Below are positions 1 through 37,466 of a DNA stretch of 37,466 nucleotides, piece by piece. The stretch lies in contig JAAXJD010000061.1 of NCBI GenBank assembly GCA_012270005.1, positions 1 to 37,466 on the forward strand. Direction: 5' to 3'. The notes beneath the pieces were generated by a model. The model made no database searches. It was not told the DNA's origin and saw only the letters and a program-made list of their open reading frames with translations. Positions within the stretch are counted from its first letter, which is position 1, and every line of letters starts with the position of its first letter. The DNA comes from Flavobacterium sp. (GTDB taxonomy: Bacteria; Bacteroidota; Bacteroidia; Flavobacteriales; Flavobacteriaceae). Both the position numbers and the translations under genes were made by a program.

Positions 1-334
1 CTCTAGGACTGATGAATCTAACAATTACCTTTCAGAATGCTATAATGAAAACTCAAGGCTTAACAGCGAAATAGACTCCTTACAACTGTTACTTAAACAG
101 TTTGAAGAAAACAGAAATTTAGATAATAAAATTCACGAAAAAATCATTGATAGTATCCAACAAAAAGTTACTATTCAGATTAATGAAGCTGAGAAAAAGG
201 CTGTAGATTCAATGCTTATAATTAATTCATTAAATGAATCAGATAATTCTTCTCAACATAAAATGGAGCCGACCTCCATATTCTTTTTAATCTTGATATT
301 TATTTTAGTTGCAATTATCGCTTTTAAGAAATAA
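1..334 (+). CDS. C-terminal part of a coiled-coil, tail-anchored membrane protein (5' end outside window)
   Basis: The window opens inside a frame that stays open from base 2 to a TAA at 332-334, giving 110 residues with no start in view. The visible part is hydrophilic and rich in Asn, Glu, Lys and Ser, with Leu/Ile spacing that suggests a coiled coil over roughly residues 18-65. It ends in one hydrophobic segment (SIFFLILIFILVAIIAF) followed by two lysines, so the protein is probably anchored in the inner membrane by its C-terminus with the bulk in the cytoplasm. I recognise no family. It converges with the gene at 369-947 and shares the A/T-rich composition of the recombinase beyond it, so it probably belongs to the same accessory element. 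The frame could also be the tail of a phage or plasmid protein. Confidence 0.5.
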   Translation, partial: SRTDESNNYLSECYNENSRLNSEIDSLQLLLKQFEENRNLDNKIHEKIIDSIQQKVTIQINEAEKKAVDSMLIINSLNESDNSSQHKMEPTSIFFLILIFILVAIIAFKK

Positions 335-368
335 AATTTGAAATATGCGCTTTTTGCATTGTGTTATA

Positions 369-947
369 TCAATGTTTTCCGCAAAGAGGTCGTAGTTTAT
401 AAGCTATTATTTTCTCGAAAGCTTCCAGATAAGCGTTTGGAAAACCTTCTTCAAATTGGATAATTTTCAAATTTATATCTAAACCCGAATCTACGGACCA
501 ATGTGCCAACTGTAAGCCTTGTGTACTTCCTACTTTATAATACCCAAAATGTTGTATGATACGGCCCGATATATTTGACAGTTTCCATTTTTTTGTAAAT
601 CCACCTCTCCTTATCCCCACGTAAAGTACATTACTGTCACAGTTTTTATTTTTTACAGGAACAACCCTTTGTTTTTCTATTAGTGATGTCCTGTTGTTAT
701 TTAGAAGTTCAATTAAATTATCACACTCATCCTTTACCTCAAACCAATACAGACAACTATTTCTCATAGTACACAGGTCTTCAAACATTGGTTTGAATTT
801 CTCATGGGCCCTAATACTCTTAGCATTTGGATTTAATTTTGGGGTGTATTCAAATGTGTCAGGTAAATCTTTTAGATTGAATTCAAATTGTTTAGCATCT
901 CGCTTGAGTTTGGATATTAGCCCATTAAAATTTTCTGTTTGTAACAT
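369..947 (-). CDS. Hypothetical protein, possibly GIY-YIG nuclease-like
   Basis: A 192-residue protein starting at an ATG. I do not recognise it as a named family. Residues 65-71 (CLYWFEV) and 108-112 (LYVGI) resemble the two strands that carry the GIY and YIG motifs, separated here by an insertion of about 35 residues. They are followed by SGRIIQH (Arg129 at the place of the catalytic Arg) and by a C-terminal helix with Glu175 and Glu178, where GIY-YIG enzymes have their metal-binding Glu. The last part, LRPLCGKH, resembles the usual 'kPpLN' ending but lacks the Asn. This is pattern reading only. The gene sits between the tail-anchored protein and the serine recombinase in A/T-rich DNA, so a role in mobile-element biology or defence is possible but not shown. 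Confidence 0.55.
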   Translation of the reverse strand: MLQTENFNGLISKLKRDAKQFEFNLKDLPDTFEYTPKLNPNAKSIRAHEKFKPMFEDLCTMRNSCLYWFEVKDECDNLIELLNNNRTSLIEKQRVVPVKNKNCDSNVLYVGIRRGGFTKKWKLSNISGRIIQHFGYYKVGSTQGLQLAHWSVDSGLDINLKIIQFEEGFPNAYLEAFEKIIAYKLRPLCGKH

Positions 948-1085
948 TGGTTGATTTCTATAATTCTTTTTTTGTTGTGAAATTTATAATACTAATCTAC
1001 ACATTTTTCCCTTTTGTTTATCTTGTATAGTTTACACAGGTAGAATTATTTTCCATGAATATAATAAGCAAATATTCTACCAATA

Positions 1086-2864
1086 TTATAAGTCAAACTC
1101 ATTTATGAACAATCTGTTTTTCATTTCAACATTATTTAACCGAACATCGGTTAACGTGTGGGGAATCTCTGCGAGATATTTAAGATTTTCAAATTCTTCT
1201 CTTATGTCTTTTATGTCATTTAGCAAAATATTTTCCTTGTATACAGGGTCATTTTCCATTTTTGTAACTGGCAAATATTTATATACTTTTTCATTTCTTC
1301 CCCCAAATTTTCGCACACCATCGGCAAATATGAATAACTTTAAAGTTCGAATTAAGACAACTCCTCTAATCTTAATCACAACATCTGCCAAAACCCAACC
1401 ATTAGCCAAATCATTCAAATAAATTTGTTGGATGAACTGTTTAAAAATATTAACCAGCTCGCCTCTGCTTGCATTTTTAATCATTTCTGTACTGGTAGCC
1501 TCAATATTGAAGTTTTCAATAGTTGAAGTCTTTTGAAAGATGTCCTTTTTAAGCAGCTTTATCTTATTTTTTAGCAAATCTATTTCACCAAGTATTTCAC
1601 CTTCCATTTGCGAATAAAGTTCAAAATTTGGGTTCTTACTCATAGTAAGGGTCCTTAGCAGGTTTTCCAATTGCTTTTCTTTTCCCTGTAAATTATCTTC
1701 TTCATTCTTCAGTAGTTGTTTATTGTTAGTTAATGTTATTTTTAATTCATTAACTAAATCATTTGGGTTATCTAATGCGCTCAAAAGTGTTGGTGATAAC
1801 AATACTTGGTCATATATAACGCTTTCAAACAATGACATATTTAAGCTTCTGTTTCCACATCCTTCACCCGCCTTGATATTTGATGTACAACGATATACCT
1901 TATCACCCTTTGGCTTATTTACGTATTTACCCATATACTTACGACCACAACAGCCACACCTAACCAAATCTTTAAGTAGATAATCGTAAGTTGTCAAATA
2001 ATTTCTAGTTGATTTAGTGGTCATTAACTTGTTACATTGGTCAAATAACTCAGGGGATATTATCACAGGTGACGAAAATGTAGCATCTTTATATTTTCGT
2101 TCGCCTTTATAAATGGTATTTTTCAATATCTGACCAACAACTACATCTGACCATCTTATCTCATCAGCGATTTTTAAAGATGTTTCTTTATTGAATTTCA
2201 TCAACTTATCACCTTTGCTTTTATTTAGCTTGGTAGGTATGTTTAATTGATTTAGGGTGTTTGCAATAACCCTTGTACCCATACCGTTGCTGTACATTTC
2301 AAATATTTGCTCAATGATTTCCTTTTCTTCATCATCAATTATAATAACTCCCTTATCATCACTAGTATAACCATATGGCAAGTTAGAACTAGATGTTTTA
2401 CCATCGGCCGCACGCTTCATTTTCCCGCTTTTCATTCTGTCCTTCATCTGCTGCGCTTCCAAATCAGCAAACTCCATTAGTACTTGCAATATGATTGAGA
2501 CAATAACATTTCTTTTGCCTTTGTCATCAATAGTGGCTTGACCGATGCTCTTGATATAAACGGGAACACCTTGAGATATTAACTTGTCAATTATTTCTCT
2601 TGTATTTGAAGGGTTTCGCCCTAAACGAGAAATTTCTGTTATAAAAATTGTTTTGTATTTGTTTGGCTCAATTTCAATTTCCCCTAACATTCTTGTTAGT
2701 TCAGGTCTATCCTTTTGGTAACCTGAAAGCTGCTCAGCAAAAATTTCAATCTGCTCTTTCTGATAACCTTGTCGAATTATTTCTTGAGTTAACTCATAAA
2801 CTTGGCGGTCATAATTTTGGTTATCAACCGTTGATACACGGGCATATATAGCAACTTTATCCAT
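1086..2864 (-). CDS. Large serine recombinase (site-specific integrase)
   Basis: A 592-residue recombinase that should join or excise an integrated element through a covalent 5'-phosphoserine. The N-terminal resolvase domain (about 1-150) starts YARVS with nucleophile Ser11 and carries the catalytic ISRLGRNP stretch with Arg80 and Arg83. A recombinase domain follows (about 160-280, with LPYGY and the NTIYKGERKY region). Next comes a zinc ribbon with Cys303, Cys305/306, Cys326 and Cys336, then a Glu/Lys/Leu-rich coiled coil (about 380-450), as expected for large serine integrases. The length is typical. A good promoter core lies just upstream at 2890-2897. Composition is visibly more A/T-rich than the genes after 3.3 kb. 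Large serine integrases usually sit at the end of their element, so the attachment site is probably close to 2870-2960. No second att half is in the window to prove it. Confidence 0.93.
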   Translation of the reverse strand: MDKVAIYARVSTVDNQNYDRQVYELTQEIIRQGYQKEQIEIFAEQLSGYQKDRPELTRMLGEIEIEPNKYKTIFITEISRLGRNPSNTREIIDKLISQGVPVYIKSIGQATIDDKGKRNVIVSIILQVLMEFADLEAQQMKDRMKSGKMKRAADGKTSSSNLPYGYTSDDKGVIIIDDEEKEIIEQIFEMYSNGMGTRVIANTLNQLNIPTKLNKSKGDKLMKFNKETSLKIADEIRWSDVVVGQILKNTIYKGERKYKDATFSSPVIISPELFDQCNKLMTTKSTRNYLTTYDYLLKDLVRCGCCGRKYMGKYVNKPKGDKVYRCTSNIKAGEGCGNRSLNMSLFESVIYDQVLLSPTLLSALDNPNDLVNELKITLTNNKQLLKNEEDNLQGKEKQLENLLRTLTMSKNPNFELYSQMEGEILGEIDLLKNKIKLLKKDIFQKTSTIENFNIEATSTEMIKNASRGELVNIFKQFIQQIYLNDLANGWVLADVVIKIRGVVLIRTLKLFIFADGVRKFGGRNEKVYKYLPVTKMENDPVYKENILLNDIKDIREEFENLKYLAEIPHTLTDVRLNNVEMKNRLFINEFDL

Positions 2865-2889
2865 CTGTATACAAATGTTTTATTTGTGG

Positions 2890-2920
2890 CAAATATATAC
2901 CTACTATTTTAAAATACCAA
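2890..2920 (-). promoter_or_regulatory. Promoter of the serine recombinase
   Basis: On the minus strand TATATTTG (2897-2890) matches the Bacteroidota -7 box TAnnTTTG, and TTG (2920-2918) sits 20 bp upstream. The start codon at 2864 follows about 26 bp after the box. Between box and start lies the inverted repeat ACAAAT-5-ATTTGT (2871-2887), which could bind a regulator. Confidence 0.55.
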
Positions 2921-3060
2921 CTTCAACGGTAATGGTAGTAGCCTCTACCCCAAAAACGGCACTGCCGTAAACTTTTATAAGCATAAACTGGTTGTTATTG
3001 GCGGCGTGAAAGTACAAACAATAACCCAAAAACGCAATTTAGCCGCAGGCTTTGGCATAA
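2913..3060 (+). pseudogene. Possible 3' gene remnant at the edge of the integrated element
   Basis: A frame without a start codon opens after the TAA at 2910-2912 and reads as plausible protein (for example NFYKHKLVVIGGVKVQT and AAGFGIKRKF) up to about 3060. It then runs into a hairpin that belongs to a minus-strand terminator, and stays formally open to 3242. The codon choice looks coding until the hairpin and not after it. The simplest reading is the tail of a host or element gene that was cut when the recombinase-bearing element inserted. I do not recognise the family. The stretch 2865-3297 has no complete gene: it holds the recombinase promoter, this remnant and a small RNA gene. Confidence 0.35.
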
Positions 3061-3096
3061 AAAGAAAATTCCCGCTATCACTGTGCGGGAATTTTC
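3059..3096 (-). terminator. Rho-independent terminator of small RNA copy 1
   Basis: A perfect 12-bp stem (GAAAATTCCCGC at 3064-3075 with 3085-3096, 9-base loop) is followed on the minus strand by five Ts (3063-3059). On the plus strand the hairpin is followed by ACAAAACC, so termination is directed to the minus strand. Confidence 0.75.
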
Positions 3097-3173
3097 ACAA
3101 AACCAATCAAAAACCAATTATGAAAAAACTTTATTCCTTCTCTGTACGGAAACCTTTAATGTTTCCTTTTGTT
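3059..3173 (-). ncRNA. Putative small RNA gene, copy 1 of a two-copy family
   Basis: About 115 nt predicted from a -7 box at 3185-3178 to the U-tract at 3063-3059. A 33-base block (3094-3126) is identical to 4251-4283 in copy 2. In the RNA sense it holds two AUUGGUUUU repeats and the reverse complement of a CCAATTATGAAAA start-codon context. The 5' half contains a hairpin, GGAAAC-7-GUUUCC (3166-3148), that copy 2 does not share. The two copies have the same order: promoter, variable 5' part, identical block, terminator. Homology extends upstream to about 3237. The ends are inferred from signals. The opposite reading, a plus-strand leader with a short ORF at 3120, is less supported because the U-tract and promoter core are both on the minus strand. 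Confidence 0.55.
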
Positions 3174-3177
3174 GATA

Positions 3178-3219
3178 CAAATGTAGCACCGTTTGACTGC
3201 CGCATTTATAATTTTAGAC
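3178..3219 (-). promoter_or_regulatory. Promoter of small RNA copy 1
   Basis: The minus strand carries TACATTTG (3185-3178), matching TAnnTTTG, and the conserved element GTCTAAAATTA (3219-3209) upstream. Copy 2 has the same two sequences with exactly the same 23-bp gap, although the gap sequence differs. No TTG is seen at -33, so the conserved upstream element may take its place or bind a regulator. Confidence 0.5.
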
Positions 3220-3297
3220 GAGTACCGAAAGTGTGTCGGTAAACACCGTATAACGTACGATAACAAACTCCTTATCCGTGATATTATAGATAAACGG

Positions 3298-4131
3298 TTA
3301 CCCTATTTTAACCCCGGTCATGTTTAAGGATCCTCCCACCAGCTCATCGTTAAAAAACCGTATATCATCTTTGCTTTCCTGCAAGCCCAATGTATAAAGT
3401 AGCGGGTAGTAATGGTCTGGTGTAGGTATGGCAAGCTTTGCCGCAGCACCCAGATTATTGTAGGCTATTAAGTCGGCGTGGTTATGGTCGCCTATTTTTT
3501 GTTTAAAAACTTGGTTAAGCTCTACCGCCCAGTCAAAGCCATAATTGGGTTCGTTAAGCCTCTGCCAGTCTACCATCCTCAGGTTATGTATCATGTTTCC
3601 GCTGCCAATGATCAGTACTCCTTTTTGCCTTAATGATGCCAGCTGTTTTGCCAAATCGTAGTGATACTGAGGCGATTTGTTATAGTCAATGCTAAGTTGC
3701 AGCACCGGGATGTCTGCATCGGGGTACATGTGGCGTACCACCGTCCAAGTACCATGATCCAGCCCCCACTCGTGTTCATCAAGCCCTACCGGGGCAGACG
3801 TAATAATTTGAGATACTTCCTCAGCCAGCTGCGGACTTCCCGGAGCAGGGTACTGTACATTAAACAACTCTTGAGGAAACCCACCAAAATCATGTATTGT
3901 ACGCGGGTGCTCCATGGCGGTAACGTGCGTGCCATGTGTAAGCCAATGTGCAGATATAACCAGTACGGCAGTTGGCCTTGTTATTGCTTTACCAAGCTGC
4001 GCCCAGGTTTGGCTGAACTGATTGTCCTGAATGCCGTTCATGGGAGAGCCGTGGCCAATAAAAAGAACGGGCATTTTCTCTGACGTTGTTTTAAGATCGC
4101 TTGTAAAATTATTAAATGTATGTAGTGACAT
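3298..4131 (-). CDS. ygiD: 4,5-DOPA-type extradiol dioxygenase (YgiD family)
   Basis: A 277-residue class III (LigB-type) extradiol dioxygenase, expected to open catechol rings such as DOPA using a non-heme metal. Key pieces are visible: the FIGHGSPMNG motif with His27, ISAHW with His62, DFGGFP at 81-86, GLDHGTWTVVRHMYPDAD with His126, and IGSGNMIHNL in the C-terminal half. The length fits the family. The annotated ATG gives a 19-residue leader before MPVLFIGHG; a start at Met20 would match shorter homologues and cannot be excluded. The promoter region holds two perfect palindromes (4162-4197), so the gene is probably repressed by a dimeric regulator. It lies between the two small RNA copies on the same strand. 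The physiological substrate is unknown, since many bacteria carry this gene without a DOPA pathway. Confidence 0.9.
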   Translation of the reverse strand: MSLHTFNNFTSDLKTTSEKMPVLFIGHGSPMNGIQDNQFSQTWAQLGKAITRPTAVLVISAHWLTHGTHVTAMEHPRTIHDFGGFPQELFNVQYPAPGSPQLAEEVSQIITSAPVGLDEHEWGLDHGTWTVVRHMYPDADIPVLQLSIDYNKSPQYHYDLAKQLASLRQKGVLIIGSGNMIHNLRMVDWQRLNEPNYGFDWAVELNQVFKQKIGDHNHADLIAYNNLGAAAKLAIPTPDHYYPLLYTLGLQESKDDIRFFNDELVGGSLNMTGVKIG

Positions 4132-4161
4132 GAGTAATCAGATAAAATTTGTAGTTACAAT

Positions 4162-4197
4162 ATTTGTATATACAAATTTATAAAATATTTTATAAAT
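4162..4197. promoter_or_regulatory. Operator/promoter of the dioxygenase gene: two adjacent perfect palindromes
   Basis: ATTTGTATATACAAAT (4162-4177) is a perfect 16-bp palindrome. It overlaps the end of a perfect 22-bp A/T palindrome (4176-4197, half-site ATTTATAAAAT). The minus-strand -7 box TAAATTTG (4180-4173) lies where the two meet, so a dimer bound there would block the dioxygenase promoter. The distance to the ATG at 4131 is about 40 bp. This arrangement is typical of operators for small winged-helix repressors, but the regulator is not in the window. Confidence 0.55.
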
Positions 4198-4214
4198 AGC
4201 TTACTTACAGATCT

Positions 4215-4253
4215 AAAAAAGAAAAGCCCCGCTAGTTGGCTACGGGACTCTTC
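4215..4253 (-). terminator. Rho-independent terminator of small RNA copy 2
   Basis: The hairpin has arms 4221-4235 and 4240-4253 with loop TTGG and one bulge, with the core CCCG/CGGG plus two G:U wobbles on the minus strand. Six Ts (4220-4215) follow on that strand. Confidence 0.7.
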
Positions 4254-4333
4254 ACAAAACCAATCAAAAACCAATTATGAAAATACTTTACTTTATTATC
4301 CTGTGCATCGCATTGTAGTATACTGCTGATTAC
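4215..4333 (-). ncRNA. Putative small RNA gene, copy 2 of a two-copy family
   Basis: About 119 nt predicted between a -7 box at 4345-4338 and the U-tract at 4220-4215. It shares the 33-base identical block (4251-4283) with copy 1 and a looser match on both sides, while the 5' part (about 4284-4333) differs. The terminator stem has two positions that are A:C mismatches if read as plus-strand RNA but G:U wobbles on the minus strand, which argues for a minus-strand transcript. It lies in the 292-bp gap between the lactate dehydrogenase (upstream) and dioxygenase (downstream) genes, all on the same strand. On the plus strand a 13-codon frame (MKILYFIILCIAL, 4277-4318) overlaps the block; I treat it as chance. 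Confidence 0.55.
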
Positions 4334-4337
4334 AAAG

Positions 4338-4379
4338 CAAATGTACGCTGATTCACCGCCATCCCATTTAATTTTAGAC
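4338..4379 (-). promoter_or_regulatory. Promoter of small RNA copy 2
   Basis: TACATTTG (4345-4338) and GTCTAAAATTA (4379-4369) on the minus strand, with the same 23-bp spacing as in copy 1. The conserved spacing with an unconserved spacer is what a promoter would show. Confidence 0.5.
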
Positions 4380-4423
4380 TAGCGGCAAAGAGGTGTAGCC
4401 GAATTGCTTTACACAATCGATAA

Positions 4424-5419
4424 TTAAATCAAAATCATTTCATTAGCAGGTTCATTCCCGGTATAAAATCCCGTAATACTGTTTAGCGTTACTGCGGCAA
4501 TCTGGCTCAGTGCTTCATCGGTAAAAAACGCCTGGTGCGCTGTAACCAAAACATTCGGGAAACTCATTAAACGCTGTATGTTATCGTCGTCTATAATATT
4601 TTCAGACAAATCCCTGAAAAACAGCTTTTCTTCCTGTTCGTAAACATCTATACCCAGTGCGCCCACGTGTTTTTCCTTTAATGCCTCTATAATGTCTGTA
4701 GTACATATAAGCCCTCCCCTGCTGGTATTAATAATTACCACGCCTTTCTTCATTTTACGGATAGATTCCCCGTTAATTATGTAGTGGTTTTCTGGTGTAA
4801 GCGGGCAGTGCAGCGACAATACATCGGCGGTAGCCAAAACCTCCTCCAGTGGCAGGTAGTTTACCCCCGCTTGTTTTAAATCGGCATCTTCATAAATATC
4901 GTAAGCAATTACCTTGCAGCCAAACCCAAGCATTATTTTACAGAACGCCTTACCTATTTTACCCGTACCCACCACGCCTATGGTTTTACCGTGCAGATTA
5001 AATCCCAATAAACCGTTAAGCGAAAAATTCTGTTCGCGCACGCGGTTGTAAGCCTTGTGCGTTTTACGGTTAAGGGTAAGCAGCATAGCCACTGTGTGCT
5101 CTGCCACTGCCTCAGGCGAATATGCCGGTACCCTGCACACGCGAAGGCCTAATCTGCGCGCAGCTTCAAGGTCTACATTATTAAAACCGGCACAGCGCAG
5201 TGCAATTACTTTTACACCGCGCTCCGCAAGGGTTTGCAGTACAGGAGCGCCTAGTTTATCGTTTACAAATGCACAAACTGCATATGTATCCTCCACCACG
5301 TTTGCTATATGCGGCCCCAGGTGGGTTTCGTAATACTCTATCTCTATATTCTGGCTGTTATTAAATCTGTCGAAATACTGCCTGTCATAAGGCTTTGCAG
5401 AAAAAAGTGTAATTTTCAT
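4424..5419 (-). CDS. ldhA: D-lactate dehydrogenase (2-hydroxyacid dehydrogenase family)
   Basis: A 331-residue NAD-dependent dehydrogenase that should interconvert pyruvate and D-lactate in the cytoplasm, mainly to re-oxidise NADH when oxygen is short. The NAD-binding Rossmann motif GVVGTGKIGKAFC is at 148-160. The catalytic triad of the family is in place: Arg234 in NTSRGG, Glu263 after IDVYE, and His295 in VTAHQAF. The size and residue numbering match the LdhA type closely, including RCAGFNNVD at 75-83, which favours D-lactate dehydrogenase over glycerate or formate dehydrogenases of the same superfamily. A minus-strand -7 box TAAATTTG lies at 5452-5445, about 26 bp before the ATG. Small RNA copy 2 starts about 90 bp after its stop codon, on the same strand. 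Confidence 0.92.
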   Translation of the reverse strand: MKITLFSAKPYDRQYFDRFNNSQNIEIEYYETHLGPHIANVVEDTYAVCAFVNDKLGAPVLQTLAERGVKVIALRCAGFNNVDLEAARRLGLRVCRVPAYSPEAVAEHTVAMLLTLNRKTHKAYNRVREQNFSLNGLLGFNLHGKTIGVVGTGKIGKAFCKIMLGFGCKVIAYDIYEDADLKQAGVNYLPLEEVLATADVLSLHCPLTPENHYIINGESIRKMKKGVVIINTSRGGLICTTDIIEALKEKHVGALGIDVYEQEEKLFFRDLSENIIDDDNIQRLMSFPNVLVTAHQAFFTDEALSQIAAVTLNSITGFYTGNEPANEMILI

Positions 5420-5517
5420 AAACGATTGATTAATTGTGTGTATGCAAATTTATTAATAACCCACGCAACCTTTAATGACGGTTGTCATCTAAAACGTAAA
5501 TTCCAAACAACATTTAT

Positions 5518-6186
5518 ATGCTAAAATCCTTACTCTGTACCGCCGCCGCTTCCGTTTTAATGGTTTCTTGCGGGCTAGACTACGACGGGAGTACAAAAAA
5601 TGTACTCACAGGAACCGTTACCAATGAAAACGGAACTCCCATGGCAAATATCCCGGTAACGGTTAATTACTATAACGGTTCTATAGAAGAAAATACCGGA
5701 TTTGACCACACCGATGCCGCAGGGCATTTTACGGTTATAGTACCAAAGGGTAAAGATGCAATCCCTAAGGTGTATGTAAACATGCCTGATTTTAATTATA
5801 ATCCAATAGGATATTCGTGGGTTACGTACCACAACATTGATACCGGAAAATTTACGGACTACAGCTATGATATGGGTACCGTAAAGCTGTGCCCTGCCGA
5901 TGCTAATAAGTTGGTAACACTACACATTAATGCCCCTGCAAGTGTAACAAAACTTAACGCCATAGGTACGGTTATGCGCAACAGTATCGACCTGGATTTT
6001 AATATTTATAGCGGCGACCAGGTGTTTACTACACTACCGTACAAGTATTACTATTACGACAGGAGTGCTGATTTTACGGTATTAAAAAATCAAATCATTA
6101 CACTAAAATACCTGGATGCCAACGAAACGACACACGAAGTACAAATACCTGTAGAAAACCAAAACCTAACCTACACCATACAATAA
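5518..6186 (+). CDS. Surface lipoprotein with an N-terminal carboxypeptidase-regulatory-like domain
   Basis: A 222-residue protein with a lipoprotein signal peptide ending in the lipobox LMVSC (Cys18), followed by Gly-Leu-Asp. Residues about 30-85 (TGTVTNENGTPMANIPVTV, then DAAGHFTV) look like the CarboxypepD_reg/CNA-B type beta-sandwich common in Bacteroidota surface proteins. The rest is beta-rich with no recognised domain. Its stop codon is directly followed by the ATG of an outer-membrane barrel gene (no gap), so the two are co-transcribed and probably work together at the outer membrane. Substrate and function are unknown. No clear promoter box was found in the 98 bp before the start. 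Confidence 0.75.
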   Translation: MLKSLLCTAAASVLMVSCGLDYDGSTKNVLTGTVTNENGTPMANIPVTVNYYNGSIEENTGFDHTDAAGHFTVIVPKGKDAIPKVYVNMPDFNYNPIGYSWVTYHNIDTGKFTDYSYDMGTVKLCPADANKLVTLHINAPASVTKLNAIGTVMRNSIDLDFNIYSGDQVFTTLPYKYYYYDRSADFTVLKNQIITLKYLDANETTHEVQIPVENQNLTYTIQ

Positions 6187-6795
6187 ATGAAAAACATACT
6201 TTTACTTACTATATTATTGCTAAGCGGCGGTTTATATGCCCAGCAAACTAAAAATGATTCCATTAAAACGCAAAGGCAGTATTTTAAAATATATTACGTT
6301 TACCCTCATGGGAAAGGTAATAATGTATTAGCCAAGGCTAACAAGGGGGATTACGGTTTAGGTTTTGCCTTTACGTTTGTAGATTACAGAAATTTTCAGC
6401 TAAACGGTGGGATAAAATACCTTCAGTTTAACATTACAGATAAATCGCTTAGCACTACGGCAGATAACACTAAAATGAGTTCGTTGTATGCCGAAGTAAG
6501 CTATAAAATCCCTGTAATAAGTAAGCTCACTATAAATCCGCAACTATCATTCGGTAGCCAGGATGTGAACCTAGGTGGTGGCCCATTTAATGTATTTGGC
6601 GACAGCAAAGGCAGGCAAAGCGGTGTAGTTTTTGGTGGCGGTTTTGATGTCGATTATGAGTTGGATGAACACGTTAAAGTGTTTCTAGGCGGGTTATATA
6701 GCTTAACCCGTGTACACACCAATACGGCGGCGCAGTACAAAGATTTTTACAACAAATTAGGCCAGATAAACATTACAGCGGGGTTAAAGTTTTAA
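6187..6795 (+). CDS. Outer-membrane beta-barrel protein
   Basis: A 202-residue protein with a signal peptide (about 1-18, ending GLYAQ) and alternating hydrophobic/polar strands ending in an aromatic residue (INITAGLKF), the usual C-terminal signature of an outer-membrane barrel. The likely fold is the small 8-strand porin-family type. It starts at the base after the stop of the lipoprotein gene. Its last four bases overlap the end of the convergent phosphoesterase gene. Function unknown; a structural or transport partner for the lipoprotein is a guess from position. Confidence 0.75.
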   Translation: MKNILLLTILLLSGGLYAQQTKNDSIKTQRQYFKIYYVYPHGKGNNVLAKANKGDYGLGFAFTFVDYRNFQLNGGIKYLQFNITDKSLSTTADNTKMSSLYAEVSYKIPVISKLTINPQLSFGSQDVNLGGGPFNVFGDSKGRQSGVVFGGGFDVDYELDEHVKVFLGGLYSLTRVHTNTAAQYKDFYNKLGQINITAGLKF

Positions 6796-6803
6796 CCCCG
6801 TTT
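6779..6803 (+). terminator. Hairpin shared by two convergent, overlapping gene ends
   Basis: CGGGGTTAAA (6779-6788) and TTTAACCCCG (6791-6800) form a 10-bp stem that contains both stop codons (plus TAA 6793-6795, minus TAA 6794-6792). Only three Ts follow on the plus strand and none on the minus, so it is a weak terminator, perhaps used by both strands. Confidence 0.4.
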
Positions 6804-7289
6804 CCCTATTTCTATAACTTCAAGGTTTTGAATTTTATCGCCATCAATTTCAAAACGGAGCATGGTACGCACCTGATGAAACCCATGCACACCGGCAGCA
6901 CCCGGATTCATGTGGATGAGCCCAAGTTTAGGGTCGGGCATTACCTTAAGGATATGCGAGTGGCCACAAATAAAAATCTTGGGTGGGTTCTGCTGAATTT
7001 CAGTACGGATTGCCTGATTGTATTTCCCGGGGTAACCGCCTATGTGCGTTATCCACACATCAACCCCTTCACACATAAAGCGATTGTTTAACGGAAACTC
7101 CAGCCGTGCCTTAGCGTCGTCTATATTGCCATACACCGCCCTTAGCGGTTTTTCTCTTTTTATGGTATCGGTTACTGCCAGGTCGCCAATATCTCCCGCA
7201 TGCCACACTTCATCGGCCTGGCGCACGTATTTCATTATAGTATCGTCTATATAGCTATGGGTGTCTGATAGCAGGAGTATTTTTGTCAA
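6792..7289 (-). CDS. YfcE/MJ0936-type metallophosphoesterase
   Basis: A 165-residue cytoplasmic calcineurin-like phosphoesterase, probably hydrolysing phosphodiesters with a dinuclear metal centre. The family motifs run in order: LLLSDTHS near the start, HAGDIGD, VYGNID, ITHIGG and CGHSH, then the MNPGAAG C-terminal motif. I chose the TTG at 7289-7287, giving TKILLLSDTHS. Family members begin this way, and a promoter box (TATCTTTG, 7311-7304) lies only 15 bp upstream. The longer ATG frame from 7475 would add 62 unconserved residues, would lie upstream of that promoter and would overlap the divergent gene. It overlaps the barrel gene by four bases at the 3' end. Confidence 0.88.
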   Translation of the reverse strand: MTKILLLSDTHSYIDDTIMKYVRQADEVWHAGDIGDLAVTDTIKREKPLRAVYGNIDDAKARLEFPLNNRFMCEGVDVWITHIGGYPGKYNQAIRTEIQQNPPKIFICGHSHILKVMPDPKLGLIHMNPGAAGVHGFHQVRTMLRFEIDGDKIQNLEVIEIGKRG

Positions 7290-7303
7290 AATAATATTTT
7301 TAC

Positions 7304-7334
7304 CAAAGATAGCATTTGCAGTTTTATGTAGCAA
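7304..7334 (-). promoter_or_regulatory. Promoter of the metallophosphoesterase
   Basis: Minus-strand TTG (7334-7332), a 20-bp spacer and TATCTTTG (7311-7304). Transcription should begin near 7299, leaving a leader of only about 10 nt before the TTG start codon at 7289. Confidence 0.6.
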
Positions 7335-7374
7335 ACCAAAAGGAAAGCGTACGTAAAGCGGCTTATAAATTTTG

Positions 7375-7382
7375 TAAATTTG
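7375..7382 (+). promoter_or_regulatory. -7 box of the HipA_2/DUF3037 operon
   Basis: TAAATTTG matches TAnnTTTG and lies 30 bp before the ATG at 7413. No clear -33 TTG was found. It diverges from the phosphoesterase promoter. Confidence 0.45.
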
Positions 7383-7412
7383 TAATGATATATCACCAAT
7401 CGCAAAACCAGC

Positions 7413-7958
7413 ATGGAAATCGGAAGACAATTTAATACTCTGACCGTAAAGGAATATTTCTTTTATATAGAGCATAATAAAAAATATACAGACTTTTACA
7501 CTCTAGGCCTTTATAGGTCGGTTTTAGAGAACGAAAATTTAAGCCTTACTGAAAAAATAGAAGTCCGAAATTTTGCGCACACTTACTTTAAAAGAGCGTT
7601 CGAGTTTCTGCAACTAAAAGACCCTGCGACCTACGTAGCTATTTCTATATTAGGACAGGATACAACAGTAGCAGATAAACAACAATTATGGGAAGATTTA
7701 AAAATAAACCAGCAAAAAATACTTTCATCAAAGGGTATTAAACACAGAAACTTTGGGGTGTACTCTAAGCATTCCTGTGATTACGATAATTGTATTTGGA
7801 ACGGCGTTATGGTAAAATCAGGTTCAAAACTTGCTTATGATAGCATGCACTTTAAAAGTGACCGTAACAACTATGAGGCTAAAGAAAAATCGAACAGAAG
7901 AAAAGTCGAACGCAAAAAAGTCAGGCAGATAATAAAAAGTGAACTTGAGGAAATTTAA
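7413..7958 (+). CDS. Hypothetical protein, first gene of the HipA_2 operon
   Basis: A 181-residue soluble protein without signal peptide or membrane segment; I do not recognise it. The middle holds a conserved-looking stretch GVYSKHSCDYDNCIWNG (two Cys, several Asp/His), and the C-terminus is strongly basic (about residues 155-175, with repeated Lys/Arg pairs), which could bind nucleic acid. Its stop is three bases before the start of the HipA-like kinase, so the two are translated from one message. The DNA is more A/T-rich than that of the kinase gene. It could be a substrate or regulator of the kinase or an unrelated newcomer in the operon. Confidence 0.65.
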   Translation: MEIGRQFNTLTVKEYFFYIEHNKKYTDFYTLGLYRSVLENENLSLTEKIEVRNFAHTYFKRAFEFLQLKDPATYVAISILGQDTTVADKQQLWEDLKINQQKILSSKGIKHRNFGVYSKHSCDYDNCIWNGVMVKSGSKLAYDSMHFKSDRNNYEAKEKSNRRKVERKKVRQIIKSELEEI

Positions 7959-7961
7959 TCC

Positions 7962-8756
7962 ATGAAAGAAAATAAAACCCTGCGTACGGTTACCGTTACG
8001 CGCTATATAACGCCGCTGCGCGAAGGCGGATCGCTCCCCGCGCTGGCAGAGGCAGACGACGAATTTAAATACGTACTAAAGTTTAAAGGTGCCGGGCACG
8101 GAACCAAGGCATTGATTGCCGAACTACTGGGTGGTGAAATAGCCCGCACACTTGGATTGCCGGTGCCTGAGTTAGTATTTGCTCACCTCGATGAAGCTTT
8201 TGGCCGTACCGAAGCCGACGAAGAAATACAAGACCTCTTACAATTTAGCGAAGGGTTAAACCTGGCCCTGCACTACCTTAGTGGTGCGATCAACTACGAC
8301 CCTGTAGTAACGGTGGTAGATGAAAAGCTGGCATCGCAAATTGTGTGGCTGGATGCTTACATAACCAATGTAGACCGTACGTTTAGAAACACCAATATGC
8401 TTATTTGGCATAAGGACCTATGGCTCATAGACCACGGCGCGTCTTTTTACTTTCACCACTCGTTTACAGACCCTAAAGGTCATGCGGTATTACCTTTTTC
8501 GTTGATAAAAGACCATGTGCTATTGCCGCAGGCGGCTAAACTTACTGAGGTTGACGCCGAGTTTAAAGCGATTCTCACTGCCGATACGCTACGTAGTATT
8601 GTTAACCTGCTGCCCAACGAATGGCTGCAGTGGGAAGGCATGGAGTTAACTCCAGACGAAATACGCGATGTATACTTCGACTTCCTGGTTACGCGATTAG
8701 AAAATTCTGACATTTTTATAAAACAGGCACAGCATGCAAGACAGGCACTTATATGA
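7962..8756 (+). CDS. HipA-like kinase (HipA_2 family)
   Basis: A 264-residue protein of the HipA_2 type, shorter than HipA toxin (about 440) and without the N-terminal subdomain. A phosphate-loop-like region precedes a Glu-containing helix (KFKGAGHGTKALIAEL, about 40-55), and PVPELV follows at 67-72. The catalytic loop is YITNVDRTFRNTN (133-145; Asp138 and Asn143/145) and the metal-binding DFG equivalent is LIDHG (Asp157). It should phosphorylate a protein or small molecule, but the target is not known for this family. It sits between the unknown 181-residue protein (3-bp gap) and the DUF3037 gene (23-bp overlap); the HipA_2 plus DUF3037 pairing is a recurrent one in bacteria. Whether it is a toxin is open. 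Confidence 0.82.
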   Translation: MKENKTLRTVTVTRYITPLREGGSLPALAEADDEFKYVLKFKGAGHGTKALIAELLGGEIARTLGLPVPELVFAHLDEAFGRTEADEEIQDLLQFSEGLNLALHYLSGAINYDPVVTVVDEKLASQIVWLDAYITNVDRTFRNTNMLIWHKDLWLIDHGASFYFHHSFTDPKGHAVLPFSLIKDHVLLPQAAKLTEVDAEFKAILTADTLRSIVNLLPNEWLQWEGMELTPDEIRDVYFDFLVTRLENSDIFIKQAQHARQALI

Positions 8757-9117
8757 GTATGCAGTGATTCGCGTAGTGCCGAGGGTAGAACGCGAAGAGT
8801 TTGTAAACGTGGGTATAATACTGTTTTGCAAGCGGAAGAAGTTTATTAAAGTACTGCATCACATCAACTCTGCTAAAGTGCTGTCTATATGTCCAGATAC
8901 TGATATTGAACAGTTGCAGCAGAACATCGATTCGTTTGAAAACATAGCGCACGGAAGCCGTACTGCGGGCCCCATAGCGCAAATGGAAATAGCGGAACGC
9001 TTCAGGTGGTTAACGGCGGTACGTAGCTCCGTAATACAGACCTCAAGGCCGCACCCGGGGCTCTGCCCTGACCCGGAAGAAAAAGCTGCGCAACTGTTCC
9101 GCGAACTGGTGCTTTAG
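8734..9117 (+). CDS. DUF3037 protein
   Basis: A 127-residue protein of the DUF3037 family. Features are the opening YEYAVIRVVPRVEREEFVNVG, then ILFCKRK, and the end SVIQTSRPHPGLCPDPE, which is the most conserved part of the family. It has no signal peptide or membrane segment. Its first 23 bases overlap the end of the HipA_2 gene, which implies coupled translation. Its biochemical role is unknown; as the constant companion of HipA_2 it could be a substrate, adaptor or neutralising partner. Confidence 0.85.
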   Translation: MQDRHLYEYAVIRVVPRVEREEFVNVGIILFCKRKKFIKVLHHINSAKVLSICPDTDIEQLQQNIDSFENIAHGSRTAGPIAQMEIAERFRWLTAVRSSVIQTSRPHPGLCPDPEEKAAQLFRELVL

Positions 9118-9158
9118 CCTTCCTTAAGGTTGGCTTAAAATATGTCTACGAAAACAAG

Positions 9159-9193
9159 TTTCGTTACCAAAAAAGCGTTACCTTAGTAGTAAC
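9159..9193 (+). promoter_or_regulatory. Possible promoter/operator of the flavin-metal operon
   Basis: TACCTTAG (9179-9186) differs by one base from TAnnTTTG, and TTTC (9159-9162) lies at -33 distance. The box is overlapped by two CGTTACC repeats 14 bp apart (9162-9168, 9176-9182) and an inverted GTAAC (9189-9193), which may bind a regulator. Confidence 0.3.
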
Positions 9194-9214
9194 AAAGTAA
9201 TAGCAGTTAACAAC

Positions 9215-9652
9215 ATGAAACGCTTATTCCTGGGGCTTCTACTGGCTATGACGTCAGTAACTTTTGCCCAAAACTGGACCAACAGCCTTGCCGAGGCAAA
9301 AGCCACTGCCGCAAAAGAAAACAAAACAATAATCCTTGTATTTTCCGGCTCAGACTGGTGCGGCCCGTGTATAAAACTGGATAAAACCATTTGGCAATCC
9401 GAAGAGTTTAAAGCCGAAGCTGCAAGTAAATGGGTGCTGCTTCGCGCTGATTTCCCTAAAAAGAAAGAGCATGCCCTGCCTGCCGAACAGCAAAAACAAA
9501 ACGATGCATTAGCGGAAAAATATAACCGTGAGGGTAATTTTCCGTTGGTAGTGGTATTAGACCAAAACGGAAAAGTTTTGGGTAAAACAGGATTTAAAAA
9601 CCTTGCCCCTGCTGATTACATAACCCACCTGCATTCATTTGAAACTAAGTAA
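9215..9652 (+). CDS. Periplasmic thioredoxin-like protein
   Basis: A 145-residue thioredoxin-fold protein with a signal peptide (about 1-19, ending TFAQN), so it acts in the periplasm. The redox motif is SDWCGPCIKLD with Cys49 and Cys52, and NFPLVVVLDQNGKVLGKTGF carries the usual cis-Pro region. It is of the thioredoxin-7/DsbD-gamma type rather than a cytoplasmic thioredoxin. It opens a run of five genes; its stop codon abuts the ATG of apbE with no gap. In this setting it probably keeps cysteines of a neighbour reduced, the best candidate being the C-terminal CGC of the DUF4266 lipoprotein. That partner is inference. Confidence 0.88.
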   Translation: MKRLFLGLLLAMTSVTFAQNWTNSLAEAKATAAKENKTIILVFSGSDWCGPCIKLDKTIWQSEEFKAEAASKWVLLRADFPKKKEHALPAEQQKQNDALAEKYNREGNFPLVVVLDQNGKVLGKTGFKNLAPADYITHLHSFETK

Positions 9653-10639
9653 ATGAGGCATATACTAACGGTTTTAGCTCTTATTATTTGTCTGTCTGTT
9701 ACGGCGCAGGTACAGCATAAACGCAAGTTGTTTTTACTGGCGAGCCCGTTTGAAATGACGGTTGTTGCTAAAGACACTACCGAGGCAAATGCGTACATAG
9801 ACATGGCTATAAGCGAAGTAAAGCGCATAGAAAACATTATTTCAGACTGGATTCCTACCACTCAGGTTTCAGAGATTAATAAAAATGCGGGCATACAGCC
9901 GGTTAAGGTTTCAGACGAACTTTTGGGTCTTGTAGAGCGTGCCTTAAAAATAAGCGCCGTTACAGATGGTGCTTTTGATATTAGCTACGCATCCATGGAT
10001 AAAATATGGAAGTTTGACGGTAGCATGGAAGAGATGCCATCGGCTGAAGCCATAAAAAAATCAGTGGCGCGTATAGGGTACAAAAAGATTGTGGTAGATG
10101 CTGCAAACAAAACCATTTACCTACCCGAAAAAGGAATGAAACTGGGACTTGGCGGTATAGGCCAAGGGTATATAGCCGATAAAATAAAAGAGCTGCTGTA
10201 CAGTAAAGGCTGTAAGGCAGGGCTTGTAAACGTATCGGGAGACATCTTTGCCTGGGGCCGCCAGGCTAACGGCGAACAATGGAAAGTAGGGATTGTAAAC
10301 CCAGTGAACAAAAGTAAGGTATTTGCTCTTTTCCCGTTAGAAGACAGTGCTGTAGAAACATCAGGCAGTTACGAAAAATACGTTACCTTTAATGGCAAAA
10401 GATACTCGCATATAATAGATCCGCGTACGGGTTACCCGGCGTCGGGTGTTGTTAGTGTTTCGGTTTTTGCCAAAACTACAGAAGTGGCCGACGCGCTTGC
10501 TACAGGCATTTTTGTACTGGGTGTAGATGTGGGGCTTAACCTTGTTAACCAAATGCACGGTATAGGCTGTATTATAGTAGACGATAAAGGAGGCATACAT
10601 GCATCTAAAAATATTGATATAGAGAAATTTAAGTTATGA
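9653..10639 (+). CDS. apbE: FAD:protein FMN transferase (ApbE)
   Basis: A 328-residue ApbE-family enzyme that uses FAD to attach FMN covalently to Ser or Thr of target proteins outside the cytoplasm. A signal peptide (about 1-19) exports it. Family blocks are visible: MDKIWKFDG, LGLGGIGQGYIADKI, LVNVSGDIFAWG, SHIIDPRTGYPA and EVADALATGIFVLG, the last containing the Asp/Thr of the magnesium site. The length is normal. It is translated directly after the thioredoxin-like gene and overlaps the DUF4266 gene by four bases (ATGA). No Rnf, Nqr or FMN-bind protein, the classical targets, is encoded nearby, so its substrate is probably a product of this operon. The DUF3570 barrel carries an SGAS motif that could be it. 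Confidence 0.95.
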   Translation: MRHILTVLALIICLSVTAQVQHKRKLFLLASPFEMTVVAKDTTEANAYIDMAISEVKRIENIISDWIPTTQVSEINKNAGIQPVKVSDELLGLVERALKISAVTDGAFDISYASMDKIWKFDGSMEEMPSAEAIKKSVARIGYKKIVVDAANKTIYLPEKGMKLGLGGIGQGYIADKIKELLYSKGCKAGLVNVSGDIFAWGRQANGEQWKVGIVNPVNKSKVFALFPLEDSAVETSGSYEKYVTFNGKRYSHIIDPRTGYPASGVVSVSVFAKTTEVADALATGIFVLGVDVGLNLVNQMHGIGCIIVDDKGGIHASKNIDIEKFKL

Positions 10640-10845
10640 AAAAACTGTCATATATAGCAATAGGTATGTTACTGCTGCAATCCTGCAACAGCGTAAAGGA
10701 ATACCAGAAACAAAACATAAACGACCCTGACATGAAGCTTTCGGCGCGTTCATCCGAACGGTTTGAAACTAATTTCCAGGTATACAGGGAAGCAGCTGCC
10801 GGAGCTAATGGCGGGAAAACAGGTGGAGGTTGCGGCTGTAACTAA
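10636..10845 (+). CDS. DUF4266 small lipoprotein with C-terminal CGC
   Basis: A 69-residue lipoprotein: signal peptide with lipobox LLQSC (Cys17), about 30 residues with few features, then a Gly-rich tail ending GGGCGCN with Cys66 and Cys68. This ending is the hallmark of DUF4266. The two tail cysteines could bind a metal, form a disulfide handled by the neighbouring thioredoxin-like protein, or carry a modification. It overlaps apbE by four bases and precedes the DUF3570 barrel by 28 bp. In this cluster type DUF4266 and DUF3570 genes go together, which suggests a lipoprotein that docks on the barrel. Function is not established. Confidence 0.88.
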   Translation: MKKLSYIAIGMLLLQSCNSVKEYQKQNINDPDMKLSARSSERFETNFQVYREAAAGANGGKTGGGCGCN

Positions 10846-10873
10846 CCCATAAAACAGGACAATAACAACACAA

Positions 10874-12229
10874 ATGAAAAAAGTTTTTATACTACTCACC
10901 GGATTTTTTGGTGCCATGGGAGCGTACGCCCAGGAACAGGACAGCACCGAAGTTTCTTATAAAAAACGTGTGCTTGATGCTACCGAGGTTGATTTCCTGT
11001 TTAGCTACTATAAGCAGGATGGTGTACACTCTGCCGTAGAAGGTGGTCAGGGTACCGAAAAGCTGACTGACGTTACCCCTACCATTATAGTATCCATGCC
11101 GTTAAACGACGATGATGTGCTTACAGCAGATTTAGGCGTTTCTGCGTATTCATCGGCTTCGTCTGGTAACATTAACCCTTTCGCCTCTAAAAAACCACGC
11201 CTATGGCAAGCGAGTTCAGGTGCTTCCGCGACTGACCAGTTAACCGCGCTGGTATTAACCTACAGCCACAGCTCAGACGACAGAAACACCATTTGGAATG
11301 CACATATTTCCGGTTCAACCGAATACGATTATCATTCGCTGGGTTTTGGCGGAGGCTATACAAGGTTATTTAACGATAAAAATACCGAACTTACCATTTC
11401 GGGTAACGCCTACCTGGACCAGTGGATGCCTATTTACCCTAAAGAACTCCAGCAATGGAAAGATAACGGGAACAGTACCATTGGGGGCATCTATGAAGAT
11501 TTTACCATCACTAATGCTTTAGGTGACCTTGCCACAGGCTACAACCCTGAGAAATTTAAATTTCACTCTAACAAAAACCGTAACTCGTTTTCGTTATCGT
11601 TTAGTTTTAGCCAGGTGGTAAATAAACGTATGCAGTTTTCGTTATTTTTAGATGTACTGCAACAACAGGGGCTGCTTTCTACACCTTACCAAAGGATTTA
11701 CTTTGCTGATAAAGCCGACTACTACATCAGTCAGTTCCGCCTTGCCGATGATATTGAAAGGCTGCCGGGAACACGTTTTAAGCTGCCTATTGGTGCAAGG
11801 CTTAACTACTACGTAAACCAAAACCTTGTTATACGTAGCTATTACCGCTATTATACAGACGACTGGGGTATTACAGCGCACACGGCAAACATAGAGCTGC
11901 CAGTTAAACTTAACGACCGTTTTACCGTATACCCTATGTACAGGTATTATACGCAAACGGCGTCTAAGTACTTTGCTCCTTTTGAAACACATCTTAGTTC
12001 AGAAACGTATTATACATCAGACTACGACTTATCTAAGTTTAACGCCAGCCAGTATGGCGCGGGCTTTACATATACTGATATTTTTACGACTATGCACATC
12101 TGGAGCCTTGGCATAAAAAACATTGATGTGCGCTACAACCACTACGACCGTAGCGACGGGTTACACTCTGACATAGTGTCGTTTGCAGTAAAATTTGTAA
12201 TGGACGATAAGAAGAAAAAGAAGAACTAA
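10874..12229 (+). CDS. DUF3570 outer-membrane beta-barrel protein
   Basis: A 451-residue protein with a signal peptide (about 1-20, GAYAQ) and a long series of amphipathic strands with aromatic girdles (SYYRYYTDDW, PMYRYYTQT), ending in a strand (VSFAVKFVM) before a Lys-rich tail. The likely fold is a barrel of about 16 strands in the outer membrane. Residues 111-120 (WQASSGASAT) contain SGAS, similar to the S/T-G-A-S/T core that ApbE modifies, though the Asp usually found before it is missing. The gene lies in the same transcript as apbE, the DUF4266 lipoprotein and the MbfA-like exporter. A flavin-linked electron or metal path across the outer membrane is a reasonable guess but unproven. 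Confidence 0.87.
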   Translation: MKKVFILLTGFFGAMGAYAQEQDSTEVSYKKRVLDATEVDFLFSYYKQDGVHSAVEGGQGTEKLTDVTPTIIVSMPLNDDDVLTADLGVSAYSSASSGNINPFASKKPRLWQASSGASATDQLTALVLTYSHSSDDRNTIWNAHISGSTEYDYHSLGFGGGYTRLFNDKNTELTISGNAYLDQWMPIYPKELQQWKDNGNSTIGGIYEDFTITNALGDLATGYNPEKFKFHSNKNRNSFSLSFSFSQVVNKRMQFSLFLDVLQQQGLLSTPYQRIYFADKADYYISQFRLADDIERLPGTRFKLPIGARLNYYVNQNLVIRSYYRYYTDDWGITAHTANIELPVKLNDRFTVYPMYRYYTQTASKYFAPFETHLSSETYYTSDYDLSKFNASQYGAGFTYTDIFTTMHIWSLGIKNIDVRYNHYDRSDGLHSDIVSFAVKFVMDDKKKKKN

Positions 12230-12248
12230 AGTAATTTAAGTAAAGTGT

Positions 12249-13367
12249 ATGGATATAAAAAAGCTCAACGCCCAGTTGCAAAACGAAGTAGACACGGCGT
12301 TTTTATATGAAAGCATAGCCAATGTACAGGATGATGCCACTTTAAAAGCTGTACTGCTTATCCTGGCCAAAATAGAACATGGGCATGCCCACGCCATTTT
12401 ACAAAAATTACAGACCATAATACCGGGGGCTACTTTGCCCCCGGCTTCATTTAGGGCAAGGATACAATTAAAAGCCGGGAAGTTATTTGGCTACAGTTCT
12501 ATCATTGCGAACGTTAGCAACAGAGAACGCCAGTTTGCCGAGCACGCCGTAAAAAACAAGCTGGCGCAGGGCGAAAAGCCGAACGGTTTTGAGCACAACC
12601 ACCTGCGGATTATAGAGGCAGTAAATAAAAACCCTAACCTAAACGTATCGGGCGGATTACTGGCAAGTTTTGAAAGCAGGCACAAATCAGTAGGCGGCAA
12701 TGTGCTGAGGGCAGCTGTACTTGGTGCTAATGATGGACTGGTAAGTAACATGAGCCTTGTAATGGGTGTAGCCGGTGCCGCGGTAAACAACACTACAATT
12801 CTACTTACAGGTATTGCCGGGTTACTGGCAGGATCTATAAGTATGGCACTTGGCGAGTGGCTCTCTGTACAAAGTTCCAGGGAGCTTAACCAACGGCAAA
12901 TAGAACTGGAAACCGAAGAGCTTGAAAATTCTCCTGAGGAAGAACAACGTGAGCTTACCCTGATTTACGAGGCGAAAGGCATGGCACCCGATGAGGCTAA
13001 AGCGCTTGCTGCAAAGGCTTTTGAAAATAAAGAAGATGCGCTAAACGCTTTAGTAAGCGAAGAATTAGGTATTAATAAAGAAGAACTGGGCGGCTCGGCA
13101 TGGGAAGCTGCTATAGCCTCTTTTATGTTGTTTTCTATTGGTGCTATAATTCCGTTATACCCTTTTATATTTTTAAAAGGAGAAAACGCTATTTTGCTGA
13201 GTGTGGCAAGCAGTGTTGTAGGTTTGTTTGGTATTGGTTCTGCCATAACACTATTCACCGGAAAAAGTATTTTAAAATCGGGCTTACGCCAGGTTATATT
13301 TGGGCTTGCCGCTGCCGCTGTTACCTATGGTGTAGGTACGTTAATCGGGGTTCAAATTGCGGGCTAG
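12249..13367 (+). CDS. MbfA-type metal exporter: ferritin-like domain fused to a VIT/CCC1 membrane domain
   Basis: A 372-residue fusion. The N-terminal 150 residues form a ferritin-like helical domain with Glu13, Glu21 and a Glu43-x-x-His46 pair typical of a di-iron site. The C-terminal part is a VIT1/CCC1 transporter: LGANDGLVSNMSLVMGVAGA opens the first membrane helix. An acidic cytoplasmic stretch (ELETEELENSPEEEQREL) and the last three helices follow. MbfA proteins of this design export Fe(II) or Mn(II) in other bacteria; the metal here is not determined. The gene starts 19 bp after the DUF3570 stop with no promoter or terminator between them, and the operon's only strong terminator follows it, so it belongs to the ApbE operon. 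Confidence 0.88.
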   Translation: MDIKKLNAQLQNEVDTAFLYESIANVQDDATLKAVLLILAKIEHGHAHAILQKLQTIIPGATLPPASFRARIQLKAGKLFGYSSIIANVSNRERQFAEHAVKNKLAQGEKPNGFEHNHLRIIEAVNKNPNLNVSGGLLASFESRHKSVGGNVLRAAVLGANDGLVSNMSLVMGVAGAAVNNTTILLTGIAGLLAGSISMALGEWLSVQSSRELNQRQIELETEELENSPEEEQRELTLIYEAKGMAPDEAKALAAKAFENKEDALNALVSEELGINKEELGGSAWEAAIASFMLFSIGAIIPLYPFIFLKGENAILLSVASSVVGLFGIGSAITLFTGKSILKSGLRQVIFGLAAAAVTYGVGTLIGVQIAG

Positions 13368-13442
13368 GTACTATGTAATTAAAATAAAACGTGCTAATTA
13401 AATCCTTGTAATAATATTTAATAACAACGTTTTAAAAATATA

Positions 13443-13489
13443 AAGGTTCCTAAAATGATTATACATTTTTAGGAACCTTACTTTTTTTT
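13443..13489 (+). terminator. Strong terminator of the flavin-metal operon
   Basis: A 13-bp perfect stem, AAGGTTCCTAAAA (13443-13455) with 13467-13479, followed by AC and eight Ts (13482-13489). On the minus strand the hairpin is followed by a weaker T-rich run, so it may also serve the convergent bcp gene, which ends at 13498. Confidence 0.85.
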
Positions 13490-13497
13490 GGTTTAGC

Positions 13498-13950
13498 TTA
13501 TTTTAAAATCTGAGCGGCGTGCGCTTTTGTTTTTACATCGGTAATAACTTCATCAATAACTCCCTCTTCATTGATAACAAATGTGGTACGGTGAATACCA
13601 TCAAAAGTGCGCCCCATAAATTTCTTTGGACCCCATACGCCAAACGCATTTAAAACCGAATGATCTTCGTCTGCCAGTAGCGGAAACGGCAGGCTATATT
13701 TTTCGGCAAATTTCGCCTGTTTTTTTACTGGGTCTGCGCTTACACCAAGAAGCGAATATCCTAATGCTTCAAAGCGTTGATGATTATCCCTCAAATCACA
13801 TGCCTCGGCAGTACACCCTGGGGTATCTGCTTTCGGGTAAAAAAACACCACAAGCTTTTTTCCTTTATAATCTGCCAGTGTATGTGTTTTACCATTTTGG
13901 TCTACACCAGAAAATTCCGGTGCTTTATCTCCTTTTTGTAATGTTGTCAT
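13498..13950 (-). CDS. bcp: Thioredoxin-dependent peroxiredoxin (Bcp/PrxQ)
   Basis: A 150-residue cytoplasmic peroxidase that reduces hydrogen peroxide and organic peroxides with electrons from thioredoxin. The peroxidatic Cys46 lies in FYPKADTPGCTAEACDLRD, with the resolving Cys51 five residues later, the atypical two-Cys arrangement of this subfamily. GVSADPVKKQAKFAEKYSL and TFVINEEGVI complete the fold. Length is standard. It is a single gene on the minus strand with a -7 box TAAATTTG (13986-13979) about 29 bp before the ATG, and it converges with the metal exporter gene, sharing the hairpin between them. Confidence 0.95.
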   Translation of the reverse strand: MTTLQKGDKAPEFSGVDQNGKTHTLADYKGKKLVVFFYPKADTPGCTAEACDLRDNHQRFEALGYSLLGVSADPVKKQAKFAEKYSLPFPLLADEDHSVLNAFGVWGPKKFMGRTFDGIHRTTFVINEEGVIDEVITDVKTKAHAAQILK

Positions 13951-13978
13951 GTAGTTTCTATTTGATTTTAGTGTTACC

Positions 13979-13986
13979 CAAATTTA
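13979..13986 (-). promoter_or_regulatory. -7 box of bcp
   Basis: Minus-strand TAAATTTG, matching TAnnTTTG, 29 bp upstream of the bcp start codon. No convincing -33 element was seen. Confidence 0.45.
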
Positions 13987-14054
13987 CCTAATATCTGTAC
14001 ACATTCTGTTCAAATATCCAAAATTAACAGCTGTTTACTTTCTTTATCGCGGGC

Positions 14055-14062
14055 TAACTTTG
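14055..14062 (+). promoter_or_regulatory. -7 box of nth
   Basis: TAACTTTG matches TAnnTTTG and lies 52 bp before the nth ATG. Confidence 0.45.
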
Positions 14063-14114
14063 TACAGGATTGTATGGTTTAAGGTATATTTGCTAAAAAA
14101 TCTGAGTACCCGAA

Positions 14115-14783
14115 ATGACAAAGAGCCAAAAAGCCGCATTTGTAATTAAAACACTGGACGAACTGTACCCAAGCATCCCTATTCCGCTGGATCATAAAGA
14201 CCCCTATACCCTGCTTATAGCTGTACTTATGAGCGCACAAAGTACCGATGTACGCGTTAACCTGATTACGCCGTTGCTTTTTGAAAGGGCAGATAACCCC
14301 AAAATGATGGTAAAGCTGGATATTGATGAGATTAGGGAAATCATAAAACCGGTGGGGCTTTCGCCGGCTAAGGCAAAGGCCATACATGGGCTGAGTGAAA
14401 TTTTACTTGAAAAACACAACGGCGAAGTACCGCAAACTTTTGAAGAACTGGAAGCCTTACCAGGCGTAGGCCACAAAACGGCGAGCGTGGTTATGAGCCA
14501 GGCGTTTGGTGTACCTGCGTTTCCGGTAGATACGCACATACACCGCCTTATGTACCGATGGGGACTAAGCGATGGAAAAAACGTGGTACAAACCGAAAAA
14601 GATGCTAAAAAGCTTTTCCCTAAAGACCGGTGGAACGACCTTCACCTGCAGATTATTTGGTACGGGCGCGAGTACAGCCCGGCCCGTGGCTGGAACCTGG
14701 AAAAAGATATAATTACTGCTACTATAGGCCGTAAATCAGTGCTGGATGAATACAATAAAAAAGCCTCACGCAAAAAAAATTAG
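14115..14783 (+). CDS. nth: Endonuclease III without the iron-sulfur cluster
   Basis: A 222-residue HhH-GPD DNA glycosylase/AP lyase for oxidised pyrimidines in base-excision repair. The helix-hairpin-helix LEALPGVGHKTA ends with the catalytic Lys121, and FPVDTHIHR carries Asp139. Both are intact, so the enzyme should be active. The C-terminal region where most Nth proteins hold Cys-x6-Cys-x2-Cys-x5-Cys for a [4Fe-4S] cluster is instead WYGREYSPARGW followed by a Lys-rich tail, and the whole protein has no cysteine. As far as I know cluster-less Nth proteins occur in Flavobacteria. A terminator serving the opposite strand is embedded in its last 20 bases. Confidence 0.93.
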   Translation: MTKSQKAAFVIKTLDELYPSIPIPLDHKDPYTLLIAVLMSAQSTDVRVNLITPLLFERADNPKMMVKLDIDEIREIIKPVGLSPAKAKAIHGLSEILLEKHNGEVPQTFEELEALPGVGHKTASVVMSQAFGVPAFPVDTHIHRLMYRWGLSDGKNVVQTEKDAKKLFPKDRWNDLHLQIIWYGREYSPARGWNLEKDIITATIGRKSVLDEYNKKASRKKN

Positions 14784-14792
14784 TGTGAGGCT
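14757..14792 (-). terminator. Terminator for the minus-strand sigma factor operon, inside the end of nth
   Basis: AGCCTCAC (14762-14769) pairs with GTGAGGCT (14785-14792). On the minus strand six Ts follow (14762-14757). On the plus strand there is no T-run. It lies nine bases after the small gene ending at 14801 and overlaps the nth coding end and stop codon. Confidence 0.7.
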
Positions 14793-14800
14793 CAGGAAAA

Positions 14801-14947
14801 TTAATTAGCAATATTTTCAAAAGTACCATTCTCAGTCTTTACATACGTAAGAGCCTTAGAATAGTTCAGTAAAAAATCTATGGTTTCTTTTTTAGGCAGC
14901 ATAACTTCTTCAGATGCCGGTTTAATTTTAGAGTAGAGTTTTGCCAT
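14801..14947 (-). CDS. Small protein downstream of the ECF sigma factor
   Basis: A 48-residue protein (MAKLYSKIKP, then KKETIDFLLNYSKALTYV). I chose the ATG at 14947; the frame can be extended to a TTG at 14989 but those 14 residues look non-coding. It has no signal peptide or membrane segment. It follows the sigma factor gene by 60 bp on the same strand and precedes the shared terminator, so the two form an operon. Short proteins of this look (KIKPSKETIDFLLNYSK type) are, to my memory, commonly found beside this sigma factor in Flavobacteria. A role in sigma factor control is possible; nothing in the sequence proves it. Confidence 0.6.
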   Translation of the reverse strand: MAKLYSKIKPASEEVMLPKKETIDFLLNYSKALTYVKTENGTFENIAN

Positions 14948-15007
14948 GCTAAGCTGTTTTAGGTTATCCTTTACAACATAATAACGCAAAACTACACCCT
15001 ATATTGC

Positions 15008-15592
15008 CTAATTGGTTAAAATAATATTATTTTTTTCAATCACCTTACGCAGGTTCATAAGCGCGTAGCGCATACGGCCAAGAGCAGTGTTTATGCTAAC
15101 CCCCGTAAGATCTGCGATTTCCTTAAAGCTAAGATCCTGGTACATACGCATAACCAGTACTTCGCGCTGGTCGGCAGGCAGTTCCTCTATTATACGTTGC
15201 AGGTCGTTTTCTACCTGGTCTGTAATAATGCGGTGCTCTACATTAGGGCTGTTATCGGTCATGTACGAGAATACAGAATACTCATCGGTATCGCGCTGCA
15301 TAGGCATCTTCTTGTTACGGCGGAAATGGTCTACAATAAGGTTGTGCGCTATACGCATTACCCACGGTAAAAACTTGCCTTCCTCGTTATAAGAGTTGCT
15401 CTTTAAGGTTTTTATAACCTTAATAAAAGTGTCCTGGAAAATATCATCTGATACGTCCCTGTCTGATACTTTAGAGTAAATAAATCCGTAAATTTTAGAT
15501 TGGTGTCTGTTAATTAAAACCGAAAGAGCACTCTCGTCTCCACCGATATAATTTTTTACCAGAACTGCGTCAGGGATTACAACATTAGCCAT
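15008..15592 (-). CDS. RNA polymerase ECF sigma factor (sigma-70 family)
   Basis: A 194-residue sigma factor. Region 2 spans about 30-95 (YGFIYSKVSDRDVSDDIFQDTFIKVIKTL, with WVMRIAHNLIVDHFRR). Region 4 spans about 135-185 (ELPADQREVLVMRMYQDLSFKEIADLTGVSINTALGRMRYAL), a helix-turn-helix that contacts the -35 region. There is no region 3, as expected for the ECF group. No anti-sigma factor with a membrane segment follows; instead there is a 48-residue soluble protein. A good promoter (TATATTTG, 15712-15705) lies 113 bp upstream, leaving a leader of about 105 nt. Confidence 0.92.
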   Translation of the reverse strand: MANVVIPDAVLVKNYIGGDESALSVLINRHQSKIYGFIYSKVSDRDVSDDIFQDTFIKVIKTLKSNSYNEEGKFLPWVMRIAHNLIVDHFRRNKKMPMQRDTDEYSVFSYMTDNSPNVEHRIITDQVENDLQRIIEELPADQREVLVMRMYQDLSFKEIADLTGVSINTALGRMRYALMNLRKVIEKNNIILTN

Positions 15593-15704
15593 AGCGATAC
15601 TTTTTAGCGTTCTTTTAAATTCTTGGTCTTTGGAACCTTTTCGGGTTTTTCTAAAAAGTAGTTTTTAAGCTATAGGCGATGTTAATTATGAATTAATGAT
15701 ATGC

Positions 15705-15736
15705 CAAATATAATATAATTAAATCTTAAAATACAA
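15705..15736 (-). promoter_or_regulatory. Promoter of the ECF sigma factor
   Basis: Minus-strand TTG (15736-15734), 21-bp spacer, TATATTTG (15712-15705). The rest of the 257-bp gap 15593-15849 is A/T-rich with no further signal that I could support. Confidence 0.5.
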
Positions 15737-15849
15737 TAAAGAAGATAAATTTTAACAATTTCTGCGCAATAATTTTTGTTAACAGGCAGGGTAACTAACA
15801 ATGTTTAGCCCGAAAACGCTATATATTTAGAGGTTTTTCAATAATTTTC

Positions 15850-16317
15850 TTACACAATTTTCTCGTTTCTCCTTAACCTGAAAATAGTCTTTATAATACG
15901 CTCATTTACAGTTTCAGGGCGTTTGGCTGCATATATCCACTTGGCACACATGCGCTGTTCCCAGGGCTTGTGCTTTACAAACTTGCTATATACACCTTCT
16001 TCCTCTAGCCTTTGCTGTAGGTCGTAAGGTACTTTATACGGCGCATCATCTTTATATAATATAAGATGCACGCTATCCCCCTCCTCCTTTTTAATCTGCT
16101 TCCTTACAGCCGCATTAACCGGTAAAAAGTGTGAGCCATTACCCATAGGCATAATGCTGCAGCTATCCAGCTCGTAATCATATATTGTACCCTTAACCCG
16201 TACCATACCAAAAGGTGCGCCGTCTTTACTATTTTCTATGCCGGATATACGCGCGTACGTCCAACCGCCTTTGCCGGGTATGCGCTCAAGGGTTATGTGG
16301 GTGTTTATAAAAAACAT
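15850..16317 (-). CDS. DUF1905 / YdeI-OmpD-associated domain protein
   Basis: A 155-residue soluble protein. The N-terminal half (ERIPGKGGWTYARI, then VRVKGTIYDYELDSCSIMPMGNGSHFLPVNAAVRKQI) is a DUF1905 beta-barrel-like domain. The C-terminal part (HKPWEQRMCAKWIYAAKRPETVNERIIKTIFRLRR) is the helical YdeI/OmpD-associated segment once linked to bacteriocin protection. Biochemical role unknown. I took the ATG at 16317; a TTG three codons upstream would overlap the preceding lipoprotein gene. The gap to that gene's stop is a single base, so they are co-transcribed. Confidence 0.85.
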   Translation of the reverse strand: MFFINTHITLERIPGKGGWTYARISGIENSKDGAPFGMVRVKGTIYDYELDSCSIMPMGNGSHFLPVNAAVRKQIKKEEGDSVHLILYKDDAPYKVPYDLQQRLEEEGVYSKFVKHKPWEQRMCAKWIYAAKRPETVNERIIKTIFRLRRNEKIV

Positions 16318-16318
16318 C

Positions 16319-17074
16319 TTATTCAACTTTTCTTAATTTTACTTTATTTGAACGGATCTCTCCATCAAAAATTTCTATCTTATTGTATTCTAACTCATCT
16401 AAAATATATTTTGGAAGCTCATCTTTTAGGTAAGCTGCTTTACAACCGTACACTAGTTCAAACGAATCTGTATTTTCTAAATCTTTATATCTTATTATCC
16501 CTCCTCCTGTTTTTTGTAACGGTTCTAAAACAATAGGCAATTTTACTATTGACTTAAATGTTCTTTTTTCGCCGGGATAAATAGTTACGGCGTTATGAAG
16601 ATAATCATAAATTTCCGGTGAATAATTTTTGGTGATGCCCAACTGTTTATACCCTTCCATTTGTCTAACGAAAGAATCAAACCCGCAGTCTAAGCAACTA
16701 TCAGTTGAAAAACTATCTGCGATTCCAGGGCTATAGCGTTTCATCTCATTTTTCTTATCAAGAATCCGATAAGATATAGCCGGACTCTTTATGTCAAAAT
16801 CAGGGGAAGAAGCAGGATCAGGTGAATCAGTATTTAAAACGAGTAAATATTTTTTATCTGTGGGATTGCTAATTGTAAACGTAATAACATTCGTGGCTTT
16901 ACTCCTTGCCTTTTCGTTTTTGTAATGTGTTATAGTTTTGTCTGTTTGTAACGTATCTAGATACTTCATACACGGATTAACAACAGTTATAGTCAAGGTT
17001 TTTTCTTTTTTACTACAACCCAGTGTTAACAAACAGGATAGTATAAAAAACAAGCTTATAAGTTTATTTTTCAT
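16319..17074 (-). CDS. Lipoprotein of unknown function
   Basis: A 251-residue protein with signal peptide and lipobox LTLGC (Cys20), followed by Ser-Lys-Lys. It is predicted to be attached to the envelope. The sequence is beta-rich with TNVITFTISNPTDKKYLLVLN near residue 60, reminiscent of an immunoglobulin-like fold, and a pair of cysteines in DSCLDCGF. I know no family. I chose the ATG at 17074, which places the Lys-containing signal peptide at the N-terminus; the frame extends ten codons further to 17104 without improving it. It is more A/T-rich than its neighbours and forms an operon with the DUF1905 gene. Confidence 0.7.
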   Translation of the reverse strand: MKNKLISLFFILSCLLTLGCSKKEKTLTITVVNPCMKYLDTLQTDKTITHYKNEKARSKATNVITFTISNPTDKKYLLVLNTDSPDPASSPDFDIKSPAISYRILDKKNEMKRYSPGIADSFSTDSCLDCGFDSFVRQMEGYKQLGITKNYSPEIYDYLHNAVTIYPGEKRTFKSIVKLPIVLEPLQKTGGGIIRYKDLENTDSFELVYGCKAAYLKDELPKYILDELEYNKIEIFDGEIRSNKVKLRKVE

Positions 17075-17146
17075 ATGTTTTGTTGATTGGCTGTTTTTTA
17101 TCAAATATAGAAATCAATTTATAGAAATCTATTTAATTTAAGGCAA

Positions 17147-18346
17147 CTAATCAAACAAAATTTCATTAATGTATCCCTCTATAACCTGTTTATTCTGGGC
17201 GGTGACAAGCGCTGCCTGAAAACACTTTATAGCTTCCTGAGGATTATCTTCTTTAAGCAGTACCCCCGCAAGTGTATGATAGTAATTATCTTTAATCACT
17301 TCCGATGCATACAGTAGTTTTAAGGCACTTTTATTATCGTATACTTTTGAATAAGCATAAACATAATTAAGCACCACAACCGGCGACTGATTTACCGGTG
17401 TTAGTAAATTGTAAAGCTTTAATACATAATCCCATTTTCCCGAATCAACTTCGGGATGGGCATGCCAGTAGGCTATAGCTGCCTCAATGGTATAGCGGTC
17501 GGTACAAGTATTGTCTATGCATTTCTGTAAATAATAATCCCCTTTTTTTATTAATTCCCCGTTCCATAGTGAAACATCCTGTTTATAATATAATAGTTGC
17601 CTGTCGTCTTTTAGGCGGGCATCAATCCGTGAGACCTGATAACACATAAGAGCCATTAACCCATTTGACTTATTGTTTTTATTTCCATCATATTGCAATA
17701 AGAAATACAAAAGTTGCATGGCTTCAAAACAGAGTTCGTGTTTTACCCCAGCATCAGAAACAGTAGTACAGTAGCCCTCATTAAACAGTAAATACAATAT
17801 GTGTAAAACAACGTCAATATTTTTAGCTGTACAGGTATATTCAGATAATACCAAGCTGTCTTTTAAAGCGGCTTTAGAGCGTTGCAGGGTTTTATAAACA
17901 GTATCTCTTTCGGTTACTAATGCGGCGGCAATTTCCTGCGGGCTAAATCCACACAACACATTTAGCGCAAGGGCTATTTTAGCTTTGTCTCCAATATCTG
18001 TGCTACACACTGCAAAAATCATTTTCAGCTGGCTGTCATTCATTTCAGCTTTGATAAAATCAGTTTCTTGAACATCCTCAGCCAAATACTGTGGTATATC
18101 TGTAGCCTTCCTGCTGCGCAGATAGGTTAGCACCGCATTTTTAGAAACAGTATACAGCCATGCCCGAGGATTCTCCGGCACCCCCTTATGTGGCCAGACC
18201 TGCATTGCCTTTAAAAAAGTATCTGAAAGCATATCTTCAAGAACCTCAAACTCTACCTGTGAAAAACGGGAACAGAGTGTGGCTAATATTTTGCCATACT
18301 CTGTCCTGAACAAACCCGGAATAATATTTTCAACCTTACCCTGCAT
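17147..18346 (-). CDS. ECF42-type sigma factor with C-terminal TPR-like (DUF6596) domain
   Basis: A 399-residue sigma factor. Region 2 (about 33-80, FEVLEDMLSDTFLKAM and PRAWLYTVSKNAVLTYLR) and region 4 (about 124-163, GFSPQEIAAALVTERDTVYKTLQRSKAAL) are followed by a 230-residue helical extension. This starts LFNEGYCTTVSDAGVKHELCFEAM and ends in TPR-like helices. This build, together with a DGPF (YCII-like) gene directly upstream, defines group ECF42. In other bacteria these sigma factors lack a classical anti-sigma factor and are controlled through the extension, often activating their own DGPF gene. The start codon overlaps the stop of the DGPF gene by one base (TAATG). Confidence 0.9.
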   Translation of the reverse strand: MQGKVENIIPGLFRTEYGKILATLCSRFSQVEFEVLEDMLSDTFLKAMQVWPHKGVPENPRAWLYTVSKNAVLTYLRSRKATDIPQYLAEDVQETDFIKAEMNDSQLKMIFAVCSTDIGDKAKIALALNVLCGFSPQEIAAALVTERDTVYKTLQRSKAALKDSLVLSEYTCTAKNIDVVLHILYLLFNEGYCTTVSDAGVKHELCFEAMQLLYFLLQYDGNKNNKSNGLMALMCYQVSRIDARLKDDRQLLYYKQDVSLWNGELIKKGDYYLQKCIDNTCTDRYTIEAAIAYWHAHPEVDSGKWDYVLKLYNLLTPVNQSPVVVLNYVYAYSKVYDNKSALKLLYASEVIKDNYYHTLAGVLLKEDNPQEAIKCFQAALVTAQNKQVIEGYINEILFD

Positions 18347-18696
18347 TAGGCATTGCCGTTAATATCCACTACATTTCGCACCTCTACGCTACCTCCTATG
18401 CTAAGTATCGGGCATTTTTGTGCAATAAGCACAGCTTCGCTAACCTCATTGCCATAAACAATTATATAACCTCCTACTATCTCTTTAATTTCTGTAAAAG
18501 GCCCATCGGTTACAAGCTCTTTCCTTACGGTTTTCCCGGTACTTCCCAGCCTGTTTCCGTTATCGGCCATTTTACCCTCGGCAGTAATTCCCGCCAGCCA
18601 GTCTATCCACTGTGTCATTACCTGTTGCATCTGTTCGGGAGATTGCTGAAATTCGGATTTAAAGTCGTTCCTGAAAATAAGCATAAACTGTTTCAT
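18346..18696 (-). CDS. YCII-related DGPF-domain protein
   Basis: A 116-residue protein of the YCII superfamily with the signature VTDGPFTEIKEIVGGY (DGPF at 64-67) and the opening MKQFMLIFR. It is a small alpha-beta ferredoxin-like domain; the biochemical role is unknown. It is the constant partner of ECF42 sigma factors and here forms a two-gene operon with one, overlapping by one base. A minus-strand TAAATTTG box (18776-18769) lies 73 bp upstream, in the region shared with the divergent uvrA gene. Confidence 0.9.
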   Translation of the reverse strand: MKQFMLIFRNDFKSEFQQSPEQMQQVMTQWIDWLAGITAEGKMADNGNRLGSTGKTVRKELVTDGPFTEIKEIVGGYIIVYGNEVSEAVLIAQKCPILSIGGSVEVRNVVDINGNA

Positions 18697-18768
18697 GATA
18701 TATTTTTTAATGTTATAACCTTACGACGCGCCGCACACCAGATATTGGACATTTTTTTTCAATCTATC

Positions 18769-18776
18769 CAAATTTA
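18769..18776 (-). promoter_or_regulatory. -7 box of the DGPF/ECF42 operon
   Basis: Minus-strand TAAATTTG, matching TAnnTTTG, 73 bp before the DGPF start. ECF-dependent autoregulation would use a different site that I could not identify. Confidence 0.35.
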
Positions 18777-18835
18777 ACAAAAATCAACATCGTCTGTATT
18801 CTATTCTCCTTAACAAAATTCTCCCCTAAAACACG

Positions 18836-18843
18836 TATCTTTG
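18836..18843 (+). promoter_or_regulatory. -7 box of uvrA
   Basis: TATCTTTG matches TAnnTTTG and lies 17 bp before the uvrA ATG, giving a leader of about 12 nt. Confidence 0.5.
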
Positions 18844-18860
18844 CATATTACTTTTCTCCT

Positions 18861-21650
18861 ATGATAAAGACGGATTTTTCGAAGTTAGAACCAAAGAAAA
18901 ACATACTTATAAAAGGTGCAGGGCTACACAACCTTAAGAACATAGATGTAGCCATTCCGCGTAATAAGCTGGTGGTGGTTACCGGGCTTTCGGGTTCGGG
19001 TAAGTCGAGCCTGGCGTTTGATACGCTGTATGCCGAAGGCCAGCGCCGTTATGTAGAAAGCCTGTCGTCTTACGCACGCCAGTTCCTGGGCCGTTTAGAT
19101 AAGCCAAAGGTAGAGTACATTAAGGGCATAGCCCCCGCCATAGCCATAGAGCAAAAAGTAAATACTACCAATGCCCGCAGTACTGTGGGTACCAGTACAG
19201 AAATATACGATTACCTTAAATTGCTGTTTGCCCGCGTGGGTCGCACATACTCACCCGTTTCGGGGCGTGAGGTTAAAAAACACACGGTGACCGATGTGGT
19301 TAACGAAGTAAAGGGCTTTGAGGAAAATACGCGCTGGCTGCTGCTTGCTCCGGTACATACCGAAAAGGGGCGGACGATAGAGGAAAAACTCGGGGTGTTA
19401 TTGCAACAGGGTTTTGCACGTATTTTAGCCGATGGAGAAACAATTCGACTTGATGAAATTGCCGATACCGACCTGACCAATAAAGAGGTACTGCTTGTAG
19501 TAGACCGTATTGTGGTTAAGCACGAGGAGGAATTTTACAACCGCCTTGCCGATGCTATTCAAACCGCGTTTTACGAAGGTAAGGGAGAAGCTTACCTGCA
19601 AGAGGTTAGCACGGGTAAACGCCTGCCTTTCAGCAATAACTTTGAGTTAGATGGTATCGCGTTTGTAGAGCCAAACGTGCACCTGTTTAGCTTTAACAAC
19701 CCTTATGGTGCCTGCCCTGCCTGCGAGGGTTATGGTAGCATCATCGGCATCGATGAGGAGCTTGTAGTGCCAAATACGGCGCTTTCGGTATATGAAAATG
19801 CTATCTTCCCTTGGAGGGGCGAAAGCATGGGTTGGTACCGAGACCAGTTGGTTAACAACAGCCATAAATTTGATTTCCCGGTACATAAGCCGTATTTTCA
19901 ACTGAGTGAAAAAGACCGCCAACTGATTTGGAAAGGTAACAGTTACTTTACCGGGCTTAACGATTTTTTTGCTGACCTGGAGGCGAATAACTACAAGATA
20001 CAGAACCGCGTGATGCTGAGCCGCTATCGCGGTAAAACCAAATGCCCGGAGTGTAAAGGCAAACGCCTGCGCCCGGAAGCTAATTACGTAAAAGTAGGCG
20101 GCAGTACCATAACAGATCTTGTAGATCAGCCGATTAAAAATCTGGTTGAGTTCTTTAACAAGCTGGAACTTAATGAATACGACACTAAAGTAGCCAGCAG
20201 GCTGCTCATAGAAATAAATAACCGCCTGCGCTTTTTGCAGGAGGTTGGGCTGGATTATCTTACCCTAAACCGCCGTTCTAACACGCTTTCGGGTGGAGAG
20301 AGCCAAAGGATAAACCTTGCTACATCGTTGGGCAGCAGCCTTGTAGGTAGCATGTACATATTAGACGAGCCATCAATAGGGCTACACCCAAAAGATACAG
20401 AACGCCTTATAAAAGTACTGGAAGGCCTGCGCGACCTGGGTAACACGGTTATAGTAGTGGAGCATGACGAGGACATTATGAAAATGGCCGACATGATCAT
20501 TGACATAGGTCCTGAAGCAGGTAGTTACGGTGGCGAACTTGTAGCCCAAGGCACGTATGACGAAATACTTAAAAGTGAATCACTTACAGCGAAATACCTG
20601 AATGGCGAACTTGAAATTTCGGTACCTAAAAAGCGCCGCAAGTTTAAGAACCATATAGATGTGGTAGGTGCCCGCGAAAATAACCTGAAAAACATAGATG
20701 TTACCTTCCCGCTGGATTGCCTTACGGTAATTACCGGAGTATCAGGCAGTGGCAAGAGTACGCTGGTTAAAAAGATATTGTTCCCCGCCCTGCAAAAAGA
20801 GCTTGAAGGTGTGGGCGAAAAAGCCGGACAGTTTACTGAACTTCGTGGCAGCTACAAACATATAAGGCACATAGAATACGTAGACCAAAACCCTATAGGA
20901 AGATCATCGCGCTCAAATCCAGTTACTTACATTAAAGCCTATGACGATATAAGGGATTTATTTGCCAAGCAAAAACTGGCGCAGGCACGCGGTTACCAGA
21001 GTAAGCACTTTTCGTTTAACGTAGATGGCGGCCGCTGCGAAACCTGTAAGGGTGATGGCGAGGTAACCATAGAAATGCAGTTTATGGCAGACGTGCACCT
21101 GGTGTGCGAAACCTGTGGTGGTAAGCGTTTTAAGAAAGAAATCCTTGAAATTACTTTCCAGGATAAGAACATAGACGATGTGCTTAAAATGACCATAGAC
21201 GATGCCGTAGCATTCTTTGGCGAACACAAGCAAACTAAGATAATGACCAAGCTACAACCCCTTCAGGATGTGGGACTTGGGTATGTACAGTTGGGGCAAA
21301 GCTCCTCTACCCTTTCGGGTGGCGAGGCGCAGCGTATTAAGCTGGCATCGTTCCTGGTTAAAGGTGCTACTAAAGAAAAAGCCCTGTTTGTGTTTGACGA
21401 GCCTACCACAGGGCTACACTTCCATGACATTAAAAAGCTATTGGCAAGTTTTGATGCCCTTATAGATAAAGGCCACTCTATCATTGTAATAGAGCACAAC
21501 CTGGACCTGATTAAGTGCGCCGATTACATTGTAGACATAGGCCCTGAGGGTGGTGAAAACGGCGGTAACCTGATTGCTTTTGGCACACCTGAGGAAGTGG
21601 CGAAAAATCCAAAATCGGTTACAGGAGAGTACCTGAGGAGTAAGTTGTAG
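18861..21650 (+). CDS. uvrA: Excinuclease ABC subunit A
   Basis: A 929-residue UvrA, the damage-sensing ATPase of nucleotide excision repair that loads UvrB. It has two ABC ATPase units. The first has Walker [10 protein letters not shown] (42-50) and signature LSGGES near residue 476. The second has Walker [10 protein letters not shown] near 630 and LSGGEA near 819. Zinc modules are visible as CPACEGYG and CPECKGKR in the first half and CETCKGDG with CETCGGKR near 726-755. [11 protein letters not shown] and [11 protein letters not shown] are the Walker B regions. Length is normal. It is monocistronic: its own promoter box is 17 bp upstream and a terminator lies 72 bp after the stop. Confidence 0.97.
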
Positions 21651-21721
21651 GTTGATGGTTTTCTATTCCGAACGTATCATAGCGGAGTTGACGAATTTCA
21701 AAAATATTTAATACATTTATG

Positions 21722-21748
21722 CGGAACAGGGAACTGTTCCGTTTTTTT
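21722..21748 (+). terminator. Terminator of uvrA
   Basis: CGGAACAG (21722-21729), loop GGAA, CTGTTCCG (21734-21741), then seven Ts. A possible promoter for the next gene (TTG 21688-21690, TACATTTA 21712-21719) lies just before it, so the hairpin might also sit at the 5' end of that message. Confidence 0.8.
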
Positions 21749-21769
21749 ATCTACTTAAACCAACCCATT

Positions 21770-22684
21770 ATGAAAAAATTCTGTTTATTATTAGCAATCG
21801 TACTTCTATCAGCAAGTAAAAGTTTTGCATGCCTAAACGGAGAGCATTACATACTAAAAAATGGCTATCCACTTTTTGAAGATTATGACGGAGAGATACC
21901 TGAACCTCATAATTTTTATGTTTTTAGTTTTGAGAAAAATATTAAAGAGCTTGACAGTCTTTACAAAAAAACAAAAGATGTAGCTTACTTATCTGATAAA
22001 GGATTAATTCTTATACTTCAAAAAAAGTATAAGGACGCATTAGCTTTATATCAGTTCATTGAAAAAGCAGCGCCAGGAAGATATTCAACGGCCGCAAACA
22101 TGGGTACATTATATGAACTTATGGGTGATAACGAAAAAGCACTTTACTGGATAAGAAAGTCGGTAGAAATAAACCCAAAGTCACATGAAGAATCGGAGTG
22201 GTTACATGTAAAAATACTTGAAGCTAAGCTAAAGGGTAAATCCGCTTACAACGGCGCTTTTTTACTAGGTACTGACTTTGGAGCTCAAGCAATGCCGATA
22301 ACAAAACTAACTACTACAGAGCTTAGAAGACTTGAAAAATCATTGTTCTTTCAACTAACCGAACGTATGTCGTTTATAAAACCGAAAGACCCAATCGTAG
22401 CAACACTACTTTTTGAACTTGCTAACATAAAATTACTTTTAAAGAAAAATGCGCAGGCAAAAGAAATTTACGCAAAAGCATTAGAATACGGATACGATTC
22501 AAAAATTGTAGATGAACGTATTATTCAGGCTAACAAGCCCGTTTCTCCTGTCAAGCAGAAGAAAAAAATAATATCAAAAGAAGACAAATCATCATCGTCA
22601 ATTGTACCGGCAGTAGTAGGTGCTACTACAGCAGTAATTATACTTGCAGCTGCCCGCCGACGTAGAGGGAATAAAGAAAAATAG
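21770..22684 (+). CDS. Exported TPR protein with C-terminal membrane anchor
   Basis: A 304-residue protein with signal peptide (KKFCLLLAIVLLSASKSFA). About four tetratricopeptide-like helix pairs follow (for example YKDALALYQFIEKAAPGRYSTAANMG and NEKALYWIRKSVEIN). After a Lys-rich linker the end is a single hydrophobic segment, VVGATTAVIILAAA, with an RRRR tail. The likely placement is periplasmic repeats anchored at the C-terminus. The ATG at 21770 is preferred over the in-frame ATG at 21719 because the latter lies upstream of the uvrA terminator and would precede the signal peptide by 17 residues. The start context ATTATGAAAAAA is the reverse complement of a block in the small RNAs. Partners and function are unknown. 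Confidence 0.75.
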   Translation: MKKFCLLLAIVLLSASKSFACLNGEHYILKNGYPLFEDYDGEIPEPHNFYVFSFEKNIKELDSLYKKTKDVAYLSDKGLILILQKKYKDALALYQFIEKAAPGRYSTAANMGTLYELMGDNEKALYWIRKSVEINPKSHEESEWLHVKILEAKLKGKSAYNGAFLLGTDFGAQAMPITKLTTTELRRLEKSLFFQLTERMSFIKPKDPIVATLLFELANIKLLLKKNAQAKEIYAKALEYGYDSKIVDERIIQANKPVSPVKQKKKIISKEDKSSSSIVPAVVGATTAVIILAAARRRRGNKEK

Positions 22685-22757
22685 ACCCATTGTGGGGGCA
22701 ATTAATACATCGTTAAATATCCAAATAATCCCTAACTTGCATCCACTTTAAACACGG

Positions 22758-23435
22758 ATGAAAGACTACTATAACATACTAGGCGTAGCTCCTGATTGCC
22801 CGCAGGCCGATATAAAGAAAGCCTACAGGCAGCTGGCACTACAGCATCATCCGGATAAAAACCAGGGCAATAAAAATAGTGAGGAACATTTTAAGCTCAT
22901 AGCCGAGGCGTATGTGATACTAAGCGACCCTGCAGCCCGAAACGAATACGACTACTCGCGTGGGGTAAAAAGCACGTACCGCGGCAGGGGCAACACATCG
23001 GGTAAGCCGTCGCCCATACAATACCTGTTACAAATAAAAGCTATTAAAAACCGGGTGCTTACTAATGGCGGGCACGTAAAACAGGGGGAGTTATATACTA
23101 TAATTTTCAATCTGCTGTCTGACGATAACATTACGCACCTGCTTGCAGAACGGGATATTACCACAAACAACCTTATTGTAGATGAAGTACTTACATGCTG
23201 TATTTTCCTAAATGCCGACACAAAAGAAAAGGTGTACGAAAAACTAAAAAAACTGGCAGTGCATTACAGCGGGTTCGGTGCCAAATTAGCTGCCCTGGAA
23301 AAACAACCCGATCAACCTCTGTCGCCTGAGGGTAAAACCGTTACACACACAGATAGCCCGCTGCCACTAACCACTAAGCTGGTATTTTTAGTTTTTGTGT
23401 TGCTCTTTATATTAATTTTAGTGGTATACAAATAG
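22758..23435 (+). CDS. J-domain protein with C-terminal membrane helix
   Basis: A 225-residue co-chaperone. The J-domain (1-65, DYYNILGVAPDC with the HPD triad at 31-33) should stimulate a DnaK ATPase. No Gly/Phe region or zinc fingers follow, so it is a type III J-protein. The middle (about 85-185) is helical and unrecognised. The C-terminus is one membrane helix (LVFLVFVLLFILILVVY), which would tether it to the inner membrane with the J-domain in the cytoplasm. The next gene begins three bases after its stop, so the two are expressed together. Clients are unknown. Confidence 0.88.
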   Translation: MKDYYNILGVAPDCPQADIKKAYRQLALQHHPDKNQGNKNSEEHFKLIAEAYVILSDPAARNEYDYSRGVKSTYRGRGNTSGKPSPIQYLLQIKAIKNRVLTNGGHVKQGELYTIIFNLLSDDNITHLLAERDITTNNLIVDEVLTCCIFLNADTKEKVYEKLKKLAVHYSGFGAKLAALEKQPDQPLSPEGKTVTHTDSPLPLTTKLVFLVFVLLFILILVVYK

Positions 23436-23438
23436 CGC

Positions 23439-23939
23439 ATGAAACCCTACAGGCCAAAATTACACCCCACCCTTACCCCTACTGACAAAGCTGTAGAAAT
23501 TGCAGGTTGGGTAACACTGTCACTTTTTTGGTGTTATATTTTACTTTCGTACAAAACCCTTCCAGAAGTTATCCCAACGCATTTTGGTGCCGGAGGCAAG
23601 GCAGATGGATTCGTAGACAAGACTACTGTATTCGGGCTGCCAGCCATTTCAACAGTGCTGTATGTGGGGCTAACGGTACTCAACCGTTTCCCGCAATTGT
23701 ATAATTTTGCTGTAGAAATAACTCCCGAAAATGCCTTACGTCAGTACACTATTGCCACCCGTATGATACGTTGGCTTAAACTGGGCATTGTAGTATTGTT
23801 TGCTGTTATAGCATACAGCACTATTGCCGTTGCTGATACCAAAACCCCACAACTAAGCGAATGGTTTTTCCCCATAACCATGGCTGTTACCTTCGGCGTT
23901 GTGGGCTACTTCCTTACAAAATCCATATTAAAAGCATAG
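23439..23939 (+). CDS. DUF1648 membrane protein
   Basis: A 166-residue inner-membrane protein. The DUF1648 signature LPEVIPTHFGAGGKADGFVDKTTVF follows the first membrane helix (about 25-42). Further helices lie at about 68-85, 110-130 and 143-162. Proteins with this domain include SdpI-like immunity proteins, but this short form has no assigned role. It starts three bases after the J-domain gene, so it is probably its operon partner. Confidence 0.85.
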   Translation: MKPYRPKLHPTLTPTDKAVEIAGWVTLSLFWCYILLSYKTLPEVIPTHFGAGGKADGFVDKTTVFGLPAISTVLYVGLTVLNRFPQLYNFAVEITPENALRQYTIATRMIRWLKLGIVVLFAVIAYSTIAVADTKTPQLSEWFFPITMAVTFGVVGYFLTKSILKA

Positions 23940-23963
23940 TAAACCTGCTGCTTTAAAAGTATG

Positions 23964-23992
23964 TTGTAAGAAAAATCAAAAATGTATATTTG
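23964..23992 (+). promoter_or_regulatory. Promoter of the spermidine-synthase-like gene
   Basis: TTG (23964-23966), 18-bp spacer, TATATTTG (23985-23992): a near-ideal Bacteroidota promoter. It starts 50 bp before the ATG at 24014. Confidence 0.65.
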
Positions 23993-24013
23993 CGCCCTAA
24001 CGCTATAACAACC

Positions 24014-24676
24014 ATGCTTAGAAAAATACTGAGCTATTTTATTCCGGTAAACATTTTAAAAAGAGATTCAGCCATAAGCCAGCGGCTTGAAGTTACCCTT
24101 AATAACGGTAAGCTTGTGCTGGACAGTAAAAATACCAATTACTCTTACGGTAGCCTGCAGCGCATATTACGAAAGGGGCTTCAGTACATTGGTTTTGAGC
24201 GTATTCGTGGCTTTAACAACGTGCTGGTGCTGGGCGTAGCGGGCGGCAGTGTAATTAAAACACTTGCCGATGACATAGGTTTTAAGGGCATTATTACCGG
24301 GGTAGAAATTGACCCTAAGGTTATAGCTTTGGCCAATACGTATTTTGGCTTAGAGAAGGTAGAAAACTGCAACGTGATTATAACCGACGCTTTTGAATAC
24401 GTGCTTAAATGCACTGAAAAGTACGACCTTATTATTATAGACATTTTTAAGGACACCGTAATGCCCAATTTTTTGTTTGAGGATTTCTTTATACAGCGGG
24501 TAAATAATATGCTTAATGTAAATGGATTTATTTTATTTAATACCATGACATTAACCGAAAAAGATAAAGAACGTAATGTACGCTACAGGCAGGCGTTCAA
24601 CGAAAATTTTTCCGTGCGTATGTACCCAAAGGTGGAAGATCATAACGAGCTTTTTACTATTAAAAAACTGGCGTAA
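24014..24676 (+). CDS. Spermidine synthase-like protein
   Basis: A 220-residue protein with the Rossmann fold of polyamine aminopropyltransferases and related methyltransferases. VLVLGVAGGSVIKTL (nucleotide-binding loop) and GVEIDPKVIALANTYFGL (acidic residue for the adenosyl group) are present. So are VIITDAFEYV and YDLIIIDIFKD, where spermidine synthases have their catalytic Asp. It is shorter than true spermidine synthases (about 280) and lacks the N-terminal tetramerisation domain, so the reaction may differ. The ATG at 24014 was preferred to a TTG at 23990 because that TTG overlaps the -7 box. It is monocistronic. Confidence 0.8.
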   Translation: MLRKILSYFIPVNILKRDSAISQRLEVTLNNGKLVLDSKNTNYSYGSLQRILRKGLQYIGFERIRGFNNVLVLGVAGGSVIKTLADDIGFKGIITGVEIDPKVIALANTYFGLEKVENCNVIITDAFEYVLKCTEKYDLIIIDIFKDTVMPNFLFEDFFIQRVNNMLNVNGFILFNTMTLTEKDKERNVRYRQAFNENFSVRMYPKVEDHNELFTIKKLA

Positions 24677-24968
24677 ATTATTATATCGTACTCAATCTCG
24701 TAGCTCCTATGGATGCCTTGGCACAACAGCTACTATTATATGTCACTTCACTTCAACTGAAAACAGTATGCTTTAAAAGTGTTAACTGTATTTCAATCCC
24801 CATAGCTATACAGGTATTTGCTAAATGCAATTACATATTTCCTGCACTCTAACGATATATTATTTTGGTTTAAAAAAAAATTTAACTCTTTTTTGACAAA
24901 TAATCATTTTTTGTTTTATATTTGATAAGTGTAAAAATAACATTTATTAAATAATCCAAAAAATTCTT
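24677..24968. other. Intergenic region before the T9SS cargo gene
   Basis: 292 bp without a gene. The last 80 bp hold the promoter of the next gene and long A and T runs. In the first 200 bp I saw no frame, hairpin with T-run or repeat worth naming. Confidence 0.5.
24891..24924 (+). promoter_or_regulatory. Promoter of the T9SS cargo gene
   Basis: TTTTG (24891-24895), 21-bp spacer, TATATTTG (24917-24924), preceded by an A/T-rich stretch with an A-run (24873-24880) that may act as an UP-like element. The leader to the ATG is about 40 nt. Confidence 0.55.
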
Positions 24969-26216
24969 ATGAAACAAAAACTACGCTTAGGTAAAATGGT
25001 CATTGTTGCAGCAATGGCAAGTTTTATGTACGGAGCTAATGCCTACGGTCAAACGTACACTTGGTCGGGTTCTGCCAGCAACCAGTTTTACAACACTTCT
25101 AACTGGACCAGTTCAGACGGCCCCGTGGTGTTTGACAACTCTGCTTTTAAAATTGTGCGTACAAACACTCAGGGTCAATCACCTGTAATAGGTCAATGGA
25201 TAGACTGGCAGCCGGGCATTTATGACAACCTGGGAGGCAACCTTACGCTGAATGCTGATTTTCAGGTGTACTTTAACGACTTTTTAAACGGCAATGTTAC
25301 CATTAACAGCGGTGCTTCGTTCATTTGCCGTAATATTATCCGCGTGGGCCGCGAAGGCAGCGGAACGGTAAACATTAACGGTGGCACCATGCGCAGCCTG
25401 CACGAAACCAACTGGCAGGGAATTTTTATAGGCGTATTGCAAAATGGAAACGGAACCGTTAACGTTAACGATGGCGGACTTATAAGTGGCGGCTATCAGG
25501 TAGAGGTGGGTACCCGCGATTTTTATCCTACAGGTGTACTTAACGTAAATGCAGGTGGTACATCTGAAGCATACTGGAACACCGTTATAGGGCCAAACGG
25601 AACTATTAATGTAAACGGTGGTACGGTTAATACCGGGCAAGGGTTCATTGTAGGTGATTTATATCTTGATACTCCTGCAAACACGGGTACATTAGGCACT
25701 GTAGTAGGGCAAATGAACCTTAACGAAGGTACGGTAACTGTAAACCACCTTGACCTTGCCAGCCCTAACTTAGCAATACATGCAAACGGTAAAATTGTTA
25801 TTGATAACGGTACACTTAGGGTAAGGCGCACCGGGGTAGACTTTACAGCTACCATTAACGGCTACATTGCCACAGGGCAAATAGCACCTGTAGCGGGCAA
25901 AGAACTACAAGTTGCTTATGACGGAACCGAGTTTACTACCGTAGTGGCTACAGCCATAAACAACACACAGACAGCTAATAAAGCGCAGATTGTAGCGTTC
26001 CCTAACCCCGCTTCAGACAAGCTGTTCTTTAAGGGCGTAGATAACAATAATATCAGTATAATGATTACTGATGTTACCGGTAAAGTTGTGCTAAATGCAA
26101 ACGGAATTTCTAATATAAGCGCCGGTATTGATATTTCAGCGCTAACAAACGGTGTTTATATAGCTAAAGTTGCCAACGGTAACGCGGTGCAAAACATCAA
26201 ATTCATTAAAAAGTAA
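24969..26216 (+). CDS. Secreted beta-helix-like protein with type IX secretion sorting domain
   Basis: A 415-residue protein with a signal peptide (about 1-28) and a long repetitive beta region. Repeats such as GNLTLN, GNVTINSG, GTVNINGGTM, GTVNVNDGGL, GVLNVNAGG and GTINVNGGTV recur about every 25-35 residues, like the strand-turn units of autotransporter passengers or a right-handed beta-helix. The last 80 residues (VAFPNPASDKLFF to VQNIKFIKK) are a type A T9SS C-terminal sorting domain, so the protein should cross the outer membrane and be released or anchored on the surface. It has its own strong promoter and terminator, suggesting independent, high expression. Adhesion or matrix function is likely but not shown. 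Confidence 0.85.
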   Translation: MKQKLRLGKMVIVAAMASFMYGANAYGQTYTWSGSASNQFYNTSNWTSSDGPVVFDNSAFKIVRTNTQGQSPVIGQWIDWQPGIYDNLGGNLTLNADFQVYFNDFLNGNVTINSGASFICRNIIRVGREGSGTVNINGGTMRSLHETNWQGIFIGVLQNGNGTVNVNDGGLISGGYQVEVGTRDFYPTGVLNVNAGGTSEAYWNTVIGPNGTINVNGGTVNTGQGFIVGDLYLDTPANTGTLGTVVGQMNLNEGTVTVNHLDLASPNLAIHANGKIVIDNGTLRVRRTGVDFTATINGYIATGQIAPVAGKELQVAYDGTEFTTVVATAINNTQTANKAQIVAFPNPASDKLFFKGVDNNNISIMITDVTGKVVLNANGISNISAGIDISALTNGVYIAKVANGNAVQNIKFIKK

Positions 26217-26263
26217 TTAGAATCAGTATCATAGTTTTTCATTACATTTGGGTTAGTTCAATT

Positions 26264-26295
26264 AAAAAAGCCACGCAATGCGTGGCTTTTTCTTG
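26264..26295. terminator. Bidirectional terminator between the T9SS cargo gene and the efflux operon
   Basis: GCCACG (26270-26275), loop CAATG, CGTGGC (26281-26286), flanked by six As on the left and five Ts on the right, so a T-run follows the hairpin on both strands. It serves the genes ending at 26216 (plus) and 26332 (minus). Confidence 0.85.
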
Positions 26296-26331
26296 TTTAA
26301 TCTAGTTATTTGGTTACAACTGCTCGTCAGG

Positions 26332-29300
26332 TTATGTAGAAACCTTCAGCTTACTTTTTTTATTGGCCCACCAGTACAGCGGTGGTATAATCAGCGGTGC
26401 AAACAGTAACGTACTGGTAAGCCCGCCAATAATTACCGTGGCTAACGGGCGTTGCACGTCAGACCCAATACCCTTAGATGTTGCCGCCGGTATAAGTCCA
26501 AGTATGGCTAAGAATAAAATAGACATAAGTGCCCTTAATTGTTCCTTAGATACCGCCTTTATGGTTTGCAGGCTACAGTTCGCATTGTCTGTAGCGCGGT
26601 TTAGGGCCGATACCAGCAGTACCCCGGCCATAACCGAAATACCAAATATTGACACAAACCCCACACCTGCCGATACGTTAAAGTAATACCCCCGTATAAG
26701 CAATGCTATAATACCGCCCGCCAGCGCAAACAATATACAACTGGTGGTAATAAGCGTATACTTATAATCTTTATACAGCATAAACAGGAACACAAATACC
26801 ACAATAAGTGTAAGCGGAATGGTAAAGGTAAGCTGCTTACCCGCGCGCTCCAGGTTTTCGTACTGGCCGCCGTATACTATTTTATACCCTTGCGGAAGTT
26901 TAATCTGTTTGTCAATTTTACTTTGAAGCTCTTTTACAAAACTCACCTGGTCTTCACCGCGAATGTTAGTACGCACGGTAACCATACGCTTATTGTTATA
27001 GCGGTAAATATTGGTTTGGCCTTCTACAAATTCAATCTGTGCCAGTTCATCCATACTTATCAGCGCCCCGGTAGCCGATGGTACCAGTAGCTTCTTTATT
27101 TCGTCTATATTATCGCGGTACTGTGGCAGGTAGCGCACTACTATATCATAGCGCTTAGTACCATCATAAAGTACCGAAATATTTTTTCCACCTATGGCGG
27201 CTTCAATCATATTCATAATATCCGAAACATTAATACCGTAACGGGCGGCTGCTTCGCGGTTTATTTTTATGGCAAGCTGCTCCTGTGTACCCTCCTGCTC
27301 TATGTTTACCCCTTCGCTACCCTTCATTTTGGTTACAATGGCAGCTATAGAGTCGGCTTTGGTACGCATAAGTTTAAGGTCGTCTCCTACTACAGACACA
27401 GCCAAGTCTGCCGCGCTACCGGTTACAATTTCCATAACCTGGTCTATAATAGGCTGCCCGGAGGTAAAGCGAACGCTTGGCAACTCACGCGACAAGTCGG
27501 CTTTTATTTGTGTAACAAGGTCTTTTTTGGAAATGGTATCGCTCCAAAGTTTATAGTCTTTAAGCCCCACCAGGATTTCGTTACGGTTTGTAGGGAACGG
27601 GTCTGTTCCATCGTCATTTCTTCCTGTTTGGGTAATTACGAATGCAATCTGCGGATACCCTGCTATTATCTTTCGGATTTTAGGCGCGTATTTGGCATTT
27701 TCCTGAATGGTAATACCCGCAGCAAAGTTCCCCCTAAGGAAGATAGAACCCTCATCGAGCTCCGGCAAAAATTCACTACCCAGTTTTGCCCCAAAACCTA
27801 TCAACACCAATACAATGATAAACCCTGTGATAACCGCTTTAGAGGCGTTGTTTAAAAGGAAATTTACCACCCTATCGTATCCGCGGTCTACACGGTCTAA
27901 CACAAAGTTTTTATGCTCTTTCAATGGCTTACCCGTACCGTTGACTGCCTTGTTGTATACAAACGAAATCAGCACCGGGATTAGCGTTAACGCCGCCAGC
28001 ATAGAACCTATAACCGCAAAAGACAGTGTTAAAGCCATAGGTGAAAACAACTTGCCTTCTACCCTGGTCATTAACAAGATAGGCATATATGCCAATATGA
28101 TTATAGTAACCGAGAAAAAGATCTCGCGGCCTACTTCCTGGGCTGCCGAAAGGGTTATGCGGATAATTCCTTCCTCCTTCTCCTCGGGCGTTGCGTTTCG
28201 GTATTTCCGTATGAGGTGCTCTACCATAACGCAGGCGCCATCTACTATAATACCAAAGTCTATGGCACCGAGCGAAAGCAGGTTAGCCGGTATGCCCGTA
28301 AGGCGCATAAGTATAAACGCAAACAGCAACGAAAACGGAATGGTAAGTGCTACCACCAGCGCGCTCCTAAAGCTGCCAAGGAAAAATATAAGGATGATGA
28401 TTACAATGCTTATCCCTTCAAAAAGGGTTTTACCTACAGTTTCTAACGAGTGGTCTATAAGAAAACTCCTGTCGTACAACGGCCTTAACCGCACACCTGC
28501 CGGCAACTCATTAGCCTGTAGCTCTTCCATGCGCTGCTTAAGGGCTTTAAGCACTTCGCTTGGGTTTTCATAACGGCGTAGCAGTACAATACCTTCTACT
28601 CCATTGTTTTCATTCACTTTTTCCTGGGTAACCGTATAGCCCAAAACCCCGCTTGGCGGTGGTGGTGCTATCTCTACACTGGCCACATCGTGTATAAATA
28701 CCGGTACGCCGTTATCTGATTTCAGTACAATGTTCTCAATGTCGTCTTCGCTTTTAATGGCACCCAGCCCACGCACGGCAAAACCCTGCCCCCCGCGCGA
28801 AAGTACGTTACCACCCGAGTTTAGGTTGTTACTGCCTACAGCCCTTTCTATATCGGCTATGGTAAGGCCGTATTTCCTTAATTTTTCGGGTGCGGTAAGA
28901 ATGTGGAATTGCTTTAAAGGCCCTCCGAAGGTAGTAATATCTGCAATACCCGGTGTTTGCAGCAGGTAAGGCTTAATAACCCAGTCCTGCAAATCGCGCA
29001 GTTGTGTAGGAGAAAACGTAGGTGGAGCCTCTACCACATAGCGCAAAATTTCGCCTACGGCTGTAGATAGCGGTGCAAGCTCCGGCGAATCGCCATCGGG
29101 CAGTTCTCCCGTTGCATGGCGTTCCATTACCTGCTGGCGCGCAAAATAGTCATCTGTACCATCTTTAAACGTAAGCTGTACTACCGAAAGTCCAAATATG
29201 GTACGGCTTCTTCTGTCCAGCACGTTTGGCGTATTTTGTAACGCACGCTCTATGGGTACTGTTACCTGTTGCTCCACTTCTTCGGCGGCACGCCCCTGGT

Positions 29301-29457
29301 ACTGAGATACCACAATTACGTTAGTATCGGCTATATCCGGGTAGGCTTCAATTTTTAACTGGGTAAAACAGTAATACCCGGTTCCCATAAGCACTATACT
29401 TATGGCAACAACCAGCCAGCGGTTTTTTAGTGAAAATATAAGCAGATTCTTTATCAT
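26332..29457 (-). CDS. Heavy-metal efflux RND pump (CusA/CzcA family)
   Basis: A 1041-residue inner-membrane proton antiporter that should expel metal ions from periplasm or cytoplasm through a tripartite complex. The heavy-metal RND hallmark GAIDFGIIVDGACVMVEH is present, with Asp400, Asp406 and Glu413 matching the proton-relay residues of CzcA (402, 408, 415). There are 12 predicted membrane helices and two large periplasmic loops, and QVTVPIERALQNTPNV near the start is typical. The length is standard. Sequence alone does not tell copper/silver from cobalt/zinc/cadmium. It is the last gene of an operon with TolC-like, adaptor and DUF190 genes, 4 bp after the latter. Confidence 0.95.
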   Translation of the reverse strand: MIKNLLIFSLKNRWLVVAISIVLMGTGYYCFTQLKIEAYPDIADTNVIVVSQYQGRAAEEVEQQVTVPIERALQNTPNVLDRRSRTIFGLSVVQLTFKDGTDDYFARQQVMERHATGELPDGDSPELAPLSTAVGEILRYVVEAPPTFSPTQLRDLQDWVIKPYLLQTPGIADITTFGGPLKQFHILTAPEKLRKYGLTIADIERAVGSNNLNSGGNVLSRGGQGFAVRGLGAIKSEDDIENIVLKSDNGVPVFIHDVASVEIAPPPPSGVLGYTVTQEKVNENNGVEGIVLLRRYENPSEVLKALKQRMEELQANELPAGVRLRPLYDRSFLIDHSLETVGKTLFEGISIVIIILIFFLGSFRSALVVALTIPFSLLFAFILMRLTGIPANLLSLGAIDFGIIVDGACVMVEHLIRKYRNATPEEKEEGIIRITLSAAQEVGREIFFSVTIIILAYMPILLMTRVEGKLFSPMALTLSFAVIGSMLAALTLIPVLISFVYNKAVNGTGKPLKEHKNFVLDRVDRGYDRVVNFLLNNASKAVITGFIIVLVLIGFGAKLGSEFLPELDEGSIFLRGNFAAGITIQENAKYAPKIRKIIAGYPQIAFVITQTGRNDDGTDPFPTNRNEILVGLKDYKLWSDTISKKDLVTQIKADLSRELPSVRFTSGQPIIDQVMEIVTGSAADLAVSVVGDDLKLMRTKADSIAAIVTKMKGSEGVNIEQEGTQEQLAIKINREAAARYGINVSDIMNMIEAAIGGKNISVLYDGTKRYDIVVRYLPQYRDNIDEIKKLLVPSATGALISMDELAQIEFVEGQTNIYRYNNKRMVTVRTNIRGEDQVSFVKELQSKIDKQIKLPQGYKIVYGGQYENLERAGKQLTFTIPLTLIVVFVFLFMLYKDYKYTLITTSCILFALAGGIIALLIRGYYFNVSAGVGFVSIFGISVMAGVLLVSALNRATDNANCSLQTIKAVSKEQLRALMSILFLAILGLIPAATSKGIGSDVQRPLATVIIGGLTSTLLFAPLIIPPLYWWANKKSKLKVST

Positions 29458-29461
29458 GGCC

Positions 29462-29761
29462 TTACCATTGTTCTACAGGATGGGTTACTATAAAACCACC
29501 CCTGTAATGTTTTCTTAATTCTGTTAATGCTTTTGTTACCTTTTCTTCCTCATCTATAAACACTATGAGTAGCGGAACCTCGTCAAACGAAAATTCCTGT
29601 GTGGGCATTTTTAGCCGCTGATGCCGCCCGTAGCCACTAAACCCCTCAAAAGTGGTAGCACCTGCTATACCTTGTTCTAAAAGCAATCGGGTAATGAACT
29701 TGTAAAGCGGCACTGTGCCCTTTAGCTCGTCTTTGTCTATAAAAATTTGTGCCTGTAACAT
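29462..29761 (-). CDS. DUF190 (PII-like) protein
   Basis: A 99-residue cytoplasmic protein of the DUF190 family: AQIFIDKDELKGTVPLYKFITRLLLEQGIAGAT, then GFSGYGRHQ, and the acidic VPLLIVFIDEEEKV. The fold is ferredoxin-like and trimeric as in PII signal proteins, which bind nucleotides or small effectors. It lies between the adaptor (13-bp gap) and the pump (4-bp gap), so it is made together with the efflux complex. It may gate or sense for the pump from the cytoplasmic side; that role is inferred from position only. Confidence 0.9.
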   Translation of the reverse strand: MLQAQIFIDKDELKGTVPLYKFITRLLLEQGIAGATTFEGFSGYGRHQRLKMPTQEFSFDEVPLLIVFIDEEEKVTKALTELRKHYRGGFIVTHPVEQW

Positions 29762-29774
29762 AGTTTCATTTTTA

Positions 29775-30782
29775 TTAATATCCGAAACTAAGTCCCTTAA
29801 GCTGCATTACGCCTCCCGTAGCCACTTCATCGCCACTGTTAAGGCCGCTTAATACAGTTACCCTGTCGCCTATCTGTACCGAAGTAACCACAGGCCTGCG
29901 CTCAAATACAGCAGGCGATTTCTTTACAAATACGTAACTCTTGCCCTGCACAGTAATAAGCGAAAACTTATTTACGCTCATGGTATTGCTTTCCTTTATA
30001 CCAAAAGATACATTGGCAAACATACCCGCCTTAAACCTGAAATCAGTGTTGGCTATCTTAATCCTTACTTTGATCATACGGGTGGCGTTATCTACAGCAT
30101 CGGCAATGCCATCTATTTTCCCGTTAAATGTTTCCCCCGGAAAAGAGTTAAACGTAAGCGTGCAGGTAGCACCGGGTTTTACATTGCCCACCTGGTTTTC
30201 TGCTACATCGCAAATGATGTACGCTACTCCAGACTGCGCCTTCTTTAGTACCGACATATCAAAACCGGCGGCTTTAAGCTTTGTTTCGTGTTCTATAAGT
30301 GCCGACTTTTCATTGGCAAGATTTGTCTGCTCCATAGAAAGCGACGATTTAGCGTTTAGCACATCCTGCCCGGTAGCGGCACCGTGTAGTTTAAGATCCT
30401 GGGTTCTTTGGTACTCGATTTCTTTTTGTTTTACGTTTACAGCGGTTTCCTGCTTTATGTTGGCCTGATGCTGTAGCAATTGGGTATAATTGGCAGCAAG
30501 TTCTGTATCGTCAAAAAGGATAATGTTTTGCGCAGCGCCGGTATCTGAAGGTAGTACAGTAGCAGCCACCTTTGCCGGTGCCGTAACCGTTGCCGATAAA
30601 CCGCCTGCCAGCAGTTTTTCGGTTGTAAAGCCGCGCATTTCTGTAGTATCTTTAAAAGTAATATCGGTGCCGTTGTTAGTAACAACAGGAGCTATGTACG
30701 CCTCTAGCGGCTTCTTTTCTTCGTGTTTACAAGAAGTAAGCAGCACAAGGCAAAGGGTTGTGTTTACAATTAGTGATTTCAT
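29775..30782 (-). CDS. Efflux RND periplasmic adaptor (CusB/CzcB type) lipoprotein
   Basis: A 335-residue membrane-fusion protein linking pump and outer-membrane channel. The signal peptide ends in the lipobox LLTSC (Cys18). An alpha-helical hairpin region (about 105-170) is flanked by lipoyl-like halves, followed by the beta-barrel part (GNVKPGATCTLTFNSFPGETFNGKIDGIADAVDNATRMI) and a C-terminal membrane-proximal domain (GDRVTVLSGLNSGDEVATGGVMQLK). No His-rich extension is visible, so the metal cannot be named. It lies three bases after the TolC-like gene and before DUF190. Confidence 0.92.
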   Translation of the reverse strand: MKSLIVNTTLCLVLLTSCKHEEKKPLEAYIAPVVTNNGTDITFKDTTEMRGFTTEKLLAGGLSATVTAPAKVAATVLPSDTGAAQNIILFDDTELAANYTQLLQHQANIKQETAVNVKQKEIEYQRTQDLKLHGAATGQDVLNAKSSLSMEQTNLANEKSALIEHETKLKAAGFDMSVLKKAQSGVAYIICDVAENQVGNVKPGATCTLTFNSFPGETFNGKIDGIADAVDNATRMIKVRIKIANTDFRFKAGMFANVSFGIKESNTMSVNKFSLITVQGKSYVFVKKSPAVFERRPVVTSVQIGDRVTVLSGLNSGDEVATGGVMQLKGLSFGY

Positions 30783-30785
30783 GTA

Positions 30786-32048
30786 TTATTGGGCCATGTT
30801 ATTAATTAAACCTGTAGAATATAAAAGCTGAATGTAGCTTTGGTGGTATAGATACAACGCATCGTTATACTGCTGCTGCACATCGAGCCAGCTGCGCTGG
30901 GCTTCAAGAAAATCTATTACGGTAGTACCGCCTTTCAGATAAGCATACTTTACGTTAGACAAAATATCAGACGACTGTTTCAGCACAGCCTTATAACCTT
31001 CTATATTTTGCTGCTGCGTGCGGTAACTACTGTATGCCGTAGATAATTCGGTATTAACCTGTTGCTGAACCGCCGTATACTGCTGCTCTGCCTGTTGTTT
31101 TAAATATTGTGACTTTTTAATCTCACCCTGGTTACGGTCAAAAAACGGCAGGTCTATGGTTACATATATACCCGCGTAAGGCACAGTATTTTGCGGGTTG
31201 TATATAAGGCCGGCCTGTGGCTGTGGTATAGCCATAGACTTTTGCAGTTTTATATTACTCTCAGAAGCAGCCATTTGCGAAACCGCCAGTTTTAAATCAG
31301 TACGTTCTTTACTCGCCTGATCCAGCAGTTCCTTAAAGCTCTGTGTAACAGCAGGCGGAAAAACCTCATCATTTTTTACAATTATGCTGTCTGTAGTACC
31401 TAAGGCAAGCATTAGCTCCTTCACTTTATTGTTAAGCTCCTGCTTTGCAGTAGTGTATTGCAGCGTGTATTGTTTAGACAATAGCTGGGTGCGGTAAAAA
31501 TCAGTTTCGGTTACAACCTGGTTCTTAAGGCGGACCTTATTTATAATAACCACACTGTCTACGTTTTGGCGGGCGTAGTTAATCATTTTAAGGTTGCGCT
31601 GCGCATTCCACACCTCCAGCCATTTTGTAGCTACATCAGCAAACATGGCGCGCTCTGTTTCGGCATAGCCCGCTTTGTTTACGTCGGTATTTTTTTGTGC
31701 AAAATCAATTTTGTTGGCGCGCTGCCCCGCTATCTGAAGCGTTTTTGTAAGCTGCCACCACACCTGGCGGTTTGCCGGGTTATACCACTGCGTGTTTGCC
31801 TTATAATGGTCGCTTGCCATCATTTGCAATGACTGGTTATTCAGCTGCAGGTTAGGGCGCAGCGATGCGGTAACCACATCAGCTTCAGCAATGTTAATAT
31901 TAAATTTCGCGGCTTTAAGTTGCAGGTTATTATTGCGCGCGGCTTTTAGCGCGTCCTGCAAGGACAACGTTTTTACAGACTGCGCCGATACCCCTGTAAC
32001 GGCCAGTAGTAAAAAGTAAATGAAAGATGATTTTAAAACGCTACACAT
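30786..32048 (-). CDS. TolC-like outer-membrane efflux channel
   Basis: A 420-residue outer-membrane factor. After a signal peptide (about 1-22) come two repeats of long amphipathic helices (LSLQDALKAARNNNLQLKAA; NKVRLKNQVVTETDFYRTQLL; YAYLKGGTTVIDFLEAQRSWLDVQQQYNDALYLYHQSYIQLLYSTG), the pattern of CzcC/CusC channels. It is the first gene of the efflux operon. The 93 bp before it hold four phased repeats (32100-32138) and a promoter-like box (32077-32070), so the operon is probably switched on by the response regulator encoded just upstream. Confidence 0.93.
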   Translation of the reverse strand: MCSVLKSSFIYFLLLAVTGVSAQSVKTLSLQDALKAARNNNLQLKAAKFNINIAEADVVTASLRPNLQLNNQSLQMMASDHYKANTQWYNPANRQVWWQLTKTLQIAGQRANKIDFAQKNTDVNKAGYAETERAMFADVATKWLEVWNAQRNLKMINYARQNVDSVVIINKVRLKNQVVTETDFYRTQLLSKQYTLQYTTAKQELNNKVKELMLALGTTDSIIVKNDEVFPPAVTQSFKELLDQASKERTDLKLAVSQMAASESNIKLQKSMAIPQPQAGLIYNPQNTVPYAGIYVTIDLPFFDRNQGEIKKSQYLKQQAEQQYTAVQQQVNTELSTAYSSYRTQQQNIEGYKAVLKQSSDILSNVKYAYLKGGTTVIDFLEAQRSWLDVQQQYNDALYLYHQSYIQLLYSTGLINNMAQ

Positions 32049-32069
32049 GTTTAATGTAAATTAACCATG

Positions 32070-32138
32070 CAAAGTTCGGGAGTAGTAGCGTTTAAGGCAG
32101 TTAGAGACCGATTAGAAAAAAATTAGAAAACCATTAGA
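32070..32138 (-). promoter_or_regulatory. Response-regulator operator and promoter of the efflux operon
   Basis: ATTAGA occurs at 32111, 32122 and 32133, with a fourth copy GTTAGA at 32100: four repeats exactly 11 bp apart, read TCTAAT in the direction of transcription. Tandem 11-bp sites are what OmpR/PhoB-family regulators bind. Downstream GAACTTTG (32077-32070) is one base off TAnnTTTG, so the repeats cover the -33 region, as for an activator touching RNA polymerase. The efflux start codon is at 32048. Confidence 0.6.
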
Positions 32139-32141
32139 ATT

Positions 32142-33509
32142 TTAAAGATGCTGTAACGTAATTACAAATTCTGAACCTTTACAAACCACCGACGTTACGC
32201 TAATAGTGCCATTATGCAGAATAACAATCCTACGGGTAAGCGAAAGGCCTATGCCGTTACCTTCTGCAAACTTTTTGTTTTTACCTCTGTAAAACGGGGT
32301 AAAAAGGTTGTCTATATCTGTTTGCTCTATACCTATGCCGTTATCCGAAAAAGTAATTATAAGAGCATTTTCATTAAACGAAATGGTAATGCGGCAGCGC
32401 TTGTTTGTACTAAATTTGCAGGCATTTTCTATAATATTCATAAATGCTACACGCAGCAGGTATTCGTTGCCGTTAACTGTAACCTGGCTGTCGCTGTCTG
32501 AAAATCCGTCGAAGTTTATCTCTGCTTCATAGCCTTTATTAGCCACCTGTACAATATGCAGAGCGTCTAAAAGCAACTCGTCTGCACGCACGGGCTTCAT
32601 AGAAATTTCGGAAGGATCATAACTTGCCTTAGCCAAATCTAAAAGGCTATTAGACAATTTTACAAGGCGTGAGGCATCTTTAAGGGCGTTTTTAACCGCG
32701 TACTTATATTCGTCAACGGTTTTGTCGTTACGGTCAGCAAGTTCCAGCTCAGTAATTATGGCTGCCAGCGGCGTACGGATTTCATGTGAAATATTTGAAA
32801 TAAATTGCTTTTGCGAATCAAATGAATTTTCAAGGCGCGTAAGCATGGTATTAAAGGTTTGTGAAAGCGTGTTAAGCTCATCTTTCCCCTCTGTAACATC
32901 AAGCCTAAGATGTAAGTTAGACCCCGAAATAAGGTTGGCTTTCTCTGTAATGTCGGTTATGGGTTCCAAAGCTTTTTTAGAGAAATACAACGCCAAAAAG
33001 TACAACAGCGGTAAAGTAATAAAGAATACCAAAACACTGGTTTCAAAACGGCTGTCGAGTTTTTTATAACCGTATTTATCATAAGCAATAGCGGTAATAA
33101 TGTAGTTTTTGCCCTTATAGGCATGTAGAATACCGGTTACCTGCCAGCCGTTTTGCGTAAAGTTAATATGGCCCTTATCGCGTATTTTGGAAAGCATCGC
33201 CCGGGTTTCTTTTACCGCATCTATTTCTTTAGAGTCGTGATAAAGCAGCTTTAAATCTTCGCTAAAAATAGCCACCTCTACTTCATTGATAGTAAGCCTG
33301 TTATTTTTGTAAATATCCTGTAGGGTTTTAGCATCTACCTTCGCGTCAAAATACAGGTTCGCCTTGGTTACAGCCTCCCGTTCCAGGCGTGTGTAGAACT
33401 CCTTTTCACGGTCATTTTTTGCGGAGATATAAATGATAAAAGCGAAACCTAACAGCACAGCAGCTGTAAGGGCAAGATAAAGCAGGCTGAGTCGGGTACG
33501 TATTTTCAT
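32142..33509 (-). CDS. Sensor histidine kinase of the efflux two-component system
   Basis: A 455-residue membrane kinase of CusS/CzcS build. It has membrane helices at about 10-30 and 157-176 around a 125-residue periplasmic sensor domain. HAMP follows at about 178-230, then the phospho-acceptor motif FISNISHEIRTPLAA with His242, and an ATPase domain with NIIENACKFS, FSDNGIGIEQTDIDNLF and EGNGIGLSLTRRIV. All boxes are intact. Its start overlaps the response regulator by four bases (ATGA). It lies 93 bp before the efflux operon on the same strand, so it probably senses the exported metal. Confidence 0.93.
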   Translation of the reverse strand: MKIRTRLSLLYLALTAAVLLGFAFIIYISAKNDREKEFYTRLEREAVTKANLYFDAKVDAKTLQDIYKNNRLTINEVEVAIFSEDLKLLYHDSKEIDAVKETRAMLSKIRDKGHINFTQNGWQVTGILHAYKGKNYIITAIAYDKYGYKKLDSRFETSVLVFFITLPLLYFLALYFSKKALEPITDITEKANLISGSNLHLRLDVTEGKDELNTLSQTFNTMLTRLENSFDSQKQFISNISHEIRTPLAAIITELELADRNDKTVDEYKYAVKNALKDASRLVKLSNSLLDLAKASYDPSEISMKPVRADELLLDALHIVQVANKGYEAEINFDGFSDSDSQVTVNGNEYLLRVAFMNIIENACKFSTNKRCRITISFNENALIITFSDNGIGIEQTDIDNLFTPFYRGKNKKFAEGNGIGLSLTRRIVILHNGTISVTSVVCKGSEFVITLQHL

Positions 33510-34195
33510 AGTTCTTCACGAAGCATAAAACCCATTCCCGGTTTGGTGTGGATAAGTTTAACGGTAAAATCCTTGTCTATCTTTTTGCGTAGGTAGTTAA
33601 TGTAAACATCAATAAAGTTAGTACCCGTGTTAAAATGGGTATCCCATACATTCTCGGCAATTTCTGCCCTCGAAAGTACTTTTTCAGGATGCTTTAACAG
33701 GTACTCCAGCAGCTTAAATTCTTTAGGGGTTAGGTTTATGGCATTGCCTGCACGTATTACCTCTTTAGTGGCAACATTAACTTTAAGGTCGGCATAGGAA
33801 AGCACATTTGAGGCAGGTACAGTAGCAGCACCTGAACGCTTTAATAACGCACGTATACGCGCCATTAGTTCCCGTAACTCAAAGGGCTTTACCATATAAT
33901 CGTCGGCTCCGGCATCAAAACCGTCAAGCTTATCGTCTGTATTGCCCAGGGCGGTGAGCATAATTATGGGGGCTTCGGGATTAATACGCCTAAACTGGCG
34001 GCAAATATCGAGCCCGCTTAATCCCGGTAAAATAATATCGGTAATTACAAGATTAAAACGCTGCGCGGCAAAGGTGCTTATGGCTTCAATACCATCGGCT
34101 ACGGCTATTACCTCAAATCCATGCTCTGTTAATCCTCTTACAAGAAGTTCTGAAACACGCGCGTCGTCTTCCACCACCAGGATTTTCTGTGTCAT
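33506..34195 (-). CDS. OmpR-family response regulator
   Basis: A 229-residue regulator. The receiver domain has Asp10/Asp11, phospho-acceptor Asp53 in VITDIILPG and Lys103 in MVKPFE. The winged-helix DNA-binding domain (about 130-229) ends HTKPGMGFMLREEL. The spacing and the NTGTNFIDVYINYLRKKID stretch resemble heavy-metal regulators of the CusR/CzcR type rather than KdpE. It is translated with the histidine kinase (4-base overlap). The 11-bp repeats before the efflux operon are its likely target. Its own promoter was not clear in the 53-bp gap after the Kdp-linked kinase, so read-through from that gene is possible. Confidence 0.93.
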   Translation of the reverse strand: MTQKILVVEDDARVSELLVRGLTEHGFEVIAVADGIEAISTFAAQRFNLVITDIILPGLSGLDICRQFRRINPEAPIIMLTALGNTDDKLDGFDAGADDYMVKPFELRELMARIRALLKRSGAATVPASNVLSYADLKVNVATKEVIRAGNAINLTPKEFKLLEYLLKHPEKVLSRAEIAENVWDTHFNTGTNFIDVYINYLRKKIDKDFTVKLIHTKPGMGFMLREEL

Positions 34196-34248
34196 GCTTA
34201 TAAAGGATTTTACCGCAACAAAAATAACAAAAACCCGCTCTGTTTAGG

Positions 34249-35982
34249 CTACTTGTTATCTTTTACCGCATTCAGGGTTATGCTAAACACTGTGCCGCCA
34301 CCTACTTTGCTCTGTACCGTTATACTGCCACCCATAGCCTGGATAAACTCCCTGCTTATGGCAAGACCCAGGCCTGTGCCTCCCTTAATGCTGCCGGGTA
34401 CTTTAAAATACCTGTCGAAAATACGGTTAAGGTAATTTTCAGGAATACCCACACCGGAATCGGCAACTTTTAAAATTACCTTGTCGTTAGCGGCGCTAAC
34501 ATCCAGCTTTATACTGCTGTTTTCGTAAGAATAGCGAATGGCGTTAGAAATCAGGTTAGAAATCACCCAAACCATCTTATCCTTATCCGCCGTTACAAGT
34601 GGCAACTCCTGCGGAATATTGGCTTCAAGCAGCAAACCTTTGTTGTTAGCCGTTTGTCGATTGGCCTGTAATGCTTCCTCTACAAGGCCTGCAAGGCTGC
34701 AAGGCTGGTTTTTAATTTGCCATTTGCCTGCCTCTACCTGGCTTATGTCCAGCAGTTCGCCTGTAGTACGCAGTAAACGCTCGGCATCGTCTTTAATGCC
34801 TGTTATAAGGTTTTTCTGTTCATCGTTTAAAACACCTATCCTTTCGTTTTCTAAAAGTTGAAGACTCATTTTCATACTGGCAATGGGCGTTTTAAACTCA
34901 TGCGATACCGTAGCAATAAAGTTGGTCTTGGCTTCATCAAGCTCTTTGTGGGCAGTAATGTTTCGCAGTATTACTACCGAACCTATTTTTTTTTGCTGGG
35001 TTTCGCCAGTAGGTACAATTTGTATGGGTACAATGTTTTTTTCAAAATAGCCTTCTTTACCCTCAGAGAATATTTTTAAAACCTCCCTTGGTTTTACATC
35101 TCCCAGTACGGCTTCCCGGCTTAAATCCCTTATAAGGTCGTTAGTAAGTGCTACTTCGCTTATATTTTTACCAATAATATTTTCCTTTTTAAGCGCCGTG
35201 ATTTTAAGCGCTTCTTCGTTTATAAATAGTATATAGTGTTTCTCATCCAGGCCTATAACAGGGTCTGCCATATTATCTATAAGCGTTTCTACTCTTTTCT
35301 TCTCCGTCATTAATTTTGCAAGGTCGCTGGCAGAGTATTCTTCCAGTTTTTGTGCCATAGAGTTAAAGGTACTGGCCATGGTGGCAAACTCATCATGCCC
35401 CTCTATGTACACGCGCTGCGAATAGTTTTTTTCTGCAATCTGGCGGATACTGTCGGTCAGCTTTTTTATGGGTGCGGCAATGGCTGTAGGCAGGTTAATA
35501 AACAGTAAAAACCCAAGGCTTATACACAGTGCAGCCGTAAATGTAAGCCACAATACAGAGCTGTCTGCTGTTTTCTCGGCCACGGCACTCTTGCGCTGTA
35601 TGGCATCCATATTAAGTTTCATAACACCGTTTAAAGATGCCCTTATGTTCCTTAAAACCGTTTTATCATCCGGATTTTTCTCTAACGATATATATTGTTG
35701 TTGCAGTTCTGTGGTAAACTCCTTCTCTCCTACTTCGGTGATGTTTGCAAGCTGCTTGTTAAGGTACAGTTTAAACTGGCTCAGGTTGTTTGCTGAAAGC
35801 GTATCTGCATCTATGGCTTTAAGCATATTACGGCTGTAATCAAGCGACTGGTAATTTGCCACCAGGATGTTCTTGGTATCCTGTGCCAGTAGGTTTACCT
35901 GCCTTATGGCAAAAGCCGATAGTATGGCTATGAGCAAAAACAACGTGCCCAGTGCCAGCTGCAGTTTAGTCCTTATTTTCAT
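34249..35982 (-). CDS. PAS/HAMP histidine kinase linked to the Kdp cluster
   Basis: A 577-residue kinase. It has a membrane helix at about 8-25, a helical periplasmic domain, and a second membrane helix at about 143-165. HAMP lies at about 168-222 and PAS at about 230-345 (MADPVIGLDEKHYILFINEEALKI). His361 is in FIATVSHEFKTPIAS, and the ATPase domain has NLISNAIRYSYEN, VADSGVGIPENYLNRIF and GGTGLGLAISREF. It begins four bases after the kinase-less KdpD gene. In classical KdpD the potassium-sensing half and the kinase half are one protein; here they are two, and this kinase has its own membrane sensor and PAS. It probably acts with the KdpD protein on a Kdp regulator encoded elsewhere. Confidence 0.9.
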   Translation of the reverse strand: MKIRTKLQLALGTLFLLIAILSAFAIRQVNLLAQDTKNILVANYQSLDYSRNMLKAIDADTLSANNLSQFKLYLNKQLANITEVGEKEFTTELQQQYISLEKNPDDKTVLRNIRASLNGVMKLNMDAIQRKSAVAEKTADSSVLWLTFTAALCISLGFLLFINLPTAIAAPIKKLTDSIRQIAEKNYSQRVYIEGHDEFATMASTFNSMAQKLEEYSASDLAKLMTEKKRVETLIDNMADPVIGLDEKHYILFINEEALKITALKKENIIGKNISEVALTNDLIRDLSREAVLGDVKPREVLKIFSEGKEGYFEKNIVPIQIVPTGETQQKKIGSVVILRNITAHKELDEAKTNFIATVSHEFKTPIASMKMSLQLLENERIGVLNDEQKNLITGIKDDAERLLRTTGELLDISQVEAGKWQIKNQPCSLAGLVEEALQANRQTANNKGLLLEANIPQELPLVTADKDKMVWVISNLISNAIRYSYENSSIKLDVSAANDKVILKVADSGVGIPENYLNRIFDRYFKVPGSIKGGTGLGLAISREFIQAMGGSITVQSKVGGGTVFSITLNAVKDNK

Positions 35983-35985
35983 TTT

Positions 35986-37107
35986 CTAAGAAAGTATTAC
36001 GAGGTCAATATCGCTGCTGGAAAGTTTATTAAGCAGCGACTTAAACACATTGGTAGACAAAATTACTTTAAATAAGTTTATGTGCGGCTTACCGATGCAA
36101 ATGGTAGTAACCTTGCGGGCTTCGGCAGTAGCCATAATAGCCGAAGCTATACCGGCGCTTTCTACCTTAACAATTTCTGCGCCCAGCTCCATGGCAAGCT
36201 TATAATTATTTATAAGCAGGCGTTGCTTGTTAAGCGCTATTTTATCGGGAGCTTCGGCAGGGGTTTCTACATACAGCAAAAACCACTTGCTGTGGTAATA
36301 ATTGGCAAGCCTTGCCGTTTTGCGTATTACCTTTTTAGCCGTTACGGGATTGCTGCTTATACAGGCCATAAAGCGCTCCTGCCTGCCTGTGTAGCCCGTA
36401 ACCTCAGTTTCTACCTTACGCTCTACCTGGCTGGCTACTTCTTTAAGGGCGAGTTCGCGCAGCCTTAGTATATGCTCTGACTTAAAAAAGTTAGATAACG
36501 CATAGGGTATTTTATCCTGGGTATATATTTTGCCTTCCTTAAGGCGGGTTATAAGCTCGTCTGCGGTAAGGTCTATATTTACCACCTCATCGGCGGCTTT
36601 TAGTACGCTATCGGGTATGCGCTCTTTTACTTCTATGCCGGTAATGTCCCTTACATCATCGTTAAGGCTTTCTATATGCTGAATGTTTACCGCGCTTATA
36701 ACATTTATCCCTGCATCAAGAATTTCCATAACGTCCTGCCAACGCTTTTCGTTACGGCTGCCCTCTATGTTAGTATGTGCAAGCTCATCTACCACAACCA
36801 CTTCGGGGCGAAGGTTAATAATGGCCTGTACATCCATTTCGTCCAGGTATTTCCCTTTATAGAAAATAGACCTGCGTGGCACTACCGGAAGCCCGTCCAG
36901 CAATTCGTGGGTTTCTTTACGGTTGTGCGTTTCTATATAGCCTATTTTTATATCGATACCGTTCCTGAGCAGGGTGTGCGCTTCCTGCAGCATACGGTAG
37001 GTTTTGCCTACACCGGCACTCATGCCGATGTAGACCTTAAACTTACCCCTGCGCGACCGCTGAATCAAGTCCAGGAAATGTTGCGCATTTGTATCTCTTT
37101 CTTCCAT
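35986..37107 (-). CDS. kdpD: KdpD N-terminal sensor protein (KdpD plus UspA domains, no kinase)
   Basis: A 373-residue cytoplasmic protein matching the N-terminal half of KdpD. The KdpD domain (about 20-230) has Walker A GMSAGVGKT (28-36) and Walker B VVVVDELAHTN. A universal-stress-protein domain fills about 230-373 (RFMACISSNPVTAKKVIRKTARLA; the end is VTTICIGKP). The four membrane helices and kinase of full KdpD (about 900 residues) are absent; the histidine kinase follows as a separate gene four bases later. It is involved in sensing low potassium and ionic strength. Its start overlaps the stop of the porin-like gene by one base (TAATG), so the whole block is one transcript. Confidence 0.93.
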   Translation of the reverse strand: MEERDTNAQHFLDLIQRSRRGKFKVYIGMSAGVGKTYRMLQEAHTLLRNGIDIKIGYIETHNRKETHELLDGLPVVPRRSIFYKGKYLDEMDVQAIINLRPEVVVVDELAHTNIEGSRNEKRWQDVMEILDAGINVISAVNIQHIESLNDDVRDITGIEVKERIPDSVLKAADEVVNIDLTADELITRLKEGKIYTQDKIPYALSNFFKSEHILRLRELALKEVASQVERKVETEVTGYTGRQERFMACISSNPVTAKKVIRKTARLANYYHSKWFLLYVETPAEAPDKIALNKQRLLINNYKLAMELGAEIVKVESAGIASAIMATAEARKVTTICIGKPHINLFKVILSTNVFKSLLNKLSSSDIDLVILS

Positions 37108-37466
37108 TAGAATGAAATTGCCAGTGCCGTAGTTACAAATGTATCTGTTGCCCTGAGATTGGCATTATTTACAAAAATATCGTCCTTACTGTTAAGTGTA
37201 CGTGCCTCTACCCTCCATACTACATTGCTGTACATGTTGTAGTCAAAATTTACCGAATAGCCCATGTTTTTAAACCCATTAGGTGTACCTGTGGGTATTA
37301 TAACCCCGTATTTATCGGCATAATATTCGCCCCTGGCACTAAGGTTTACTTTACTGTTTACCGAATAGCGCGCTATAACCACCGGCGAATACCAACAGCT
37401 GTAACTTTCGCTGCCTTTTGCCTTTTGCTCTGCCCCTATATCAAATCCGGTAATAATGCCCCATAT
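37107..37466 (-). CDS. C-terminal part of an outer-membrane porin-like protein (5' end outside window)
   Basis: The last 119 residues of a gene that continues past the window edge. The sequence shows alternating amphipathic strands (for example YSPVVIARYSVNSKVNLSAR, GYSVNFDYNM, VWRVEARTLN) and ends TTALAISF with a terminal Phe, the standard outer-membrane barrel ending. Porin-like genes of this type lie between kdpC and the sensor genes in many Bacteroidota Kdp clusters. Stop and start overlap with the KdpD gene by one base. The kdpABC genes are therefore expected just beyond the window. A role in potassium entry across the outer membrane is inferred from the operon. Confidence 0.8.
   Translation of the reverse strand: MWGIITGFDIGAEQKAKGSESYSCWYSPVVIARYSVNSKVNLSARGEYYADKYGVIIPTGTPNGFKNMGYSVNFDYNMYSNVVWRVEARTLNSKDDIFVNNANLRATDTFVTTALAISF

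Follow-up and report, generated by a model that had tools for sequence, protein, structure and literature searches.

The window analyzed here, comprising bases 1-37466 of contig C158 (37,466 nucleotides) in a Flavobacterium sp. assembly of 3.57 Mb (227 contigs, 93% complete), carries two paralogous minus-strand elements, at 3059-3237 (copy 1) and 4215-4396 (copy 2), and the question raised by this locus is whether they are small RNA (sRNA) genes and, if so, what such RNAs may act upon. The two copies flank a LigB-type dioxygenase gene (3298-4131), and copy 2 is positioned after a D-2-hydroxyacid dehydrogenase gene (4424-5419). An earlier note on this DNA had described them as related non-coding repeats, which was borne out by an ungapped direct repeat of 75 nt with 84% identity (3059-3133 and 4216-4290), and by a BLAST search of the own genome with copy 2 as query, which retrieved copy 1 at an E value of 1.3e-16; their resemblance is therefore not due to chance. 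In keeping with two copies, TAATTTTAGACGAG/TAATTTTAGACTAG were found 1160 bp apart. Copy 1 is adjoined by a gene for a large serine recombinase (1086-2864) with Resolvase, Recombinase and Zn ribbon domains.

On the minus strand, both elements are arranged in the same order, namely, a GTCTAAA box, 27 bp, a -7 box (TACATTTG), a variable 5' part, a 33-base block and a terminator. In copy 1, the upstream box lies at 3213-3219 and the -7 box at 3178-3185, followed by the predicted sRNA gene at 3059-3177 (5' end of the transcript near 3177), in which the constant block occupies 3094-3126, with a start-codon complement at 3120-3122, and the terminator hairpin occupies 3064-3096, with its T-run at 3059-3063. 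The corresponding positions in copy 2 are 4373-4379 (upstream box), 4338-4345 (-7 box), 4216-4334 (predicted sRNA gene), 4251-4283 (block, with the start-codon complement at 4277-4279), 4221-4253 (terminator hairpin) and 4215-4220 (T-run). The extents of both copies were taken from the match of the R1 covariance model, which was built from the copies themselves. It is thus confirmed, as previously claimed, that the block is identical in the two copies and that the spacing between the two boxes is conserved, at 27 bp in each as measured here; so is the observation that the changes in the hairpin of copy 2 pair as G:U solely in minus-strand RNA. The two terminators were predicted to fold at -18.2 and -18.8 kcal/mol, and the fold z-score of the whole RNA was -3.57 for copy 1 and only -1.18 for copy 2.

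The earlier note had recognized two members of this family and had suggested searching for the block in the own genome. A search with a 22-base core, allowing up to two mismatches, matched copies 1 and 2 alone, and no gene; BLAST with copy 2 retrieved further loci on contigs C51 (E 4.1e-7), C96 at 3569 (E 7.6e-7), C211 (E 1.4e-6) and C96 at 82 (E 3.9e-4), extending the family to six. In all six copies the upstream box, which is either GTCTAAA or ATCTAAA, lies 27 or 28 bp from a -7 box that is TACATTTG throughout except for the variant TAGATTTG in the second copy of C96 (C96b), and all have a core consisting of TTTCATA, 0-1 base and ATTGG..GATTGGTTTT, followed by a terminator-like hairpin with a T-run (predicted at -13.9 to -21.1 kcal/mol). 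The predicted RNAs are about 115-128 nt long, and the z-scores of their whole-length folds range between -1.2 (copy 2) and -3.9. On the evidence of these sequences, the own genome is host to a family of at least six putative sRNA genes. The four additional copies, by sharing the spacing, block and terminator, uphold the original description of RNAs of about 115 nt with a constant 3' half; the variability ascribed to the 5' half holds in part, as the first copy of C96 (C96a), C96b and C211 have a common 5' part and the 5' parts otherwise differ. A conserved 5' stem was also considered and found unsupported, the 5' folds varying from copy to copy.

As the earlier note had proposed, the six copies were used to construct a covariance model, which retrieved the same six at E values below 1e-15, the next match in the own genome being at least 0.09, which documents the gap and is not independent proof, the model having been built from its own matches. 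The promoter boxes were also examined on their own. In 1.13 Mb of the own genome, a sample that includes all six copies by choice, the box pair at a spacing of 26-28 bp gave seven matches, all at the six copies (one being a duplicate at the overlapping end of contig C87), against one match for the reversed-box control. A spacing of 28-29, at which three family copies escape detection, gave 10 matches against five in the control, and four of the 10 belonged to the family, including the contig-end duplicate. The end of C87 and the start of C96 both carry the beginning of one sRNA copy, and it is therefore probable that these contigs are overlapping or adjacent parts of the genome.

By ORF calls, a same-strand gene precedes copies 1, 2 and C51, whereas C211 and C96b come after an opposite-strand ORF, and C96a lies at the contig start. 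The placement of each copy after a minus-strand gene, which had been claimed from the window, is thus true of copies 1 and 2 and fails for two of the six as a rule for the whole family (C211 and C96b). Since an opposite-strand ORF lies before them, neither C211 nor C96b is a 3' UTR of the preceding gene. It is likely that all six copies have promoters of their own, and the shared upstream box at 27-28 bp probably points to one common activator. Overall, we are highly confident that the elements are real small RNA genes.

The family does not correspond to a named RNA family, in agreement with the earlier note: at the gathering threshold, Rfam 15 produced no match in the window, nor in nine further loci (L016-L019, L073, L079, L080, L085 and L100), and a relaxed scan over 2870-4430 gave a best match of E 1.3. 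RteR (RF04181), a short Bacteroides sRNA (PMC7366714), was rejected as a chance-level match, scoring 21.4 bits on copy 1 (E 2.3) against a gathering score of 72. No description of the family was found in the open-access literature searched.

Copies of the family were found in no other species among the genomes searched. With the R1 model at E 1e-6 and stricter filters, one of 398 genus genomes was positive, and this was the own genome. The nearest of the 398 is only about 71% identical in DNA at the dioxygenase/dehydrogenase locus, and restriction to a lineage is therefore indistinguishable from a lack of close relatives in this set. Two scans of a set of genome contigs, which may exclude the own genome or a near relative, returned neither the exact block nor variants of it, and a plasmid search returned one partial match covering 5% of the query. 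In viral contigs, the doubled ATTGGTTTT..GATTGGTTTT matched 15 stretches, with no family-like member in the flanks seen (about 90 bases before and 60 after); two of them (L106 and L115) were, by eye, gene starts on the opposite strand. A pattern search allowing up to two mismatches in 397 genomes of the bacterial family matched eight, including the own, and by eye the seven other loci lacked the family architecture. BLAST against 61 genus genomes matched four other genomes, with E values between 2e-4 and 8e-4; by eye, L011-L013 were ORF starts and the fourth match, L014, was not. Lastly, R1 at the permissive E value of 0.02 had matches in 107 of 249 genus genomes, and the 29 loci and 16 stretches inspected contained no full family member; they were other sRNA-like elements, 3' UTRs, gene starts and terminator-bearing stretches.

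What the RNAs may act upon is suggested by the block, which is U/G-rich and contains CAT. Its complement, AAAACCAATCAAAACCAATT-ATG-AAAAAA-CTTTAC, is gene-start-like and, written as AAAACCAATCAAAAACCAATT-ATG-AAAAAA-CTTTA, resembles a start encoding MKKLY; it reads in the style of the start regions of exported-protein and lipoprotein genes, with their MKKLYF-type signal peptides. When the 19-mer AACCAATTATGAAAAAACT of this complement was searched in the own genome with up to three mismatches, 21 matches were obtained against four for the reversed control; three were family copies, one was a divergent sister, and 17 lay elsewhere. By eye, 12 of these 17 were start codons, the ORFs that they open having N-termini of the signal-peptide or lipoprotein type, among them an M43 metalloprotease, a GH5 glycosidase, an outer-membrane beta-barrel protein and a TPR protein of the window, and the remaining five were at no gene start. 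The candidate target in the window, AACCCATT-ATG-AAAAAATT (21762-21780, plus strand), opens the ORF at 21770-22684, which encodes a signal-peptide protein with a Pfam TPR match; it has two mismatches to the block complement and a predicted duplex energy of -20.6 kcal/mol.

The same style of gene start was also sought across the genus. The pattern TTTTCATAN(0-12)ATTGGTTTT was found in 217 of 398 genus genomes; for the own genome, the count was 12, a figure that includes family copies, and that of the reversed control was 0. At 30 genus loci with AAAACCAAT..TATGAAAA, one per genome and the own genome not among them, an ORF 60 aa long or longer opened at the ATG of the pattern in 21; under a simple hydrophobicity rule 18 of these were signal-peptide-like, and none was followed by a terminator. 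These loci indicate what the block mirrors and are not proof of pairing. It is also to be noted that ATGAAAA alone favors gene starts, and that neither the AACCAATTATGAAAAAACT counts nor the 30-locus counts separate the contribution of the upstream part.

The upstream part was addressed in an unbiased sample of the own genome, namely the first 20 kb of each contig numbered divisibly by 5 (45 stretches, 501 kb, 438 ORFs, 124 of them signal-peptide-like). AACCAA, the complement of the doubled UUGGUU of the block, was present in the 30 nt leading up to the start codon of 15 of the 124 signal-peptide ORFs, where 200 permutations gave a mean of 2.6 and never more than 8; for the 314 other ORFs the count was 16 (mean 6.1, maximum 14). 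Among upstream 6-mers seen at least four times before signal-peptide ORFs it ranked second of 188, after TTTGTA, which by our reading resembles the -7 promoter box; in the other ORF class it ranked 44th of 592. CCAAT and CCAATT were not significantly enriched in the unbiased sample, nor was an in-register match directly upstream of ATG more frequent there than for shuffled blocks. On contigs chosen partly through matches, two of many p values of the in-register test fell below 0.05 (0.03 and 0.04); beyond ATGAAA, the in-register agreement of the block was thus scarcely better than that of its shuffled versions. In a partly biased sample of 367 start regions, RNAduplex energies of -18 kcal/mol or lower were reached in 30 with the copy 1 block and in 37 with the copy 2 block, whereas the best of 20 shuffles reached 16 and 31, respectively, and coding stretches gave 14 and 19; the consensus block tied with its best shuffle at this cut-off, and the copy 2 block beat all shuffles at -18, although not at -15, -20 or -22. 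In the predicted folds, about half of the block is unpaired (0.46-0.58). The complementarity is therefore to the style of start regions, and individual targets are to be regarded as candidates.

Together, these observations lead us to favor, with reasonable though far from full confidence, the interpretation that the RNAs act in trans, covering start codons and repressing genes of exported proteins. Each sRNA, in response to some inducing signal, would be transcribed from its own promoter, made of the -7 box and the upstream box 27-28 bp away, into an RNA consisting of a 5' part that differs among most copies, the U/G-rich constant block and the terminator; the block would then base-pair across the start codon of several exported-protein mRNAs, and the pairing would block translation initiation. 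An RRM-1 RNA-binding protein is a possible partner: the own genome encodes one RRM_1 protein (1e-21), and, at 93% completeness, gave no match to Hfq.

This RRM_1 protein also lends some appeal to a different division of labor, in which the constant block is a platform for a protein, RRM-1 or other, and the variable 5' part is a target seed specific to each copy. A U/G-rich sequence may be suitable for binding by an RRM protein, the 5' parts do differ among most copies, and a TATCAGAATC..CCTGACACAGA-like motif is common to the 5' parts of three. However, a binding site need not hold CAT between a U-run and the complement of CTTTAC, a layout that fits gene starts, and we consider a protein platform unlikely, if still the strongest competitor of start-codon pairing. 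That the start-like plus-strand reading of the block (ATG AAA...) is itself the functional or ancestral one, i.e., that the block is a relic of an inverted gene-start fragment or of a short ORF for a leader or hydrophobic peptide, the minus-strand signals being incidental, is very improbable: the ORFs are of unequal lengths (40 codons in copy 1, 13 in copy 2 and 97 opposite C96b), and the six copies preserve both the spacing of the minus-strand promoter boxes and the terminator hairpins.

An ordinary repeat or a mobile terminator cassette, having no trans-acting function, would account for the multiple copies, for the serine recombinase gene some 200 bp from copy 1, and for the location of C96a at a contig break. 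Nevertheless, outside the promoter, block and terminator the copies have diverged, save for the 5' part of three, and are therefore not products of recent transposition; moreover, among 99 terminators predicted in 420 kb by a crude finder, which missed copy 2, six had TTGGTTT upstream, and five of these six were family copies. The cassette was accordingly judged to have a small chance of being correct. The trans-acting start-codon reading remains the preferred one, and it is most likely that the family is new and its mode of action of a known kind.

The closest known counterpart is FopS, a family of 14 paralogous sRNAs of Bacteroides thetaiotaomicron that binds near start codons, its predicted targets being enriched in mRNAs of SusC-like outer-membrane transporters (PMC11697453). 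The likeness lies in several paralogous sRNA genes within one Bacteroidota genome, in a shared seed joined to a Rho-independent terminator, and in an RRM-1 protein in the same cell, which for FopS is RbpB (PMC11697453) and here is the RRM_1 protein encoded by the own genome. FopS differs in having 14 copies as opposed to the six found here, a seed in an unpaired 5' stretch and canonical promoters, whereas the present block is internal, just before the terminator and 0.46-0.58 unpaired, and the upstream box is GTCTAAA (PMC11697453). As for start-codon pairing of the FopS type, the complementarity speaks in its favor, and the in-register test was not significant in the unbiased sample. There was no FopS match in the Rfam scans (the window, the relaxed scan of 2870-4430 and the nine further loci), a negative that counts only if the library scanned includes the deposited FopS model. 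By analogy, the anatomy may work like that of FopS and GibS; since FopS was compared by its description, and since the block here is internal rather than 5', membership is not claimed.

GibS likewise has an extended AU-rich seed over the translation start regions of its targets, and it differs in that only one gene encodes it, that its seeds, R1 and R2, are 5' ones and that its promoter is of the PM2 type with -10/-30 boxes (PMC7366714). The presence of RRM_1 with Hfq unmatched suggests the same kind of setting as that of FopS and GibS in Bacteroides (PMC11697453, PMC7366714). Rfp18 of Flavobacterium psychrophilum has metalloproteases among its predicted targets, which recalls the M43 metalloprotease among the present candidates, and its mutant had lower mRNA levels of two metalloproteases; compared by description, it differs in being strongly structured and in pairing by its third stem-loop (PMC9723704).

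Several further elements were noted. The divergent sister is an sRNA-like element with TGAGGTTTGTTAATAATTGGTTGGTTGGTTTGTTAAGTCCCG and a terminator (L073, own contig C53:8410-8526; R1 E 0.3), and it is conserved between two species, its counterpart (L144, G429:C3) sharing an identical stretch of 44 columns that includes ATTGGTTGGTTGGTTTG. Four loci in three genomes (L101, L146, L147 and L150 in G420, G524 and G603) have, by eye, an anti-start stretch between a stop codon and a terminator; these apparent 3' UTRs carry the block-like TTTTTCATAAT, and the first three also TTGGTTTT. In the window, at about 26212-26270 on the plus strand, TTTTTCATTACATTTGGGTTAGTT follows ORF 24969-26216 and precedes a terminator, resembling a weaker anti-start-like 3' UTR. 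A separate sRNA-like family of the genus, marked by AATAAACTGGTTATTTATTA..GGTTTTGGTTAG and a terminator, with TTAAC repeats before a -7 box by eye, was noted as 13 copies in 10 loci (L079, L080, L081, L082, L085, L087, L088, L091, L094 and L100), with pairs 185-303 bp apart in three; the four Rfam-scanned loci L079, L080, L085 and L100 had no match.

A broader and more tentative proposal, which we consider possible yet doubtful, is that the RNA recognizes exported-protein mRNAs as a class, the block mirroring a grammar of AACCAA, ATG, AAA AAA and CTT TAC, and that the similar anti-start 3' UTRs of relatives belong to a wider control layer. Against such a layer, upstream of the 99 terminators of the own genome TTTTCAT was as frequent as ATGAAAA, five each. 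Were the class-wide recognition true, one RNA family could damp much of the envelope and secretome, and the wider layer would represent control in bacteria largely without Shine-Dalgarno sites.

Start-codon-covering sRNAs of Bacteroidota were met, in the literature consulted, in Bacteroides only. If the trans-acting reading is correct, the present family would be a second case of multicopy RNAs directed at start codons, now in the flavobacterial branch, and would suggest that the covering of start codons is common for sRNAs where Shine-Dalgarno pairing is missing; a concrete block, six copies and a set of candidate targets are offered by the present analysis.
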